This document shows, in pieces, positions 1-64,000 of a stretch of DNA of 64,000 bases (position 1 is the stretch's first letter; each line of letters begins with the position of its first letter). The translations under genes and the position numbers were made by a program. The DNA is from Akkermansiaceae bacterium (GTDB taxonomy: Bacteria; Verrucomicrobiota; Verrucomicrobiia; Verrucomicrobiales; Akkermansiaceae). A model generated the notes under the pieces. It ran no database searches. It saw nothing but the letters and a program-made list of their open reading frames with translations, and was not told where the DNA came from. The stretch is taken from contig JARWZU010000088.1 of the NCBI GenBank assembly GCA_029866215.1, forward strand, positions 124,001 to 188,000. The letters run 5' to 3'.

Positions 1-142
1 TGAATTCCGCGCCCTCGACCTTGCCCGCATCTTCGAACTCATGCTGAAGCCTGCATTCGTGTTTGATGGGCGTGGCATCCTCTCGCTCGATTCCCTGAAG
101 GCCCACGGCTTCGACGCATTTGCCATCGGTAAGGGCTTCTGA
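1..142 (+). CDS. UDP-glucose 6-dehydrogenase, C-terminal end (partial)
   Basis: The window opens inside a reading frame (codons from base 2) that ends at TGA 140-142 and gives about 46 residues. The segment EFRALDLARIF followed by VFDGRG and FAIGKG matches the extreme C-terminus of the UDP-glucose/GDP-mannose dehydrogenase family (UDP-binding domain, 'W-x-EF ... DGRN ... G' end). The enzyme oxidises UDP-glucose to UDP-glucuronate. It sits 65 bases before cysC on the same strand, so it is probably the first visible gene of the polysaccharide locus. The substrate cannot be fixed from this fragment; a GDP-mannose or UDP-ManNAc dehydrogenase is possible. The ORF track misses it because its start lies outside the window. 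Confidence 0.75.
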   Translation, partial: EFRALDLARIFELMLKPAFVFDGRGILSLDSLKAHGFDAFAIGKGF

Positions 143-207
143 TCCATCGTCGCGGATTGACGGGAATTCCGCTTCCCGCACTTCGCGTTCTGTTTTTCAT
201 CAGTCGT

Positions 208-825
208 ATGAACATCTACCCCGAGTTTCACCGATTCCTACAGCGCACGGACAAGGAAACCCTTCTGGGCCAGCGCGGCATCGTGGTCTGGCTCTGCGGG
301 TTGTCGGGCTCGGGTAAATCCACCATCGCCAACGCCGCCGAACGCATCCTTCACCAGCAAGGACGCTTCACCACCATCCTCGACGGTGACAACCTCCGAT
401 CCGGCCTGAATGCAAACCTCAGCTTCACGGACGAAGATCGCCTGGAAAACATTCGCCGCATTTCGGAAATCTCCAAAATCTTCGTCTCTCAAGGAATCAT
501 CACGTTCGTTTCTGCCATCACCCCACGCGGGGAACTCCGCGCCCTCGCTCGCGAACGACTCGGCAACGACCTTTTCGAGGTCTACATCAAGGCAAGCTTC
601 GAGGCCTGCGAACAACGCGATGTGAAAGGCCTCTACGCGAAAGCCGCCCGCGGCGAAGTCCCAAATTTCACCGGCAAAGACCATTCCTTCGAGCCTCCCA
701 CCCACTCGGACCTCGTCCTCGATACCGAAACCCATTCCGTCGAAGAGTGCGCGCTCAGTCTGATCGCCGCCATTCAAAACCAGATCGCGCTCGCGAACCC
801 CAAGGTTGGCCTTCAGGCGCCTTAA
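208..825 (+). CDS. cysC: Adenylylsulfate (APS) kinase
   Basis: This enzyme phosphorylates APS with ATP to make PAPS, the universal sulfuryl donor. The protein is 205 residues from ATG 208, the usual size for stand-alone CysC. The P-loop GLSGSGKST lies near residue 32, DGDNLRSGLN follows at about 55 and the ENIRR segment at about 76; all are typical of the family. The track's earlier start at 157 adds a poorly conserved tail, so the internal ATG is preferred. It precedes cysD and cysN on the same strand, giving a full sulfate-to-PAPS route. No PAPS reductase is visible here, which favours sulfation over sulfate assimilation as its role, although that is inference. Confidence 0.95.
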   Translation: MNIYPEFHRFLQRTDKETLLGQRGIVVWLCGLSGSGKSTIANAAERILHQQGRFTTILDGDNLRSGLNANLSFTDEDRLENIRRISEISKIFVSQGIITFVSAITPRGELRALARERLGNDLFEVYIKASFEACEQRDVKGLYAKAARGEVPNFTGKDHSFEPPTHSDLVLDTETHSVEECALSLIAAIQNQIALANPKVGLQAP

Positions 826-920
826 TGCCCGCCCAACGGGTAAAAAGAGACTCCGTTTTCAAAGCCAAGAATTCGCGGGATCCGAATCATTAGTAAAAAG
901 CCCAAGATAGTAATTAACTC

Positions 921-949
921 TTGACGCGACGTGCTTGGCCCCGTATTCC
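921..949 (+). promoter_or_regulatory. Possible sigma-70 promoter for cysD
   Basis: TTGACG (921-926) and TATTCC (944-949) are separated by 17 bases and lie about 45 bases before the preferred cysD ATG at 994. The -35 element is near consensus and the -10 element is only partial (TAT shared). The position overlaps the track's longer cysD start at 931, which supports choosing the ATG at 994. Confidence 0.4.
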
Positions 950-993
950 CTCCGCAAGCCGCACCGGCAATCTTTTTCAGTAATTCAATCACC

Positions 994-1899
994 ATGCCCA
1001 ACTACCACCTGAGCAACCTCGACCAGCTCGAAGCAGAAGCGATCTTCATCCTCCGGGAAACCGCCGCCCAATTTGAAAACCCCGCCCTGCTCTTCTCCGG
1101 CGGTAAGGATTCGATCGTCATGGCATGGCTTGCCCGTAAGGCATTTTGGCCCGCACGCATGCCCTTCCCACTGGTCCACATCGACACCGGCCACAATTTT
1201 GAAGAAACTATGACCTACCGCGATGAATTCGTGGAGCTCATCCGCGCCTCACTCGTCGTTGGCTCAGTTCAAGAATCGATCGACCAAGGCCGCGTGGTCG
1301 AAGAAAAAGGCCCGAACGCCTCACGCAACAAACTCCAAACGGTCACCCTGCTCGACACCATCGAGAAGAACCAATACGACGCCTGCCTCGGTGGCGGCCG
1401 CCGCGACGAGGAAAAAGCCCGTGCCAAAGAACGATTCTTCTCGCACCGCGATGACTTCGGCCAGTGGGACCCAAAAAACCAACGCCCCGAACTTTGGAAC
1501 CTCTTCAACGGCCGTAAAAACCCCGGCGAACACTTCCGCGTTTTCCCACTCTCCAATTTCACCGAAATGGACATCTGGATGTACATCCAACGCGAAAATA
1601 TTCCTCTACCCTCGATTTACTTCTCCCACTCCCGTGACGTCTTCGAACGCAATGGCTCGCTGCTCGCTGTCACCGAATTCCTCAAACCCCAAGACCACGA
1701 AACGGTCACCCAAAAAATCGTCCGCTTCCGCACCATTGGCGACGCAACCTGCACCGGCGCCGTAGAATCCACCGCCTCAAACCTCGACGAAGTGATCGCC
1801 GAAGTCGCCGCCGCCCGCCAAACCGAACGTGGCACACGCTCCGATGACAAACGCTCGGAAACGGCCATGGAAGACCGGAAGAAAGAGGGCTACTTCTGA
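994..1899 (+). CDS. cysD: Sulfate adenylyltransferase subunit 2
   Basis: CysD is the catalytic subunit of ATP sulfurylase and forms APS from ATP and sulfate together with the GTPase CysN. From ATG 994 the protein is 301 residues, close to the 302 of E. coli CysD. It shows the PP-loop FSGGKDSIVM near residue 34, HIDTGHNFEET near 63 and GGGRRDEEKARAKERFFS near 130, as in the adenylyltransferase branch of the PAPS-reductase-like family. The start at 931 in the track would add 21 residues and overlap a possible promoter. About 250 bases of repeats separate it from cysN, which is unusual for a two-subunit enzyme. Confidence 0.96.
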   Translation: MPNYHLSNLDQLEAEAIFILRETAAQFENPALLFSGGKDSIVMAWLARKAFWPARMPFPLVHIDTGHNFEETMTYRDEFVELIRASLVVGSVQESIDQGRVVEEKGPNASRNKLQTVTLLDTIEKNQYDACLGGGRRDEEKARAKERFFSHRDDFGQWDPKNQRPELWNLFNGRKNPGEHFRVFPLSNFTEMDIWMYIQRENIPLPSIYFSHSRDVFERNGSLLAVTEFLKPQDHETVTQKIVRFRTIGDATCTGAVESTASNLDEVIAEVAAARQTERGTRSDDKRSETAMEDRKKEGYF

Positions 1900-1907
1900 G
1901 GGTAAAC

Positions 1908-2148
1908 GCTGAAATGCTGAAACGCTGAAAATCTGAAATAAGAAAATCTTAACGACGAATCCGCCCTTCGCATACACCTCTTCATTTCAGCTTCCCAGCT
2001 TCCCAGCTTCCCAGCTTTTCAGCATTTACCTCTAAATTTCAGCTTCTCAGTTTTTCAGCTTTTCAGCTTTTACCTCTAATCGCATTTACCTCTAAATTTC
2101 AGCTTCTCAGCTTCTCAGCTTTTCAGCATTTCAGCATTTACCTCTAAT
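1908..2148. repeat. Pyrimidine-rich TTTCAGC repeat block with inverted left arm
   Basis: The cysD-cysN gap is filled with units of the type CAGCTTCTCAGCTTTTCAGC and CATTTACCTCTAA, ending three bases before the cysN ATG. The first 30 bases after cysD (GCTGAAATGCTGAAACGCTG...) are the same unit in reverse complement, so the transcript could fold into a long imperfect stem. No Shine-Dalgarno sequence is visible before cysN; the pyrimidine tract occupies that place. Related blocks occur at several other intergenic sites in the window. Confidence 0.85.
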
Positions 2149-2151
2149 CCC

Positions 2152-3396
2152 ATGGACCTCCTTCGCTTCACCACTGCCGGCTCCGTCGATGACGGCAAAT
2201 CAACCCTCATCGGCCGCCTTCTTTACGATTCAAAATCGATCTTCGAAGACCAACTCGAAGCCATGGAGGAGTCCTCCCGCCGCAGAGGCGATGAGAACGT
2301 AAACCTCGCCCTCCTGACAGACGGCCTCAAGGCAGAGCGCGAACAAGGCATCACCATCGATGTGGCCTACCGCTATTTCGCAACCCCCAAGCGCAAGTTC
2401 ATCATCGCCGACACCCCGGGCCACACGCAGTACACCCGCAACATGGTGACCGGTGCCTCGACCGCAAACCTCGCGATCATTCTCATCGACGCGCGCAAAG
2501 GCGTCATCGAGCAAACCAAACGCCACAGCTTCATCGCGAACCTCCTGCGCATCCAACACCTCGTCGTGGCCGTCAATAAAATGGACCTCGTCGACTACTC
2601 GGAAGAAGTCTATCAGAAGATCGTCCAAGACTTCCGCAATTTTGCCTCAAGGCTCGATAACATCGTTGAAATCACCGACATCCCGATCTCCGCACTCAAC
2701 GGCGACAACGTCGTGGACAAGTCGGAAAACATGCCATGGTACCAAGGCCCGACTTTTCTCTATCACCTCGAACACGTCTACGTCGGAGGCGAGGAGAACC
2801 ATGTCGATGCCCGCTTCCCCGTTCAGTGGGTGATCCGCCCGATGAGCGATGAATGGCACGACTTCCGTGGATACGCGGGTCGCGTCGCCGGCGGAGTCTT
2901 CAAGCCCGGCGATGAAGTCACCGTCTTGCCCTCAGGATTCAAAACCCGCGTGAAAGCCATCCACAGCCCAGACGGCGAAAAAGCGGAGGCCTTTGCACCG
3001 CAGTCGGTATGCATCACGCTCACCGAGGAAATCGACATCTCACGCGGTGACACGTTGGTGAAAACCAACAACCCACCCCAAGTCTCCCAAGACATCGAGG
3101 CAATGATTTGCTGGTTTTCAAACAAGCCGATGCCTCCGCACGCCAAGTTTGTACTCCGCCACACGACCCAAGAAACCAAAGCGATCATCCAAGACGTCAA
3201 GTACCACGTGGATATCAACACGCTCCACAAGATTGAAGGGGTCGACAGTTTCTCGATGAATGACATCGGCCGCATCTCGCTGCGCACCGCCACCCCTCTG
3301 ATTCACGACTCCTATCGGCGCAATCGGATTACGGGCTCGTTTATCCTCATCGACCCTGGCACCAACGAAACGGTGGCTGCGGGCATGATCATCTGA
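2152..3396 (+). CDS. cysN: Sulfate adenylyltransferase subunit 1 (GTPase)
   Basis: CysN is an EF-Tu-like GTPase that drives APS synthesis by CysD. The 414-residue protein carries G1 GSVDDGKST at residue 10, the REQGITIDVAYR switch region near 63, G3 DTPGH near 87 and G4 NKMD near 142, followed by two beta-barrel domains. It ends without a C-terminal APS kinase domain, which agrees with the separate cysC upstream. The ATG at 2152 starts directly at the conserved LLRFTTAGSVDDG segment. It is the last gene of the sulfate activation group and is followed by the convergent VTT-domain gene. Confidence 0.96.
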   Translation: MDLLRFTTAGSVDDGKSTLIGRLLYDSKSIFEDQLEAMEESSRRRGDENVNLALLTDGLKAEREQGITIDVAYRYFATPKRKFIIADTPGHTQYTRNMVTGASTANLAIILIDARKGVIEQTKRHSFIANLLRIQHLVVAVNKMDLVDYSEEVYQKIVQDFRNFASRLDNIVEITDIPISALNGDNVVDKSENMPWYQGPTFLYHLEHVYVGGEENHVDARFPVQWVIRPMSDEWHDFRGYAGRVAGGVFKPGDEVTVLPSGFKTRVKAIHSPDGEKAEAFAPQSVCITLTEEIDISRGDTLVKTNNPPQVSQDIEAMICWFSNKPMPPHAKFVLRHTTQETKAIIQDVKYHVDINTLHKIEGVDSFSMNDIGRISLRTATPLIHDSYRRNRITGSFILIDPGTNETVAAGMII

Positions 3397-3462
3397 TCCA
3401 CCCTCGCTGCGAAGCAAGAAGGCCACGTCTGGCTAAAAACCTGTGCCCATGCGAGGCATCGC

Positions 3463-4158
3463 TTACGACTCAGCCCCGTCGGCCTTATTTCTGCCAAGCC
3501 ACCTCCGCACGAGTTGAATCAGCACCACTCCCACGCCAACTAGCACAATCGCCCACTTGGCCAACTTCAAATTCCCATCGGCCAATCCGGCGCCCCCCAG
3601 CACAATCCCGCTGCCGATGATGCCGTTGCTCAGAAGTGAAATCGGCAAAAAAAGCGCAAACGGCGCACGCAAAAATCCTAGAAGGTAATTCGCGAAAAAA
3701 AACGGAATGCCCGGGGTCAACTTCAGAATCAAAATCAATTTGAGATGATTTCCCTTGGGGAGCTCTGGAACCGCGATCTTGGTTTTCGAAAGCATCTTCT
3801 CAACCAGATTTCTCGCTAGACCCGCAGCCAGCCAGTATGTCCACGTTACATTGAGGGCAATCGCGAAAAAAGCCAAGCCGCAAGCCATCACCGGTTGCGC
3901 TCGCCAAACCACCCCCGCCGTCACCAGCAAGGCACTTGCGGGAATCGGCAAGCCCGGCAAAATGACCAAAGCGACAAAAAGCGCCACCGGATTCTCAACT
4001 AAATAGGCGTTCAACTCGGCCCAGTACCCTTTAAGAACGGTCAAATCCAACCCCAACCTCCATCCCAGCAGGCCAAGGATGGCAACGCCGCCCACGAATC
4101 CCGCGAGACCCATTTTCATCCTCCGATCTCCCACAAGTTTAGAAATGACACTGATCAC
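3463..4158 (-). CDS. VTT (TVP38/TMEM64/DedA-like) membrane protein
   Basis: This is a 231-residue inner-membrane protein with about six hydrophobic segments. It shows the two half-motifs of the VTT family, LPGLPIPASALLVTAG near residue 69 and LTPGIPFFFANYLLG near 147, which form re-entrant loops in DedA-like lipid scramblases and transporters. The substrate is unknown; phospholipid or undecaprenyl-phosphate recycling has been shown for some relatives. It is convergent to cysN with a 66-base gap and is not part of a visible operon. The C-terminus is basic (RRWLGRNK). Confidence 0.8.
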   Translation of the reverse strand: MISVISKLVGDRRMKMGLAGFVGGVAILGLLGWRLGLDLTVLKGYWAELNAYLVENPVALFVALVILPGLPIPASALLVTAGVVWRAQPVMACGLAFFAIALNVTWTYWLAAGLARNLVEKMLSKTKIAVPELPKGNHLKLILILKLTPGIPFFFANYLLGFLRAPFALFLPISLLSNGIIGSGIVLGGAGLADGNLKLAKWAIVLVGVGVVLIQLVRRWLGRNKADGAES

Positions 4159-4489
4159 TTTGCTATTACAGCACCCTCGGTAAGTTTAGCAAGTCCCAGA
4201 GCGCAACATTCAACAAATTCTTACCACTTAAAACCCCAATCCATTCGCATCCCGATTTGTTCATTTTTTCTTGAACTTACATCTGAGCAAGCCACCCTCC
4301 CCAAGAGAAATCTTGGTAAATTCAAGATTTCGATTCACTAGCTCCAGAACCCGCACCGCCCCCGAGGCGTCGCAACCAAGGGCGGCAGCGTGTAATTCTC
4401 TCACAGCGTCCCCATTCTTGATGCCCCAAGGGGTTTCCCAAAACCACCCGCATCGCCAAAATCCGCGTTCCATCTCAGTCTCTTCACCT
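4159..4489. other. Gene-poor interval before the first HEPN/MNT pair
   Basis: This stretch holds the upstream region of the - strand VTT gene and no gene I can support. A 70-residue - strand ORF (4261-4473) has somewhat protein-like composition toward its end (GDAVRELHAAALGCDASGAVRVLEL) but no recognised family; it could be a remnant. The opposing + strand ORF at 4271 runs into the repeat block and is not credible. Confidence 0.4.
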
Positions 4490-4740
4490 CTCTATTTCAG
4501 CTTCTCAGCTTCTCAGCATTTCAGCTTCTACCTCTAAACTTTCAGCCTCTTCTTTTGAGCCTCTTCTTTTCAGCTTCTCAGTTTTTCAGCATTTCAGCTT
4601 CTACCTCTAAACTTTCAGCTTCTACCTCTAAACTTTCAACTTCTCAGTTTTTCAGCCTCTTCTTTTCAGCTTCTCAGTTTTTCAGCATTTCAGCTTCTAC
4701 CTCTAAACTTTCAGCTTTCCGCTTTCCCAATTTCAGTTTT
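4490..4740 (+). repeat. Pyrimidine-rich repeat block before the first MNT gene
   Basis: About 250 bases consist of copies of TTCAGCTTCTCAG, TTTTTCAGCATTTCAGC, TTCTACCTCTAAAC and CAGCCTCTTCTTTT in the same orientation as the next gene. The unit CATTTCAGCTTCTACCTC recurs three times. The block ends with TTTTACACCTCCCCCCC immediately before the ATG at 4754. The track ORF 4555-4803 is only the translation of this repeat. Confidence 0.85.
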
Positions 4741-4753
4741 ACACCTCCCCCCC

Positions 4754-5143
4754 ATGCCTCCCAACCCACGCCTGCCAGAAGACCATCGCATTCGCGTGAT
4801 TGAAGCCCTGAAACCCTTCAATCCAGCTGTGATCTATCTATTCGGCTCTTTCGGCACCGACTACCAACATCCGGCCAGCGACATCGACATCGCTTTTTTC
4901 CCGACACTCGCCACAGACCCCGTCGACTGCTTCCGCATCGCCAATCAGCTCGCCGATCAATTGGGCCACTCCGTCGACCTCGCCGACCTCACCATGGCCA
5001 GCACCGTCTTTTCCAAAGAAGTCCTGCGCACCGGAATTCCGCTTGAGATTCAAAAACCGCACATTCAGCAGCAGTTTGAAATGTTAACCTTGGCCGACTA
5101 CGCCCGCCTCAACGAAGAGCGACAACCGGTTCTCGCACCATGA
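4754..5143 (+). CDS. MNT-domain nucleotidyltransferase antitoxin (MntA-like), pair 1
   Basis: This 129-residue protein is a minimal nucleotidyltransferase. The active-site motif GSFGTDYQHPASDID at about residue 32 fits GS-X10-DXD exactly. In characterised HEPN/MNT systems the antitoxin transfers AMP groups to a tyrosine of the HEPN RNase toxin and silences it. Its stop codon overlaps the start of the downstream HEPN gene (ATGA at 5140-5143), the usual translational coupling of such pairs. The C-terminal segment EMLTLADYARLNEERQPV is longer than the minimal core. The gene starts directly after a pyrimidine-rich repeat block. Confidence 0.85.
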   Translation: MPPNPRLPEDHRIRVIEALKPFNPAVIYLFGSFGTDYQHPASDIDIAFFPTLATDPVDCFRIANQLADQLGHSVDLADLTMASTVFSKEVLRTGIPLEIQKPHIQQQFEMLTLADYARLNEERQPVLAP

Positions 5144-5541
5144 TTGACGACATCGACTTGAACAAAGCGGCAACCATCCGCCGCTGCCTGCAACGCATTT
5201 CGGAGGAGTACCGAGATGATCCGAGCCGGCTCGATGATTTCACCATTCAGGATTCCATTGTCTTGAACATCCTCCGTGCCTGTGAGGCAGCAATCGATCT
5301 CGCCATGCATCGCGTGGCCCTAGGCCGCCTTGGAATCCCCCAAACCAGCCGCGACGCCTTCGAGTTACTCGCTCAAAACGCCATCATCAGCCAAGCCGGC
5401 GCCACCGCGATGAAGCACATGGTCGGCTTCCGCAACATCGCGGTTCACAACTATCAAAACATTCAAACGCCCGTCCTTCACGCCATCCTCAAGAAGCACC
5501 TGGCAGACTTCGAAACATTCCTAAAGGAACTCTCGCTGTAG
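5140..5541 (+). CDS. HEPN-domain RNase toxin (HepT/DUF86-like), pair 1
   Basis: This 133-residue, mostly helical protein is the partner of the upstream MNT gene and overlaps it by four bases. RNIAVHNY near residue 108 is a complete R-X4-H-X-Y motif: the R and H are the RNase residues of HEPN proteins, and the Y is the residue AMPylated by MntA in studied systems. Family knowledge suggests cleavage of RNA, probably tRNA, when it is released from the antitoxin. Size and motif position agree with DUF86 members. It is followed by 250 bases of intergenic repeats and a second pair of the same kind. Confidence 0.85.
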   Translation: MIDDIDLNKAATIRRCLQRISEEYRDDPSRLDDFTIQDSIVLNILRACEAAIDLAMHRVALGRLGIPQTSRDAFELLAQNAIISQAGATAMKHMVGFRNIAVHNYQNIQTPVLHAILKKHLADFETFLKELSL

Positions 5542-5655
5542 CGCCTTCATCCGCGGTCATTCGCATTCATCTGCGGTTAAAAAAGCTCATCTCCATCCCC
5601 ACCAAAAAACCTTGTTCATTTTTATTGAACCCTCCGACCTCCGAAACTCCATCTT

Positions 5656-5738
5656 CATTTCAGCTTCTCAGTTTTTCAGCATTTCAGCTTCTACCTCTCA
5701 ACTTTCAGCTTCTACCTCTCAACTTTCAGCTTTACCCA
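5656..5738 (+). repeat. Pyrimidine-rich repeat block between the two HEPN/MNT pairs
   Basis: The block contains CATTTCAGCTTCTCAG, TTTTTCAGCATTTCAGC and two copies of TTCTACCTCTCAACTTTCAGC, ending in CTTTACCC. It belongs to the same family as the block at 4490, with the variant CTCAAC in place of CTAAAC. It lies just before a possible promoter for the next gene. Confidence 0.8.
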
Positions 5739-5751
5739 TCCGCTCCCTCTC

Positions 5752-5780
5752 TTGACGCTTCCACGTGAAGGGGCCATATT
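5752..5780 (+). promoter_or_regulatory. Possible promoter of HEPN/MNT pair 2
   Basis: TTGACG (5752-5757) and CATATT (5775-5780) are 17 bases apart. The -10 element ends nine bases before the ATG at 5790, so a transcript from here would be leaderless or nearly so. The -35 matches five of six consensus bases and the -10 four of six. Confidence 0.45.
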
Positions 5781-5789
5781 ACTCACGCG

Positions 5790-6116
5790 ATGAATAAAAT
5801 TCTTTCCAAGCACACCCGTGAAATTGCGGATCTCTGCAGGAAATATAACGTGCAGCGCTTGGTTGCGTTTGGTTCGGCAGTACGCGCCGATTTCGACTCA
5901 TCTACCAGCGATGTCGATTTAATCGCAGTCTTCTCATCAACTCGAAAGCCTGGATATGCCGACCGCTACATGGATTTCATCCAATCCTTAGAGACCTTGT
6001 TCGGTAGTAAAGTCGATCTCTTGACCCCAAGCTCCATTCGCAACCCACGTTTCGCGGAAGCGATTCAGCGTGACGCTGTCCCCATTTATGAATTTGAGAA
6101 GTCTCAAACGGCTTGA
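5790..6116 (+). CDS. MNT-domain nucleotidyltransferase antitoxin, pair 2
   Basis: This 108-residue minimal nucleotidyltransferase has the motif FGSAVRADFDSSTSDVDL at about residue 27. That gives GS followed by an 11-residue spacer and DVD, one residue longer than in pair 1. It is clearly a different subfamily from the first MNT protein and shares little beyond the active site. It is expected to AMPylate and neutralise the HEPN protein encoded immediately downstream. The stop codon lies inside the start of that gene. The start at ATG 5790 is supported by a possible promoter nine bases upstream. Confidence 0.85.
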   Translation: MNKILSKHTREIADLCRKYNVQRLVAFGSAVRADFDSSTSDVDLIAVFSSTRKPGYADRYMDFIQSLETLFGSKVDLLTPSSIRNPRFAEAIQRDAVPIYEFEKSQTA

Positions 6117-6435
6117 TGATGCTGAAAATGCCTGTTGCCGGATCCAAAGTTTCCTGAGGGCGATTTCATTCGAGACCTTCACCAACTCCGAACTCCTGCG
6201 CTCCGCCGTAGAGCGGCAGCTCGAAATCATTGGTGAGGCTCTGGGAATCGCCGCCAAGGAAGACGATTCCATCTTAGAATTAGTTCCCGACATCCCGCGC
6301 ATCGTTGGCCTGCGCAATCGGCTCATCCACGGATACGATTCGGTAGATCCGGAACTCGTCTGGGACGTTGTAAAAACAAAAATCCCACCTTTAAAACACC
6401 AGATAGCCAAGGCTCGAGCCCAATCCGCTGGCTAA
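6088..6435 (+). CDS. HEPN-domain RNase toxin (DUF86), pair 2
   Basis: From ATG 6088 the protein is 115 residues, the normal DUF86 size; the track start at 6070 adds six residues. It begins with the typical MNLRSLKRLDDAENACCRI helix and carries RNRLIHGYDSV near residue 81, a complete R-X4-H-X-Y motif. IIGEALG near 53 is also common in this family. The gene overlaps the MNT antitoxin by 29 bases. It is more typical of the DUF86 family than the HEPN protein of pair 1, so the two tandem systems look independently acquired rather than a recent duplication. Confidence 0.85.
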   Translation: MNLRSLKRLDDAENACCRIQSFLRAISFETFTNSELLRSAVERQLEIIGEALGIAAKEDDSILELVPDIPRIVGLRNRLIHGYDSVDPELVWDVVKTKIPPLKHQIAKARAQSAG

Positions 6436-6486
6436 TGCGTCAGTTTACGCCCGAAAAAGCCACATCCTACCCTCTTTACCCTCTCC

Positions 6487-6537
6487 CTTTTAGTTTTTCA
6501 GCATTTCAGCTTCTACCTCTAAACTTTCAGCTTTACC
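6487..6537 (+). repeat. Short pyrimidine-rich repeat block
   Basis: TTTTTCAGCATTTCAGCTTCTACC followed by TCTAAACTTTCAGCTTTACCCC is the shortest clear copy of the intergenic repeat family. It lies about 60 bases before the start of the SDR-like gene at 6595. Confidence 0.75.
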
Positions 6538-6594
6538 CCTCCTCTCCCTCTCTTGTCACTTGATCCTCGTTCCCGCTGACTTCTGAACGCTCCC

Positions 6595-7395
6595 ATGACC
6601 ACGTCCATGAAATCAAAAATCGGCCCTTTTGGGAAATCCGCACTCATCGGCCATACCGGTCTTGTCGGTAGCAATCTTACCCGCCAATTCAGTTTCGACT
6701 CGCTCTACAACTCCAAAAATATTCAGGAGATTGCTGGAGAGCATCACGACCTTCTAGTCTGCAGTGGCGTCTCAGGGACAAAATGGATTGCCAATCAAGA
6801 ACCTGATAAGGATCGAGCCGCAATTGCGGCACTTCTCCAGCAGTTAGAAAAAACCCGAGCCGATGAGCTAATCCTCATATCAACGATCGACGTCTATGAG
6901 AATCCATATCAGGTCGATGAGAAAAGCCCGGTAAACCCCGACCTACTCAACTCCTATGGGAAACATCGTTTTCAGTTCGAACAGGATGTCAAAAGCCTTT
7001 TCCCAAATGTTCTCATTGCAAGACTTCCTGCGATCTATGGATGGAACCTGCGCAAAAATGCTCTATATGATTTAATGCATCGACATGAGCTTGAAAAAAT
7101 TCACCCTGAAAGCATCTACCAATTCTACTGGCTTGAGCACCTCTGGAGCGACCTACTGATCGCCCGCGAGCAAGGAATCAAACTACTGAATTTCGCCACG
7201 GAGCCTCTCTGTATCCAAGAGGTAGCCAATCAAATATTCGGCATCCATCTGGACGGAACACCGGGATCAAAACCTGCCAATTATGACTTCCGCACTTGTC
7301 ATGCCGACCTATTCAATGGCACCGGCGGCTACCTTTATTCAAAATCAACTGCACTCGAGGAAATCCGTACTTTCGTGAAACAACAGCAACTTTAA
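6595..7395 (+). CDS. NAD-dependent epimerase/dehydratase-like (extended SDR) protein
   Basis: This 266-residue protein has an N-terminal Rossmann motif ALIGHTGLVGSNL near residue 16 (G-x-T-G-x-x-G) and LISTIDVYENP near 95, as in extended SDR sugar-nucleotide enzymes. The catalytic YxxxK appears as YGKHR, so the lysine position holds arginine and the activity may be altered. It probably binds NAD(P) and acts on a nucleotide sugar in polysaccharide synthesis, but the reaction cannot be named. It is the first gene of the long + strand glycan cluster, 38 bases before a GT2 gene. A second ATG at 6607 is an equally good start. Confidence 0.65.
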   Translation: MTTSMKSKIGPFGKSALIGHTGLVGSNLTRQFSFDSLYNSKNIQEIAGEHHDLLVCSGVSGTKWIANQEPDKDRAAIAALLQQLEKTRADELILISTIDVYENPYQVDEKSPVNPDLLNSYGKHRFQFEQDVKSLFPNVLIARLPAIYGWNLRKNALYDLMHRHELEKIHPESIYQFYWLEHLWSDLLIAREQGIKLLNFATEPLCIQEVANQIFGIHLDGTPGSKPANYDFRTCHADLFNGTGGYLYSKSTALEEIRTFVKQQQL

Positions 7396-7433
7396 GCACT
7401 CGATAATCCCACCTCCACACTACCACTGTCACC

Positions 7434-8204
7434 ATGAGCAATACCCGCCTTCACTCAGAAGAAAAATCACACCGCGTCGTCGTCGTTATGCCCTCGTACA
7501 ATGTGGCGGGCGTCGTAAACAAAGCCATCGACTCCCTGCCACCCAACGTCATCCATGAAATCTATGTGATTGATGATGGAAGCCATGACGGAACTGCCGA
7601 GGTCGCCAGTGCAGCCGGAGCCACCGTCATCACGCACCCGAAAAACCGAGGCTACGGTGGTGCCCAAAAATCGGGCTACCTTGCAGCCATCGCGAGTGAC
7701 GCCGACGCCATCGTTCTTGTGCATGGCGACAACCAATACGACCCCTCGTACGCGCCCGAATTCATCCGAAAAATCCTTGAAGAGGGCTGCGACATTGTCG
7801 CTGGTACGCGCATGGTTTTAGGCGACGCATTGAAAAACAACATGCCGCTCTGGAAATACCTCCCGATCCGTGCCACCACCTTCATCCAAAACCTCATGCT
7901 CGGAACGAGTATTACCGACTATCACGATGGCTACCGCGCATACAGCGGAGCCTTCCTCAAGTCGGTTCCATTAGACCAACTCAGCAATCGTTTCGACTTT
8001 GATTTCGATATGATGATCCAAGGCGTAGTCTACCAAGCAAAAATCGGGGAAGTCCCCCACCCCACTCGCTATAGCGACGAGAACTCACAGCTCCCGTTCG
8101 ACAAGGCGGTGGCTTGCCAAATCACGATTTTCAAATCCGCCTTCAAGTTCCTTCTTCACCGCATGGGCATCTGGAAACAGGATGTTTACAAGCGCAGTGA
8201 ATAG
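7434..8204 (+). CDS. Family 2 glycosyltransferase (polyprenyl-phosphate sugar synthase-like)
   Basis: This is a 256-residue soluble GT-A fold enzyme without C-terminal membrane segments. VVMPSYNVAG near residue 18, VIDDGSHDGT near 44 and HGDNQYDP near 100 are the nucleotide and metal binding elements of the DPM1-like GT2 branch. Such enzymes load a sugar onto dolichyl- or undecaprenyl-phosphate, or add a sugar to a lipid-linked glycan, at the cytoplasmic face. A large GT-C-like membrane protein downstream could use such a lipid-linked donor. The specific sugar is unknown. Confidence 0.85.
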   Translation: MSNTRLHSEEKSHRVVVVMPSYNVAGVVNKAIDSLPPNVIHEIYVIDDGSHDGTAEVASAAGATVITHPKNRGYGGAQKSGYLAAIASDADAIVLVHGDNQYDPSYAPEFIRKILEEGCDIVAGTRMVLGDALKNNMPLWKYLPIRATTFIQNLMLGTSITDYHDGYRAYSGAFLKSVPLDQLSNRFDFDFDMMIQGVVYQAKIGEVPHPTRYSDENSQLPFDKAVACQITIFKSAFKFLLHRMGIWKQDVYKRSE

Positions 8205-8314
8205 CTTCGTGTTAGAATGAAGCCCCGCCCTCTCTACCCGAAAAGCCGCCTCGTCAATTTTTCGAATGGCCTCAGGCCTCGGCGTCATCGCGCCGATGCG
8301 TTCACACTTCACCC

Positions 8315-9424
8315 ATGCCCAAACGCATCGTCATCGCCGGTGGAGGATTCTTTGGCTGCTCCATCGCCATGATGCTGCATCGCCGTGGCTGGCATCCGAT
8401 CGTGGTCGAGGAAGCCGATGAACTCCTGACCCAAGCATCTAGGGTCAATCAAGCCCGCGTCCACGGCGGCTATCACTACCCGCGAAGCTTGATGACCGCT
8501 TACCGGTCGCGACAAAACTACGAAAAATTCCGCACACATTACCGCGATGCCATCGTCGATCAATTCACCAAGGTATACGCGGTCGGGAGATTATTTTCGA
8601 AGGTCACCGCCGACCAGTTCGGGGTCTTCATGAAGCGGGTGGGCGCACCACTTCAGGAAGCACCACCCAAAATCCAGCGCCTATTCAACCCAGACCTCAC
8701 CGAGCGTACCTGGATCGCACAGGAATGCGCGTTCGATTGCTCGGTGTTGAGGGAAATGCTCCGGAATGAACTGCGCATGGCAGGAATCGAAGTGCGGCTT
8801 CAGACGCTGGTGGAGACGGCGACACCACATCCAACCGGTGCCCTAGCCCGACTGTCCGATGGATCGGAAATCGAGTGTTCTCTAGTTTTCAACGCGACTT
8901 ACGCCGGATTGAACCGATTGACGGCCGCCTCCGACTTACCACTCATCCCACTGAAGCACGAGCTCACCGAAATGGCATTAGTGGATCTTCCAAAGGAACT
9001 CGAGGGACTTTCCGTCACCATGATGTGCGGACCGTTCTTTTCCTTCATGCCCTATCCTTCACTGGGACTTACGACCCTCAGCCACGTGCGCTACACCCCG
9101 CACGCCCACTGGTTCGAAAACGAACAAACCGGAGCTGCCAACCCCTACCAAACATTCGACACCATCGAAAAACACAGCAATTTCGAAATGATGGTCGCCG
9201 ATGCCTCGCGCTACATGCCCGCGCTGCGCGATGCCGTCCAGCGAGACTCGCTGTGGACCATCAAGACGCTGCTGCCGCTGAGTGAAATTGACGACGGTCG
9301 CCCGATCCTCTTCCAACGCGACAACAAACTCCCAGCCGTGATCCACGTGATGGGCGGAAAAATTGATAACATCTTCGACGTCGAGGAGGAGATCGAGCGA
9401 TTAGTGGGTAACGTTGAAATCTGA
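8315..9424 (+). CDS. FAD-dependent oxidoreductase (DAO family)
   Basis: This 369-residue protein has the dinucleotide-binding motif IVIAGGGFFGCSIA at residue 5 and an acidic end of the second strand (VVEEAD). RVNQARVHGGYHYPRS near 43 is typical of DAO-like proteins found in surface-glycan clusters. The reaction is unknown; oxidation of a sugar or an amine substituent is possible. Its place between two GT2 genes argues for a role in the glycan rather than in amino-acid catabolism. The gene sits about 110 bases after the upstream GT2 and is followed by a short intergenic stretch with weak TTTCAAC-like repeats. Confidence 0.75.
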   Translation: MPKRIVIAGGGFFGCSIAMMLHRRGWHPIVVEEADELLTQASRVNQARVHGGYHYPRSLMTAYRSRQNYEKFRTHYRDAIVDQFTKVYAVGRLFSKVTADQFGVFMKRVGAPLQEAPPKIQRLFNPDLTERTWIAQECAFDCSVLREMLRNELRMAGIEVRLQTLVETATPHPTGALARLSDGSEIECSLVFNATYAGLNRLTAASDLPLIPLKHELTEMALVDLPKELEGLSVTMMCGPFFSFMPYPSLGLTTLSHVRYTPHAHWFENEQTGAANPYQTFDTIEKHSNFEMMVADASRYMPALRDAVQRDSLWTIKTLLPLSEIDDGRPILFQRDNKLPAVIHVMGGKIDNIFDVEEEIERLVGNVEI

Positions 9425-9542
9425 AAGGTTGACCGCTAAAATAATTGCATGACCCCACGCAGATTAACCACCACGACCCTAATCGCGCACCGTCGATTCC
9501 CCTTTCTGAATTTTAATTTTCAACTTTTAACTTTCTATCAAA

Positions 9543-10526
9543 TTGGACTCTAACACCGTCGTAAGCATTGTCATTGCCCTCGAACAGGATGCAAACCTGC
9601 TAGAGAACTTGGTAAGAGAAATCGACCAAACTGTTGGCTCCGCCTATCGGTTCTTTGAAATCGTACTGGTGGACGATGGATCCACCGATGGTACCTCCAT
9701 GGCCATCCAACCACTGCTCAAGGAGATCCAGCGCATCCGTTACCTTCGGCTTTCACGGTCTTTTGGCAGGGATGTAGCTCTATCCGCAGGCATCGAGTCG
9801 GCGATCGGTGATTTTGTGGTGACACTCGATCCCCAGACGGATCCGATCGAAGTCATTCCCGCCATGATTGATCTGTGCCGGAGAACTGGCGGTGTCGTTC
9901 ATGGCATGGCTCAGAACCCGATCAAACGCTCTTTCATGCGCGATTGGCTGGGTGGCATGTTCCGCAACTACTGCCGCAAGCACATCGGTGTGGACATTAA
10001 GCGCGGAGTTTCGGATTTCCGAGTGATGAGCCGCCAAGCAGTGAATGCGCTACTGCAAGTGCGCGAGCAAAGCCGCTACCTACGGGTGCTCACCCTCACA
10101 CTTGGCTATCAGCATGAGTTTTTCTCCTACACGATCTTGTCGAGAGTCGGCGGTGCTCGCACTACGACGTGGCGGACCGAGATTACCACCGCCATCGATC
10201 TACTGGCCGCCAACACCCGGCATCCGTTGCGCCTCGTCACCATGGCGGGCCTACTCGGGGCATTTCTCAATCTGCTCTATGCAGGCTACGTGGTGATCAT
10301 CTTCCTGATCAAATCGAACGTGGCTGCGGGTTGGACCACGATGTCCCTCCAACAGAGCGGGATGTTTTTCTTTGTCTGCTTGATTCTCGCCGTGCTGAGC
10401 GAATACGTCGGCACCATTCTGGGAGAAGTCCGTACCCGTCCGATGTATTTCATAGCCCAGGAAGCGAACAGCTCGGTATTGCTCGAGGACACAGTTCGCT
10501 CAAGCATCGTCAAGGAGTCTGTCTAG
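9543..10526 (+). CDS. Membrane-anchored family 2 glycosyltransferase (ArnC/GtrB-like)
   Basis: The 327-residue protein starts with TTG at 9543, since no ATG precedes the conserved VVSIVIALEQ segment. The GT-A domain has VDDGSTDGT near residue 41 and LSRSFGRDVALSAGIE near 75, followed by TLDPQTDP. Two C-terminal membrane helices (about 233-255 and 272-293) complete the ArnC/GtrB architecture. Such enzymes transfer a sugar from a nucleotide to undecaprenyl-phosphate for later use outside the membrane. It is followed after 64 bases by a large GT-C-like protein that is a plausible user of the product. Confidence 0.85.
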   Translation: MDSNTVVSIVIALEQDANLLENLVREIDQTVGSAYRFFEIVLVDDGSTDGTSMAIQPLLKEIQRIRYLRLSRSFGRDVALSAGIESAIGDFVVTLDPQTDPIEVIPAMIDLCRRTGGVVHGMAQNPIKRSFMRDWLGGMFRNYCRKHIGVDIKRGVSDFRVMSRQAVNALLQVREQSRYLRVLTLTLGYQHEFFSYTILSRVGGARTTTWRTEITTAIDLLAANTRHPLRLVTMAGLLGAFLNLLYAGYVVIIFLIKSNVAAGWTTMSLQQSGMFFFVCLILAVLSEYVGTILGEVRTRPMYFIAQEANSSVLLEDTVRSSIVKESV

Positions 10527-10590
10527 TTCGCCTCGGACAGCCTCTCGGCTGCTCTCCGCGTTTTCCAGGCCACCACCATCCAAGCCCATC

Positions 10591-12510
10591 ATGTCACAAC
10601 GCCATTCCCTGACCCACGGCACCCCAGCCCGTGATCTTCCCATGATCCTGCGACTTGCTGGCATCGGGTTGATATGCTTCGTTTGGTGTCAAGTTGTCGG
10701 ATGGGGCTTGTCGTACCTCAACGCCTTGAATGCAGGTGGATATTTGGCATCAATGCCCTTCCTTATCGCTTCTGGGGTCCTTTTTTGGAGGGCCACATCG
10801 CCACATATCGCACGGCCCTTAGGGCTTTCAAAATGGTGGCGGCGTCTTAAGTCCTCGCCAGCACTTGCCGCGTGGTCCGTCATATCCTCTATCATTCTTA
10901 TTGGAGCCATCGCGCATGCACCCAGCAACTATGATGCCGTAACTTACCGCCTGCCTAGGCTTCTCTACTGGCTACAAGAAAACCACTGGCATTGGATCGA
11001 CAGCGATCATCGCCAAAGTATCAGCGGTGTTGGCTTTGAGTGGATGATGGCACCCCTCATCGCCCTCAGCCACAGCGACCGTGGGCTATTTCTTATCAAT
11101 TTCATTCCCTTCCTGCTACTTCCGGGCTTGTTTTTTTTGGCAGCCTGCGGACTTGGCATCCGCAAAGGCGTGGCCAACTGGTGGATGTGGGTTTGGCCGA
11201 TGGCGTACGGAATCGCCCTACAGGCGGGTAGCATCGGCAACGACCTGTTGCCGGCCGCACTCGCACTCGCATCATTGGCATTTGCGGCTCAGGCTCTTCG
11301 TTGCAAACCATGGCTCTGTCTCTTTTTATCCGCATTGGCAGCGGCCTCCATGACGAGCGTCAAGGCTACCTCCCTTCCCTTGGCGCTGCCAATCGGCATT
11401 TATTGGCTGCGGGTAGCATGGCAGACGCTTGGATTGCGCGGCTCGAGCACCGTGATCCTTGCGACGTTACCAGCGGCTACTCTATCCAGTTTTCTTCCCA
11501 TCGCACTCGCCTGCACGATCTACACAGGAGCTTGGAGCGGTAACCCGGGCAACCGCCATGGCGCCGAGGCCGGTCACCCCGTCGCCGGAGTCATCGGAAA
11601 TTCAATCGAAATCGGCAGCGGACTCATCCAACCGCCAGTTTTCCCAGGCTGTACGAAGGCAAACACAATCTTACAACGGTTGGCCGAAGAACAAGCATGG
11701 TATCGTTGGACGAAAAAAAATTATTACCTTTTCAAGGTCAACCTGGGGCGGGAAATCCCGATGGAAGAATCCGCGGGTGTCGGCCTGGCCATCACTACAC
11801 TTGCTCTCATCGCGCTTTTCTCACGAAAGCTCAACAAAAAGGCATATTTCATACCCTATTCAATCATTCAATGCACGTTCATGGTCGCAACGGCGATCGC
11901 CTTGCTCGCTTTCACGAGCAAAATGGGAACCGGGGGAGTCGCTCGCCTCGCCCTACCCTACATTCCCCTCATGCTGTTGTGCTGCCTCTTCGGTCTGAGA
12001 AAACAACCACCCGCGAAATGCCGCCTTAATGTGGCATTGCAGTTGATTCCAGCCGCGTTTCTTATTCCGTCACTCATTTTCAATCCGAATCGCCCACTCC
12101 TACCCGTGGCTTCTCTGGCCAGCCAGCCCGGAATGCCACAGGCAATCAAGGAGAGGATTTCTTCGGTTTACGAAGCCTATCAAAACCGAGCAACCATCCT
12201 CATGTCCCTGCAACAACGGATCCCCCAAGGTGAAACAATCGGATTCGCGGGTGAGGGCGACCATTCTGCATTGGGCCTGTTCAAACCCTACGGCTCGCGC
12301 AAAGTCATCCACCTTACACCACGCTCGGAGGCCCACCTTAACTGGATTGTTGGAACAACTGAAGGTTTAGAAGCTCATTTAAAAATCACACTGGCCGAAT
12401 GGAAGTCGAAAAATCAATTCGAGAAAATCGCTGAAGTTCAAATTGTATCCAAAGCTTCCGGAGGTCCCGAAAGCTGGTTTATTTACAAAAGGCTACCATC
12501 AAAGCCGTAG
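10591..12510 (+). CDS. Large polytopic membrane protein, GT-C glycosyltransferase-like
   Basis: This 639-residue protein has around ten to twelve hydrophobic segments and a soluble C-terminal part (about 520-639). The first periplasmic loop contains APSNYDAVTYRLPR near residue 110 and a downstream HWHWIDSDHR, resembling the substrate-binding loop of GT39/GT83-type (PMT/ArnT) transferases. That would make it a user of polyprenyl-phosphate sugars on the outer side of the membrane. The acidic residue expected in that loop is present (D in YDAVTY). Family assignment is tentative; a general polysaccharide membrane protein is the alternative. Confidence 0.6.
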   Translation: MSQRHSLTHGTPARDLPMILRLAGIGLICFVWCQVVGWGLSYLNALNAGGYLASMPFLIASGVLFWRATSPHIARPLGLSKWWRRLKSSPALAAWSVISSIILIGAIAHAPSNYDAVTYRLPRLLYWLQENHWHWIDSDHRQSISGVGFEWMMAPLIALSHSDRGLFLINFIPFLLLPGLFFLAACGLGIRKGVANWWMWVWPMAYGIALQAGSIGNDLLPAALALASLAFAAQALRCKPWLCLFLSALAAASMTSVKATSLPLALPIGIYWLRVAWQTLGLRGSSTVILATLPAATLSSFLPIALACTIYTGAWSGNPGNRHGAEAGHPVAGVIGNSIEIGSGLIQPPVFPGCTKANTILQRLAEEQAWYRWTKKNYYLFKVNLGREIPMEESAGVGLAITTLALIALFSRKLNKKAYFIPYSIIQCTFMVATAIALLAFTSKMGTGGVARLALPYIPLMLLCCLFGLRKQPPAKCRLNVALQLIPAAFLIPSLIFNPNRPLLPVASLASQPGMPQAIKERISSVYEAYQNRATILMSLQQRIPQGETIGFAGEGDHSALGLFKPYGSRKVIHLTPRSEAHLNWIVGTTEGLEAHLKITLAEWKSKNQFEKIAEVQIVSKASGGPESWFIYKRLPSKP

Positions 12511-12596
12511 AGTGCAAAAAACATTGCAGTTTGCAGAGCATTAATTGCAGATCGCCGCTAAAGCTATATCGTAAACTTTTTACATTTAAGCGTTTT

Positions 12597-12664
12597 AGCT
12601 TCTTCCTCTTCGCTAACTCTTCATTTCAGTTTTTTAGTATTTTAGCTTTTCAGCATTTACCTAA
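12597..12664 (+). repeat. Degenerate pyrimidine-rich repeat before the first O-antigen ligase-like gene
   Basis: TTAGCTTCTTCCTCTTCGC, CATTTCAG, TTTTAGCTTTTCAGC and CATTTACCTAAC form a decayed member of the intergenic repeat family. It ends 15 bases before the ATG at 12680. Confidence 0.65.
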
Positions 12665-12679
12665 CTGCTTTCCCATCCA

Positions 12680-14266
12680 ATGTTAAACTCCAAATCCATC
12701 CAAGGCATCATCGTTCTGATCCTTGGTCTTTTCCTTTCAATCTGGCTTGGCCTAAGCATCGTCACCAACCAGACTGAGACGATTCTCCAAATCATTGCTG
12801 CCGCGGCCTTCATCATCTGCCTTGCATTAGGGAAGAAGATTTGGTTATTAGTACCCTTCATGGCTTCTTTAAGCATCGGTCTGCGCATCCCCGGCCAACC
12901 CGACAGCCTTCTTCTTGGCCAGATTCTTTTCATTGGATTCACTATCCCCCAATTTCTAATGCGTAAACTTCCCTATCAGCTTGCATGGACGGAGCTGGAG
13001 TACTGGTTCATCGTGCTGACTTTGGTTATTTCCCAAGTATACATGCGCAATCCCGTAGGACTGAACCTTTTTGGCGGTGATGTCGTGGGCGGAAAACCCT
13101 ATATTCTTTTTATAATCAGCCTACTGAGCTCATTGCTGCTTGTGGGATTGAAGGTTCCGCCCAGCGATTTAAAATGGATTTTACGTTTGTCCATTCTCGG
13201 AGGATTGATGAATCAAATGAACTCAATACTTGGCAGAATTTCCCCAACCTTCGGATACTACACTGGGAGTAACTACGCTCGGACTGATGAGGTAAACTAC
13301 GAAAACTTCGGAAAAGCCGTAGATGCCGGAGCTGCCACCCGCGATGGAACTCTGACGCTTTTGGGAACCAACCTTTCCCTTTGGATTTGCTCCTTTAGGT
13401 CACCACTGAAAGCCTGCCTCCATCCGCTGTGGGGATCCTTAATATTACTTTCAATCACCGCCGCGACACTCAGTGGCTACCGCAATGCAGTGGTCATGCT
13501 ATCTTTGTCTTACTTTGTAGGCCTGTGTTACCGTGGAGGCCTAGGATCAATCATGTTCTCCTCCGTTGGTGGAATCCTAATAATCACCCTGCTGGCAATT
13601 GTTAACACCATCACTCCGCTCCCTCCCAATATTCAGCGATCCCTCAGTTTCCTACCGGGCACGTGGGAAAAACGCTATGTCCTCGATGGAGAAAACTCAA
13701 GCGAGTGGCGCCTTGAAATGTGGAAAGAGGTGCTCATGACTGACCGCTGGATCCAAAACAAGTGGCTGGGAGATGGACTGGGCCTCACCGCACGGGAGCT
13801 TCAGTATGCATTGTCACAAAAGGAATCGAAATCAGTCGCAAAGGGAATGTCCGGTTTCGACGCCCAGCGCGAAGGCATGCTTGCGAATGGCAATTACCAC
13901 AGCGGTCCGGTGCAAACCATTCGCGTGGTCGGCTACATCGGACTTGCGATCATGCTACTTTTCCAAATTCGCTTAGCCATGCACGCACACCGACAGATCC
14001 AACGCTGCCGTGGTACCGAGTGGTTCCCACTCGCCCTCCTTATTGGCATTCCATTGATCTGGAACCCGGTGTTTTTTGTGTTCGTCTTTGGAGAGTTTAA
14101 AACCGCGGCCTCAACCTTATTACTTGGGGCATCGATGATCCGCCTCCTTCAAAACAACCTTCCGCTGCCAGCCATTCGGAAACAGGAGAGGAATCTCAAC
14201 CCGCTGCTGACTGGGGTGAGCCCCTCTTCAACCAAACTAGGATTGGTGTCCGGACGGAGCGTTTGA
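12680..14266 (+). CDS. O-antigen ligase/polymerase-like membrane protein (Wzy/WaaL type)
   Basis: The 528-residue protein has about eleven predicted membrane segments and a large periplasmic loop between roughly residues 310 and 415, the usual Wzy/WaaL layout. TLSGYRNAVVML near 268 and WLGDGLGLT near 362 resemble the conserved R and the W-x-G-x-G-x elements of the Wzy_C family. It should polymerise or ligate lipid-linked oligosaccharide on the periplasmic face. The flippase gene follows, so the pair would act in sequence. A second protein of this class lies at 42.8 kb. Confidence 0.75.
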   Translation: MLNSKSIQGIIVLILGLFLSIWLGLSIVTNQTETILQIIAAAAFIICLALGKKIWLLVPFMASLSIGLRIPGQPDSLLLGQILFIGFTIPQFLMRKLPYQLAWTELEYWFIVLTLVISQVYMRNPVGLNLFGGDVVGGKPYILFIISLLSSLLLVGLKVPPSDLKWILRLSILGGLMNQMNSILGRISPTFGYYTGSNYARTDEVNYENFGKAVDAGAATRDGTLTLLGTNLSLWICSFRSPLKACLHPLWGSLILLSITAATLSGYRNAVVMLSLSYFVGLCYRGGLGSIMFSSVGGILIITLLAIVNTITPLPPNIQRSLSFLPGTWEKRYVLDGENSSEWRLEMWKEVLMTDRWIQNKWLGDGLGLTARELQYALSQKESKSVAKGMSGFDAQREGMLANGNYHSGPVQTIRVVGYIGLAIMLLFQIRLAMHAHRQIQRCRGTEWFPLALLIGIPLIWNPVFFVFVFGEFKTAASTLLLGASMIRLLQNNLPLPAIRKQERNLNPLLTGVSPSSTKLGLVSGRSV

Positions 14267-14388
14267 GCCTAAGTTTGAAAGGATTCAGGAATCGGAGAAA
14301 ATCCAAAATCTCTCTCCCACCCATCTGGATCCTAGCGTTCTCAAAATCACCCGCGCCCGTCTCGGCTAACCCGTTGTTCAATTCTCCC

Positions 14389-15921
14389 ATGTCCCGCTCC
14401 AAACGTTTCATGGCCGGCTTGCTCACCGGTTACGGCAGCATCGCTGCGAACATCGTGTTCACCATGGCCAGCATCCCGCTGGCTCTCCACTATCTCGACA
14501 AGGAACACTTCGGCCTGTGGGCGCTGGCGGCTCAGGTTAATGGCTATCTCTGCCTGATTGATCTCGGCATGAGCGGTGCTATCAGCCGCTTCATTGCCGA
14601 TTACAAAGACGAGGTCAATGGCGGTGAATATGGCAGCCACCTTCTCACTGGTGGCTTGGTTTATGTGTTTCAAGGAGGAATAATTGCAGTTGTGGGCATC
14701 GGATTTTCTTGGTTTGCACCCACATTGTTTGCGATCCCAACTCACCTTGCCGACGTTTTCAGGAGCCTACTTATGCTACTGGCCGGCATGACCGGACTCT
14801 CGGTTGCCCTACGTTCGGTCGGAGCACCATTGTGGGCGTTTCAACGTAACGACGTCGTGAACAACTGTGCCACCCTAGGAACCATCACCTCACTATTTTT
14901 GCTCTGGTTTGGCTTCCGCAGCGGCTGGGGAGTGTTCGGCTTCGCCATTGCACAGCTCCCTTCACTTCTCGGAAGCCCACTCGTCCATTTCTGGGTTTGT
15001 CACCTCAACGGTTACTATCCCGCAGCGGGCCAGTGGGGCAAACCGAGCTTGGTCATCTTTAAACGTATTTTCCATTATGGCAGGGACAATCTCTTAGTGA
15101 CCCTCGGATCGCAATTAGTCAATGCCTCTCAGATCATGATCATTAGCCGCTGGGTCGGTCTTGATGCGGCTGCCGCCTTTGCCGTCGCCACCAAGGTTTA
15201 CAACATGGCCATGCTGTTGGTTGTCAATCCGGTTGCCGCTGCTGCCCCAGGCCTCACCGAACTCCATGTGCGCGGCGAAACCAAACGATTTGTCCAACGC
15301 TACTGGGAACTAATCGCGCTGACACTAGCCGCTTCCACCCTCGTCGCTACTGGGCTTGCCATCGGCAACCGCTCGTTCGTTTCTCTCTGGACGCATGGCA
15401 GCATTCAATGGCCGTGGGCTGGCGATCTCGTTCTCGCACTGCTCCTTGTGTTGCGAAATCTCAATGGTAATTTTGTCGGCCTATTTGGATTGATAAAGAA
15501 TTGGCGGCCCGTCCGCTTCATCTACCTCTCAGAAGGGTTGGTCTTAATTCCCAGTGCCATAGGACTCGCTAAACCATACGGCATTGTCGGTGTCCTCGTG
15601 GCATCCCTCATCGCCCATCTTTTGGTCACTACTTTATTCTCGGCGTGGGCGGCGGTCCGCGTTATCGGTTCACCCATTCGAGTTGGCAAAAGTCTAGTAG
15701 TGTCGCTCGGATTGATCGCTGTCGCAAGCACGATTGGCTGGACTGGTGCACATGCTTCCATCAATTCTCTCTTTATGCTTGCGACGACTATTGGTGTTAC
15801 CTTATGCGCTTCTGGATTGATCTGGCACCTGATACTCCCCCTGGGGATGCGTCTCGAATTGAGCACGCGCCTAAACGGCGCATCCGTAATGTTGCGGAAG
15901 TATTCAGGCCGCTCTGCATAA
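14389..15921 (+). CDS. Polysaccharide flippase (Wzx/MATE-like)
   Basis: From ATG 14389 the protein has 510 residues and twelve or more hydrophobic segments, as in the MOP superfamily flippases that move undecaprenyl-linked oligosaccharides across the inner membrane. The N-terminal part (GYGSIAANIVFTMASIPLAL, then FGLWALAAQVNGYLCLIDLG near 40) is typical of Wzx-like proteins. The track start is a TTG at 14263 inside the end of the preceding gene and adds 42 non-membrane residues, so it is rejected. It is the only flippase in the window and therefore a central step of the cluster. Confidence 0.85.
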   Translation: MSRSKRFMAGLLTGYGSIAANIVFTMASIPLALHYLDKEHFGLWALAAQVNGYLCLIDLGMSGAISRFIADYKDEVNGGEYGSHLLTGGLVYVFQGGIIAVVGIGFSWFAPTLFAIPTHLADVFRSLLMLLAGMTGLSVALRSVGAPLWAFQRNDVVNNCATLGTITSLFLLWFGFRSGWGVFGFAIAQLPSLLGSPLVHFWVCHLNGYYPAAGQWGKPSLVIFKRIFHYGRDNLLVTLGSQLVNASQIMIISRWVGLDAAAAFAVATKVYNMAMLLVVNPVAAAAPGLTELHVRGETKRFVQRYWELIALTLAASTLVATGLAIGNRSFVSLWTHGSIQWPWAGDLVLALLLVLRNLNGNFVGLFGLIKNWRPVRFIYLSEGLVLIPSAIGLAKPYGIVGVLVASLIAHLLVTTLFSAWAAVRVIGSPIRVGKSLVVSLGLIAVASTIGWTGAHASINSLFMLATTIGVTLCASGLIWHLILPLGMRLELSTRLNGASVMLRKYSGRSA

Positions 15922-15962
15922 CGTGAGCCGTCCAACTAACCCAGGTGAGGAAGCCAAAAAAC

Positions 15963-17153
15963 ATGTCCAGCTCCCGTATTTTGTTCTTATCTGGCTCGAT
16001 GCCTCTGGGCGGAGGCTCCACTTCGATTCTTAACCTCTGTGACGGCCTGCGCAGAGATGGCACCTGGGAACCTCACGTGGCGGTCTTCGAATCGCGAGGC
16101 ACCGTCGGCGATCAAATCCGGCAGCAAGGCCACTCAGTCCACGGCCCTTGCCACGGCATTCTCCATGAAGACCGGATCGCTCAAATGCTTGATATTTGCC
16201 GCAACATCCGGCCGAGGGTGGTTGTTGCGGCTCTCGGCGGCGACTCCTTCGATTTCTTGCGGTTTGTCCCCCAAGGCTACCTGCGCGTGGCAATGATCCA
16301 AAGCGACGACGCTAAGGTCTACGAGCAGGTTGTACGCTATGCTGCTTGGATCGATACAGTGGTAGGCGTATCGCTGGAAATTTGCAGGAAGGCGAAAGTA
16401 GCGCTGGGAAATGCAATAACCCAGATTTCTTATCAGCCCTACGGTGTGCCCATGGTTGAGGAAGTTACCCTCCCAGTCCGCACTGATGTCTTGAAGGTTT
16501 TGTATTTGGGACGTGTCTGCGAGGAACAAAAACGTGTAGCCCTGATGTCACGCATCATGCGGCAATCGTTGGATTACCCGTTTCCCATCAGGTGGACCAT
16601 CGCTGGCGACGGGGAGGCTCTGCCAAAAATGCGTGATTCCTTTGCGGATCGACCTCAGCAGGTTTCCTTTCTCGGAGCAATTCCTTATGAGCAGGTACCC
16701 CAGCTATTTGCACGGCACGACGTCTATTTTTTATGTTCCGACTACGAGGGCTTGCCGCTTTCGTTGTTGGAAGCGATGGGTGCCGGGGTGGTACCGGTAG
16801 TCAGCGATCTCGCAAGCGGAATTTCCGAAGTCGTAAACCTGCAGAACGGCATCCGAGTTCCAATCGGAGATGAAGCTGGCTACCTTCAGGCATTGTTTCA
16901 GTTGGCCGAACGACAGGATCACTTGGATGAGATGGCAACACATTGCATCGCTGCGGTCCGTAAAAATTTTTCGGTTGCTTCGATGGCAGACCGCTGGCTT
17001 GTCATGATCGAGAACCATCTTGTAGGCGGTCAGCCGGATTGGTCTCAAAAAATCAAGATTTTGCCGCCGCTAGCCTACCAAAACCAATTGAAATACCATC
17101 CGCTATTAAAACCATTCCGCCGAGTAGCTAAACAATTTTTTGTTCGGAAGTAA
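15963..17153 (+). CDS. Family 4 glycosyltransferase
   Basis: This 396-residue protein has a GT-B fold. The N-terminal acceptor domain has LSGSMPLGGGSTSILNL near residue 7, and the C-terminal donor domain has VLYLGRVCEEQKR near 178 and EGLPLSLLEAMGAG near 260, the E-X7-E motif of retaining GT4 enzymes. It transfers a sugar from a nucleotide donor in the cytoplasm. ATG 15963 is preferred to the GTG at 15945. The first of three consecutive GT4 genes, it starts 41 bases after the flippase. Confidence 0.85.
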   Translation: MSSSRILFLSGSMPLGGGSTSILNLCDGLRRDGTWEPHVAVFESRGTVGDQIRQQGHSVHGPCHGILHEDRIAQMLDICRNIRPRVVVAALGGDSFDFLRFVPQGYLRVAMIQSDDAKVYEQVVRYAAWIDTVVGVSLEICRKAKVALGNAITQISYQPYGVPMVEEVTLPVRTDVLKVLYLGRVCEEQKRVALMSRIMRQSLDYPFPIRWTIAGDGEALPKMRDSFADRPQQVSFLGAIPYEQVPQLFARHDVYFLCSDYEGLPLSLLEAMGAGVVPVVSDLASGISEVVNLQNGIRVPIGDEAGYLQALFQLAERQDHLDEMATHCIAAVRKNFSVASMADRWLVMIENHLVGGQPDWSQKIKILPPLAYQNQLKYHPLLKPFRRVAKQFFVRK

Positions 17154-17199
17154 GCCTCAATGGCATCCACTGAACACCTGAATTTTCACCCCAGAAACC

Positions 17200-18369
17200 A
17201 TGCGTCACCCTTCACCGCTCAAGATAGCCCTGATCATGGACTGTCCACTGCTCCAAAACGGCGGAGTAGAATTGCTCGTGAGGGCACTTAGCCTTAATCT
17301 CCCCACATACTTCCCGATTGTACTGGTGACACCTGAGCCGGAAAATAGCATCCCTCAATCGTACCTGGATGTAATCGATGCCCACATCAGCCTACCAAGC
17401 CCGTTCACCGTCTCCGCCGCCGCCAATCTGGTCAAATCACTGCGGAAACAGGGGGTTCAGCTTGCTCATTTTCACCTAGGTGGAACCTACAGTCTAAAAT
17501 TGAGGAGCTATTTCCAATGCCCACTTAAAGCATTTGTAGAAAGCAGCTTCCCCTATCTGATCACCAATCACGGCGTTTTTGGTTTTTATGGTTATTGCGG
17601 AGCCACGCAACCGCTTCTCTTCAAATGGGCGGTATTGCCTTATTTTTACACTTCCAGAAGCTATTTCATCGCAAAAAGCATGGGTGAGTGGATGGTCTCA
17701 AAAAATGACCTTGCTAAAATGCAGAGGTGGTTTTGGCCGCTGAAACATCGGTTTGGTGTTATCTATCATTCGCTCATGAAGGCCAGTAACCGAGTTCCGT
17801 CAAATAGTGTCCGCAAAAAACGTTTTCTCTGCGTTGGAACTGTCGGGCACCGCAAAGGCCAATGGTTACTTACCCAAGCATTCGCCGAAGTTCAAGAACA
17901 AATCCCTGAATGGCGGCTTACCATCGTCGGTCGGTTTGCTACCGAGGAATTAAAAATTAAAACGCTCGCCCCCATCAGCCATCCATCCATCTTGAAAAAA
18001 GTCGATATTATCGACAATGCGACGGACCAAGAAGTGGAGGACTTCTATAAAACTTCTGAAATTTTCGTCATTCCCTCGTTAGAAGAAGGGCTAGGATTGA
18101 CACTGCAGGAAGCACTTTTTTACGGCTGCGCCTGCATTTCAACCCGTGCCGGAGGCACCGAGGATCTTGTCGAAGACGGCGACAATGGGATCATGGTGAA
18201 TCGTGGTAGCGCCGAGGAATTGGGCGATGCCATGGTTCGTTTGGCTAGAGACTCCGCACTTCGCGAAAAATTTGCAAGTCGCGGCCCAAGCAGCATCACT
18301 GAAAAGGAAATGACCATGGATCTGATGGTGAAAAAGTATGCCGAAATCTACCGCAACATTCCATTCTGA
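17200..18369 (+). CDS. Family 4 glycosyltransferase
   Basis: This 389-residue GT-B protein shows NGGVELLVRALS near residue 20 and, in the donor half, FLCVGTVGHRKGQWLL near 206 and EEGLGLTLQEAL near 293 (E-X7-E). TRAGGTEDLVEDG follows as the usual donor-binding loop. It is expected to be a retaining sugar transferase acting on the lipid-linked repeat unit. It lies 46 bases after the preceding GT4 gene and 64 before the next, in an operon-like run. The sugar and linkage cannot be inferred. Confidence 0.85.
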   Translation: MRHPSPLKIALIMDCPLLQNGGVELLVRALSLNLPTYFPIVLVTPEPENSIPQSYLDVIDAHISLPSPFTVSAAANLVKSLRKQGVQLAHFHLGGTYSLKLRSYFQCPLKAFVESSFPYLITNHGVFGFYGYCGATQPLLFKWAVLPYFYTSRSYFIAKSMGEWMVSKNDLAKMQRWFWPLKHRFGVIYHSLMKASNRVPSNSVRKKRFLCVGTVGHRKGQWLLTQAFAEVQEQIPEWRLTIVGRFATEELKIKTLAPISHPSILKKVDIIDNATDQEVEDFYKTSEIFVIPSLEEGLGLTLQEALFYGCACISTRAGGTEDLVEDGDNGIMVNRGSAEELGDAMVRLARDSALREKFASRGPSSITEKEMTMDLMVKKYAEIYRNIPF

Positions 18370-18433
18370 CATCATGACTTGCGGCGGCATATGAGCATCG
18401 TTTCTATCAGATGATATCAGCTCATACTCTCAA

Positions 18434-19594
18434 ATGAACCTCAGTCAAAAATTTTCGGTTGCCTGCCCGATCCGCAGTGTCTGCGATCACCACGCACAGG
18501 TTTTCCAATCACTGAACAGGTTGGAGGGGAGCTATCTCGGCACACGCAATGGCGCCGCTGGAATAGCGCCTGAGTTGCAGAAGCTAAATCCATGGATCGG
18601 GGCCATATCGTATGCCGCTGCAAGGCTGATCCCCTCAATGGGCGAATGGGCGAAAGTCCAATGTTTTCCCATGTTTGACCGCTGGGTGAGCAAACAAATT
18701 CCCAAGGGGTTTGGAATCTTATCCAGTTATGGTTACGCCGTAGAAGCATTCAGAAAAGTGCGCAGTAACGGCGGTGTCACGCTGCTGGATGCCGGAAACT
18801 CACATTTCAAAAACTATTGGACAATTGTTAGCGAAGAACACCAGCGCTGGGGTGAGTCAGTTTTACCCTTTCCCCGCAAATGGTATGAGCGGGGCCTGCA
18901 ATCCATTGAACTGACAGACTGGGTTTTCAGTCCTAGCTCCTATGTGAAAAAATCTTACTTGGCTCAAGGGTTTCCAGAAGAGCGTATCTTGCACCTCCCT
19001 TATCCCGTGGATTTGCGACAATTTTCCCCACAAGGCGACACCGCTCCGCAGAAAGGTCCGATCCGAGTGATTTGCACCGGCGGTGTCTCCCTGCGCAAAG
19101 GGTTTCCTTACTTGCTGGAAGCAGTTCGTATCCTCGGTAAAAACCACGAAGTGGAACTGCTTCTCACTGAGGGAGTTCATGGATCAATGACAAAGGTCAT
19201 GGCCGGCTACAACGATCTAAAGATCCAGTGGGCTCCGCGTCTTGGGCACGACCAGTTGGGAGCTCGATTGAAATCAGCCCATGTGTTTGTTTTACTCTCC
19301 ATTGAGGAAGGCTTGGCACGGACCGCACTGGAGGCGATGGCCTGTGGTTTGCAAGTGGTTCTCACTCCAAACACGGGAGCATCAGACTTCGTGAAAGACG
19401 GCATCAATGGCGACATCGTTCCATTCGCAGATCCCGAAGCCACAGCAGCCGCCATTTTAGCAGCCTATCATCGACGCAAATCCCAAGGACTGTTTGTCGA
19501 CTCGGCGCTCCACCAGGCATTAGCCTTCGGGACATTCGAGCAGACTTTGAAACAACATATGGAGACTATCGATCGCATGGGCAGTAGAAGATGA
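18434..19594 (+). CDS. Family 4 glycosyltransferase
   Basis: The 386-residue protein has a divergent N-terminal half (residues 1-200) and a recognisable GT4 donor domain: VICTGGVSLRKGFPYLLEA near 210 and EEGLARTALEAMACG near 288 with the E-X7-E spacing, then TPNTGASDFVKDGING. DWVFSPSSYVKKS near 165 is the region before the domain linker. It is the last of three adjacent GT4 genes; 322 bases without a gene follow. Confidence 0.8.
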   Translation: MNLSQKFSVACPIRSVCDHHAQVFQSLNRLEGSYLGTRNGAAGIAPELQKLNPWIGAISYAAARLIPSMGEWAKVQCFPMFDRWVSKQIPKGFGILSSYGYAVEAFRKVRSNGGVTLLDAGNSHFKNYWTIVSEEHQRWGESVLPFPRKWYERGLQSIELTDWVFSPSSYVKKSYLAQGFPEERILHLPYPVDLRQFSPQGDTAPQKGPIRVICTGGVSLRKGFPYLLEAVRILGKNHEVELLLTEGVHGSMTKVMAGYNDLKIQWAPRLGHDQLGARLKSAHVFVLLSIEEGLARTALEAMACGLQVVLTPNTGASDFVKDGINGDIVPFADPEATAAAILAAYHRRKSQGLFVDSALHQALAFGTFEQTLKQHMETIDRMGSRR

Positions 19595-19916
19595 ATACGC
19601 CATCTGCGCGCGGACTAGGAAATAAAGAAGGCATGGTAGAAAGATTGCATGAATTAGATTCTTTGAGGAGCCTCGAAGCATTTTCCGTGATACGAAGCCA
19701 CCTGTTCCTTGTACTACCATAATTTTTTAGCGCTTCTAGCCACGATGGATCTGCTTGGTATTAGAAAATAGGCTTCTTTCTCGCAAAATACCGCCAAAAA
19801 ATTGTTGGCACCGCTCCCAATATTCTTAAAAATTACATGGCAAGTCAATTTAAACCGATCAATGGAGGTGGCTCACGCACGTTTGAATAAGGATTACTAT
19901 ACCTCTTTCCACAAAA
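19595..19916. other. AT-rich intergenic stretch with no recognised feature
   Basis: The 322 bases between the GT4 gene and the acyltransferase gene are visibly AT-rich and contain no ORF I can support, no clear repeat of the TTTCAGC family and no convincing terminator. It could hold the promoter of the next transcription unit. Confidence 0.4.
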
Positions 19917-20471
19917 ATGAAACTTTTCATCCTAGGAATACTCCGTAAAATTTGTGTAGTAGTGGTAGCAATGAAGGGCTGCCAACTGGGTAGCGGAGTA
20001 ATCCTCAATGGCCTACCCTACATTCGCCGCAAGGGCAATGGCCGCATCATTCTGGGTAACGGCTGCACCATCAATGGCACGCGTTGGGCAAACTGGCTCG
20101 GTACGCCTGGGGCTATGATTCTCAACGCAGAAAATGGCGCAATTCTCGAACTTAAAAGTGGAGCAGGGGTCTCATCATCCCAGATTATTGCCAACATCGG
20201 CATTGAAATCGGCGAGCACTCGTTGGTCGGGGCCGGATGTCTGATATGCGATTCCGACATGCACGAGGTGCCGCTTGGCTCGGGCAAAAAGGTGGCGATG
20301 GCCCCAATCAAAATCGGCAAAGAGGTCTTCATTGGTGCGCGCTGCATCATTCTCAAAGGGGTAACCATCGGAGATGGTGCAGTGATTGGCGCAGGGTCAG
20401 TTGTAAGTAATAACATCCCTGCGAGGTCTCTTTCAGCCGGGAATCCTGCCCAAGTGATAAGAACGTTTTGA
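19917..20471 (+). CDS. Hexapeptide-repeat acyltransferase (LbH family)
   Basis: The 184-residue protein carries hexapeptide repeats that build a left-handed beta helix: IGIEIGEHSLVGAGCLI near residue 96, IKIGKEVFIGARCIILKGV near 130 and IGDGAVIGAGSVV. It ends in SAGNPAQVI, the signature of WcaF/NodL/MaoA-like O-acetyltransferases. It probably acetylates a sugar of the glycan using acetyl-CoA in the cytoplasm. The catalytic histidine expected near DSDMHEV is present (residue 117 region). It opens a new run of genes after an AT-rich gap. Confidence 0.85.
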   Translation: MKLFILGILRKICVVVVAMKGCQLGSGVILNGLPYIRRKGNGRIILGNGCTINGTRWANWLGTPGAMILNAENGAILELKSGAGVSSSQIIANIGIEIGEHSLVGAGCLICDSDMHEVPLGSGKKVAMAPIKIGKEVFIGARCIILKGVTIGDGAVIGAGSVVSNNIPARSLSAGNPAQVIRTF

Positions 20472-20507
20472 CTATATATGGTTTATACTGTGATTCATTA
20501 GAGCTAA

Positions 20508-21656
20508 ATGCATAAAGCCATGCCAAAACTTAAAATCGCCATTCTCGCAGATTTCCCCCTCTCAGCCCTATCGGAAGGTGCCCTGGGTCGCGGCGGAGGC
20601 CAAGGCTGCACTTGGCTGCCCCAGCTCGCGCTTGCATTTCAGGAGTACCCCGAATTCGAGATCCACTGGGTCTTACTGGATCGAAGCATTGGCAAGCGCC
20701 AAGTGTTCCAAGCCCAAGGGCAGTGGTTTCACCGGGTACCTGCGGTTAAGTTCAGCCTCGATCTCGGTTTGAACTATCTGCCAGCTCGCTTCGCTCTGCG
20801 CCGTGAAATCCACAAAATCGAACCGGACATCATTCACACTTGGGGAACCGAATTGATTTACCCCGTAGCAATGCTCGACTTCAAAGGGCCTAGTATCCTC
20901 TCGATGCAGGGCATCCTAACGGAATACCACCGCATCGGGGGGCTTCCGTCTGACTGGCGGTGGCGAAAAATGATTGCCTCTGAGGCGGGATTTATCCGCA
21001 ACGCCACGATCGTGACCTCCGAAAGCCAGTGGGGCATCGACAAGGTCAAGGCCATTCACCCAAATGCCGATTGCCGAATGGTTGAATACGGGGTCCACCC
21101 AAGTTTTTACGATCTTCCATGGCAGCCCGACTCCAAGATTCCCTATGCTCTCTATGTCGGAGGGGGCGGTTCTCGTAAAGGGCTGGATATCCTTATTGAT
21201 GCGGTAAAGTTGCTACCTGACCGCGAGTGGGAGCTCAGGCTGGCCGGAGACTCCTCACTCCAAGCAGCCTGCGACGCAGCAGGGCTGCAAAATACCCGTT
21301 GTCTCGGCATGCTATCTTGGGCCGAGATGAAACTGCAACTGCAGGGAGCTTGGTGCTCGGTCCTGCCGACGCGCGGTGACACCAGCCCCAACTCAGTGAA
21401 AGAAGCCCGCGTGATTGGTGTTCCCGTGATCACCACACTCCACGGTGGCCAAGCGGGCTACATCAGGGATGGCGAAAATGGTAGAATCGTCGATCCTCTA
21501 AATTCTGAAAACCTTGCTACCACACTTAGCGAAGTCATGAAATCTCATGAGTCAGTCCTTGTTATGGGGAAAACCCGCCATCAAGAGGACCGAGATTACT
21601 TGCATTCACGTCGTACAGCAGAGTGTTTTGTTTCCATCTATAATGATTTAAAATGA
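20508..21656 (+). CDS. Family 4 glycosyltransferase
   Basis: This 382-residue protein has a GT-B fold with IHTWGTELIYPVAM near residue 109 and a donor domain with LYVGGGGSRKGLDIL near 216 and RGDTSPNSVKEARVIGVPV near 288. The first glutamate of the usual E-X7-E motif is not seen in standard form, as in some divergent GT4 members. A TTATAGAG-like purine patch lies before ATG 20508; the ATG at 20520 is an alternative. It lies 36 bases after the acyltransferase gene. Confidence 0.8.
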   Translation: MHKAMPKLKIAILADFPLSALSEGALGRGGGQGCTWLPQLALAFQEYPEFEIHWVLLDRSIGKRQVFQAQGQWFHRVPAVKFSLDLGLNYLPARFALRREIHKIEPDIIHTWGTELIYPVAMLDFKGPSILSMQGILTEYHRIGGLPSDWRWRKMIASEAGFIRNATIVTSESQWGIDKVKAIHPNADCRMVEYGVHPSFYDLPWQPDSKIPYALYVGGGGSRKGLDILIDAVKLLPDREWELRLAGDSSLQAACDAAGLQNTRCLGMLSWAEMKLQLQGAWCSVLPTRGDTSPNSVKEARVIGVPVITTLHGGQAGYIRDGENGRIVDPLNSENLATTLSEVMKSHESVLVMGKTRHQEDRDYLHSRRTAECFVSIYNDLK

Positions 21657-21699
21657 TGACAGATTCTTATCTGTTTCACATTTAGTAACTGATTACCTA

Positions 21700-22944
21700 A
21701 TGAAAATTCTAGTTTCTGCCTATGCTTGTGATCCGTATCGAGGTTCAGAATCTGGGGTTGGCTGGGCTGCGGTGTGCCGGATTGCACGCGACCATGAGGT
21801 CTGGGTTTTGACCGATGATCAGAACCGGGCAGGCTGGGAGCAAGGAGCGCGAGACGGAATTATCCCCGAGAGGGTCAATGTCCAATTCTTACGGAAGTCG
21901 CGGGATCATTGCAAAAATCGATTTATCGCGCGTTTGCAAGACTGGCTGCGGTACGCGGACTTCAATCGCAAAGTCTTGGCCGCCGCACATGCCTGGCACG
22001 CGCAGGTGGGATTTGAAATGTGCCATCAAGTGACCATCGCCGCGTGGCGCATGCCATCACCCCTATGGCGATTGCCCATCCCCTTTGTCTGGGGGCCGAT
22101 TGGTGGTGCCGGATGGATGCCTCCAGCGTTTCGTTCGATGCTGAGTCCAAAGTCGCGGTTCTTCGAGACCCTACGAGATTGGAACACATGGACTGTCCAA
22201 AGATCAAAAACGTTCCATGATTGCATCCAAAACACAGCGGTAGTCATTGCAGCAAACGAGGAGACGGAACAATTTTTGAAGCCCCTCCGAGGGAGTCTGC
22301 CGTTAATACGCCTCCCCATCGTTTCGCTTTCAGCAGAAAAGATCGAAAAATTCCGGAAAAAAGAAATAACACCAAGGATTGGCAAACTGCGTTTGTTTGC
22401 TGGAGGCAATATAGAGGGACGCAAGGGAGTAAGCCTTGCGTTGCGTGCGCTCGCCGATGTCAAGGCGCGCGGAATTGATTTTCATTATACGATTGCGGGG
22501 GGTGGCCCTGAAATCGGGACGCTGCAAGTCCTCTGCTCTAGCCTCGGTTTGAATGATAAAGTTGAGTTCCATGCCGGCTACTCGGGCGATGATTACATCC
22601 GTGCCCTGCAGGAATCCGACATTTATTTCCTCCCAAGTTTTCGCGAGAGCACACCGGTGACCTTGATGGAAGCTTATCTTGCCGGATGTTATCCCGTGGT
22701 AGCGGATGCCAGCGCACAGGGCGAAATTGTGCGACTCATGGGAGGAATCGCCGTGAAAGCAGAGTCTCAGGAGACCATGGCTAAAGGCTTGGCAGATGCA
22801 CTGGTTTGGTGTCATGAAAATCGAGAACTCCTTGCTGATGAAAATGCAGTGGCCAGAGAAAAGGTATGTTCCTACTTCTTCGCCGAGCGATATGATTCGA
22901 TTCTTACTGAAGCGTATTCGGGCGCTATGGGCAAAGCATCCTAA
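21700..22944 (+). CDS. Family 4 glycosyltransferase
   Basis: The 414-residue protein starts MKILVSAYACDPYRGSESG, a very typical N-terminus of a GT4 subgroup in surface-glycan loci. PFVWGPIGGAGWMP near residue 128 and the donor elements FAGGNIEGRKGVSLAL near 230 and ESTPVTLMEAYLAG near 312 (E-X7-E) complete the family pattern. It should transfer a sugar from a nucleotide donor to the growing oligosaccharide. The gene is 43 bases downstream of another GT4 gene and about 120 bases before a redox enzyme pair. Confidence 0.85.
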   Translation: MKILVSAYACDPYRGSESGVGWAAVCRIARDHEVWVLTDDQNRAGWEQGARDGIIPERVNVQFLRKSRDHCKNRFIARLQDWLRYADFNRKVLAAAHAWHAQVGFEMCHQVTIAAWRMPSPLWRLPIPFVWGPIGGAGWMPPAFRSMLSPKSRFFETLRDWNTWTVQRSKTFHDCIQNTAVVIAANEETEQFLKPLRGSLPLIRLPIVSLSAEKIEKFRKKEITPRIGKLRLFAGGNIEGRKGVSLALRALADVKARGIDFHYTIAGGGPEIGTLQVLCSSLGLNDKVEFHAGYSGDDYIRALQESDIYFLPSFRESTPVTLMEAYLAGCYPVVADASAQGEIVRLMGGIAVKAESQETMAKGLADALVWCHENRELLADENAVAREKVCSYFFAERYDSILTEAYSGAMGKAS

Positions 22945-23068
22945 ATGCACGAGTCATAGGGTTCGGTCGCAAGTCCTATCACGACCACCGCTTACAGCGT
23001 CCTCATGACTCAATTCTCTTCCGTATTCAAAATCCATCACTGATCCTTAAAATTTGCGGTATCTGCCC

Positions 23069-23926
23069 ATGTCCAAATCACCCAACATCACATGGTCTAG
23101 GCTTGGCCTAGGCACAGGCACCTTAGCTTCACTTGGTCGGGCCTCCAGCGCCAAGGATGTGGAAAGAATACTCGTCTCAATGCTCGAAAACGGAGTGTCG
23201 GTGATCGATACCGCCAATACTTATGGTTCCACTGCCTGCGAGCGTTTGATCGGACGCGTGATGAAAAATATCCAAGGTCCCTTCACTCTAGTGACCAAGG
23301 CCGGCTATTGCCATGGGGATCTCCCCCTGCCCTTGCGCCCACTCAATCCTTTTCTGAAAAAAGCATTACAACGAATGGGTAGGCAGCAATGCTTTGAACC
23401 GACCTATATCGCCAAATGCTTGGAGAGAAGCCTCTATCGGCTGGGTATCGAGCGTGTTAGCACATTCATGCTGCACGATGCCACGATGGAAGCCGTTACG
23501 AATGACCACCTCCTGAGCGTGTTGGAAAATCTAAAAACATCCGGCAAAACGGTATTGGTTGGTGTTTCAACGGGAGACCCTGAGATCCTGCAACACGCAC
23601 TATCAACCGGTGTCTTTGGGGTGATCCAGACACCGGCGAGCCTACGCCACGCACAGGCATTGCAATCAGTTTGGCATCAATGTGAAGCAGCGGGAATCCA
23701 CGTCATCGCCAATCACATTTATGATCCACATTGCTTCCGGCATCTTGGCGTGAATCACGAATTGCTGATGCGTGCCAGTGCTTCTTTATTACCCGAAGGA
23801 GCTACCATCTTGTGTGGCACGCGCAATCCTTCACACCTTCGACAGTCAAATGAATGGGCTTCCAATCCAATCCCCAGGCCAGATGCAGAGAGGCTCGCAG
23901 AAGAAATCTACGCTATGGAAATATGA
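23069..23926 (+). CDS. Aldo/keto reductase family protein
   Basis: The 285-residue TIM-barrel protein has RLGLGTGTLASLG near residue 11 and the catalytic region VIDTANTYGSTACERLIGRVM near 49, with D and Y of the AKR tetrad; VTKAGY near 77 supplies the lysine, and MLHDA near 139 replaces the usual histidine-containing strand. ATG 23069 is preferred to the TTG at 23054. The adjacent GMC-type oxidoreductase suggests that the two modify a sugar by oxidation and reduction. The real substrate is unknown. Confidence 0.8.
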   Translation: MSKSPNITWSRLGLGTGTLASLGRASSAKDVERILVSMLENGVSVIDTANTYGSTACERLIGRVMKNIQGPFTLVTKAGYCHGDLPLPLRPLNPFLKKALQRMGRQQCFEPTYIAKCLERSLYRLGIERVSTFMLHDATMEAVTNDHLLSVLENLKTSGKTVLVGVSTGDPEILQHALSTGVFGVIQTPASLRHAQALQSVWHQCEAAGIHVIANHIYDPHCFRHLGVNHELLMRASASLLPEGATILCGTRNPSHLRQSNEWASNPIPRPDAERLAEEIYAMEI

Positions 23927-23983
23927 TTCAAAAATCAGTAGCCCACTGATTTGCCTAATTTTTAATTTACCCACCTGATAGAA

Positions 23984-25660
23984 ATGATCGAAGATGCAAG
24001 AACGATTGTTGCTGGCACTTGTCTGGAGGCTGACCTCTGTATCATTGGGGGCGGGGCGGCGGCAATTACCCTAGCCCTAGGTTACTTGAATTCTGGACGC
24101 AGTGTCATCGTCATCCCCGGAGGTGGCCCCAACCAGAGTGCCTTCGGGATCGATTTGTACCGAGGCGCAGTCTCGCCCCAAGGTAGTCACGAACCGCTCG
24201 AGGAGAACCGACTTCGGATGTGGGGCGGGACAACAACCGTGTGGGGCGGACGCTGCATTCCTTTCGATCCGATTGATTTCGAGAAACGCGATTGGATGCC
24301 AAACAGCGGTTGGCCTGTCGGGATCGAAGAGCTCAACCCGTATATCTCACGGGCCTCCGAGATCTCGGAAGCGGGCGAGGCAAACTACGATGCACGATCG
24401 GTATTCCCCAGAACCCAAGCAGAAATCTTAACAGGTTTCGACGATGAAGATTTTGCTTCTTGGCCTCTTGAACGATGGAGCGTACCGACTGACTTCAGCA
24501 AGCGCTACAAAGCAGAGTTGGAATCCGCACCTAACGTTCGGGTGCTACTCCATGCCCATGCCATCCACCTCAAGCTCGAGGGCTCCGGTGATTCTCTGGA
24601 ATCCGTAAAGGTAGCCTGTACACCAGGACAGGATTTCTGGGTGAAGTCGCGTGACACCGTTCTCGCCTGCGGGGCGCTTGAAAACGCAAGGCTACTCCTC
24701 GCTGCAAGAGATGTTTTACCCGAAGGAATCGGCAACAAAAATGACCTAGTGGGTAGGTACTATCAATCTCACCGTTTTGGCGTCTGCGGACATGTGGAAC
24801 TGAAAAATCCCGATAAAAATTTCATCTATGACTTCGAGAAAGACGCTGAGGGAGTCTATTGCAGAAGGCGGTTCTGGCTGACTCCAGAGGCGCAGGAGAA
24901 GCACCAGGTTTGCAACGTCGTGGGCTTCTTTTTCAGAACGGTCTCGGGCTCGTCGGAGCACCGGAATGCGATGGTCTCCACCGTATTACTCGCAAAAATG
25001 ATTCTGGGAGGTGCTCGCAAAGGCCCAAGGAGACTGTGTGAGATCCTAAAGGATCAGCGAATGGAGTTTCTCACCCACTTAAAAATCGTCATCATGGATG
25101 GGCCAAGTATCTTCGGCCAGTTGGCTGCAGTCGCCTACACACGCTTTTTCCAAAAACGACGTTTGCCCATGGTCCTACCGCCCAAGAAGATGAACCGCTT
25201 TCCCCTGTTTTTCCAGACCGAGCATGCGCCGCTGCATGACAGTCGTGTCTTGCTTGACGAATCGAGCGTCGACGAATTTGGCATTCCGAGACTTGAGGCG
25301 CGGATCAAGTTCGGCGAAATCGACTATCGCACGATTACCACCTACATTTCACTTTTCAAAAAGCGCATCGAGGAAACGGGTCTTGGAACTTTTTACCTGT
25401 CCGCTGCAGACCAGCAGTTTCTAACAAATCCTGAAAAGCAGAACTTCAACAGCAACTCACACAACATAGGAACCACCCGCATGTCGGATCGCCCCGAAAG
25501 TGGGGTTGTGGACAAAGACTGCAAAGTTTACTCCGTCGCCAATCTCTATGTCGCAGGCTCGTCGGTATTTCCGACCAGTGGCCATGCCAATCCCACGCTG
25601 ATGATCATTGCATTGACACTTCGCTTGGCAGATCACTTAGCTGCCAAGCATGCGAGGTAG
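23984..25660 (+). CDS. GMC-type FAD-dependent oxidoreductase
   Basis: The 558-residue protein has an N-terminal FAD motif LCIIGGGAAAITLALG near residue 18 and MWGGTTTVWGGRC near 83, typical of GMC oxidoreductases found in surface-glycan loci. The C-terminus holds SHNIGTTRMS near 489 and VAGSSVFPTSGHANPTL near 525, the conserved GMC end with the catalytic His/Asn region. It probably oxidises an alcohol group of a sugar. It follows the aldo/keto reductase by 57 bases. No signal peptide is seen, so it should act in the cytoplasm. Confidence 0.85.
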   Translation: MIEDARTIVAGTCLEADLCIIGGGAAAITLALGYLNSGRSVIVIPGGGPNQSAFGIDLYRGAVSPQGSHEPLEENRLRMWGGTTTVWGGRCIPFDPIDFEKRDWMPNSGWPVGIEELNPYISRASEISEAGEANYDARSVFPRTQAEILTGFDDEDFASWPLERWSVPTDFSKRYKAELESAPNVRVLLHAHAIHLKLEGSGDSLESVKVACTPGQDFWVKSRDTVLACGALENARLLLAARDVLPEGIGNKNDLVGRYYQSHRFGVCGHVELKNPDKNFIYDFEKDAEGVYCRRRFWLTPEAQEKHQVCNVVGFFFRTVSGSSEHRNAMVSTVLLAKMILGGARKGPRRLCEILKDQRMEFLTHLKIVIMDGPSIFGQLAAVAYTRFFQKRRLPMVLPPKKMNRFPLFFQTEHAPLHDSRVLLDESSVDEFGIPRLEARIKFGEIDYRTITTYISLFKKRIEETGLGTFYLSAADQQFLTNPEKQNFNSNSHNIGTTRMSDRPESGVVDKDCKVYSVANLYVAGSSVFPTSGHANPTLMIIALTLRLADHLAAKHAR

Positions 25661-25876
25661 ATTAGATCCCATTAGTAAGTGGCCATAGGAACTCATTTAG
25701 TCCAAGTAAAGGGTGTCAGCAGATTGTTTGTGTTTTAGCGGGTCTGAATAGCCCGCGTCGCCACCGCCGACCTCAAACTGAAAAGCGACCCAGCAGATCG
25801 CTGAGACGCCAGAATAGCCCAGACCTAGTTAAATTATTGGGAAAAAGACACGACTGATTCAAAACATTCAGTGCAC

Positions 25877-26548
25877 ATGAAAAAATCACATTATTTAATA
25901 TCTATCCTCACCCTTATTTTCGGGTTCGCGTCTTTATCATTCGATAGCCTCGTCAATAACCTGTCTGTGACACCTCTTTTTTCGTTGAGCTGGTTAATGA
26001 TTCACGCGTTTTATCAGCCCAAACGAATTATTTTTGTGCTGCATATGATTTTACTCGTGTGTGTCGTTGTAAGTTTGCGAGATCAGTCAACTAGCATGTT
26101 CTATCTTCGCACGATGTCATTTATTCTAGGAGGTTCACTGGCGGCACTTTTCGCTGGATCTCGGGAAAAATCCCGAGAATTGTTGGATACGACTGTTCGA
26201 ATCATTGAACGACTTCCTGCACTGGTGGTTGCCACTGACGCAAATGGCACCATCATCGCCGCGAGTGAGAAACTTTTGGATCTAGTTAAAGACAGCTACC
26301 AACCTCTAATCGGCCATCATTTTTCTGACGTTTTCATGGGGCAGTATTCTCCCGGCAATGCGATCCGCATCTGTCACGATTGGATGCAACAATCAGTCGC
26401 TTCTGACAACGAGTTTATCTTAAGACACGAAAAGGAGATTCGGTTGTACGGAAAACCTGTCATTTCTGGGGCAGGAAATAATAAGTTGCTGACGGCGGTT
26501 TTCACCCTGGAGCAGCCGAAATCTTTTGATTTCGCTTTAAACCGCTGA
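25877..26548 (+). CDS. Membrane protein with a C-terminal PAS-like domain
   Basis: The 223-residue protein has three or four hydrophobic segments in the first 95 residues, then a PAS-like region starting at LPALVVATDANGTIIAASE near residue 111 and running to the end. No kinase, cyclase or DNA-binding domain follows, and the neighbours do not encode one. Codon use is more AT-rich than in adjacent genes. It may sense a membrane signal and act through protein contact. ATG 25877 is used; GTG 25871 is the alternative. The function is unknown. Confidence 0.6.
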   Translation: MKKSHYLISILTLIFGFASLSFDSLVNNLSVTPLFSLSWLMIHAFYQPKRIIFVLHMILLVCVVVSLRDQSTSMFYLRTMSFILGGSLAALFAGSREKSRELLDTTVRIIERLPALVVATDANGTIIAASEKLLDLVKDSYQPLIGHHFSDVFMGQYSPGNAIRICHDWMQQSVASDNEFILRHEKEIRLYGKPVISGAGNNKLLTAVFTLEQPKSFDFALNR

Positions 26549-26686
26549 AACGACTCACGCGTAAGTCGAGCCCATAGTTCTACTTTTTCGTGATTTTCTA
26601 GGGTCTGCGGTGATCTTTTAAAATTCAAAAAATGATCTTGAGGCGGAAGTCTAGATCATCTGCAACACCTTGTCCCCCCTCTGCTA

Positions 26687-29600
26687 ATGAAAGTTCTTCA
26701 AGTATTTAACCGCTACCAAGAAAAAGGTGGCGAGGAACTCTCAGTTGAGAGGGTTTCAAATGTGATTAGCACTCGGCACAGAGTTTTTCATTGCTATTTC
26801 GACAGCATCTCATGGATGAACGAAACCGATATCATTGATCGCCTCACCCAAGCGCTGCGAATTTTCTACAATCCTCCGGCGGTCAGAAGGTTCAAACTGC
26901 AACTGAAGGCATGCAACCCAGACGTGATTCTGATGCACAACATCTTTCCCGTGGGATCGATTGGGGTTTATTGGGCAGCGATCCGCAGCGGCATTCCCGT
27001 TTTGCACTACATTCACAATTTTCGACCTTTTTCGGTCAATGGCTATCTGTGGGCAAATGAGCGCCTCGAAACGGCAGGCCTCAGGAAAAACTTTTTCCCT
27101 GAGATCTTGGCAGGATCTTGGCAAAATTCGCGACTCAAGACGGCGCTCTACGCGTTGGTGATATGGACTATGCATGCTGCTGGCATCTATCGGAAGTTTG
27201 ATGGTTGGCTGGCGATCTCGGGATTCATGCGCGACGTGTTTGTGAAAGCGGGCGTACCTGCCGAGAAAGTCTTTTTGCTTCGGCATTCGTGGGAGATGCC
27301 AAGTGCACCAAGTGCACCAAGTGCACCAAGTGCACATGGTGAAACGCCGATTCCCTATTTCCTGTTTCTTGGCAGGATTACAGAGGCCAAAGGCATCCGG
27401 GTACTGGTTGAAGCCTGGCGGTGTGTAGCGGCAGAACACCCAGAGGCGCGACTCATCATTGGTGGAGATGGGCCAGCGGCTGAGTGGCTAAGCGCTGAGA
27501 TTCGGGTTACCGACCGAATCGAATTTAAAGGCTTTGTATCAGGAGAGGAAAAAAAGCGATTGCTTCAAGGCTGTGAGGCGATGCTGGTCACCTCTGAGTG
27601 GTGGGAACCTTTGGGACTGGTGGTTTATGAAGCTTATCAATACCAGCGTCCCGTCATTGCAGCTCGATCAGGTGGACTGATGGAGACAGTGATCGATGGA
27701 AAAACTGGCTGGCTCTATCCACCTAGCAACAGCCGTGCTCTCGCAGACTGCGTCCTAGATGCTCTGCAGGCTCCTGCTGAGGCCAGTCGTCGTGGCATCG
27801 AGGGCTTCGCGTGGATGAAAAAAAATTCGCGCAACTCGGACTGGTTAGAAGATTTTGACAAAATTGCTGACGTGGTGAGGTCGCGGCGCGGAAAAGGTCG
27901 CGCCCTGAAGCCAACTGATGCACCCGACCAACCGGTGGACTTTTCAATTGTCACCGCCAGCTTTCGGCAAATTCCCTATCTCTCAAGGTGCGCAGCGAGC
28001 GTCGCCGATCAGGGTGGTGGATTTATCGTGGAACACCTGGTTCACGACGGTTGCTCTGGTGATGATTTTGACCAATGGGCTGCGAGTCAAAACTTTGCTT
28101 CATGCGTTAGCGAAAAAGATGATGGCATGTATGACGCCATCAATCGCGGTTTCGGCAGAGCTCAAGGGGCATTCCTCGCGTGGCTGAACTGTGACGAGCA
28201 GTATTTACCGGGGGCCTTAGCTCAGGTGAAGACGTGGTTCGAGAATAATCCTGACATCGATATCCTTTTTGGCGACGTGGTATTGATCACCCCTGAGGGC
28301 ATCCCTCTTGCCTATCGGAAGGCCGTCAAGCCGCTGCAGGGGCACATCCGCAGTTGCTTCCTGCCGACTTATTCGGCGGCAACCTTTGTCCGTAAAAGGG
28401 TGATTGATCAAGGATTTCTGGTCGACACTCAATACCGCGCAATTGCGGATGGGGTATGGATCGATGGCCTTTTAAGCGCCGGATTCAAAGCAGGAGTCTT
28501 GAACCAACCTCTGGCGGTCTTCACTCAAACAGGAGAAAATTTGGGACAGAGCCCCTTGGCGCGCGATGAGAACCTTGCGTGGCGCAGTCGGATGGGAAGA
28601 TCGCAGGTGATGCAACGCTTGTTATGGAGTGCAGCGCATCGATTACGAAAGCTTTTTGCGGGTGCCTACTGGAAACGAACTGTTAGAGTTCAAATTTTCG
28701 ATTTGCTGGCCAAATCACGCGTTTCGCGAGAAGCGAGAGTCGGGGAGCGTTGGGTCACCCACGTGAAGGACAATGGCGAGAGTGATCGTAATCGGGCGAT
28801 CTCATCTCCACCCTCGTCCAAATCCAAAATCGCCATCTCAGTCTACCTTGCAGATCAGAATCCAAAGCTGGGGCGAAGTTTGGGGATCTCTCGCATGACC
28901 GAAGTGATGCTGCAAGCGCTGGATCGCTCGCAAGACATCCACCTCACTGGGGTTTCTTCCGAGTCATCCATTCAGATTCTTGGCTCCACCAAAGCTGCGG
29001 TGTTGCCATGGAATACCCGTGGGGCAATGCGACGCATTCTAACCGATAACTTGCACCCACTTTTTCGTAAAGGTCAAATTCCTGATACTTATTATTTCCC
29101 GAAGGGTTTTTTACCGCGGTTGCATTGGCTTTGTTCGCCATCGGTAGTAACGATCCACGATACCATCATCCAATATTACAGTGATGTTTATCCGAAATGG
29201 CGGACTAGGATGGAATACCGTTATTGGGCCTCAATGCTCAAATACACCCTGCGACATGCAACCTGCATTCTAACGGTTTCAGAATCCGCCAAGACCCAGA
29301 TTCGAACTTTCATGGAGCGCCATGGAATCCCCGAAAAAGAGATCCTCGTGACCTATGAGCCGTGCCTCTATGAGTCCCTTCCGCAACCCGCCGAGGTGGC
29401 GAAAGAAGATTACGTGATTCACTTGGCATCACGCGAACCTCACAAACGAACGGCGCATTTGATCCAGTGGTGGCATGAAGCCGAGATGCGCGGTGATGCC
29501 TTGCCGACCCTGCATTTAATTGGCACGGTGCCATCCGAGGTAGCCCATTTGCTCACAAGCGCGCAACGAATCGTCGGTCAACCGTTTCTAAAAGAGTCGG

Positions 29601-29941
29601 CGCTGGAGGATGCCTATCGCCAAGCACGGGTGCTGATCCTACCCTCCGAGATCGAGGGCTTCGGACTACCAGCATTAGAAGCCTACTACCTCGGAACGCC
29701 CGTGTGCTATGTGAAGGGCACCTCGGTAGAGGAAGTGCTAAGACCTGCGACCGCAAAAGGCGGCTTTAACCTAGACGATGCCGCATCACTTTTCTCCGCC
29801 CTCGACGAGGTCATGACCATGAGCCCCGAAGAAGTCAAACAATGCGGACTGAAGCTAAGGGAAACCTATGCCGCCGAGAAGGTGGTAGAGAGAATGATCG
29901 ATGCATTCCGCCGTGTAGCGGCGGGGAGCTCTGGGAGGTAA
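26687..29941 (+). CDS. Three-domain glycosyltransferase fusion (GT4-GT2-GT4)
   Basis: This 1084-residue protein joins three transferase domains. Domain 1 (about 1-395) is GT4 with EPLGLVVYEAYQYQRPV near 307. Domain 2 (about 415-610) is GT2 with FSIVTASFRQIPYLSRC and WLNCDEQYLPGAL near 500. Domain 3 (about 713-1084) is GT4 with EGFGLPALEAYYLGTP near 989. A short APS tripeptide repeat from a 9-base tandem repeat (AGTGCACCA) sits near residue 205 inside domain 1, in the linker between its two halves. One protein could add several sugars in order. No frameshift is seen. Confidence 0.85.
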   Translation: MKVLQVFNRYQEKGGEELSVERVSNVISTRHRVFHCYFDSISWMNETDIIDRLTQALRIFYNPPAVRRFKLQLKACNPDVILMHNIFPVGSIGVYWAAIRSGIPVLHYIHNFRPFSVNGYLWANERLETAGLRKNFFPEILAGSWQNSRLKTALYALVIWTMHAAGIYRKFDGWLAISGFMRDVFVKAGVPAEKVFLLRHSWEMPSAPSAPSAPSAHGETPIPYFLFLGRITEAKGIRVLVEAWRCVAAEHPEARLIIGGDGPAAEWLSAEIRVTDRIEFKGFVSGEEKKRLLQGCEAMLVTSEWWEPLGLVVYEAYQYQRPVIAARSGGLMETVIDGKTGWLYPPSNSRALADCVLDALQAPAEASRRGIEGFAWMKKNSRNSDWLEDFDKIADVVRSRRGKGRALKPTDAPDQPVDFSIVTASFRQIPYLSRCAASVADQGGGFIVEHLVHDGCSGDDFDQWAASQNFASCVSEKDDGMYDAINRGFGRAQGAFLAWLNCDEQYLPGALAQVKTWFENNPDIDILFGDVVLITPEGIPLAYRKAVKPLQGHIRSCFLPTYSAATFVRKRVIDQGFLVDTQYRAIADGVWIDGLLSAGFKAGVLNQPLAVFTQTGENLGQSPLARDENLAWRSRMGRSQVMQRLLWSAAHRLRKLFAGAYWKRTVRVQIFDLLAKSRVSREARVGERWVTHVKDNGESDRNRAISSPPSSKSKIAISVYLADQNPKLGRSLGISRMTEVMLQALDRSQDIHLTGVSSESSIQILGSTKAAVLPWNTRGAMRRILTDNLHPLFRKGQIPDTYYFPKGFLPRLHWLCSPSVVTIHDTIIQYYSDVYPKWRTRMEYRYWASMLKYTLRHATCILTVSESAKTQIRTFMERHGIPEKEILVTYEPCLYESLPQPAEVAKEDYVIHLASREPHKRTAHLIQWWHEAEMRGDALPTLHLIGTVPSEVAHLLTSAQRIVGQPFLKESALEDAYRQARVLILPSEIEGFGLPALEAYYLGTPVCYVKGTSVEEVLRPATAKGGFNLDDAASLFSALDEVMTMSPEEVKQCGLKLRETYAAEKVVERMIDAFRRVAAGSSGR
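27300..27335 (+). repeat. In-frame 9-base tandem repeat in the GT fusion
   Basis: AGTGCACCA is repeated three times and followed by a partial copy (AGTGCACAT). It encodes Ser-Ala-Pro units in frame. The unit is a multiple of three, so copy changes would alter linker length without breaking the frame. Confidence 0.85.
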
Positions 29942-30042
29942 AGCTGAAATTGGGAAAGTTGAAAGCTGAAATTGGGAGGAGAGGATGTGAGGTAAGTTAG
30001 ATTTTTGGACCACCACCTCCACAGTCAGCCCAGATAAATATT
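29942..30042 (-). repeat. Reverse-oriented repeat arm after the GT fusion
   Basis: Bases 29942-29980 (AAGCTGAAATTGGGAAAGTTGAAAGC...) are the reverse complement of the repeat block at 30200-30360; a 28-base stretch pairs perfectly with the copy around 30210-30240. The remainder up to 30042 shows no feature except the beginning of the transposase relic frame. Confidence 0.8.
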
Positions 30043-30150
30043 AAGCCACGCAAACCCTGCACCGCAGAGTTCAAAGTTCAGGCGGTTGAACTCATTCGTA
30101 CCGAGAAGCCCGTGTCCCAATTCGAGGTAAAAAAACCGTATCTTAACTAA
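30043..30150 (+). pseudogene. IS3-family transposase OrfA N-terminal relic
   Basis: The frame from 30043 reads KPRKPCTAEFKVQAVELIR then TEKPVSQ and stops at TAA about 30148-30150. This is the start of the helix-turn-helix protein OrfA of IS3-type elements (K-P-R-K-x-Y-T-x-E-F-K-x-x-A-V-x-L-I pattern). There is no start codon, the rest of OrfA and all of OrfB are missing, and no terminal inverted repeats of an IS are seen. It is enclosed by inverted arms of the intergenic repeat family. Confidence 0.65.
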
Positions 30151-30186
30151 GCTAAAAGCCTCCAAAAATCGGTTGCATCTCAAACA

Positions 30187-30362
30187 CATTTTCCCCGTCT
30201 TTCATTCCAGCTTTCAGCTTTCAACTTTCCCAATTTCAGCTTTACCCCTTCTTCCCCGTCTTCCCTTTCAGCTTTCAGCTTTCAGCTTTCCCAATTTCAG
30301 CTTTACCCCTTCTTCCCCTTTTCCCATTTCAGTTTTCAACTTTCCCAATTTCAGCTTTACCC
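30187..30362 (+). repeat. Pyrimidine-rich repeat block before the DUF268 gene
   Basis: Three copies of a roughly 55-base unit, AGCTTTCAACTTTCCCAATT followed by TCAGCTTTACCCCTTCTTCC, fill this stretch in + orientation. The last copy ends TTTACCCG directly against the ATG at 30364. This is a local variant of the family, with CTTTCCCAATTTCAGC in place of TTCTACCTCTAAAC. Confidence 0.85.
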
Positions 30363-30363
30363 G

Positions 30364-31128
30364 ATGCTTCGAGCCATTTTACGCAACGCGGGAATTCATC
30401 CCCGTCGAATCCTCTCCTCCCTGACGGGTTGGCGGCGATATGCTCGGGAACGTGCGAGTTTCCGGAAAATGACGGGAGCAGATGCTCTGCCGTGGGGACG
30501 CGAACTGCCAATCCTCACGGAATGGGACGAGTCGTCCGGCTCGCTTGGGGCTTACTTCCATCAGGATCAGGTGGTGGCGCGGTGGATTTACGAAGCAAGG
30601 CCTGTACGCCATCTGGATGTGGGCTCCAGGTTGGATGGTTTCATCGGCAGCTTGTCCGTATTCCGTGAGGTGGAGGTCATTGATATCCGACCGCAGCCAC
30701 GACCGGTTCACAACGTGAGCTTTCATCAACTCGACCTCATGGGCGAACTGCAATCGCAGTGGATCGAAGCCACTGATTCGCTTTCCTGCCTGCACACGAT
30801 CGAGCATTTCGGGCTGGGACGCTACGGGGATCCCATCGATCCGCAGGGCTATCAGAAGGGTCTGGAGCAAATGAAGCGGATAGTCAAACCAGGCGGATTG
30901 TTTCATCTATCCACTCCCATCGGGCCGCAGCGTGTTGAATTCAACGCCCACCGCATCTTTGCACCGGCGACTCTGCTCGATTGGTTCGCCGACGGCTGGA
31001 CTGTAGAAAAATGCGCGGTGATCGATGACGATTGCAATGTGTTCGAGGGAGTGGGTTCAGACTTGCTGAAGGCAGCGAAGTGTCAAATGGGAGTCGGAAT
31101 CGTCGCTGCGAGGAAAGTCCAAGGGTAA
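30364..31128 (+). CDS. DUF268-family protein (methyltransferase-like)
   Basis: The 254-residue protein shows HLDVGSRLDGFIGSL near residue 83, a Rossmann-type SAM-binding-like motif, and SLSCLHTIEHFGLGRYGDP near 139, the signature of DUF268 proteins from glycan clusters. MKRIVKPGGLFHLSTPIG near 171 is the usual methyltransferase strand after motif III. It may methylate or otherwise modify a sugar; direct evidence for the family is lacking. ATG 30364 follows the repeat block with no Shine-Dalgarno sequence. The nearby GT11 gene starts 134 bases downstream. Confidence 0.75.
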   Translation: MLRAILRNAGIHPRRILSSLTGWRRYARERASFRKMTGADALPWGRELPILTEWDESSGSLGAYFHQDQVVARWIYEARPVRHLDVGSRLDGFIGSLSVFREVEVIDIRPQPRPVHNVSFHQLDLMGELQSQWIEATDSLSCLHTIEHFGLGRYGDPIDPQGYQKGLEQMKRIVKPGGLFHLSTPIGPQRVEFNAHRIFAPATLLDWFADGWTVEKCAVIDDDCNVFEGVGSDLLKAAKCQMGVGIVAARKVQG

Positions 31129-31205
31129 AGGAATACTCCAAAAAAATTGAAAGTTAAAAGCGGCCGCCGCATACGTTAGGTGCCACCCCTTCTTCTCTGT
31201 AGCAT

Positions 31206-31260
31206 TCACTTTCCAGAATTTCAGCTTCTCAGATTTTCAGTTTTTCAGCTTTTACCACCT
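31206..31260 (+). repeat. Pyrimidine-rich repeat block before the GT11 gene
   Basis: AATTTCAGCTTCTCAG, ATTTTCAG, TTTTTCAGC and TTTTACCACCTAA lie directly before ATG 31263. Again the TTTACC element sits in place of a Shine-Dalgarno sequence. Confidence 0.75.
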
Positions 31261-31262
31261 AA

Positions 31263-32168
31263 ATGATACGCATCGTCCTACTGGGCCGTACTGGTAATAA
31301 CATTTTCCAATATGCACTAGGACGTGTGTTGGCTCAACAGCATGGGGTGCCGCTAGTATTGGATGCATCTTGGTTCAACGCGGAGGGTTGGGCAGAGGTT
31401 TCCCACTTTTTACGTTTACCGATCCAAGCGAAGGTGATCCGCCCATTTTCGTTGGGATCTCGTGCGTTCCGCAATCTAACGGGAAAACATTTCTGGGAGT
31501 ATCGCAGATTTCCTTTTATCAAAGAACCCACAAGCGATCAGTCGTTTGATCCTCGCTACCTCTCCAGTCCTGCTGATTGTTGCCTCTTCGGATATTTCCA
31601 ATCACCGCTGTATTTTCAGGGCATCGCGGACGAGTTGCGCGCCGAATTGAATGAACTGATTTCGTTAGGAGCACACTCACCCAGTGGAAAAGACTCGTTG
31701 TCGGATTTCGGGTCCACCCAAGGATCTCGTCGGGCTAAAATTCGATCGCTTGCCGAAAACCTGAATTCGCCTGCCAGCGTAGCCGTTCACATTCGCCGAG
31801 GGGATTATCAGCACCACCCCTGTTTCCAAGTCTGCGACTTGGAATACTATCAAAAATCCATTGAAACCATGCGCGCCCGCATTCCAGGGGCGCGTTTTTT
31901 TATTTTCTCGGACGACCCCGAGTGGTGCAGGTCAGCGTTTCGTGAGGACGATGTAGTCATCATCGACCCGGGATCAGCAGGCAAGAATCCTCTGCACGAT
32001 CTCCATCTCATGAGCCTTGCGTCTCACCATATCATCGCGAACAGCACGTATTCATGGTGGGCCGCATGGCTAGGCGACAAGCCCGATCAACAGGTCCTGA
32101 TGCCTGACCGCTGGTATGCACATGACATCACCGCGCCCATTGAAGAAAAATTTTGGAAATCGCCTTAG
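31263..32168 (+). CDS. Alpha-1,2-fucosyltransferase-like enzyme (GT11)
   Basis: The 301-residue protein has the GT11 N-terminal motif LLGRTGNNIFQYALGR near residue 5, the donor motif VAVHIRRGDY near 177 and ANSTYSWWAAWLG near 259. All three are standard in bacterial alpha-1,2-fucosyltransferases such as FutC and WbsJ. It should add fucose, or a similar deoxyhexose, from a GDP donor. No GDP-fucose synthesis genes (gmd, fcl) are visible in the window. The middle (about 130-170) has a serine-rich insert (SPSGKDSLSDFGSTQGS). Confidence 0.85.
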   Translation: MIRIVLLGRTGNNIFQYALGRVLAQQHGVPLVLDASWFNAEGWAEVSHFLRLPIQAKVIRPFSLGSRAFRNLTGKHFWEYRRFPFIKEPTSDQSFDPRYLSSPADCCLFGYFQSPLYFQGIADELRAELNELISLGAHSPSGKDSLSDFGSTQGSRRAKIRSLAENLNSPASVAVHIRRGDYQHHPCFQVCDLEYYQKSIETMRARIPGARFFIFSDDPEWCRSAFREDDVVIIDPGSAGKNPLHDLHLMSLASHHIIANSTYSWWAAWLGDKPDQQVLMPDRWYAHDITAPIEEKFWKSP

Positions 32169-32362
32169 CCTTGTGCATGCGACAGATCAATTCATCAATG
32201 CTGTCTCTTCCACACGTTCGGAATTCTACACCTGTAGTTGCTAAGTTCACCGCATTTTTTGCACCAATCTTAAGGCGGCTCATTACATGCTTCCCGTTGT
32301 TTCGTGTCTTGGTTTGTTAGACAAAACCACTTTTAGCGATTTTCATACCACTTCATCTCCAC

Positions 32363-33100
32363 ATGCTTCTTTCAATTATCATTCCAGTTTATAACGAGGA
32401 GCGTCTTGTTTGTGATCTGCTGGAAAAGGTCATGGATCTGCAAGTGATCAGTGGTGTCGAAAAAGAGATCATTGTGGTGGATGACGGTTCACTAGACCGG
32501 ACCCACGAAGTGGTCCAGCGGTTGATCGAGGCAAACCCAAGCAAGAAGTTGAGACTCCTTCAGCACCCAAAAAATCGGGGCAAAGGAGCTGCGGTTCGGA
32601 CAGGACTCGGTGCGGCACACGGAGAGATCGTCATTATCCAAGACGCAGATCTTGAGTATGATCCGGAAGACATCAACCGAGTCATGCAGCCGGTCTTAGA
32701 TGGAGCAGCCAAGACAGTTTACGGCTCACGGATTTTAGGAGAAAAGGCTCTCGGGAGATCTGGCATCTTCGGAATACTCACTGGCAAGCATCCTAATTCC
32801 TATATTCTCGCCTATCTCGGTGGGGTAACCGTCACCAAATGGATCAATCTCCTAACAGGCTCAAAATTGACCGATGAACCGACCTGCTACAAGTGCTTCC
32901 ATCGTAGCGCCCTCGACAAGATTCAAATTGAGCGAGAAGATTTTTCGTGGGAGCCAGAAGTCACCATGAAAATTTTAAATAGCGGCATTCGAATTCAGGA
33001 AGTGCCGATTTCGTATCACCCTCGCAAGCGCAGTGAGGGGAAGAAAATCAATTGGAAAGATGGCGCAAAGGCACTCTGGGTGGCTTGGCAGTATCGTTGA
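32363..33100 (+). CDS. Family 2 glycosyltransferase (DPM1-like)
   Basis: This 245-residue GT-A enzyme has LSIIIPVYNEE at residue 2, VVDDGSLDRT near 40, NRGKGAAVRTGL near 71 and QDADLEYDPED near 92, the complete polyprenyl-phosphate mannosyl- or glucosyltransferase pattern. No membrane helices follow. It probably makes the lipid-linked sugar used by the large membrane protein whose gene starts 27 bases downstream. The basic C-terminus (HPRKRSEGKKINWKDG) is typical of this group. Confidence 0.88.
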   Translation: MLLSIIIPVYNEERLVCDLLEKVMDLQVISGVEKEIIVVDDGSLDRTHEVVQRLIEANPSKKLRLLQHPKNRGKGAAVRTGLGAAHGEIVIIQDADLEYDPEDINRVMQPVLDGAAKTVYGSRILGEKALGRSGIFGILTGKHPNSYILAYLGGVTVTKWINLLTGSKLTDEPTCYKCFHRSALDKIQIEREDFSWEPEVTMKILNSGIRIQEVPISYHPRKRSEGKKINWKDGAKALWVAWQYR

Positions 33101-33127
33101 GGGCAAAAGCTGTTTCTTGTTAAAATT

Positions 33128-35458
33128 TTGAAAATTCAAAATTCAAAATCGTTAATTCCACTGCTTGCATGTCTAGGGGTGGTACTGCTGTGGTTTTCGC
33201 CTTGGTGGATCGGTGGGCGAAATTTGGCTCCATTGGATTTGCTCAATGGAATGATGCAGCCCTGGCGGGGCGCGTCTGAGACTGGTGGGGCAAAGAACCA
33301 CATCGTCTCAGATGCGGTGGACCAGTACCTCGTCTATCGGATTGTCGCCGCTGAGAGTTACGCGAAAGAAGGCTGGCTGGGATGGAGCCGTTTAACCTAC
33401 GGCGGCACGGCCCAGTACGCCAATACGATGGCGCTTTACTATGATTGGACGATGCAGCTTCACCGCTGGTTTAGTTTTTGGACGGCCTGGCATCTCGGTC
33501 TCATGGCCCAAGTATTGATTGCCGCTGCTGGGATGTTGCTATTTTTGAAAGGGCGTAGCATCAGATCTCTTTGGGCATGCTGCGGCGCGCTGGCCTATGC
33601 GGCAAATTCTCAATTCGTCGTCTGGATCTATCATCGGTGGACCTTGAGTGCATTCTGCTGGGTGCCTTGGATTTTATGGGCCATCGATCGGTACCGGCAA
33701 GGCAAACACGCATCGTGGGGCTGGGTTCCAGTATTCATGGCGATGGCATTTCTCGGTGGCACCTTGCAACATGCGGCGTTCGTGGTTCTTGCTGTGATCG
33801 CAATCTGGGGTGAGGAGGCCATCACCCATGGAACCTCCGTGAAGGCACAGACCCAATTATTGTGTCGTTATGCGATCTGGGGGCTTCTGGGAGCAGGCCT
33901 CGCCGCCATGATGTTCTTGCCATGCGTGGATGCTTTTCTAGTAAGTAACCGGCTAGGATTGCACATGGGCATGCATGGAAAATCTTCCATGGGAATCTAT
34001 CCAGAGGGAATTCTGCAACCCATTCTTAACCTCGCAGCCTACCCCCTGCAGATCTTTCCATCGCTGCTGGGACGCTGCGAATCAGTCGATCTTCTTAAAC
34101 TTTTCAAAAGTGAACTTTTCTATGTAATCTACTTCGGCTCCCTGCCCGTTTTGATTGCATTCATCGCCCTTTTTAAAAGGCAGACTCCGATGCTTGCCCG
34201 CCTGCTCATGGGCGCAGGACTTCTTCTACCTCTCACACCACTGGTGCGTTTACTCTATCAGCGACTTTACCTTCTTTTCATCCTCGGCGGGATCTTTGCA
34301 TTCACTCACTTCATGGAGTCCGCATCGGCAGATACGAAAAAACGAATCTTCAAAATCACTGCTTGGATGACCAGTTGTGGGCTTTTGATTTGGTCGGCAA
34401 TCAGTGTGATTCTGCAAATGAACCACGCCGAGATACAAACGCTTCTCTATCAGAAATTTGGTTCATCAGGTGGATCTTTTGGGTATTTCCATCAATGGGT
34501 TCATGGGAGGTTGGACAAGTTTCTGGCCGATCTTTTGATTTGGAGTCCTCAACAAATGATTCCACTCGCGCTGTTCGCGATAGCACTGATTGGGTTACGG
34601 CTCACGGCATCGGCCCATGAACGCTTGATCAAGCGCGGGAACTGGATGTTGGCGCTCGCAGTCGTTCTAGAAGTTTCGCTATTTGGCTATCGATGGATTG
34701 TTTTTACGGAGCCAACTCAAAATCCACTGTACCCCGTCACCCCAGAAGTTACGGCTTTGATTCAGCATGTTGGCAAAGAAGGTCGAGTGACCACCATGAT
34801 TGAAGAAACAGGCAATCACATGGCGGTCACCCCGTTTATCCCAAACACCCTGAGCCCCTATGGGATCGCAACCATCGGTGGATATGACAGCATCATGCCC
34901 AACGGCATGATCCGCGTGAACGATCCTAGGCGAGATGCAAAATCTCTTGGTCGCTTTGGCGTGACGCACCTGATCACCTACCCAGAAAACCCAGCGGTGG
35001 GCGCGGATTGGAACAGAATCTGGCAGAGTCCCGCCATGGCACTGTATGAGAATCCCACACCGGTTGCACGATACCTTGGCTTCCGCAGTGAAGATGAGAA
35101 AGATCAGTTTTTTCAAGGGCAGCTTGGATCTAACAGTTTAAAACTTGAGGAAACGACCCACCTAGAAAATCGTCGTGAAATTCAATCCCCCACCCCTCTG
35201 CGTTGGATTCGTATCGCGGAAAACCATGCCGCCGGGTGGGAGTATCGGGATCAAAAATCGTCCACACCTTGGATTCCAGTCAAACGCGCACCCGATGCCA
35301 GCATGTTGCTCGATCTGAGCAACTTCCCGGCAAAGCCCACCGTCATTGAAATGCGCTACCATCCCCCTCTGAGGCGTTTGGGATTTATTGTTTCTGGCGC
35401 CACTCTGCTTCTCATGATGCTCGGTGAATTCATTGCCATCCGTAAGAAAATTTATTAG
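33128..35458 (+). CDS. Large polytopic membrane protein, YfhO-like
   Basis: The 776-residue protein has about twelve hydrophobic segments in the first 530 residues and a soluble C-terminal part (about 540-750), then one last helix. APLDLLNGMMQPWRG near 31 and the DAVDQYLVYR segment near 60 resemble the first loop of YfhO/GT-C-type proteins, which in Gram-positives add sugars to lipid- or wall-linked glycans. It starts with TTG 33128; the codon lies in a small inverted repeat (ATTTTGAA/TTCAAAAT). The upstream DPM1-like gene is a plausible donor supplier. Confidence 0.7.
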   Translation: MKIQNSKSLIPLLACLGVVLLWFSPWWIGGRNLAPLDLLNGMMQPWRGASETGGAKNHIVSDAVDQYLVYRIVAAESYAKEGWLGWSRLTYGGTAQYANTMALYYDWTMQLHRWFSFWTAWHLGLMAQVLIAAAGMLLFLKGRSIRSLWACCGALAYAANSQFVVWIYHRWTLSAFCWVPWILWAIDRYRQGKHASWGWVPVFMAMAFLGGTLQHAAFVVLAVIAIWGEEAITHGTSVKAQTQLLCRYAIWGLLGAGLAAMMFLPCVDAFLVSNRLGLHMGMHGKSSMGIYPEGILQPILNLAAYPLQIFPSLLGRCESVDLLKLFKSELFYVIYFGSLPVLIAFIALFKRQTPMLARLLMGAGLLLPLTPLVRLLYQRLYLLFILGGIFAFTHFMESASADTKKRIFKITAWMTSCGLLIWSAISVILQMNHAEIQTLLYQKFGSSGGSFGYFHQWVHGRLDKFLADLLIWSPQQMIPLALFAIALIGLRLTASAHERLIKRGNWMLALAVVLEVSLFGYRWIVFTEPTQNPLYPVTPEVTALIQHVGKEGRVTTMIEETGNHMAVTPFIPNTLSPYGIATIGGYDSIMPNGMIRVNDPRRDAKSLGRFGVTHLITYPENPAVGADWNRIWQSPAMALYENPTPVARYLGFRSEDEKDQFFQGQLGSNSLKLEETTHLENRREIQSPTPLRWIRIAENHAAGWEYRDQKSSTPWIPVKRAPDASMLLDLSNFPAKPTVIEMRYHPPLRRLGFIVSGATLLLMMLGEFIAIRKKIY

Positions 35459-35546
35459 CCCCAAAGTTCAGTACACAATGATGCCTCTTAGGATCGAATA
35501 CAAAAGACCCATCCAAACTCTCTAACTTAATCACCGAAAAAATCGC

Positions 35547-36290
35547 ATGTCACTGAAACTAACGCATCCTGATTCCTTCGATCCCCGAGCAGAGTCCATG
35601 ATGCAAGGGGTGGGTGGGTTCCCACCATCTGATCGGCCCCTGTTTCTCGCGGGCTACAGCGAGCTGTGCCGCATCGATCTCAGCGGAAAACGCGCTTTGG
35701 AAATTTGCGGCGGTTTTGGCAAACTCGCGGCAAGTTTGGCTGAGAATTTTCCACAAGCCGAGGTGATCGGCCTCGATCTCTACGCTGCAAGTGGTCCGGA
35801 AGTCGAAGCGTATCTTCAACGCCTGCCCGGCCTTTCCTTTGTTGCAGGCGATGCTTTTAACTTGTCAGGTTATGAGGCAGAATCGTTTGACCTTGTTTGG
35901 GGACAGGCAGCGCTCCACCACCTCTCTCATGATCTCACGAGATTGACAGAACAAGTTTCGCGCGTTCTTAAGCCCGGTGGGCGTTTTGTTTTTATTTTTG
36001 AGCCCATGGGACATAACTTGGCTGTTGCTGCAATTCGTGCGGTACGCATGGCCCAGGGGGAACTTGGTGATGAGAGCAATCTTTATCTCTCCCAGTTCGA
36101 AAAAATGGCGAATGAATTCTCTAGTTGCGAAGTGCAGATGTTCAACCTGCTCGGCTACCCGATGAAAGGGGTTTCGGATCGATTTAGGCCGTTATCTGAG
36201 GCCGTTCAAAAAATCGACTCTTGGCTATTTCAAAGTTTTCCAAAACTTCTGCGCTACGGTGCGAATTGCAATGTGATCTTCACGAAGTAA
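35547..36290 (+). CDS. Class I SAM-dependent methyltransferase
   Basis: The 247-residue protein has motif I ALEICGGFGKLAASLA near residue 50 (E-I-C-G-G-F-G in place of the usual E-x-G-x-G), LDLYAAS near 77, AGDAFNLSGYEAESFD near 99 and VLKPGGRFVFIFEP near 140. These are the order and spacing of a Rossmann-fold methyltransferase. It could methylate a sugar or a lipid intermediate in this cluster. It follows the YfhO-like gene by 88 bases. The specific acceptor is unknown. Confidence 0.8.
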   Translation: MSLKLTHPDSFDPRAESMMQGVGGFPPSDRPLFLAGYSELCRIDLSGKRALEICGGFGKLAASLAENFPQAEVIGLDLYAASGPEVEAYLQRLPGLSFVAGDAFNLSGYEAESFDLVWGQAALHHLSHDLTRLTEQVSRVLKPGGRFVFIFEPMGHNLAVAAIRAVRMAQGELGDESNLYLSQFEKMANEFSSCEVQMFNLLGYPMKGVSDRFRPLSEAVQKIDSWLFQSFPKLLRYGANCNVIFTK

Positions 36291-36376
36291 ACTTTCGAAA
36301 CTCAAACTGCAGCAGACGCCACCTCGCCGTCAAAAACATCAACTTGTAGCCTTCACCTCTCAGGCTTTCTTTTCCC

Positions 36377-37558
36377 ATGCGTTGGTTCACTTGCACTCCG
36401 ATTGCCTTTGGCGGTGGCGCAGATTTCTTTGCGCGCGACAGTGGATTGATGTGTCGTGGGTTGCAGATGTTAGGAGTTGCTTGCCATGCAGTGATGCCAG
36501 GTGAGGCGACTGCCGATGACGAGACGGATTTGATCCGCACCGATTACGCAAATCTGGAATCTCCTGAATGGTGGCGAAGCCAAGACCTCGACGGCGTAGT
36601 CCTCTATGCATGGGGTCGCCCTCGCTTCCGAAAAGTTGCCGCTGCGATTCGGCAAGCAGGAGTTTTTCTCGTGCTCAATCAGGACAACGGCGGTTTGGTT
36701 AGCCCGCTCGCCGGCTTTCGCGGATGGCTAATGGAACAGTGGATCATGACAGGGCGCGGCAGGAATCTGCGCTGCTGGATTTCTTTTCTGAAATTATTTG
36801 CTAGAGGACTCTCCTTAGGATTGGTGGTCACCGATCCACTGCGAGCGCATCATTTGAAACAGGGGGATGTGATCGCTTGCGTTTCGCCCGCCGCAGCAGG
36901 CCACTATCGTCGGTTATGCGGAGCCTATGGTGGCAGAAGATTGGCAAAACGAGTCGAGATGCTACCCCACCCGGTGGAGCCTACGTTCGCGTTGGTAGAA
37001 TGCGCTGAGCCTAAATCACGACAAGTGGTCTGCGTAGGCCGCTGGCAGGATCACTTGCAAAAACGCCCTCTGCTGATGCAGGCGGTTCTTCAAGCATTGC
37101 TAGAAAAAGATCCAACCGTGCAGGTCGAGATCATCGGGACAATCACTTCCGATCTTGAGCGCTGGCAACAATCGCTACAGCTGGACTTGCAAAACCGGGT
37201 GCACTTGCGTGGTCGCGTCGGTCGCGATCTACTCGCAACGATTCTCCGCCACTCACAAGTTTTCTACAGTCCTTCCGCATATGAAAGTTTTGGCATCGCC
37301 GCGGGTGAGGCCCTGTGTTGTGGCTGCTCGGTCGTGGCGAAACACTCGGTCTCCATGGCAACATTTGATTGGTTTGTGTCGCATGATTCCGGCCGCTTAG
37401 CTGCATCCGATGACACCGAGGGACATCTGCAAGCGTTAGAACAAGAACTTGATTGCTGGGAGCAGGGTCATCGAAATCCGAGCGCCATCTCCGATTCTTG
37501 GTGTGCCCTTCTTCACGCAAACCGAGTGGCCGAAAAAGTTCTGAACTTTAGAGTCTGA
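36377..37558 (+). CDS. Family 4 glycosyltransferase
   Basis: This 393-residue protein has a GT-B fold: FGGGADFFARDSGLMCRGL near residue 11, VVCVGRWQDHLQKRPLLM near 216 and ESFGIAAGEALCCG near 304 (E-X7-E). It begins at ATG 36377 after a pyrimidine-rich leader (CACCTCTCAGGCTTTC). The protein is expected to add a sugar in the cytoplasm. A 7-base tandem repeat array begins six bases after its stop codon. Confidence 0.83.
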   Translation: MRWFTCTPIAFGGGADFFARDSGLMCRGLQMLGVACHAVMPGEATADDETDLIRTDYANLESPEWWRSQDLDGVVLYAWGRPRFRKVAAAIRQAGVFLVLNQDNGGLVSPLAGFRGWLMEQWIMTGRGRNLRCWISFLKLFARGLSLGLVVTDPLRAHHLKQGDVIACVSPAAAGHYRRLCGAYGGRRLAKRVEMLPHPVEPTFALVECAEPKSRQVVCVGRWQDHLQKRPLLMQAVLQALLEKDPTVQVEIIGTITSDLERWQQSLQLDLQNRVHLRGRVGRDLLATILRHSQVFYSPSAYESFGIAAGEALCCGCSVVAKHSVSMATFDWFVSHDSGRLAASDDTEGHLQALEQELDCWEQGHRNPSAISDSWCALLHANRVAEKVLNFRV

Positions 37559-37563
37559 GTTTC

Positions 37564-37654
37564 CGTCCTCCGTCCTCCGTCCTCCGTCCTCCGTCCTCCG
37601 TCCTCCGTCCTCCGTCCTCCGTCCTCCGTCCTCCGTCCTCCGTCCTCCGTCCTC
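37564..37654 (+). repeat. Tandem array of 13 perfect CGTCCTC units
   Basis: Thirteen uninterrupted copies of the 7-base unit CGTCCTC span 91 bases between two glycosyltransferase genes, ending 41 bases before the ATG at 37696. Perfect short tandem arrays of this kind are prone to slipped-strand mutation. The following leader (TTTCTGCTTTCTGCTTTACC) resembles the other pyrimidine-rich leaders in the window. Confidence 0.95.
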
Positions 37655-37695
37655 CGCTTTTTGCTCTCTGCTTTCTGCTTTCTGCTTTACCTCCC

Positions 37696-38490
37696 ATGGA
37701 CTTCACCATCATCACTCCGAGTTTGAACTATGGGCGCTTCCTCGGGGACTGCCTTGCCAGTGTTGCGGGTCAGACGGACGTGACGCTGGAGCACTTGGTC
37801 TTCGATGGTGGATCAACGGATGAAAGCGCCGAGGTAGCCGCAAGATTTCCACACATTCAATGGCAGCAAGAGGTCGATCAGGGGATGTCTCACGCGATCA
37901 ACAAAGGCTTTGATCAAGCGAAGGGCGACTGGGTCATCTGGTTGAATGCCGACGATCGCCTCAAGCCTGGGGCATTGGCCATGCTTCTTCCCTTTCTTAA
38001 GAGATCCACCTCCGACGTCGTCTATGGCGATTGGGATTTCGTGAATGAACTCGGCAACTATCAACGAACCGTAAAGTCGTTAGGGTGGTCTTGGTTGATC
38101 CATATCCACCATCATTGCTATGTCGGATCGACTGCAGCATTTTATCGGCGCACGAGTGTGATCGACTCAGGCTACCGACTTCGCGAGGATTTTCGGTATG
38201 TGATGGACGGCGAGTTTTACGCACGTCTCGATTCCAACCGCAAACGCTTTGAATATGTGCCTCTGAATCTAGCAGACTTTAGAATGCACGAGTCAAATGC
38301 TTCGCAACGACACTTGGCGAAGACCCGCGATATGGAGATAATTCTCGCGGCAGAGCGACAGCACGTGGAGTCCCGTGCCATCCGCAGGGCTTACGGGATT
38401 ACACTTTTTCGAGATCCGTACTTGAACGGACTGGTCGATGGCTTGCTGTGGATTTTTACGAAAGGATGGAAGATGATCCTTAAATGGTAG
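37696..38490 (+). CDS. Family 2 glycosyltransferase
   Basis: The 264-residue GT-A enzyme has FTIITPSLNYGRFLGDCL at residue 3, FDGGSTDES near 36 and WLNADDRLKPGAL near 81, the WcaA-like pattern of GT2 enzymes of surface glycans. It resembles the middle domain of the GT fusion (WLNCDEQYLPGAL), so the two may share ancestry. It starts 41 bases after a 13-copy tandem repeat and is followed by a decayed HEPN/MNT pair. The acceptor and sugar are not known. Confidence 0.87.
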   Translation: MDFTIITPSLNYGRFLGDCLASVAGQTDVTLEHLVFDGGSTDESAEVAARFPHIQWQQEVDQGMSHAINKGFDQAKGDWVIWLNADDRLKPGALAMLLPFLKRSTSDVVYGDWDFVNELGNYQRTVKSLGWSWLIHIHHHCYVGSTAAFYRRTSVIDSGYRLREDFRYVMDGEFYARLDSNRKRFEYVPLNLADFRMHESNASQRHLAKTRDMEIILAAERQHVESRAIRRAYGITLFRDPYLNGLVDGLLWIFTKGWKMILKW

Positions 38491-38558
38491 GGTGCCGAAC
38501 ATGTTGATTCAGGAAGTCTCACTTTGACCTCATGGCACGCAAATTGTAGAATGTACTT

Positions 38559-38845
38559 GTGCGAATTTCGTCTCACCAAAAATTGATAATCCTTCATGCG
38601 GGGCATGAACAGGATCCTCAGGCGAAGGTCATCCTCTTTGGCTCACGGACGAAGGACGACCAGCGCGGGACGAAATCGATCTACTGGTGATTTCGGATCC
38701 GCTTGATTTTCGCAAGCAGTAGAAGATCCGTAGAGACATTCTCGATAAGATCGGCTGGCAAAAGCTGGATCTGTTAGTTTACCCGACTGACCAACTCGGC
38801 TCCGGAATTGCGCATTTCGCGATCAAATCAGGTATTTCATTATGA
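38559..38845 (+). pseudogene. Decayed MNT nucleotidyltransferase antitoxin (third HEPN/MNT locus)
   Basis: The first frame (GTG 38559) reads to AKVILFGSRTKDDQRG and then fails. The next frame continues DEIDLLVISDPLDFRKQ, hits TAG at 38720-38722, and resumes KIRRDILDKIGWQKLDLLVY to the stop at 38843-38845. Together these give a GS...DxD minimal nucleotidyltransferase broken by a frameshift near 38668 and one nonsense codon. Its last codon overlaps the next ATG (ATGA), as in intact HEPN/MNT pairs. The track shows none of this. Confidence 0.8.
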
Positions 38846-38940
38846 ACACAGACCCAGTTGCAATTTATTTGAGAGACAGCTTAGAGGAGCTCAGCAGGGC
38901 GCTTGCTTCGCCACTGAGTCGAACGCAGAAAATTCCTTGA
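38842..38940 (+). pseudogene. Truncated HEPN-like partner
   Basis: A 32-codon frame (MNTDPVAIYLRDSLEELSRA...) starts in the ATGA overlap with the decayed MNT gene and stops at TGA 38938-38940. The position and helical start fit the N-terminus of a HEPN toxin, but the R-X4-H-X-Y region is missing. It is best read as the remnant of the toxin of the third pair. Confidence 0.5.
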
Positions 38941-39014
38941 GCGCAAAATCCCAGTGAAGCGGTCCGCTCTTTATTTTGCGTTTTTTTGCGGCTGAACATC
39001 GACAACATTCTAAT

Positions 39015-39935
39015 ATGTCTCCTGCTTTAAAAATTGCAGCCGTATTTGCGACGATGAATCGCGCGGCTACGGCGCTGGCTTGTGTGAGGGCACTGGCCGT
39101 GCAGTCTCGCCCGCCAGATCTAGTGATCGTCGCGGATAATGTTTCTAATGACGATACAGTGACGGCGTTAGAGGCGATGGCTGCTCTGCCATTCCCCTTG
39201 ATCGTGCATCGGATGGATGAGAATCGCGGCAATGCCGGCGGCGTGAAGGAGGTTATGGAAATGGCCTTTGCTGAAGGAGTCGACGCGGTTTGGATTCTTG
39301 ATGATGATTCGTGGCCGCGCGCAGCGGCGCTGGAGGCAATGGTGGATGGACCGTGGGATCCAATGGTGGTGAGGCATCCGCTTCAGATTGACCCGCGAAC
39401 GAACCAATTCACCTGGCCCTTGCAAGTCACGGATGGCAAGGGTGGGTGGCGCCTCATTTCAAATGTGGCTGAGCTACCTGATGGTGAGTGCGTTCGTAGC
39501 AGAATTTCGTGGACGGGAGCGCTCGTTTCACGAGAGGTGCGTGAGGCAATCGGCCCCGTGAATGGCGACTTATTCATCCGTGGCGAAGATGAGGAATATC
39601 CGTTGCGCATGGAACAAGGTGGTTTCTCACAGGAAGCGAGACGAGGCGCGGTGATGGATCATCCGGGGCCGCAAAATTTAGTTTGTTGGGCTCTTCTAGG
39701 TAAGAGCTTCTTTTTTGAGCCCGGTCTCTCAGACTGGAAGATCTACTACAAGGTTCGCAACATGGTTTGGATCAAACGCAAGCAATCGGGAAACCGTCGA
39801 GCGATTCTGATGGCGACCGTCTATGCATTGGCGGCCTTCCAGATCGATGGCATCGGGCGCCTACCGTTGATTTTCAGTGCCGCCGTGGATGGCTGGCGTG
39901 GAAAACTTGGAAAATGGCAAGGCCACCCCAGTTAG
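39015..39935 (+). CDS. Family 2 glycosyltransferase (GlfT2/rhamnosyltransferase-like)
   Basis: From ATG 39015 the protein has 306 residues; the TTG at 38976 in the track adds a poorly conserved tail. IAAVFATMNRA at residue 6, VADNVSNDDT near 38, ENRGNAGGVKEVM near 68 and WILDDDSWP near 92 match the GlfT-like GT2 branch, with the DDD metal site. RGEDEEYPLR near 196 is the expected second acidic region. Relatives transfer galactofuranose or rhamnose. It is the last + strand gene of this run before a - strand VanZ-like gene. Confidence 0.85.
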   Translation: MSPALKIAAVFATMNRAATALACVRALAVQSRPPDLVIVADNVSNDDTVTALEAMAALPFPLIVHRMDENRGNAGGVKEVMEMAFAEGVDAVWILDDDSWPRAAALEAMVDGPWDPMVVRHPLQIDPRTNQFTWPLQVTDGKGGWRLISNVAELPDGECVRSRISWTGALVSREVREAIGPVNGDLFIRGEDEEYPLRMEQGGFSQEARRGAVMDHPGPQNLVCWALLGKSFFFEPGLSDWKIYYKVRNMVWIKRKQSGNRRAILMATVYALAAFQIDGIGRLPLIFSAAVDGWRGKLGKWQGHPS

Positions 39936-39987
39936 GATAAATTTTAGCACCGCCCAATGGATTTCACTTCCGCTCCCTCACCGGACC

Positions 39988-41157
39988 TTAGCGGCCCAAC
40001 GAGACAAAACGCGGTTTTGCTCTTTTGAGAAATCTCCAGATCCAAAGCGCCAAGACGACGCCTGCGAAATCGCACAGCAGATCCAGAATATCCATCCAGT
40101 CGAATCCAAAGCCAAATGCCGTTTCGGCAATTTCGATCGAAAGTGAGAGGATCATTCCAAGAGTAACTGCCGGCTTCGAACCGACCAAACTGGCGGTGAT
40201 AAGCGTTGGGATCAAAAGCATGATCACGTGCAAAATCGCCTTCGCTTCACCCACGAATGTCTTAATCCGAAGCATGAGGGACCCCTTCGGAGGGAGTTTT
40301 CCTAATGACTTGATCGCCTTCTGAGGGGGTGGCGCTGGGATTGACGGCGCCGCCAATGGCGTGGGAGCTACTCTGGGCGGTGCTTGCGCGCTGAAGCGAC
40401 CTTCCCTTTCGATCGCAAACGAAGCCCCAAACGGGCGAATCTGATGCCATGGGCCAGGCACAATGCATTGGGCACCAAGTACCACCCACATCAGAGCGGT
40501 AGCCATTCGACGAAATCGCCCAACACTTTGAAAATCGCCGATCCAAGCCCAAACCCACCATAGCCACGCTCCAGCAACGAGCCACCTGCCGATTTTCCAC
40601 CATGACGAATTGCGGATCGCCGTCGCCTCAAATTCACAAAGCTCGAGATCTCCCGATTTTCCGAGATTTTCGAGCCGTAACACCGGAGTCAGCGAACCTT
40701 CTTGCGGGCGTAGAACGAGATCCGTCCGCTTACCTCGGTGATTGAGTCGACCGGAGGCAAATGAGTCACTTGCAGACTTGGCATCGACGCCGTCTTGCCG
40801 CCACTCGATGATGCAACGCCCATCATCCCATACCTCCTTGCCGGGAATCAGATCCTCGGTGGCGATTTTTGATCGGATGTGCAGAAAGTCTCCGGGACTC
40901 ATTTTGGGCAATTCGATTAAATCGACCACCCTCGGGTGCGCCGGATCCACTCGGAGCCGGATGCGGGTCTCAGCTCCTGAGCCGAGCCACTCCACTCCTG
41001 GAGTCGGAGCGGAATGCTGCCGCAGGTACTCCGCGTTGATCATGAACGAGTCTGGAGACCGCTCGAAGCGGTGTTGCCAAATCAAGTAAACCGCCGCCCA
41101 GAGGACCAAGAAAGTCCACATGAAGGTCAATCGGCGCATGCATCGGATATTCAGCAC
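39988..41157 (-). CDS. VanZ-like membrane protein with large periplasmic insert
   Basis: The 389-residue protein has one N-terminal membrane helix (about 8-25), a soluble region with beta-rich character (about 40-185), two helices near 190-235, a proline-rich stretch (about 262-285) and a C-terminal set of three helices (310-378). LSIEIAETAFGFGFDWMDIL near 341 matches the VanZ-type E...Q/D-x-x-D pattern. The function is unknown. The gene is on the - strand, like the exosortase pair further right. Starts at 41157 or 41139 are equally possible. Confidence 0.6.
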   Translation of the reverse strand: MLNIRCMRRLTFMWTFLVLWAAVYLIWQHRFERSPDSFMINAEYLRQHSAPTPGVEWLGSGAETRIRLRVDPAHPRVVDLIELPKMSPGDFLHIRSKIATEDLIPGKEVWDDGRCIIEWRQDGVDAKSASDSFASGRLNHRGKRTDLVLRPQEGSLTPVLRLENLGKSGDLELCEFEATAIRNSSWWKIGRWLVAGAWLWWVWAWIGDFQSVGRFRRMATALMWVVLGAQCIVPGPWHQIRPFGASFAIEREGRFSAQAPPRVAPTPLAAPSIPAPPPQKAIKSLGKLPPKGSLMLRIKTFVGEAKAILHVIMLLIPTLITASLVGSKPAVTLGMILSLSIEIAETAFGFGFDWMDILDLLCDFAGVVLALWIWRFLKRAKPRFVSLGR

Positions 41158-41337
41158 GCCTTAACGGGTTTTCCAACTCAAATCCTTGTCTGTCGGCGCA
41201 TTTTGCCGGAGGCACCAACCCTCCACATTATGGGATTGCAATCGCAGCGACTCCCCCGAATATGCCTGTGCAACTAAATTGATCTACCGAAGACCAAGAG
41301 TCTCTCAAAACTTGATCATTTCTCCTCAATTTTCAAA

Positions 41338-42735
41338 ATGACAAATAGCCGAAAAGATTCCTTTGTTTTGGAAGGACTACAAATCGCCGACGCGCTGCTC
41401 GTCTTCATCTCATTCTGGCTCGGAGGCCTCATCCGATTTTCCGTAGGGCGCGGAACTCAAGATGAGGTTCTAGCGGGCGAGTCACTGAGTTGGATTCTTT
41501 TCATCGCAGTCCCACTTACCCCTCTTGCGCTGCGACAATTCGGGTTTTATCAGCACCTCAGAGACAAATCGTTTAGTACAGCCATTTCGCAAATTTTTCA
41601 AGTCCTTCTGCTCGTCACGCTGATTCTTTCGTCCTTTCTGGTGTTTACCAAACAACCTGACACGCGGCGGCTCGTTTTTGGCTTTGGTTTGCTAATCTTG
41701 GGTATGACGCTCTTCATACGAGACCGTCTCACTCAACTTTGGCTGAATTCGAGACTTAAAAAGGAGTCCGACCGTGAGCGAATCGTGATTGTAGGCACCC
41801 AAAAGGAGACTTCCGACTTGCTTGCCCAATTGGGCTTGGGCATCACCGCAAGCTGGAATTTGGTGGAGCAACTTGACCTGGCCACTTTTCAAGTTGGCGA
41901 CTTCTTCGAGTTATTGAAAAACGAATCGGTGAGTCGGGTGATCTTCGCTGCAGGCTCCTCAGAGTTTGACAAAGTCGCACTCGCTGTCGAGGCATGTGAG
42001 CTACAGGGCGTAGAGGCTTGGATTTCGGCCTCGTTCATCAGCAGTCGAATTGCCCGCCCCACCTTCGACGTGATCGGCAATAAACCGATGCTCGTATTGC
42101 GCTCGACCCCAGAACTTTCGTGGGCGCTGCTCTTTAAAGCCGTAGTTGACCGAGTCGGTGCTCCATTGCTCATCCTCGCGACCTCGCCTTTATGGATTTT
42201 CGCGGCCATCGGCATTCGATGGTCCGACCCAGGTGCACCAATTTTATTCTCCCAAATGCGGGCTGGCAGATATGGCAAGCCTTTCCGAATTTGGAAGTTC
42301 CGAACGATGGTCGCGAACGCCCCCGAATTGCTTGACCAGGTCAAAGAAAATCATGGGAATCAGATGGATGGACCGGTCTTTAAACTCAAGAACGACCCAA
42401 GGATTTTCCCCTTCGGCGCACTGCTTCGTAAGCTTAGCATCGACGAACTCCCACAGCTTTTGAATGTATTCTCTGGTGAAATGAGCTTGGTAGGACCAAG
42501 GCCTCTTCCAACCTACGAAGTGGATGCATTTTCCGAGATCACCTATCGTCGCCGCTTGAGCGTGAAGCCCGGGATCACTTGTGAATGGCAGGCCGGAGGG
42601 CGCAATAAAATCACCAGTTTCGATGCATGGGTGAAGATGGATCTCGAATACATCGACAACTGGTCGTTGCTTCTCGACTTAAAAATTCTGCTTAAGACGA
42701 TTCCCGCAGTATTGTTCAGCAAGGGCGCGTCTTGA
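41338..42735 (+). CDS. Undecaprenyl-phosphate sugar phosphotransferase (initiating enzyme)
   Basis: The 465-residue protein has four or five N-terminal membrane segments, a central Rossmann-like region and a C-terminal bacterial sugar transferase domain. KFRTMVANAPE near residue 320 and LPQLLNVFSGEMSLVGPRP near 368 are the hallmark motifs of WcaJ/WbaP-type enzymes. It transfers a sugar-1-phosphate to undecaprenyl phosphate, the first committed step of the glycan. In exosortase-linked loci this gene class is common. It ends 83 bases before a second O-antigen ligase-like gene. Confidence 0.92.
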   Translation: MTNSRKDSFVLEGLQIADALLVFISFWLGGLIRFSVGRGTQDEVLAGESLSWILFIAVPLTPLALRQFGFYQHLRDKSFSTAISQIFQVLLLVTLILSSFLVFTKQPDTRRLVFGFGLLILGMTLFIRDRLTQLWLNSRLKKESDRERIVIVGTQKETSDLLAQLGLGITASWNLVEQLDLATFQVGDFFELLKNESVSRVIFAAGSSEFDKVALAVEACELQGVEAWISASFISSRIARPTFDVIGNKPMLVLRSTPELSWALLFKAVVDRVGAPLLILATSPLWIFAAIGIRWSDPGAPILFSQMRAGRYGKPFRIWKFRTMVANAPELLDQVKENHGNQMDGPVFKLKNDPRIFPFGALLRKLSIDELPQLLNVFSGEMSLVGPRPLPTYEVDAFSEITYRRRLSVKPGITCEWQAGGRNKITSFDAWVKMDLEYIDNWSLLLDLKILLKTIPAVLFSKGAS

Positions 42736-42818
42736 AAATCGCCCTTAACCCACGACGGTTTGCGCGCCCAGCCGCCTCGTGAGGATCATCGCTGGATCAT
42801 TGATCAATTCTTGATTTC

Positions 42819-45026
42819 GTGTCCATTTTCACCTCCATCTTTCTGGTTGCAGGGTTGATCCTGTCGGTATTGATCGGGCCACAGACTCGTCCATGGACAT
42901 GGGGACCAGCGATGCTCTTGCTTGGAATCTCCGCCGCTTCGACCTTGCCTGGCCTTTGGAAAAAAGGGCTGGAAGTAAAAGATTTTGGGTTTGTCGTGCT
43001 GGGTGGGGTCACGATGAGTTGGTTCGCATGGCGAGCTCATGGCTCGCCCGTTGCCGAGCTCGGCCAGGCAGACCTTCTGCTACTTGCTGGTGCCGCCGCC
43101 GCATTTTTCAGCATGCGCGGCTGCGATGTCCATGGAGTCGCTGGGCGCATCGTGATTTGGGGCATCGCCCTGCTACTCCTCGCTAATGCGATTGCCATCG
43201 GCATGCAGGTGGCCGATCCGACGTTTAGCCCAATCATCCGCTCGCGAGCGTCCCAGTTTCCCTCTGGCTTTTATGGCCACTACAACGAGGCTGCCAATTT
43301 TTTGATCGGATCCTCGCTGATTGTTGCTGCTGCCGCCTTGTTGGGCAATGAAGGGAAATTCACACGATTCCTCTGGTTACTCATTGCAATCGCCGGCCTC
43401 GCTGCAGTGTATTTCACCCGGTCCCGAGGCGGCATTTTGGCGGCAGCCGTGGGCACGGGGATTCTCGTGATCATGTCGATTTCAGTCGCCCACCGCCGAG
43501 GGGCTCGATGGTTTGGGCCATTGCTGATCGCGATTCCTCTCATCGGCCTCGGAATTTCTGCCTACTTATTCTCGGGCTGGGACGACTCCCAAGAATTGCG
43601 GCATGCCGCCGCCGGCAACATTCTCGACAATGACTGCCGACTCTACTTCATGGGCATCGCCCTGACTTGCATTTCAACGCACCCATGGCTGGGCGGAGGC
43701 AGCCAAAGCTTCAGTTGGGAATCACTGCAAATTTTGAGCCAAGATTTGATGGGGGCTGTCCGCAACAAGCCGGAAATGGTTCACAATGAACTTCTGCAAG
43801 CGGCGACGGACTACGGCTTGATCGGAGCAGGTTTGCTGATCGGCTTGCTGACCGCTTCCGCTTTCATCGCTCTGCTTGCCATTTTTTTGCCAGAGACCCC
43901 AGAGGAGTCGTCGTCGGATAGTAGCTGGCACGTTGGTGGCATCGCTGGCCTTTCTGGGATGTTTGTGCAATCCTGCTTCAGCTTTGTGTTCCATCTTTTG
44001 CCTGGCATCGTTTTGCTTGGAATCTGTCTCGGTGCCAGCTCTCGATCCACCACAGCCCTCACCCCCAGCTGGAAAGGGCTGGTTGCCAAATCGATTCAGA
44101 CCTTGGCCATTCTCGCCTGTCTTTTCCTATTGATTCCGGCCGGATGGAAAGGATCTCAAGTGATGCAGATTCTATGGCCCACCTACTTCAGCAAAGCCTC
44201 TTGCCCCAGCGATGATTCAAGCTTAGACGCCCTTGCTAAGGCGATTCAAATTTGGCCACAGGCAGAATTTCACAAAATGCGAGCCATGATCTTGCATCGT
44301 TCATTCAGCTCGGCCTTTGGCAGTCAAAAGACAGCGATGGCCCGCGCCGCAATGTCCGAGTTCCAGAAAGCGGGTGAATTGAATCCGAACGACCCTTCCC
44401 ACTTCGTAAACCAAGCCAACCTCCTGAGCTATCTCAAGCAAGACGCTGATGCCGAACTGACTTATCATCGGGCGATTCAACTCCAAGGAGGCATGGAATC
44501 AGGCTACCGTGGGCATTTTTACCTTGCCAGCCATTACTTCAACCAAGGCCGCCGATCCTTGTTTGAAAACAAAAACGTGAAAGCGCGCGAGGCGTTTGAA
44601 AAAGCCGCCACTGAAATCGAGCTGGCTGCCGCACAATCGCCGCCTCACGTGATGGGCAATGAGGGACGCCTGAAGCGAATTTCCATCCACGACAATCTTG
44701 GTAGCACCCGGGAGAATGCCGGAAATCTTAAAGGTGCCATGGAATCGTATCGAGCTGCAGCCAGCATCCCCAGCGGAGAAGCCGTGCATTACCGCGAAGG
44801 CGTCTTGCTCAGCAAAACGGCCAAGGCCTTATTGCAAAATCGCCAACCCGGAGAAGCACTTGGCTACTTCATTGAGGCCAGACGAAGGATCAGCATGGCA
44901 CCTGGCCTACCCGAACGGGTGACTCCTCTGGAAAAATCCGAGTTCACCAAGCAGCTCGACCAGACCATCAACTCAATGAAAGAGGCGAAAATCGAGGCTG
45001 TCCCCTACCCCGAGACCCCGCGCTAG
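42819..45026 (+). CDS. O-antigen ligase-like membrane protein with C-terminal TPR region
   Basis: The 735-residue protein starts at GTG 42819. About twelve membrane segments occupy residues 1-450; GFYGHYNEAANFLIGSS near 150, FTRSRGGILAA near 207 and WLGGGSQSFSWE near 290 are the O-antigen ligase/Wzy_C elements. The C-terminal 270 residues hold helical TPR-like repeats (AMSEFQKAGELNPNDPSHFV near 510). It is a second candidate polymerase or ligase. The TPR part could bind the exosortase or glycan partners, but that is a guess. The gene is convergent to the EpsI-like gene. Confidence 0.8.
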   Translation: MSIFTSIFLVAGLILSVLIGPQTRPWTWGPAMLLLGISAASTLPGLWKKGLEVKDFGFVVLGGVTMSWFAWRAHGSPVAELGQADLLLLAGAAAAFFSMRGCDVHGVAGRIVIWGIALLLLANAIAIGMQVADPTFSPIIRSRASQFPSGFYGHYNEAANFLIGSSLIVAAAALLGNEGKFTRFLWLLIAIAGLAAVYFTRSRGGILAAAVGTGILVIMSISVAHRRGARWFGPLLIAIPLIGLGISAYLFSGWDDSQELRHAAAGNILDNDCRLYFMGIALTCISTHPWLGGGSQSFSWESLQILSQDLMGAVRNKPEMVHNELLQAATDYGLIGAGLLIGLLTASAFIALLAIFLPETPEESSSDSSWHVGGIAGLSGMFVQSCFSFVFHLLPGIVLLGICLGASSRSTTALTPSWKGLVAKSIQTLAILACLFLLIPAGWKGSQVMQILWPTYFSKASCPSDDSSLDALAKAIQIWPQAEFHKMRAMILHRSFSSAFGSQKTAMARAAMSEFQKAGELNPNDPSHFVNQANLLSYLKQDADAELTYHRAIQLQGGMESGYRGHFYLASHYFNQGRRSLFENKNVKAREAFEKAATEIELAAAQSPPHVMGNEGRLKRISIHDNLGSTRENAGNLKGAMESYRAAASIPSGEAVHYREGVLLSKTAKALLQNRQPGEALGYFIEARRRISMAPGLPERVTPLEKSEFTKQLDQTINSMKEAKIEAVPYPETPR

Positions 45027-45084
45027 TTTCCTTTCGCTTGAGTTTCGCGAGCATCATGCTGCGCATTTTCCTTGGCCACCCCTA

Positions 45085-45822
45085 CTAGAGACTCTTAATC
45101 TGCTCCCACTGAATTTGCTTCTCGGAAAATTTTGCTAGAAATTTCTGGAGCTTTGCATCGGCCTCTTGGACGGATATCTCCTTTTCGATCCAATCCATTT
45201 TCCCATACCACATCGAAACCGACGCGTAAGCCCAGCGTTGGTCCATCCCTCTCACCAAGCGATCCTTCATATCAATGAACGTCCGCCCCAAATGATCATT
45301 GGTCACAGCGTCGTGCCCGACAAAAAAATAGTAGGTCAGGCACTTCATTTTTACATATTCTTCGCGATTCGAATTGCTGGGAACCCTCCTCGACTGAATC
45401 GAAACCAAACGCTTGGTGATCAACTGACGCCCATTGGCAAGCTTCAGCGTGCATTCTCCAGACTCCATGATTTGATGCCCTTGAGCTGGCATGCAGCGCT
45501 CTGGCCGGTGGATCGAGTTGTTCAAATCCGCCCCCGATAAGACGATCGAAAGATCCAAACGATCTGGCACGATGTAACCATCCAAATCAAATTCCCCAGG
45601 CCTTGCCGTGAGACAAATCGCTTTGGAAAAACGAGTATCCGACGATAAGGTACCCAATTCCTCCGGACTCGCAACCTGCTTGCGAAACTGCCAATCGCCC
45701 GAGCTTTCAGGCAAATCCATGATCACCGCTGACTCTGCGACCTTGCCGACTTTCGGCAAAACATAAATTGCGCTCAGGGTGACACCCATAAACAGGGGCA
45801 GTATCCAATTGGGTTTCGTCAT
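45085..45822 (-). CDS. epsI: EpsI-like exosortase-associated protein
   Basis: The 245-residue protein has one N-terminal membrane helix and a periplasmic domain with SIHRPERCMPAQGHQI near residue 103, the H-x-P-E-x-C motif region typical of EpsI (DUF3485) proteins. In many species this domain is fused to the exosortase; here it is a separate gene. Its start overlaps the exosortase stop by four bases, so the two are translationally coupled. It probably assists sorting of PEP-CTERM proteins or glycan export; its exact role is unknown in general. Confidence 0.85.
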   Translation of the reverse strand: MTKPNWILPLFMGVTLSAIYVLPKVGKVAESAVIMDLPESSGDWQFRKQVASPEELGTLSSDTRFSKAICLTARPGEFDLDGYIVPDRLDLSIVLSGADLNNSIHRPERCMPAQGHQIMESGECTLKLANGRQLITKRLVSIQSRRVPSNSNREEYVKMKCLTYYFFVGHDAVTNDHLGRTFIDMKDRLVRGMDQRWAYASVSMWYGKMDWIEKEISVQEADAKLQKFLAKFSEKQIQWEQIKSL

Positions 45823-46823
45823 GACTCGGGAATCGTTGCGCTGGAATCTTCGCTTGAGCGCGTCACCACAACGCGTCGAAGCTTACGCTGATTGGACTTT
45901 CGCCAAGGCACCCCACCCTCAAGTGACGAGTGGAGAAGCAGCAACAGCATCATTGAAAATGGATAAAAAAGCAGTAACCCAGACCAATCATGCCACGTAT
46001 TGGTCGCCCACTTAGCATCGCCATATTCTGCGATCACAAAGATCGAAATCACCCGAAGCGCATTCCCAATAATGGCTAAGGGAAATGCTGCTAGAAAAAG
46101 CACCGTCTTCTTCCACAGTGCCATCTTGGCAATAAACGCCCATGCAGCAGAAATCATCAAAAGCGCCATGAGCGAGCGAATACCGCTGCACCCTTTGGCG
46201 ATATCCAATGGCTCCCAATCCCCTTTGATCGGCAAGACCTTGGTGCCCTCCACATACGTTTCGACCCCAAACAAGCCGGACCCATGGTGTGCCATGGAGG
46301 TAGCAATCAATTGAAGATGCGTCGTGGCCTGCTGGAAGCTCGGTAGCGGTATCGCCAGCCAAAAGAAAAACAACGGAAACGTCAGGATTTTCGCAACCCT
46401 CCATCCCCACAAATAACAAGCGCCCCCCCAGAAAAAAAATGGCAACCCCGCCATGGCGATCCGCGGTTGGAGCGTACGAAAGGCAGCAACGTAGAATACA
46501 ACCCCAATCCACAAAACCACCAAGCCCCACCAACTTCCCTCACCACTCACCCTCTTGAGGTCTTTGAATCGATAAATCACCAATCCAAGGATCACAAAAG
46601 GAAACATCAACCCATGCTCGTAGTCGGTCTCGCCATTCCACGCACTGTAAATCCAATTCAAAGCAGACTGAGAGCGATTCGAGCCAAAGCGATACTCAAC
46701 CCCGTAAAACCAAACCAGCACAAGCAACGAGAGCAAAATCGCAATCCACCCCCCGAGACCCGATCGAGGCGAATTCGTTCCTGGTTGGGGTTCTTGGGCT
46801 GAAATGGTTGAGTTGGCGGACAT
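45819..46823 (-). CDS. Exosortase (PEP-CTERM protein sorting)
   Basis: The 334-residue protein has about eight membrane helices and the three catalytic signatures of the family: the cysteine in AKGCSGIRSLMALL near residue 208, the arginine in GNALRVISI near 256 and the histidine in NTWHDWSGLLLF near 278. Exosortases cut and transfer proteins with a PEP-CTERM tail. A candidate substrate lies at 61869-62666. The gene is divergent to prs with 97 bases between the starts. The exact Xrt subtype cannot be named without a model search. Confidence 0.9.
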   Translation of the reverse strand: MSANSTISAQEPQPGTNSPRSGLGGWIAILLSLLVLVWFYGVEYRFGSNRSQSALNWIYSAWNGETDYEHGLMFPFVILGLVIYRFKDLKRVSGEGSWWGLVVLWIGVVFYVAAFRTLQPRIAMAGLPFFFWGGACYLWGWRVAKILTFPLFFFWLAIPLPSFQQATTHLQLIATSMAHHGSGLFGVETYVEGTKVLPIKGDWEPLDIAKGCSGIRSLMALLMISAAWAFIAKMALWKKTVLFLAAFPLAIIGNALRVISIFVIAEYGDAKWATNTWHDWSGLLLFYPFSMMLLLLLHSSLEGGVPWRKSNQRKLRRVVVTRSSEDSSATIPES

Positions 46824-46920
46824 CCAGAAATTTGGCTTTGATGAATTTCGAGCAAAGTATTGCCGACGGACTTTCTCCTGTCAACAATGCCGCCGCCTTC
46901 TCGGCCATCCTCACCTTTTC

Positions 46921-47847
46921 ATGAAAATCATCAGTGGAACCGCTCATCGTGCCCTTGCCCAAAGCATCGCAGATAACCTTGGTCAAAGCTTAGCCGACGT
47001 CCACGTCTCAGCATTTCCGGATGGCGAAACTGAGGTGAAAATCAACGAAAACGTCCGCGGGGCGGATGTCTTCATCATCCAACCCAGCTGCCCACCCACC
47101 AATCACAACATCATGGAATTGTTGATCATGGTGGACGCCGCCCGCCGTGCTAGCGCCGAACGAATCACCGCCGTGATGCCATTTTTTGGCTACGCTCGGC
47201 AGGACCGCAAAGACCAACCTCGCGTCCCGATCACCGCAAAATTGGTCGCCAATCTTCTAACGTCCTCCGGCGTCAACCGCGTCCTCACGATGGACCTCCA
47301 TGCACCCCAAATCCAAGGGTTTTTCGACATCCCAGTGGATCATCTCTACGCAAAATCCGTGCTGATCAGCTACCTGCGTGAACGCCACCCCGACACCTCG
47401 AACCTAACCGTCGTCTCCCCCGATGTCGGCGGCGTAAAAATGGCCCGCGCCTACGCGGACGCCCTCGGTGCCGAACTCGCCATCGTCGCCAAACACCGAG
47501 TCAGCGCAACCCGTGTCGAGGCCATGAACGTCATCGGCGAAGTCGAAGGCAGAGACGTGCTCTTGGTCGATGACATGACCGAAACTGCCGGAACACTCAC
47601 CGCTGCGGCAGAAATCCTCCACAAAAGCGGCGCAAAACGCATTTACGCCGGGGTCTCCCACGCCATCCTCGCGGAGCTCGGCCAACAACGCATCCAAAAC
47701 TCTGCCATCGAGGAAGTCATCACGACCGATTCCGTGCCGCAAGCGGTCGGCCCGAAGGTTCGCGTCGTCAGCATTGCCCCACTCATGAGCGAAGCGATCC
47801 GACGCATCCACAACGGCCAATCGATCACCTCACTTTTCTCGCTGTGA
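46921..47847 (+). CDS. prs: Ribose-phosphate pyrophosphokinase (PRPP synthase)
   Basis: From ATG 46921 the protein has 308 residues, the normal size. FPDGETEVKINENVRGADVF near residue 32, RQDRKDQPRVPITAKLVANL near 96 and the PRPP loop DVLLVDDMTETAGTL near 214 are standard. It converts ribose-5-phosphate and ATP to PRPP for nucleotide and amino-acid synthesis. The track start at 46804 adds a 39-residue tail overlapping the exosortase gene and is rejected. It opens the housekeeping run prs-rplY-pth-rpsF-ssb. Confidence 0.96.
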   Translation: MKIISGTAHRALAQSIADNLGQSLADVHVSAFPDGETEVKINENVRGADVFIIQPSCPPTNHNIMELLIMVDAARRASAERITAVMPFFGYARQDRKDQPRVPITAKLVANLLTSSGVNRVLTMDLHAPQIQGFFDIPVDHLYAKSVLISYLRERHPDTSNLTVVSPDVGGVKMARAYADALGAELAIVAKHRVSATRVEAMNVIGEVEGRDVLLVDDMTETAGTLTAAAEILHKSGAKRIYAGVSHAILAELGQQRIQNSAIEEVITTDSVPQAVGPKVRVVSIAPLMSEAIRRIHNGQSITSLFSL

Positions 47848-47877
47848 GAAATTCAGGCCGATTCTTCAAACAATTTT

Positions 47878-47905
47878 TTGACAAGAGCGCTCTGGGCCGT
47901 TAAAC
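47878..47905 (+). promoter_or_regulatory. Weak promoter candidate before rplY
   Basis: TTGACA (47878-47883) is a perfect -35 element, and TTAAAC (47900-47905) 16 bases on is a poor -10. A tract of nine C residues follows directly. The position, about 65 bases before the rplY ATG, is plausible. Treat it as a low-confidence site. Confidence 0.3.
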
Positions 47906-47968
47906 ACCCCCCCCCGCACTGGGTTCAGTATTCCCCGGCGGCAATCAATACCAACGCCCTTATTCGTC

Positions 47969-48556
47969 ATGGCCAAAAAGACATCGCTCAAAGCAGCTAC
48001 ACGCGCTCGCACCGGCTCCGGCCGCCTCAACCAAATGCGCCGCGAAGGCTGGGTCCCATCCGTCATCTACGGACGTGGAACCGAAAACATCAACCTCAAG
48101 GTCGATGCCAAAACCTTCTCCGAACTCCTTGCCCACAGCAGCTCGGAGAACATCTTGGTGAACCTCGAAATCGAAGGTCAAGCCACACGCCTCGCATTCC
48201 TTCAGTCGATCCAGCATGACCCACTCTCCGGTGCCGTGCTTCACGCAGATTTCCGTGCCATCGACGAAAACACCGCCATCGTCGCTCACATCCCGACCCA
48301 CCTCAATGGTGAGTCCATCGGCGTAAAAGCCGGAGGCTTGGTGGAACAATACGTTCACGCCATCGAAATTTCGTGCCTTCCAAACGATCTCCCTGAAACG
48401 ATCGAGGTCGACATCACTCACCTCGAAATCGGAGCATCGCTTCACATCGGCGACATCACCTACCCAGCAGGCGTCCGCGCCACTCACGCAGCGGATGTCG
48501 TCGTTGCCCACATCGGCAAACCAGCCGCCGCCGTTTCCGAAGCTGCTGCAGGCTAA
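47969..48556 (+). CDS. rplY: 50S ribosomal protein L25 (general stress protein Ctc type)
   Basis: The 195-residue protein is the long (Ctc/TL5) form. The N-terminal 5S rRNA-binding domain has GSGRLNQMRREGWVPSVIYG near residue 16 and VLHADFRAIDE near 89; the C-terminal domain runs from about 95 to 185 and ends in an alanine-rich tail. It binds 5S rRNA in the large subunit. The next gene is pth, after a clear rho-independent terminator, an arrangement common in many bacteria. Confidence 0.95.
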   Translation: MAKKTSLKAATRARTGSGRLNQMRREGWVPSVIYGRGTENINLKVDAKTFSELLAHSSSENILVNLEIEGQATRLAFLQSIQHDPLSGAVLHADFRAIDENTAIVAHIPTHLNGESIGVKAGGLVEQYVHAIEISCLPNDLPETIEVDITHLEIGASLHIGDITYPAGVRATHAADVVVAHIGKPAAAVSEAAAG

Positions 48557-48581
48557 TCAGCCAGCGCAGTGACTTTTGCGT

Positions 48582-48619
48582 AACGCCCGGCCTGCTGATG
48601 CGGTCCGGGCGTTATTTTT
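48582..48619 (+). terminator. Rho-independent terminator after rplY
   Basis: AACGCCCGG (48582-48590) pairs with CCGGGCGTT (48605-48613) around a 14-base loop, followed by ATTTTTG. The stem is nine perfect pairs and lies between rplY and pth. Confidence 0.8.
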
Positions 48620-48643
48620 GATCAAGAACCCTCTCCCTTCCTC

Positions 48644-49261
48644 ATGTCCTTTTCGCTCATTGTAGGCCTCGGAAACCCAGGAAAAACCTACGAGGAAACC
48701 CGACACAACGTGGGCTTCATGGTTCTCGATCGCCTCGCGACCTCCTCGGGCACCAAGTTTGAATCCTCCCCAAAATGGCAGAGCCACATCGCGAAGCTCC
48801 CAGCCAGCGGCGCACTGCTCCTCAAGCCCCAAACATTCATGAACTTGAGCGGACGCGCAATCCAGCAGGTTCTCTCATTTCACAAGTGGCTCCCAGAGCA
48901 AATGCTGGTGGTCTATGACGATGTCGCCCTACCGCTCGGAACCCTCCGATTTAGGGAAAAAGGCTCCGCGGGCGGGCACAACGGCATCAAATCGATCATC
49001 CAACATTTGGGGACCGATGCCTTCCCCCGCCTCAAAATCGGCATCGGCGGAAGCCGCCCTGGCGAAATGGTTGGCCATGTCCTTGGAAAGTTTTCGCCTG
49101 ATGAACGATCGATCGCGGAAAACATGCTTGCCACCGCGCTCGAAGCCGTTCAGTTTTCGCATTCCCAAGGCATCGCCGCTGCGGCGCTTCGCTTTCACAC
49201 ACGCAACACTCCACTCCCAGCACCACATGAGTCGCAAATACCAAGGCCTGATTGTCCTTAA
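48644..49261 (+). CDS. pth: Peptidyl-tRNA hydrolase
   Basis: The 205-residue protein has the family signature VGLGNPGKTYEETRHNVGF at residue 6, with the catalytic histidine of RHNVG, plus KPQTFMNLSG near 65 and GSAGGHNGIKSII near 107. It frees tRNA from dropped-off peptidyl-tRNA. Its C-terminal tail overlaps the start of rpsF by 35 bases in another frame, so the last residues may be weakly constrained. The gene follows a terminator and likely has its own promoter. Confidence 0.96.
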   Translation: MSFSLIVGLGNPGKTYEETRHNVGFMVLDRLATSSGTKFESSPKWQSHIAKLPASGALLLKPQTFMNLSGRAIQQVLSFHKWLPEQMLVVYDDVALPLGTLRFREKGSAGGHNGIKSIIQHLGTDAFPRLKIGIGGSRPGEMVGHVLGKFSPDERSIAENMLATALEAVQFSHSQGIAAAALRFHTRNTPLPAPHESQIPRPDCP

Positions 49262-49514
49262 CACCAAATCTCTCGAAGGCAACGTCGACGAGCTCGTCTC
49301 CGCCATCGCCAAAGATTTTGAAGCCGAAGGCGCCAAAGTCGAAAAAGTCGCCCAAATGGGACGCCGCCAGTTCGCCTACAACGCCCGCCACCTCGAAGCC
49401 GGTCATTACGTGCACTACACGTTCAATGGGGCACCTGAGACCATCACAAAAATCCAAAGCCGCCTCCGCCTCAACGACCACGTGCACCTCCAGCATTTCG
49501 TGCGGGTCGCTTGA
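49227..49514 (+). CDS. rpsF: 30S ribosomal protein S6
   Basis: The 95-residue protein begins MSRKYQGLIVLNTK and contains VEKVAQMGRRQFAYNARHLEAG near residue 34 and RLNDHVHLQHFVRV at the end, the standard S6 pattern. The ORF track hides it inside a longer frame starting at 48915; the real start is ATG 49227, which overlaps the end of pth. S6 binds 16S rRNA in the platform of the small subunit. It lies 45 bases before ssb, the usual S6-SSB neighbourhood, but no rpsR or rplI follows here. Confidence 0.94.
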   Translation: MSRKYQGLIVLNTKSLEGNVDELVSAIAKDFEAEGAKVEKVAQMGRRQFAYNARHLEAGHYVHYTFNGAPETITKIQSRLRLNDHVHLQHFVRVA

Positions 49515-49559
49515 ACCGAGCCCCAACTTGGGTATTAAACCCTCAACATCCTCTTCATT

Positions 49560-50027
49560 ATGGCAAATCTCAATAAAGTCATGCTGATCGGCAATCTCAC
49601 CCGAGATCCCGAACTTCGCCACACCCCTTCCGGCAAGTCTGTTGCAGAACTTGGCCTTGCCATCAACCGCTCATGGACCAACGACCAAGGGCAGAAACAA
49701 GAAGATACCACCTTTGTCGATGTCAGCGTCTGGGGACGCCAAGCGGAAGTCATCCAACAATACGTGACCAAGGGCAGCCCGATCTACATCGAAGGACGAC
49801 TCCAACTCGACAGCTGGGACGACAAGGCCACCGGACAAAAACGCAGCAAACTCCGCGTAATCTGCGAAAACTTCCAGTTCCTCGGCGGCAAAGCCGGTAC
49901 ACCCGGCACAAACTCCGGAGGCGGTTCATCCGACCGTCCATCCCAAGGCACTCCTTCGAAAGCACCTAAAGGCGCATCAGCCGCCCCGGCCGATGACTTC
50001 CAAGAGGACGACGACATCCCATTCTGA
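49560..50027 (+). CDS. ssb: Single-stranded DNA-binding protein
   Basis: The 155-residue protein has an OB fold beginning MANLNKVMLIGNLTRDPELR, with DVSVWGRQAEVIQQYVTKGS near 57 and IYIEGRLQLDSW near 79. A glycine/serine/proline-rich linker leads to the acidic tip DDDIPF that recruits partner proteins. It protects single-stranded DNA in replication and repair. A strong terminator follows 27 bases after the stop. Confidence 0.96.
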   Translation: MANLNKVMLIGNLTRDPELRHTPSGKSVAELGLAINRSWTNDQGQKQEDTTFVDVSVWGRQAEVIQQYVTKGSPIYIEGRLQLDSWDDKATGQKRSKLRVICENFQFLGGKAGTPGTNSGGGSSDRPSQGTPSKAPKGASAAPADDFQEDDDIPF

Positions 50028-50054
50028 TCCTTTCATTGACCTTCCATTCGAATC

Positions 50055-50086
50055 AGCGAGGCCGTTCTGCGGCCTCGCTTTTTTTA
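50055..50086 (+). terminator. Rho-independent terminator after ssb
   Basis: AGCGAGGCC (50055-50063) and GGCCTCGCT (50071-50079) form a nine-pair stem with a 7-base loop, followed by a run of T. It ends the prs-to-ssb housekeeping run and shows that the track start of the next gene (50036) cannot be right. Confidence 0.9.
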
Positions 50087-50119
50087 TGCAAATCATCGGA
50101 ACAAAGCGACAGACTTTCG

Positions 50120-50875
50120 ATGATTATCTCAATCATGCTTCAGTCATCATTCATCACCCGATTGGCCGCCTTGTCAGTCGTTCTTACGTCCTGCACCACG
50201 CTCCCATTGCCATTTCAAGGGAACAGCTCAACGCACAACGCTCTCGGCCATCGCCCAGGGCCAAGTGGATTCAAAGTGGTGATGATCGATGCCGGCCACG
50301 GCGGCAAAGATAACGGAGCGGTAAGCCGATTCACTAAACAGAAGGAAAAAGATCTCGCGCTGGATACCGCCAAACGCATCCGCCAGCAGTTAGCACCCGA
50401 TTTCAAAGTGATTCTCATGCGCTCAAACGACACGTTCATCGACCTCGACGAACGGGTCGCTCGTGCAAATCGCTCGGGTGCCGCCGTGCTGGTGAGCGTT
50501 CACTACAACAGCGGCCCCTCAAACTGCTGTGGCCCCGAGACATATTACTGGCGCGTCGATAGCCACGGCCTCGCCACCCGCCTGCAACAGGCGATGTCGC
50601 ACGCAAGCCCGACTGGCGATTCCTGCCGCGGCCTCGTACGCCGCAGAATCCGCCTCACCCGAAATCCAATAATCCCATGCGTACTCGTCGAAGGCGGCTA
50701 CCTCAGCCATGCCAGCGAAAGCCGCCGCATCTCTGACCCAAGCTACCGCCAGAAACTCGCGACCGCCATCGCATCCGCGATCCGCACCCAATCTGCCATC
50801 GGCGACGCAGGAACAGGCCCACCTCCCCGCCCGATCAACGCCCCGCCAAGCCGACCCACCGACCCACGGCAATGA
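50120..50875 (+). CDS. N-acetylmuramoyl-L-alanine amidase, lipoprotein (Amidase_3)
   Basis: From ATG 50120 the protein has 251 residues (ATG 50135 is an alternative). The start has a signal peptide ending in a lipobox VVLTSC near residue 25. The zinc amidase domain shows VMIDAGHGGKDNGAV near 54, the VARANRSGAAVLVSVHYN segment near 114 and CVLVEGGYLSH near 192. It cuts the amide between MurNAc and the stem peptide. The tail is proline-rich (GPPPRPINAPPSRPTDP), possibly a wall- or partner-binding region. The TTG start of the track lies before a terminator. Confidence 0.88.
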   Translation: MIISIMLQSSFITRLAALSVVLTSCTTLPLPFQGNSSTHNALGHRPGPSGFKVVMIDAGHGGKDNGAVSRFTKQKEKDLALDTAKRIRQQLAPDFKVILMRSNDTFIDLDERVARANRSGAAVLVSVHYNSGPSNCCGPETYYWRVDSHGLATRLQQAMSHASPTGDSCRGLVRRRIRLTRNPIIPCVLVEGGYLSHASESRRISDPSYRQKLATAIASAIRTQSAIGDAGTGPPPRPINAPPSRPTDPRQ

Positions 50876-51050
50876 ACCCGCCATCTCTGAGATGTTGCGT
50901 TTGCGTGGCTTGGTATTCATCTGGGCTGATGATGGAGGTGGTGGTTCAAAAAAGCTAGCTCACCTCAGAGGTCATAGTCGAAGCTCCATGGAAGAAGGGA
51001 TTGATCATAGAGATTCTCGAATGATCCTGAGATAGGAGGCAGGGTTAGGT

Positions 51051-51497
51051 TCAATCCCCATCAAGCGGATTCCAGACGCGCTTGAAGCCGCAGTCGCGGA
51101 AGTCCTTTTCGTTGACGGTGGCAAATTCGGTGACGCCTTGTTGGATGAGGAGGAGCGCGGCACGCCAATCGTAGGCGCGGCGGCGGGCGAAATCGGTTTC
51201 GCGGAGTTTCGGCCAGAAGGCGTCATGGAAGTCCCGACTGTCAGGAGGGAAGCCGATGACTTGCCAACGGGGGTGCTGGCGAAAGGCCTGGCAGACATCG
51301 GCGGCGGCGGCGGGCGAGAGGGGCTTGGCAAGCACGGCGGGATTCCGCAGCAGCACGTAGAGTTCGAGCAGAATGAATTCACCGATCGCAACATCCTGCC
51401 GATCCCGGAGGGATTCTATAAACGCCGCAGCCCTCTGGTGATGGGCATTGCGGGATTCGACGGCGGGCAAAAGGATGTTGGTATCCAGCGAAATCAT
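51051..51497 (-). CDS. vapC: PIN-domain toxin VapC
   Basis: The 148-residue PIN protein begins MISLDTNILLPAVE with the first acidic residue D5, and shows IGEFILLELYVLLR near residue 38 and RRRAYDWRAALLLIQQGVTEFAT near 105 with further acidic sites. VapC toxins are Mg-dependent RNases that usually cut tRNA or rRNA. The gene overlaps its antitoxin by four bases. The strand is opposite to the amidase gene, with 175 bases of featureless sequence between. Confidence 0.9.
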   Translation of the reverse strand: MISLDTNILLPAVESRNAHHQRAAAFIESLRDRQDVAIGEFILLELYVLLRNPAVLAKPLSPAAAADVCQAFRQHPRWQVIGFPPDSRDFHDAFWPKLRETDFARRRAYDWRAALLLIQQGVTEFATVNEKDFRDCGFKRVWNPLDGD

Positions 51498-51751
51498 CGG
51501 TCGGCGATGCTGCGAGTGGTTTCGTCATCGGCAGCGATGTCGCGAAGGTTCTCCAAGGGAACCTTGATGCCGCCCGCATCGACGCGAGGAAGCGTCCAGG
51601 CTCCACGTGCTAGCTCGGTGCTTGGGAAGCGGTCAAGAAACAACTCCAAACCACGGCGGGTGACCTCAGCAAGCGAGAGTTCCCGCTGTGCGGCGAAGGC
51701 TTTGGCCCGTTGGTAAAGCTCGTCTGGGAGCTGGATCTGGGTGCGCGTCAT
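51494..51751 (-). CDS. vapB: VapB-type antitoxin (ribbon-helix-helix)
   Basis: The 85-residue protein begins MTRTQIQLPDELYQRAKAFA, a clear ribbon-helix-helix DNA-binding N-terminus, followed by ELSLAEVTRRGLELFLDR. The C-terminal half binds and blocks the toxin. It overlaps vapC by four bases. A strong promoter ends seven bases before its ATG, so the mRNA is probably leaderless, and an inverted repeat further upstream may be the autoregulation operator. Confidence 0.88.
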   Translation of the reverse strand: MTRTQIQLPDELYQRAKAFAAQRELSLAEVTRRGLELFLDRFPSTELARGAWTLPRVDAGGIKVPLENLRDIAADDETTRSIADR

Positions 51752-51758
51752 GCTGTAA

Positions 51759-51786
51759 ATTCTACATCACTGGAGGGTGGTGTCAA
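51759..51786 (-). promoter_or_regulatory. Sigma-70 promoter of vapBC (leaderless)
   Basis: On the - strand TTGACA (51786-51781) and TAGAAT (51764-51759) are 16 bases apart, close to consensus. The -10 element ends seven bases before the vapB ATG, which puts the expected transcription start at or next to the start codon. The mRNA would have little or no leader. Confidence 0.7.
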
Positions 51787-51817
51787 TTCGCCGGTTGATG
51801 ACCGCGCAGTCATTTGG

Positions 51818-51834
51818 CCGGTCAGATGGACCGG
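51818..51834. promoter_or_regulatory. Inverted repeat upstream of vapBC (possible operator)
   Basis: CCGGTC-AGATG-GACCGG is a perfect 6-base inverted repeat about 70 bases before vapB. The octamer CCGGTTGA also appears twice around it (51791 and 51831), 40 bases apart. Both are typical features of RHH-type autoregulatory sites, but the distance from the promoter is larger than usual. Confidence 0.4.
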
Positions 51835-52201
51835 TTGACAGTGACGCCTGAACATGAATCTCCATGTCGATCTTGAGACGCTTCGACTTCTCCAAGGACT
51901 GGGCCAGCGCAACGCGATGCATCCCCACGCTTCAAGCGCGGCGAATCCGCCCGTCTCCAGATGGTTTTTCTCGAAAGCGGCCTAATCCCTGCTACGATTG
52001 GCGATCCGGGTGTTCTCCAAATCCAGATCGGTATCAGGTCACGAATCCGATCTGATGGGTCTAATCTGGCCCATTGTTCCGATGGGTCAATACCATCGGA
52101 GGGAGACGACACCCCGGCCTACGAATGTCCTCAGCCTCAACACGCTCAACCTCAGCCCTGCGCTCAGCGTCAAATCGGGCTCCTCCAAGGAGCTTTCTGA
52201 A

Positions 52202-52282
52202 ATCACGCGCACGGGTGCCATTACATCGTGCACGGGCAATTTTACATCGTGCACGGGCAACTTTACATCGCGCACAAGCACC
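52202..52282. repeat. 21-base tandem repeat containing GTGCAC
   Basis: Two nearly identical copies of TTTACATCGTGCACGGGCAA (52220-52261) are followed by a third diverged copy and preceded by a fourth partial one. The copies are 21 bases long and carry the palindrome GTGCAC or a variant. The array lies between vapB and fabV, outside any supported gene. Confidence 0.75.
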
Positions 52283-52428
52283 CGAACATGATGAAAACGG
52301 GGGGGTATTTGGCGCACGGGAACCCGTGGGGCGTTGGTTTTCGTTTTCAAACGCCGACAAGATCAGTACTTGCGCTCCTCGCCATCGCTCTTAACTGCGG
52401 ATTAGATCTCAAACCCACACGCTAAACC

Positions 52429-53622
52429 TTATTTCTCGAGGGATGGAATTCCAACCGCAGGATCGGTATCCGCCGCGTAATCCACACCCTCAAGGCCAAA
52501 GCCAAAAAGCCGCAGAAAGCTCGACTGATATCCAGCAAAGTCGCCAAGCGTGGTGAAATTCTCCGTGTTGACATCCTCCCAACGTTCTCCGACGAGTTTT
52601 TGCACCTGAGGAGCCATTTCCCAGTCGTCCACGCGGATGCGCCCCGCCTCATCCGGTTGCGGCTTGCCATTGTAGAGCCGGTCGCGCAACAAACGGTCCA
52701 TTTGTTCAATGCAATCTTCATGAGTCCCCTCGGCCTTCATGACCTTGTATAGCAACGAAATGTACAGCGGCACCACGGGGATGGCTGAACTGGCTTGGGT
52801 GACAAGCGCTTTGTTTACCGAAACCCATGCCTTACCGTGAATGGGAGCCAACTTGGCATCCAATGCGCGCTGCACCCGCTCAAGATCCTCCTTGGCACGG
52901 CCAATGGTTCCATTTTTATAAATCGGCCATGTCACTTCAGGCCCGATGTACGAATAGGCGAGCGTTTGCACTCCCTCCGCTAGCACCCCCGCTTCCATCA
53001 GCGCATCCGTCCAGAGCTCCCAATCCTCGCCGCCCATGACCGCAACCGTTTGACGGATGTCATCACCCTCCGCCGGTTCAATCGTGACTTCGTTCACGAC
53101 TCCAGTCGTGGTATTGAGGTTCTTATTCGTGTAGCTCGAACCGATCGGCTTGAGGACTGACTTGTAAACCTCGCCCGTGTTCGGATCGGTACGACGAGGT
53201 GAGGCGAGACTGTAAATCACCAGATCGATCTGCCCGAGGTCAGCCTTGATGGCGGCGATGACCTCCGATTTGATTTCATTAGAAAATGCATCGCCATTGA
53301 TCGACCGAGCGTAAAGGCCAGCGGCGGCAGCTTCTTGCTCGAAGGCACGGGTGTTATACCAACCCGCGGTCGCTGCGCGATCTGCCTCACCCGGGCGCTC
53401 AAAAAACACCCCAAAAGTTGCGGCATTTGAGCCAAAGGCAGCAGCAATTCGCGAAGAGAGCCCGTAGCCAGTGGAGGACCCGATCACCAGCACGCGCTTC
53501 GGCCCATTTTCGATTAGGCCACGGCTCTTGACCACGGCGATTTGTTCGGCGACGTGCTTGGCACAACCCTCTGGGTGGGCGGTGGTGCAAATGAATCCAC
53601 GGATTTTCGGTGCGATGATCAT
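52429..53622 (-). CDS. fabV: Trans-2-enoyl-CoA/ACP reductase FabV
   Basis: From ATG 53622 the protein has 397 residues, the usual FabV size. It begins MIIAPKIRGFICTTAHPEGC, has the NADH site RVLVIGSSTGYGLSSRIA near residue 42 and the active-site region AYSYIGPEVTWPIYKNGTIG near 232 with the Y-X8-K arrangement. It reduces the enoyl intermediate in fatty acid elongation and is a triclosan-insensitive alternative to FabI. The track start at 53697 adds 25 residues not found in the family. Confidence 0.95.
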   Translation of the reverse strand: MIIAPKIRGFICTTAHPEGCAKHVAEQIAVVKSRGLIENGPKRVLVIGSSTGYGLSSRIAAAFGSNAATFGVFFERPGEADRAATAGWYNTRAFEQEAAAAGLYARSINGDAFSNEIKSEVIAAIKADLGQIDLVIYSLASPRRTDPNTGEVYKSVLKPIGSSYTNKNLNTTTGVVNEVTIEPAEGDDIRQTVAVMGGEDWELWTDALMEAGVLAEGVQTLAYSYIGPEVTWPIYKNGTIGRAKEDLERVQRALDAKLAPIHGKAWVSVNKALVTQASSAIPVVPLYISLLYKVMKAEGTHEDCIEQMDRLLRDRLYNGKPQPDEAGRIRVDDWEMAPQVQKLVGERWEDVNTENFTTLGDFAGYQSSFLRLFGFGLEGVDYAADTDPAVGIPSLEK

Positions 53623-53734
53623 ACGGGTTGAGAGACTACCGAGCGACGAACGAGAGGCAACTGTTTTTGCGGCGGGTCCAAGGTTCACCCACCGCATGCG
53701 TTAGGCAATCCATGCCGGAAATTTTTGTTAGCCC

Positions 53735-54679
53735 CTAGGGCGACGATTCGGCTGCTCGCGGCTTCCACTGCATGATGACATTGGCCGCTAAAATCAAGGC
53801 TCCTCCAACGATCATCGAAATGGACGCCTTTTCGTTCGCATAATCGAGGCCTACCCATTTCCCGAGGATGATCGGCAGAAAAAGCACATAAACCGCAGTG
53901 AATGCCGGCTCGGTGGTGTAGATGAGCCCGGCCTCGGTGGCGGATACCCGCGGCTGCCACGTATTCATGAGCAGATAAGCACCCACCGAACAGAAAATCG
54001 TTAGACAACTGACCAACCAAACCGCTGCCAATGACGCTCCAGGCGTGAGACACGCTTGAAGACCGGGAGCCGTGCTCAAAGTGATTGGAATGAAAAGCAC
54101 CGTGATTCCAAGAAACATCGTGAAACTCACCGGCAATCCGCGGTTGGTTGCGTACTTCGGATTTTCAAGGGTTAGAATTTGGAAGGCAAACAAAAGGGCC
54201 GCGAACAAGGTCTCGACCTCGCCACGCCCGAGGCCGAGGTGGTCAGGCCGAATTCCCGATAGAACCGCCCCACCGATTAGAACCATTAAAGTCGCGACGA
54301 TGACTCGGGCACCTGGGTGCACTCTGAGCCGAAATGAAGTCCATAGCGGAATGAAAACACAATATGCGCCCGTCAAAAACGCCGAGGTGGAGGCCTCAGT
54401 GTAAGCGAGCGCATCCGCCTGCAGCCACATCGCCAAGCCGCCCCAAAACGCGAGGATCAGGCCTTGGCGCATCTCAAGCCTGGAGAGCCCCTTCTGACGA
54501 ATCACGAATGGCAGCACCAAAATGGTAGCAAACCCAAAACGAGCAAACTGAAGCCACGAAGCAAGAAACAAACTGGATGCCCCAGGCAGGCGCGCAGCTT
54601 GCTCAAGGTTCAAGACTTTCAAAAGCGGGAAACTTAGCCCCCAGAGCGCGCAGGCAATGATAAGAAAAAAAACGGGCAT
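53735..54679 (-). CDS. DMT-superfamily (EamA) permease
   Basis: From ATG 54679 the protein has 314 residues and ten hydrophobic segments in two EamA repeats. FLIIACALWGLSFPLLKV at residue 4 and AYTEASTSAFLTGAYCVFIPLW near 88 are typical. The family exports or imports small metabolites; the substrate is not known. The longer track start at 54790 overlaps the divergent phosphatase gene and is rejected. A gap of 112 bases separates it from fabV. Confidence 0.85.
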   Translation of the reverse strand: MPVFFLIIACALWGLSFPLLKVLNLEQAARLPGASSLFLASWLQFARFGFATILVLPFVIRQKGLSRLEMRQGLILAFWGGLAMWLQADALAYTEASTSAFLTGAYCVFIPLWTSFRLRVHPGARVIVATLMVLIGGAVLSGIRPDHLGLGRGEVETLFAALLFAFQILTLENPKYATNRGLPVSFTMFLGITVLFIPITLSTAPGLQACLTPGASLAAVWLVSCLTIFCSVGAYLLMNTWQPRVSATEAGLIYTTEPAFTAVYVLFLPIILGKWVGLDYANEKASISMIVGGALILAANVIMQWKPRAAESSP

Positions 54680-54792
54680 ATAGAAAATGAAACTATCGGA
54701 CGTTCTGCCAAACAGGTAAACCGTAAAATCGATTACCTTCAGGGTTGCCTCCCGACTTGCGTTTCCTAAGTGTATTCTACAGGCTATCACCC

Positions 54793-56325
54793 ATGGTAGG
54801 CGATGGTATCACAAGGCGACAGCTTCTCAAAGGATCAAGCGCATGGCTCGGAGCTTCCGCCCTTGGATTCGCGGCGGAGCGCGAGGACACGAAGACGGTT
54901 TCGATTTTTCACACCACCGACTTGCACGGCCACATCTTACCAACTCAAGGGTATGACGGAGCAAAAGACATCGGCGGCTTCGCGCGCTGCGTTTCCTGCA
55001 TCCGCACTTGGCGCAAAGAAGCGCCCGACTCGCTGCTGGTCGACATCGGCGATGTCTATCAGGGAACGGCTGAAAGCCTCATCAGCCAAGGAGCATTGAT
55101 GATCGGCTTGTTCAATCGCCTAGGCTACGATGCATGGACGCTCGGGAATCATGACTTCGACTGGGGCCCAGAGGTGACCGAGAAGAATCTTTCCATTTCG
55201 AAGTCGCCGATTCTAACAGGAAACATCCAGCGGGGCAACAAGCACCCTGGAACACTTGAGGGTGCTTGGAAGAAGGTGAAACCATGGACCATGAAAGAGG
55301 TCGGCGGTTTCAAGATCGCCTTGATCGGTCTGGTGACTCCGGGGTTACCGTTTTGGCTCGCCCCCGCGACCCTCGGCGGAATCACTCCCACGGATCCGGT
55401 CGAATCACTCAAGCAATCCCTCGCCGAAGCCCGTTCCGCAAAAGCAGATGCAGTGGTCGTGATGGGCCACATGGGATGGCGTGATGACGATGATTTCGCC
55501 AATCCAATCCGTGCGATTCTCAAGGACAATGCAAACGTAGATGTCTTCCTTGCGGGCCATACACACAAAGATAAACCCGCATGGGAAATCAATAGCGTAC
55601 TTTGCTCACAAGCCAGTTACCATGGAATCCACTGCGGGAGAGTTGATCTAACATTCGATGTGCATTCGCGAAAAATCGTAAACCGCCATGCATACACAGT
55701 ATTGATGGATAAACGCTTCGACCTCGACCCCGTGGTGATCGAGGTCGCTCAGCCAGATTTGAAAAAATCAGAAGAACAATTGGCCCGAACGCTTGGAATG
55801 GTCACACAACAGATCTCTGGATCAGGTCGTGGCAATCGACTCAGCCAGCTTTTTTGTGAATTTTTCAGCGAGTCACTCGAACGCAACCACACGCCTGTCG
55901 ATGGCATCTTCCATGGAACCTTCAATACCGGTAACCTTGAGCTAGGTGAGATTAAGGTCGCCGATTGTTGGAAAATGCTACCTTATGAGAACCTCCTCGC
56001 CATCATCGAGGTGAGTGCTAACGATTTATTAGATATTGTAATGGAGGACGCCGCCGAGCTTCGCTCAGACCGCTTGCTCTGGCCGTTTGAGCTGATCCTT
56101 GGCCAGGATGGGCAACCGATTCGCTTAATCCACAAAGGCAAGCCCGTCGCTGGAGACCAAAGGTTTAGGATTGGGTTTAATAGCTATGACCTGCAATCCG
56201 GCGGACAACGATTGATGCGATTGCGCGAAATCGGAGCAGACCCGTCCGCCAAGCAAATGACCACCCGAATCGATACCCGAAGCGCGTTGATCGATGGCAT
56301 CCTCAACCGCAAGGAAATCGCTTGA
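54793..56325 (+). CDS. Tat-exported 5'-nucleotidase-like metallophosphatase
   Basis: From ATG 54793 the protein has 510 residues. It opens with a twin-arginine signal, TRRQLLKGSSAWLGASALGF. The metallophosphatase domain follows with FHTTDLHGHI near residue 39, LGNHDFDWG near 117, VVMGHMGW near 220 and AGHTHKD near 255; the 5'-nucleotidase C-terminal domain covers about 340-500. It should dephosphorylate nucleotides or related esters in the periplasm. It is convergent to pyrD with only 12 bases between. Confidence 0.88.
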   Translation: MVGDGITRRQLLKGSSAWLGASALGFAAEREDTKTVSIFHTTDLHGHILPTQGYDGAKDIGGFARCVSCIRTWRKEAPDSLLVDIGDVYQGTAESLISQGALMIGLFNRLGYDAWTLGNHDFDWGPEVTEKNLSISKSPILTGNIQRGNKHPGTLEGAWKKVKPWTMKEVGGFKIALIGLVTPGLPFWLAPATLGGITPTDPVESLKQSLAEARSAKADAVVVMGHMGWRDDDDFANPIRAILKDNANVDVFLAGHTHKDKPAWEINSVLCSQASYHGIHCGRVDLTFDVHSRKIVNRHAYTVLMDKRFDLDPVVIEVAQPDLKKSEEQLARTLGMVTQQISGSGRGNRLSQLFCEFFSESLERNHTPVDGIFHGTFNTGNLELGEIKVADCWKMLPYENLLAIIEVSANDLLDIVMEDAAELRSDRLLWPFELILGQDGQPIRLIHKGKPVAGDQRFRIGFNSYDLQSGGQRLMRLREIGADPSAKQMTTRIDTRSALIDGILNRKEIA

Positions 56326-56337
56326 TCAGTTTTCCGC

Positions 56338-57363
56338 TTAGATTGCTCGAGCGATCTCTCGCACCAGCTGCGGACCCTGATAGATAAAAGACGTATAAAT
56401 TTGAACAAGCGAAGCACCGGCTTGGATTTTTACTTGGGCGTCTTCGACTGAAGAGATTCCACCCACCCCGATGATAGGGATTTGCGTACCAAGGTGACTG
56501 GAAAATGCCTTGAGGGTCTCAGTGCTTTTCACGAATACCGGACGCCCCGAAAGTCCGCCCGCTTCAGCGGCTCGCGAATGACCTAACACCTGGTCACGGT
56601 CGAGAGTGGTGTTTGTGGCGATGAGGCCGTCGAGCCCACCATCGAGAAAAACGCGTGAGAGCTCACGGATGTGGGTCTCGTCCAAGTCTGGGGCAACTTT
56701 AAACAGCAACGGCACTTTCCTTCCGTGCTCGGATTCAAGTTTCTGCTGCTCTCTTTTTAAGGTAGCTAATAGCCGCGCACTTGCTTCGGCTCCCTGAAGA
56801 TCCCGCAGCCCCGGGGTGTTAGGCGACGAAAGATTCACCGCAATGTAATCCGCAACCGAATACGCCTTACGCAAACAAATCAGATAGTCTTCTGCTGCAT
56901 TTTCATTAGAAGTGTCCTTGTTCTTGCCAATGTTGAAACCGACGATTCCATCAAACGACTTCGCCGAACGAACGTTCGCGACCCCTGCATCGATGCCTGG
57001 GTTATTGAAGCCCATGCGATTGATGATCGCTTCATGATCGATTAGGCGAAAGAGCCGCGGCTTGGGATTGCCTGCCTGCGGACGTGGAGTAATCGTACCA
57101 ATTTCAATACTACCAAATCCGAGCCTGCCAAGCGCATCGATCGTGTTGCCTTCTTTGTCCAAACCAGCGGCCAAACCAATCCTGTTAGGAAATTTCAATC
57201 CCATCAATTCCACGGGCTCGGCGAATTCAACCCGCGGAGACACTATGCCCAAGATGCCTGTTTTCTCTGCAAGCCTCAATGCGGCCATGCTGGTGTGATG
57301 AGCAACTTCTGCATCAAGGCGGAACAATAAGGAACGGGCGAGAGCGTAGCTTGTGTCAAACAC
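56338..57363 (-). CDS. pyrD: Dihydroorotate dehydrogenase (quinone), class 2
   Basis: The 341-residue protein has an N-terminal membrane-associating helix (about 1-30), IGLAAGLDKEGNTIDALGRLGFG near residue 62, NRMGFNNPGIDA near 114 and the catalytic-serine loop NLSSPNTPGLRDLQ near 177. GVGGISSVEDAQ near 299 binds the FMN phosphate. It oxidises dihydroorotate with quinone in pyrimidine synthesis. Together with pyrC at the right end this shows pyrimidine genes in the area, though not in one operon. Confidence 0.95.
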   Translation of the reverse strand: MFDTSYALARSLLFRLDAEVAHHTSMAALRLAEKTGILGIVSPRVEFAEPVELMGLKFPNRIGLAAGLDKEGNTIDALGRLGFGSIEIGTITPRPQAGNPKPRLFRLIDHEAIINRMGFNNPGIDAGVANVRSAKSFDGIVGFNIGKNKDTSNENAAEDYLICLRKAYSVADYIAVNLSSPNTPGLRDLQGAEASARLLATLKREQQKLESEHGRKVPLLFKVAPDLDETHIRELSRVFLDGGLDGLIATNTTLDRDQVLGHSRAAEAGGLSGRPVFVKSTETLKAFSSHLGTQIPIIGVGGISSVEDAQVKIQAGASLVQIYTSFIYQGPQLVREIARAI

Positions 57364-57478
57364 GAGTGGAAATTGAGGGATCCTGGATCACTTGTCCAAT
57401 CCCAGATGCGTCAAAATGGCACCCGTGGTGGGCAAAATGCACTCACCGTGCAATTTGTCACAGCACCGAAAAGAATTT

Positions 57479-57499
57479 TAACTCATTATCAGTGAGTTA
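57479..57499. promoter_or_regulatory. Perfect inverted repeat between pyrD and the sigma factor gene
   Basis: TAACTCA-TTATCAG-TGAGTTA is a perfect 7-base inverted repeat in the 268-base divergent gap. A weak promoter (TTGTCA, 17 bases, TTAACT) overlaps its left edge, so a repressor or activator could act here. No regulator is identifiable. Confidence 0.45.
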
Positions 57500-57631
57500 C
57501 GTTATGAAAATAAAGGCACGTGATTTGCTAGTTGAAAAACGTTGAGAGTTACCGATCCAACATTTCCCCCAAGAAAAATAGGAAGAAACACGGTTCGGTG
57601 CCGATCAACTCATAACGAACCCCACCAAACC

Positions 57632-58489
57632 ATGGCCTACGAAGCAGAAAGCAGCCTGAAAATTTATCTCAAGGAGATCGGCAAAACCCCTCTTTTGACG
57701 ATCCAAGAGGAAATCGACCTCGCAGAGCGGATTCAGAAAGGAGATGCCGAGGCTCGCTCGCACATGATCCGAGCGAATTTGCGCTTGGTCGTTAAAATCG
57801 CACAAGACTACGCAAACTATGGGATGCCCGTGACGGATTTGATTTCCGAGGGCAACATCGGCCTCATGAAAGCGGTCGAACGTTTCGACCCAGAGAAAGG
57901 CGGGAAGCTTTCGACCTATGCCGCTTGGTGGATCAAACAATCGATCAAACGCGCATTGGCCAACCAATCGAAAACGATCCGCCTACCGGTGCACATGGTC
58001 GATAAAATTGCAAAAATGCGACGCATCGCCGCAATTCTAACAGAAGCCCTCGGTCGTGAACCGACCGATGAGGAATTGGCGGACGAAGTCGGATTGCCCC
58101 ACCGCAAGCTGGCACTCCTCAGGCAGGCGTCTTACCGCCCAACCTCACTGGATGCCCCAATCAACGAAGGGGAAGCAACCGAGTTTGGTGATGTGATCAG
58201 CGATGAGCGTGCGGTCAATCCACTCGAGATTCTCTCTGACAAAAACATTCATGGCGAATTGGACGGTCTGCTGGCGGTGCTGGACGAGCGCGAACGGCGG
58301 ATCATCGATGAGCGTTTCGGTCTGAATGGGCGCACAGCGATGACCTTGGAGGAAGTCGGACGCGAGTTCGGCGTGACGCGTGAACGCATCCGGCAGCTGC
58401 AAAATTCCGCGCTAACGAAAATGCGGCGCGCTCTGCGCAAAAAGGAAAAGCCGGCACCCAAAAAGGTGGCTAGGTTGGCGAAGGCTTAA
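57632..58489 (+). CDS. RNA polymerase sigma-70 factor (RpoD/SigA family)
   Basis: From ATG 57632 the protein has 285 residues. Region 1.2 (SSLKIYLKEIGKTPLLTIQEE), region 2 (RANLRLVVKIAQDYANYG near 50, DLISEGNIGLMKAVERFD near 71 and TYAAWWIKQSIKRAL) and the region 4 helix-turn-helix (LEEVGREFGVTRERIRQLQ near 240) are all intact. Region 1.1 is missing, so it is a short primary-like or group 2 factor. The basic tail KKEKPAPKKVARLAKA is unusual. The track start at 57542 adds a non-homologous segment. Confidence 0.92.
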   Translation: MAYEAESSLKIYLKEIGKTPLLTIQEEIDLAERIQKGDAEARSHMIRANLRLVVKIAQDYANYGMPVTDLISEGNIGLMKAVERFDPEKGGKLSTYAAWWIKQSIKRALANQSKTIRLPVHMVDKIAKMRRIAAILTEALGREPTDEELADEVGLPHRKLALLRQASYRPTSLDAPINEGEATEFGDVISDERAVNPLEILSDKNIHGELDGLLAVLDERERRIIDERFGLNGRTAMTLEEVGREFGVTRERIRQLQNSALTKMRRALRKKEKPAPKKVARLAKA

Positions 58490-58642
58490 TCCAACAGGTA
58501 ATCCAGAGCGGAACGAAGAACTTCAGCGGCGTGGAATCAGAGACGGCAGCAGGTAAGTGATTTTTGAGAAAAGCATTCTCAATGATCAACCATTGCTGCA
58601 GGCTCCGTCTTCCTCGCCGCTGATTTTTCCATTACCACTCTC

Positions 58643-58921
58643 ATGCCTCCTCCACAAAAAGGTTATAAAATCATCAATCACCATGACGTGCAATACCGCT
58701 GGATCATGCAAAATCGACGTGGAGTGAATGAACTCGTGATCGAGGCCAGCGCGCCGGTGAATGGACAAATTCTCACTGCCGAGCTCCCTCGCATCGTCAG
58801 TTATGACATGGTTACTGAAGCGATCGATTACGGTAATGCAAACGGATGGAAGCCATTCGAAGCGGGTGCCGTTTTTCGCTGCAAGTGGGTAAGAAAACAA
58901 TTTTTACCTGCTGACACTTGA
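58643..58921 (+). CDS. Small hypothetical protein
   Basis: The 92-residue protein has no family I recognise. It contains HHDVQYRWIMQNRRGVNELVIE near residue 13 and ends in the WKPFEAGAVFRCKWVRKQF region. Composition and codon use are protein-like, and no opposing ORF is convincing. It lies 52 bases before the pseudouridine synthase gene. A small inverted repeat (TTGAGAA/TTCTCAA at 58564-58582) lies between the sigma factor gene and this one. Confidence 0.6.
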   Translation: MPPPQKGYKIINHHDVQYRWIMQNRRGVNELVIEASAPVNGQILTAELPRIVSYDMVTEAIDYGNANGWKPFEAGAVFRCKWVRKQFLPADT

Positions 58922-58973
58922 GTCGCTGGTGCTTGCCGATCAAGGGAGCGACCTCTAGCATCCGGCCATTCCC

Positions 58974-59543
58974 ATGGTCATCGCATTTCATAAACCCTAC
59001 GGAGTTCTCTGCCAATTCACACCAGACCAACCCGGTCAGCGAACTCTGGCAGATTTTGGATTTCCATCAGGGGTTTATCCAGTAGGACGTCTGGACATGG
59101 ACTCTGAGGGGCTCCTTCTTTTAAGCGATGAGCCTGGATTCAATAACCGCTTATTGGATCCAAAGACCGCCCACCCGCGCACGTATTGGGCCCAAGTGGA
59201 GGGTATCCCAACGACCGATGCCGTGGAAAAATTGAAGCGAGGCGGTGTCGCCATTCAGGGCCACCGCACGCTTCCCTGCCAAGCTCACATGCTCGAAATC
59301 GAGCCTAAAATCGATCCACGTGACCCTCCAATCCGATTTAGACAGGCAATTCCAACCTCTTGGCTAGAACTCCGCTTGATCGAAGGAAAAAATCGTCAGG
59401 TGCGCCGGATGACGGCAGCGGTGGGATTCCCAACACTGCGCTTGATCCGAGTAGCGATTGGCAATTTCGTTGCACCCAACTTGGCCACAGGAAATTGGGA
59501 GAAACTTGAATCTAACAGTATCCAAAGAATTTGGCAGCGATAG
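58974..59543 (+). CDS. rRNA pseudouridine synthase (RsuA/RluE type)
   Basis: The 189-residue protein begins MVIAFHKPYGVLCQFT and shows the catalytic motif VGRLDMDSEGLLLLSDE near residue 37, with the active-site aspartate, and LIEGKNRQVRRMTAAVGFPT near 140. No S4 RNA-binding domain precedes it, so it resembles RluE more than RsuA or RluB. It converts a uridine of 16S or 23S rRNA to pseudouridine; the position is not known. The small hypothetical gene precedes it. Confidence 0.9.
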   Translation: MVIAFHKPYGVLCQFTPDQPGQRTLADFGFPSGVYPVGRLDMDSEGLLLLSDEPGFNNRLLDPKTAHPRTYWAQVEGIPTTDAVEKLKRGGVAIQGHRTLPCQAHMLEIEPKIDPRDPPIRFRQAIPTSWLELRLIEGKNRQVRRMTAAVGFPTLRLIRVAIGNFVAPNLATGNWEKLESNSIQRIWQR

Positions 59544-59651
59544 AAAGTCAGCCGGCAATGGACATTCCGATACAACCATTGCAGGAGCTTTTCGAGATGC
59601 ATTTGACTTTTGACTTGCCCGAGAAATCCAATTCGCAAAAGATCGTGCGTG

Positions 59652-60041
59652 ATGCTGAAACGCATGAGACTTGTCGGCCATTGGCTACTCATAGCGACAC
59701 TTTTTGTGTCGTTGGGTGGCCACTTGTCGCTGCTCCAGACCTTCGCTTGGGGAAACATGCTTGTGGACTTCTCTCGCACAACTTCCCTCAAGGAGGCCAC
59801 CAGCAAAACGTTTGACGGTGACCACCCATGCTCATTGTGTAAAGTGGTCAAGGAGACCAGAAAACAAGACGATAAAAAATCCTTACTGAAGGCAGAATCC
59901 AAGATGGAAGTCGCTCTGCCGTCGCAGGTATCACTAAAGGATCCCGCCGGTGTCTCCGTGACAATCGTGGTGCCAGGCTATTTTGGAATTCCCTCCGAGG
60001 TGCCTATTGGCGTGCCCTTGCAGCCGCCAAGATTTGTTTGA
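59652..60041 (+). CDS. Small secreted or membrane protein with HPCSLC motif
   Basis: From ATG 59652 the protein has 129 residues: an N-terminal hydrophobic segment (LVGHWLLIATLFVSLGGHL near residue 7) and a soluble part with GDHPCSLCKVVKETRK near 56. The H-x-C-x-x-C arrangement recalls DUF2946-like proteins linked to metal handling, but this is only a resemblance. The track start at 59610 is less likely because the ATG 59652 gives a normal signal sequence. It begins a group of four genes for exported proteins. Confidence 0.55.
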   Translation: MLKRMRLVGHWLLIATLFVSLGGHLSLLQTFAWGNMLVDFSRTTSLKEATSKTFDGDHPCSLCKVVKETRKQDDKKSLLKAESKMEVALPSQVSLKDPAGVSVTIVVPGYFGIPSEVPIGVPLQPPRFV

Positions 60042-60237
60042 TTTCCCCTATCGTGGCGCAACGCAGGCCTACCCCCACATTCGCGGGGACTTAAACTCCT
60101 GATGCGTCGTTCTAACGGATGCTAACCCGCCATGGCTGGTTTAGCGCTCCTAGACCGATGGTGCATTACCATTTCATGGTGGAATGAACTGCATCGATAT
60201 CCGGTCATAGGCATGATCAAACGATTCTAAAAATACA

Positions 60238-60891
60238 TTGAAATATCACCAACCCAGCCGGGGATTCTCCTTGGTTGAAGTACTCGTCATGGTCTCGCTC
60301 ATCGCGGCTCTGTCCGCGCTGGCCGTACCCATCTCACGCACCATGCTAACACGCAGCCATGCAGTGAATTGCGCCAGCAACCTGCGCCAGATCGGCATGG
60401 CAACGATGATGTATGCAAGCGATTATTCCATGACCCTCCCAGTCACCACCCATCAAAGGCGGTCGGGCGGTTTGTCATGGTCGCTATCTCTGCAGCCATA
60501 CGCTTCTGGGAAGGTCACGTTCAAGTGCGCGGACGACGAAGAGAAAAAACGTCCTTACACTTACCTCATCAACGATTTTCTAACACCCAATCCTGCGGGC
60601 GCACCCGATCTCGATTTCTCCCGCCTCTCGAAGATTCAACGCCCTGAAACGACATTTCTATTCGCGGAGGCATCTGCAACGTATCTGAACTCCGACCACT
60701 TCCATTTCTCAGACTACCGCGGCCATTCGATACCACCTGCCGCTTTTGCGAAGCAAGTGGCGGTCGAGAGGCATGGCGGCAAATCAAATTTCCTCTTCAC
60801 AGATGGTCACGTGGAAACGCTGTCATGGAAGGAAGTACAAAATCGACTCAAAGCGACTGGATCCCGATTTGTGGACCCCTCGAATCCTTAA
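60238..60891 (+). CDS. Prepilin-like protein with H-X9-DG motif
   Basis: The 217-residue protein starts at TTG 60238. It has a type IV prepilin/pseudopilin cleavage and methylation segment, RGFSLVEVLVMVSLIAALSA near residue 8, and the H-X9-DG signature HGGKSNFLFTDGHVE near 184. Such proteins are abundant in Planctomycetes and Verrucomicrobia and are related to type II secretion pseudopilins. The cysteines in NCASNLRQIG and KCADDE may form a disulfide. It is 25 bases before the next exported-protein gene. Confidence 0.85.
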   Translation: MKYHQPSRGFSLVEVLVMVSLIAALSALAVPISRTMLTRSHAVNCASNLRQIGMATMMYASDYSMTLPVTTHQRRSGGLSWSLSLQPYASGKVTFKCADDEEKKRPYTYLINDFLTPNPAGAPDLDFSRLSKIQRPETTFLFAEASATYLNSDHFHFSDYRGHSIPPAAFAKQVAVERHGGKSNFLFTDGHVETLSWKEVQNRLKATGSRFVDPSNP

Positions 60892-60915
60892 CCAACTCAA
60901 CAAACAACATCTTCT

Positions 60916-61818
60916 ATGAAACCCAATAATCCACTCCCCATCATCCTCTTTGCATTGGCATTCGCTGCTCCATTTGCATCCGCCCATAACCACTTTGCCG
61001 CAGGCATTGTCGACACGAACCAGAACAACGAACCCGACCCCGGCGAACCACTGCAATTCATCGGTTCCAACGGGACGGATCTCACATTCCACCTTCTTCC
61101 TCGACCAGTCGGACAACGTTGTGGTGGCCTCTATATGCTAGACGGATTACCGCGCACGTTGTTTCCCGATGATGCTTTCTCGCTCACCGTTCAGTCCGAC
61201 GGCCAATTTGAAGCCGAAGGATCCCACCATGCGCACACGGGTTCATGGATCTGGGTAGAAGTGGTTAGCGTAACAGGCCCTTCTGGTGCGACATTGGGTT
61301 TCTGGGAGGAAAACGCCTCCGTCGTAACCCAAGCGTTCGCGACCAATCAAGCGACCGATATGGTAAGGTTTCCAATCAGTGAGGGATTCGATGAGATTAA
61401 CCAAGACCCCCAAGGTCACATCCATGGACGCGCATGGACAGCGGACAAGCCAGGAAACTATAAGGTTGGCATCCGTCTAGTAGATTTAAGTACTACCGGA
61501 CCCGATGGTGGCCCATGGCACCCACCAAGCCAAATCCACATCTATCATTTCAGCGCGGGACCAGACTTCCAACCGTCGCTCCAACGGAACCCCGACTCCA
61601 CCGCCACGCTGACATGGCAAAGCCAAATGGGCATCTGGGAGCCCTATCAGACTGGAATAACGTTTCATATCCAGCGCACCGAAAATCTCACTGCCAATAA
61701 CTGGAGCACGATTGGTTCGGTGACGGGAACCACCGCAGATACCATCCGCTTCACCGATCCCTCTCCACCTTCAAACAAGGTTTTCTATCGACTCGCTTTT
61801 GACTGGTCTAACCCTTGA
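60916..61818 (+). CDS. Secreted histidine-containing surface protein
   Basis: The 300-residue protein has a signal peptide (NPLPIILFALAFAAPFASA). HNHFAAG follows cleavage, and GHIHGRAWTADKPGNYKVGIR near 169 resembles the 'HxHxxWxFTxPGxY' segment of surface-anchored domains found near metal ABC transporters in other phyla. The C-terminal part (about 215-300) looks like a fibronectin-type region (TLTWQSQ, FHIQRTENL). Histidine pairs suggest metal binding, which is inference. It abuts the PEP-CTERM gene. Confidence 0.6.
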   Translation: MKPNNPLPIILFALAFAAPFASAHNHFAAGIVDTNQNNEPDPGEPLQFIGSNGTDLTFHLLPRPVGQRCGGLYMLDGLPRTLFPDDAFSLTVQSDGQFEAEGSHHAHTGSWIWVEVVSVTGPSGATLGFWEENASVVTQAFATNQATDMVRFPISEGFDEINQDPQGHIHGRAWTADKPGNYKVGIRLVDLSTTGPDGGPWHPPSQIHIYHFSAGPDFQPSLQRNPDSTATLTWQSQMGIWEPYQTGITFHIQRTENLTANNWSTIGSVTGTTADTIRFTDPSPPSNKVFYRLAFDWSNP

Positions 61819-61868
61819 TCCCACAAATCTCAGCCAAGAATAAGTCACATCAACATATGGTAACACCA

Positions 61869-62666
61869 ATGAAAACCAGCACCGTCATCGTCCTAGTCAT
61901 CCTGGCAAGCGCCGCCTCAGCCTTTGCACATCTCACCTATACCAACCGCAATTTCGGCACCCTTAATCCGGGCAACGAAACCACGTCCGTCACAAAGTCC
62001 AGTAGTATCTCTAGCACTTTCGGTTGGGCGTACTCCACCGATGCTGACTATGGAGACAGTCACCGCAACCGCGCCTTCCGCTTCACACTCACCACCGCGG
62101 GACAAATCCAACTTTCTGCGCAGAGCACTGGCGCAGGCAATGTGTTGCTGCCAGCACTCTCGATTTACTCAGGACTGGCGCACATCGCCCCAGATTCATT
62201 AGATCATGATGGTACTTTGCTCAGCGTCTCTTATCTGAATGGACGATTCGGCCCTGATGTCGCGCAGGGATCTTTCAACGCCCTTGGCGATTGGGCGATC
62301 GGCAACGAAGACGTTTACAATACCCCAGGAGATTCGACGAGTAGCGTCGCGGTACCAGCAAGCCTCAGCCACTTTAGCTATATCGGAAATGTAGCAGACG
62401 GAACCTCTACCAATTACGGCTCGTCAGCGGGAATTCATGGCGATGGAACTGCAGACGGAAAGGTGAGTGCATGGTTCGATCTTCCCGCCGGCGACTATAC
62501 AGTCATGGTCGGCGGCGCAACGATGTACAGCGGAAGCCTTCCAGCAGGACCTTACACCAGCTACCCGGTGAACGTCACCTTGAGCGTAATTCCTGAACCT
62601 TCCGCGCCTCTACTTTTTGCACTTGCAACTCTAGGCCTAACATTTCGTCGCCGCCGACTGGTCTAG
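61869..62666 (+). CDS. PEP-CTERM sorted surface protein
   Basis: From ATG 61869 the protein has 265 residues: a signal peptide (STVIVLVILASAASAFAHLT), an all-beta body and a C-terminal sorting tag PEPSAPLLFALATLGLTFRR. The tag has the PEP motif, a membrane helix and a basic end, which is exactly the substrate class of the exosortase at 45819-46823. The track start is a TTG at 61815 inside the previous gene. The body (NRNFGTLNPGNETTS and following) has no named domain that I recognise. Confidence 0.85.
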   Translation: MKTSTVIVLVILASAASAFAHLTYTNRNFGTLNPGNETTSVTKSSSISSTFGWAYSTDADYGDSHRNRAFRFTLTTAGQIQLSAQSTGAGNVLLPALSIYSGLAHIAPDSLDHDGTLLSVSYLNGRFGPDVAQGSFNALGDWAIGNEDVYNTPGDSTSSVAVPASLSHFSYIGNVADGTSTNYGSSAGIHGDGTADGKVSAWFDLPAGDYTVMVGGATMYSGSLPAGPYTSYPVNVTLSVIPEPSAPLLFALATLGLTFRRRRLV

Positions 62667-62746
62667 AGTGATAAAAGATTGATAGAGGGACTACCCCTTG
62701 ATGAATGATCGCAATCCTTCGCCCTTACTTTACAAAGGCCCTAGCC

Positions 62747-64000
62747 TCAGATCCTCGAGAGAAGGATCTCATTTCCCAACAGAACGAAATCCACGCTCCC
62801 CTTGAGCGTTTGATTGATGAACGGCGTGTTTTGTGACTTCGACTTCATAAACTCTGCCGTGAAGGTGGTCTCCCCTTCCGCGTCGAATAGGATGAGATCG
62901 GCAGGCTGCCCGACCTCGATCGCAACGGCCGGCAACCCCATGAGACGACGAGGTTCGGCGGAATAACGCTTCACGATGAGATCCCAACCGAATTTTTCCG
63001 TGAGGACGAAATGATGAAAAAGAGAGACCAGCGCGGTGTCCATGCCAGTGATTCCGTTGGGAGCACTCACAAAATCCTGCGATTTCTCAAACGGCGTGTG
63101 CGGCGCATGATCCGTTGCGATCAGGTCAAAGACCCCATCGATGAGACCTTGCAGAAGCCCATCGTTGTCAGCCTGGGTGCGGAGCGGAGGGTTCATTTTG
63201 TAATTGGTGTCAAAATCCCCAATGTGCTCGTCCGTAAATAACAAATGATGCGGCGAAACCTCTGCGGTGACCTTCACATCGCCGCGCGCTTTCCACCACC
63301 GAATGGTTTCCATGCCCAACTTGCTCGATACGTGCTGAATATGAATGTGAGCACCGGCGGCGTGAGCAAGGCGAATGTCACGATCGATGATGATTTCCTC
63401 GGCACATGCCGGGGAGCCTTTGATGCCGAGCCGATAACTGACCACCCCGTCATTGAGGGCACGGGGACCTGCAAGTTCTGGAACTTCACAGTGACTGGCA
63501 AAGAACATTCCGAATTCCGCCGCGTATTGCATCGCACGGAACAAAACTGCAGGATCGCCGGTGGTATCGCCGTCATCCGTGAGCATTTTCACCCCGAGCG
63601 CACGCATGCCATCGATGCCAGCGAGCTCCTTGCCATGTCGATCCTTGGTGACACAGCCCGAGGTGTGGACCGGGATGCGGGCAGTTCGCTTCGCGATTTC
63701 CAGCACGTTCGCCACCACGGTGGCAGAGTCGATCGCTGGACGGGTATTGGGCATCATCACAACGCCGGTGATCCCGCCATTGATGGCCGCCTCGGATCCA
63801 GTGGCGATGGTTTCCTTGGCCTCAAAGCCCGGCTCGCGAAAATGGACATGGGCGTCGAACATTCCCGGCGCGAGCACCCGCTTGGCAGCGTTAATGACCT
63901 TAGCCCCTGCTGGAGCCGTTAGATTCTGACCGATCGCTTGAATTTTCCCATTGGAAATGAGGACATCGCCATCGACGAGCGCAGGAGAATGTTCTGAAGC
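62747..64000 (-). CDS. pyrC: Dihydroorotase (partial, N-terminus outside the window)
   Basis: This - strand gene runs off the right edge. The frame is open to base 64000 (ASEHSPALVDGDVLISNGKI...), so the GTG start at 63877 in the track is internal. MFDAHVHFREPG is the zinc-binding signature, with VVMMPNTRPAID, SPHHLLFTDEHIG and LIATDHAPHTPFEK further on. It is a class I dihydroorotase that closes carbamoyl-aspartate in pyrimidine synthesis, though allantoinase-like relatives exist. About 417 residues are visible. Confidence 0.9.
   Translation of the reverse strand, partial: ASEHSPALVDGDVLISNGKIQAIGQNLTAPAGAKVINAAKRVLAPGMFDAHVHFREPGFEAKETIATGSEAAINGGITGVVMMPNTRPAIDSATVVANVLEIAKRTARIPVHTSGCVTKDRHGKELAGIDGMRALGVKMLTDDGDTTGDPAVLFRAMQYAAEFGMFFASHCEVPELAGPRALNDGVVSYRLGIKGSPACAEEIIIDRDIRLAHAAGAHIHIQHVSSKLGMETIRWWKARGDVKVTAEVSPHHLLFTDEHIGDFDTNYKMNPPLRTQADNDGLLQGLIDGVFDLIATDHAPHTPFEKSQDFVSAPNGITGMDTALVSLFHHFVLTEKFGWDLIVKRYSAEPRRLMGLPAVAIEVGQPADLILFDAEGETTFTAEFMKSKSQNTPFINQTLKGSVDFVLLGNEILLSRI

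Follow-up and report, generated by a model that had tools for sequence, protein, structure and literature searches.

What is the relation between an IS3-type transposase remnant and the inverted repeat arms that enclose it: did the insertion sequence (IS) bring the repeats, or did it enter a structure of another kind? The locus lies in a 64,000-nucleotide stretch (the window, by which we mean the whole stretch of DNA that was analysed) of contig C4 of an Akkermansiaceae genome of 3.03 Mb in 88 contigs. Judged from their sequences, the relic and the repeats are two unrelated things, one nested in the other. The IS relic on its own is unremarkable. What is notable is the presence of repeat-built hairpins that fill the space from a stop codon to the next start codon, and the strong statistical association of inverted, 7-nt-periodic arms of this type with S23 genes. 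The features are collected in Table 1.

Table 1. Features of the locus and related features in the window (positions in the window)
Feature	Position	Strand	Basis
cysD-cysN hairpin (IS-free): stop-flush arm GGTAAACGCTGAAATGCTGAAACGCTGAAAATCTGA, 1 nt downstream of the cysD stop	1901..1936	-	repeat/gene-pair scan
cysD-cysN hairpin: start-flush array of TTTCAGC repeats, with TTTCAGCATTTACC at its end, 9 nt upstream of the cysN ATG (2152)	1985..2142	+	repeat/gene-pair scan
Upstream gene: 1084-aa multi-domain glycosyltransferase (GT4 + GT2 + GT4)	26687..29941	+	ORF call, Pfam
Left (stop-flush) arm: TTTCAGC...TTTACC array in inverted copy, reading GGTAAAGCTGAAATTGGGAAAGTTGAAAGCTGAAATTGGG	29937..29976	-	sequence comparison
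IS3-family relic, 195 bp, both termini, internal deletion	29988..30182	+	alignment to both IS ends
Left IS terminus TGAGGTAAGTTAGATTTTTGGACCACCACCTCC, differing from the intact C65 copy at 2 positions	29988..30020	+	alignment
In-frame fusion of the OrfA N-terminus with the final ~10 aa of OrfB; ends FEVKKPYLN*	30034..30150	+	ORF, alignment
Deletion junction CCCAA..TCG, common to OrfA (CCCCAAATCG) and the OrfB end (GCCCAATTCG)	30116..30125	+	alignment
Right IS terminus, reads CCTCCAAAAATCGGTTGCATCTCA on the + strand	30159..30182	-	alignment
Start-flush arms built of 61-bp TTTCAGC repeat units, with TTTCAGCTTTACCCG at the end, immediately before ATG	30191..30362	+	sequence comparison
Downstream gene: DUF268 / methyltransferase-like protein	30364..31128	+	ORF call, Pfam
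One-sided start-flush array before the gene at 31263	31214..31253	+	repeat scan
Another scrap of this IS: ~70 bp of the left end joined to possible 7-10 nt of the right end	50888..50967	-	alignment

Repeat arms between the glycosyltransferase and DUF268 genes

The original prediction that a reverse-oriented repeat after the glycosyltransferase fusion matches forward copies before the DUF268 gene describes a real, perfect inverted match, but the perfect stretch is 35 nt instead of about 28, and the single pair becomes one left-hand and three right-hand arms. Positions 29937-29971 have an inverted identity of 35/35 with 30212-30246 and of 34/35 with 30273-30307, and positions 29937-29975 match 30323-30361 at 37/39. 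All perfect 16-mer inverted pairs no more than 500 nt apart in the whole 64-kb window are at this locus, and 20 shuffled windows contained no such pair within 500 nt; thus, the inverted arms are real and not a product of chance. The TAA stop codon of the glycosyltransferase gene (29939-29941) falls inside the left arm. The stem starts 5 nt before the end of this stop codon and ends 1-2 nt before the downstream ATG. The predicted hairpin RNA folds far better than shuffled sequences (z -6.7), and several foldings compete because there are three tandem arms on the right-hand side.

The hairpin thus consists of short (~7 bp) inverted tandem repeats between adjacent co-directional genes, with terminal arms forming a long stem, and it lies between protein genes and not in 23S rRNA, the classical location of intervening sequences (IVSs). 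Its loop contains the IS3 relic and no S23 (PF05635) ORF. An Rfam search of 29000-32000 matched no family, and a literature search with the repeat sequence itself found nothing relevant.

A dead IS3 element in the loop

The enclosed segment was correctly recognized as an IS3-type transposase relic, as OrfA similarity and DNA matches to IS copies of the same genome indicate. It had been described as the start of OrfA; OrfA is indeed there, but the relic is longer and keeps both IS ends, with exact boundaries (TGAG at 29988 and CTCA at 30182, aligned to both IS ends) and terminal inverted repeats at both ends (TGAGRTG...GATTTTTGGACC). In the frame reading INIKPRKPCTAEFKVQAVELIR, the first ~30 OrfA codons are joined in frame to the last ~10 OrfB codons, the middle having been lost at a CCCAA microhomology, and the start codon has changed from ATG to ATA. 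This frame is 69% identical to an intact OrfA of the same genome over 29 aa (E=6.3e-5), and the relic DNA matches own-genome IS copies down to E=5e-31, with identities of 81-82% to their left ends and 82-85% to their right ends; the divergence from the better-preserved copies is 15-19%. Since neither the 34-aa nor the 51-aa relic frame had a transposase match in Pfam, the identity of the relic rests on its DNA and on the own-genome OrfA, which matches PF01527 and NF033516.

Intact relatives in other species are ~1.26 kb long, with TGAGG..CCTCA ends and an OrfA (104 aa) overlapping an OrfB (280 aa). In an intact relative copy, OrfA matches HTH_Tnp_1, and OrfB matches both rve and the NCBIfam model transpos_IS3 (313.7 bits, cut-off 160); the rve integrase core is also found at the start of own-genome contig C79, whereas the relic retains only the last ~10 OrfB residues. 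One clear 3-bp target duplication (GAG/GAG) flanks an intact copy in G013. The own-genome OrfA carries TTTTAAAAAAAG, which we take to resemble the sequences that IS3 elements use for -1 frameshifting. Shared with the IS3 family are the OrfA HTH_Tnp_1 and OrfB rve domains, the ends and the 3-bp duplication of the intact relatives; the relic differs from them in lacking a start codon, most of both ORFs and a target duplication. No duplication was detected at the relic under either plausible IS boundary (flanks ATG / AAC); a decayed IS copy can lose its target duplication. Like a MITE, the relic is non-autonomous and internally deleted with both termini kept, but no second copy with its junction was found in its own genome and 58 relatives. 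It is a dead, MITE-like scrap of an IS3 element. The orthologous glycosyltransferase-DUF268 junctions read in other species contain no IS.

Polarity and distribution of the TTTCAGC arrays

We counted TTTCAGC near genes in 815 kb of the own genome, a sample enriched in contigs with the repeat, in which a simple ORF rule served to define the genes. In the 150 nt before starts, 31 copies are in sense and 2 in antisense orientation, while in the 150 nt after stops, 2 are in sense and 18 in antisense; a reversed control heptamer showed no strand bias near genes in the same 815 kb. In 26 of 31 intergenic arrays, the end ...CAGC(A)TTTACC is the one turned towards a gene start or stop. The inverted pair follows from this polarity, with one array directed at the upstream stop and the other at the downstream start. 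Many arrays are one-sided. A random 300-kb sample of the genome contained almost no arrays, indicating that they are clustered, with many of them in the window. In G006, the polarity is not clear.

The array end TTTCAGCATTTACC has ~60 occurrences in 19 genomes of the genus and none in 22 genomes from other genera of the order, and its reversed control was found nowhere in the genomes searched. Eighteen of 30 such loci lie no more than 60 nt before a start codon, most of them within 12 nt. As a general leader motif, TTTCAGC was ruled out, being carried by only a minority of genes. There is no excess of Shine-Dalgarno-like sequence in these genomes. In G000, the 30 nt preceding start codons are enriched in TCTAAC (20 vs 2) but not in Shine-Dalgarno-like motifs. 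Separately, the window has a perfect TCCGTCC heptamer array of 13.6 copies, followed by GCTTTCT repeats, at 37562-37656.

Similar hairpins at cysD-cysN and other operon junctions

A scan of 217 co-directional gene pairs in 815 kb gave a hairpin score of at least 14 for only two, the focal pair and cysD-cysN, both in the window, with a null maximum of 12. The cysD-cysN hairpin uses its own local repeat variant, and its RNA is also predicted to fold far better than shuffled sequences (z -5.8). The same stop/start architecture is present at operon junctions of at least three other species (G013, G001 and, between infB and rbfA, G036), and TTTCAGC hairpins lie between cysD and cysN in G003 and G016, all of them IS-free; gene names at these junctions were read from translations.

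Among 30 species, the cysD-cysN gap, where both gene ends could be placed, ranges from 5 nt without repeats to 867 nt. GTCTAAA arms surround an ORF of PF05635, the 23S-rRNA-intervening-sequence protein, at this junction in G001, G013 and G026. In G061, the hairpin at this junction is empty, and its arms (GTTTTCAG) have a sequence that also forms the arms of S23-bearing elements. The cysD-cysN junctions of G081, G027 and G060 (L301, L306 and L315) carry a small nucleotidyltransferase-like gene, sometimes with a short partner ORF before it.

Inverted arms around S23 genes

The chance sighting of S23 in cysD-cysN junctions led us to a controlled test of S23 loci. Inverted flanking arms scoring at least 15 were found at 45 of the 71 best-scoring PF05635 loci of the genus, which are not a random draw and include some near relatives, compared to 1.3% of shuffled flank pairs and 6 of 459 small control genes (Fisher p ~5e-40). 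These arms are themselves periodic, with a self-identity of 0.61 at lag 7 and 0.57 at lag 14, against 0.38 at lag 8 and ~0.27 at most other lags, and the left arm starts a median of 6 nt after the upstream stop. Outside the genus but within the phylum, 14 of 30 S23 loci have arms (vs 0.9%). The literature searched, to which subscription journals mostly did not belong, held no description of this link between S23 and arms.

The genome of the window has S23 genes on contigs C1 and C65. The one on C1 (L331, G000:C1:94681-95052) lies between apparent rfbB and rfbA genes and has weaker inverted arms (score 12). All S23 matches listed in a plasmid collection (L432-L445) come from cyanobacteria, and inverted GCAGGGG-type arms flank most of them on either side. 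Arms score at least 12 at 11 of these 14 cyanobacterial plasmid loci, a result that is only suggestive because all share one repeat, which raises shuffled pairs to 31%.

No S23 gene with TTTCAGC arms was found among these loci, and the arms of the window match no S23 arm by sequence (scores 8-12). Thus, we do not file the hairpin of the window as an IVS.

Nature of the hairpin

Taken together, the locus is probably an intercistronic repeat-armed hairpin, an S23-less member of a class of S23 hairpins, which holds a dead IS3 element in its loop; its geometry, its repeat type and the shared cysD-cysN site all point to membership in this class. In the same genus, more complete members of the class have an S23 gene in the loop. 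The arms would form the stem of a hairpin made of ~7-8-nt TTTCAGC repeats. An IS3-family element presumably landed in the intergenic region, within the hairpin loop, and then decayed and was deleted internally. If the two genes share an mRNA, the stem would fold out the whole insert and bring stop and start together, and the putative duplex of at least 35 bp would be suited to RNase III. The hairpin may therefore act by bridging stop and start, as an RNase III substrate or in transcript stability, and it may be mobile.

We can suggest, tentatively and with more doubt than confidence, a wider reading: the window hairpin would be an S23-less member of widespread mobile IVS-like RNA hairpin elements that insert between operon genes, just after the stop codon, and the S23 protein, or a process that it joins, would build and spread the 7-nt arm arrays. 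To our knowledge, S23 has no known function, and we know of no answer to the old question of where intergenic heptamer repeats (STRRs) come from. If this reading is true, S23-built arrays would explain such repeats in this phylum and in cyanobacteria; if the link between S23 and arms holds, each of the two problems becomes a handle on the other.

Three known systems resemble parts of this picture. The IVS in the 23S rRNA gene of Coxiella burnetii has a stem of 28 bp, a loop that contains an S23 ORF, and heptamer repeats before the S23 start, and is excised by RNase III (PMC4990558). The S23 hairpins have the terminal inverted repeats, the S23 ORF in the loop and the heptamer repeats in common with it; however, the hairpins described here lie between protein genes, their arms are themselves repeat arrays, and the copy in the window lacks S23. 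The TAACTGA heptamers of Beggiatoaceae are direct repeats a few nt upstream of start codons (PMC4679880). They share this position with our arrays, but the heptamer is another one and nearly all copies are direct, whereas here inverted partners follow the upstream stop. In cyanobacteria, 7-bp STRRs can form a hairpin between the adjacent genes hupS and hupL, and roles in stability or coupling have been suggested (PMC2670836). Here the repeat and the host group are different, both arms directly adjoin the codons at which the neighbouring genes stop and start, and related hairpins enclose S23 genes, an arrangement of which we found no description.

The hupS-hupL case also lends weight to an alternative, in which the locus is an intercistronic repeat hairpin that acts in the mRNA, on its stability, its processing or translational coupling, is unrelated to S23 and holds the IS relic only incidentally. 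The close fit of the hairpins to stop and start codons in several species, the fold z-scores of both window hairpins and the lack of S23 genes with TTTCAGC arms among the loci found are all consistent with it. We nevertheless regard it as unlikely: the hairpins are not conserved at orthologous junctions, as the range of cysD-cysN gaps illustrates, as would be expected of an insertable element and not of a fixed regulatory part, and the cysD-cysN junction hosts both S23-bearing and empty versions.

Somewhat less likely still is a neutral origin, in which slippage-prone arrays gained inverted copies by template switching during replication and are neither functional nor an element. Local copying of this kind would account for the left arm being closest to its own local right arm (35/35, compared with 30-32/35 for other copies) and for the local variant used by the cysD-cysN hairpin. 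It predicts neither the flush placement at stop and start, nor the polarity, nor the concentration of arms around one protein family.

The IS is independent of the repeats

Searching the genome with the relic segment, we found the left IS end and OrfA where contigs C22, C65 and C41 end, and the right end close to where C4 and C79 begin; contigs broken inside an IS are what is expected of collapsed multi-copy insertion sequences. These near-full copies have the ends TGAGGTGAGCTAGATTTTTGGACC / GGTCCAAAAATCGGTTGCATCTCA, and TTTCAGC is absent from their ends and flanks, as it is beside the second IS scrap of the window. Conversely, the repeat occurs without an IS at ~15 other sites besides the focal locus, where it often has a 21-mer array, CTTAAGCCTCCGTAATCGACR, on its tail side. 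The IS thus neither made nor moved the repeats, and the suggestion that they may mark insertion points or have been carried by the element is not supported; the inspection of copy ends that had been proposed along with it, made on the near-full copies, gave the outcome named there as contrary.

A more specific proposal, that the IS chose the hairpin loop as its target, has a precedent in IS1397 and ISKpn1, members of the IS3 family that insert in REP/palindromic units (PMC1525189), and our locus likewise has an IS3-type element inside intergenic repeats. Besides the relic between its arms, one intact copy in G036 (L055, contig C10, ~600-640) sits inside a palindromic CRISPR repeat (GTCGCCCCTCACACGAGGGGCGCGGATTGAAAC) and one in G013 sits in a 21-mer array. 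However, all or most copies of an IS1397-type element would be expected in a palindromic repeat, and the flanks of ~25 other copies here have no palindrome, no consistent repeat target and no TTTCAGC arms, which rules out targeting as a rule and makes it very improbable for the relic. An origin of the repeats in the IS3 element, whether as part of it, as its cargo or as its product, is hardly credible, as physical nesting is all that speaks for it, while the IS termini and the repeats are separate sequences, IS copies occur without repeats and inverted arms occur without an IS.

The 21-mer has a distribution of its own. Dispersed 21-mer arrays or single units, together with ATTTCAGCTTTCTGCTTTCCAAATTTCMGCTTTACCCC, are found on contigs C71, C16, C38, C35, C45, C60 and C42 of G000 (L013, L017-L021 and L028), and these composites often abut gene 3' ends. 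At one further site (L168, G000:C5:11687-11719), a lone IS left end runs straight into CCTCCGTAATCGACACTCAAG, the 21-mer that accompanies TTTCAGC elsewhere; as the IS and the 21-mer have CACCTCCRTAATC in common, this joint may be a recombination product.
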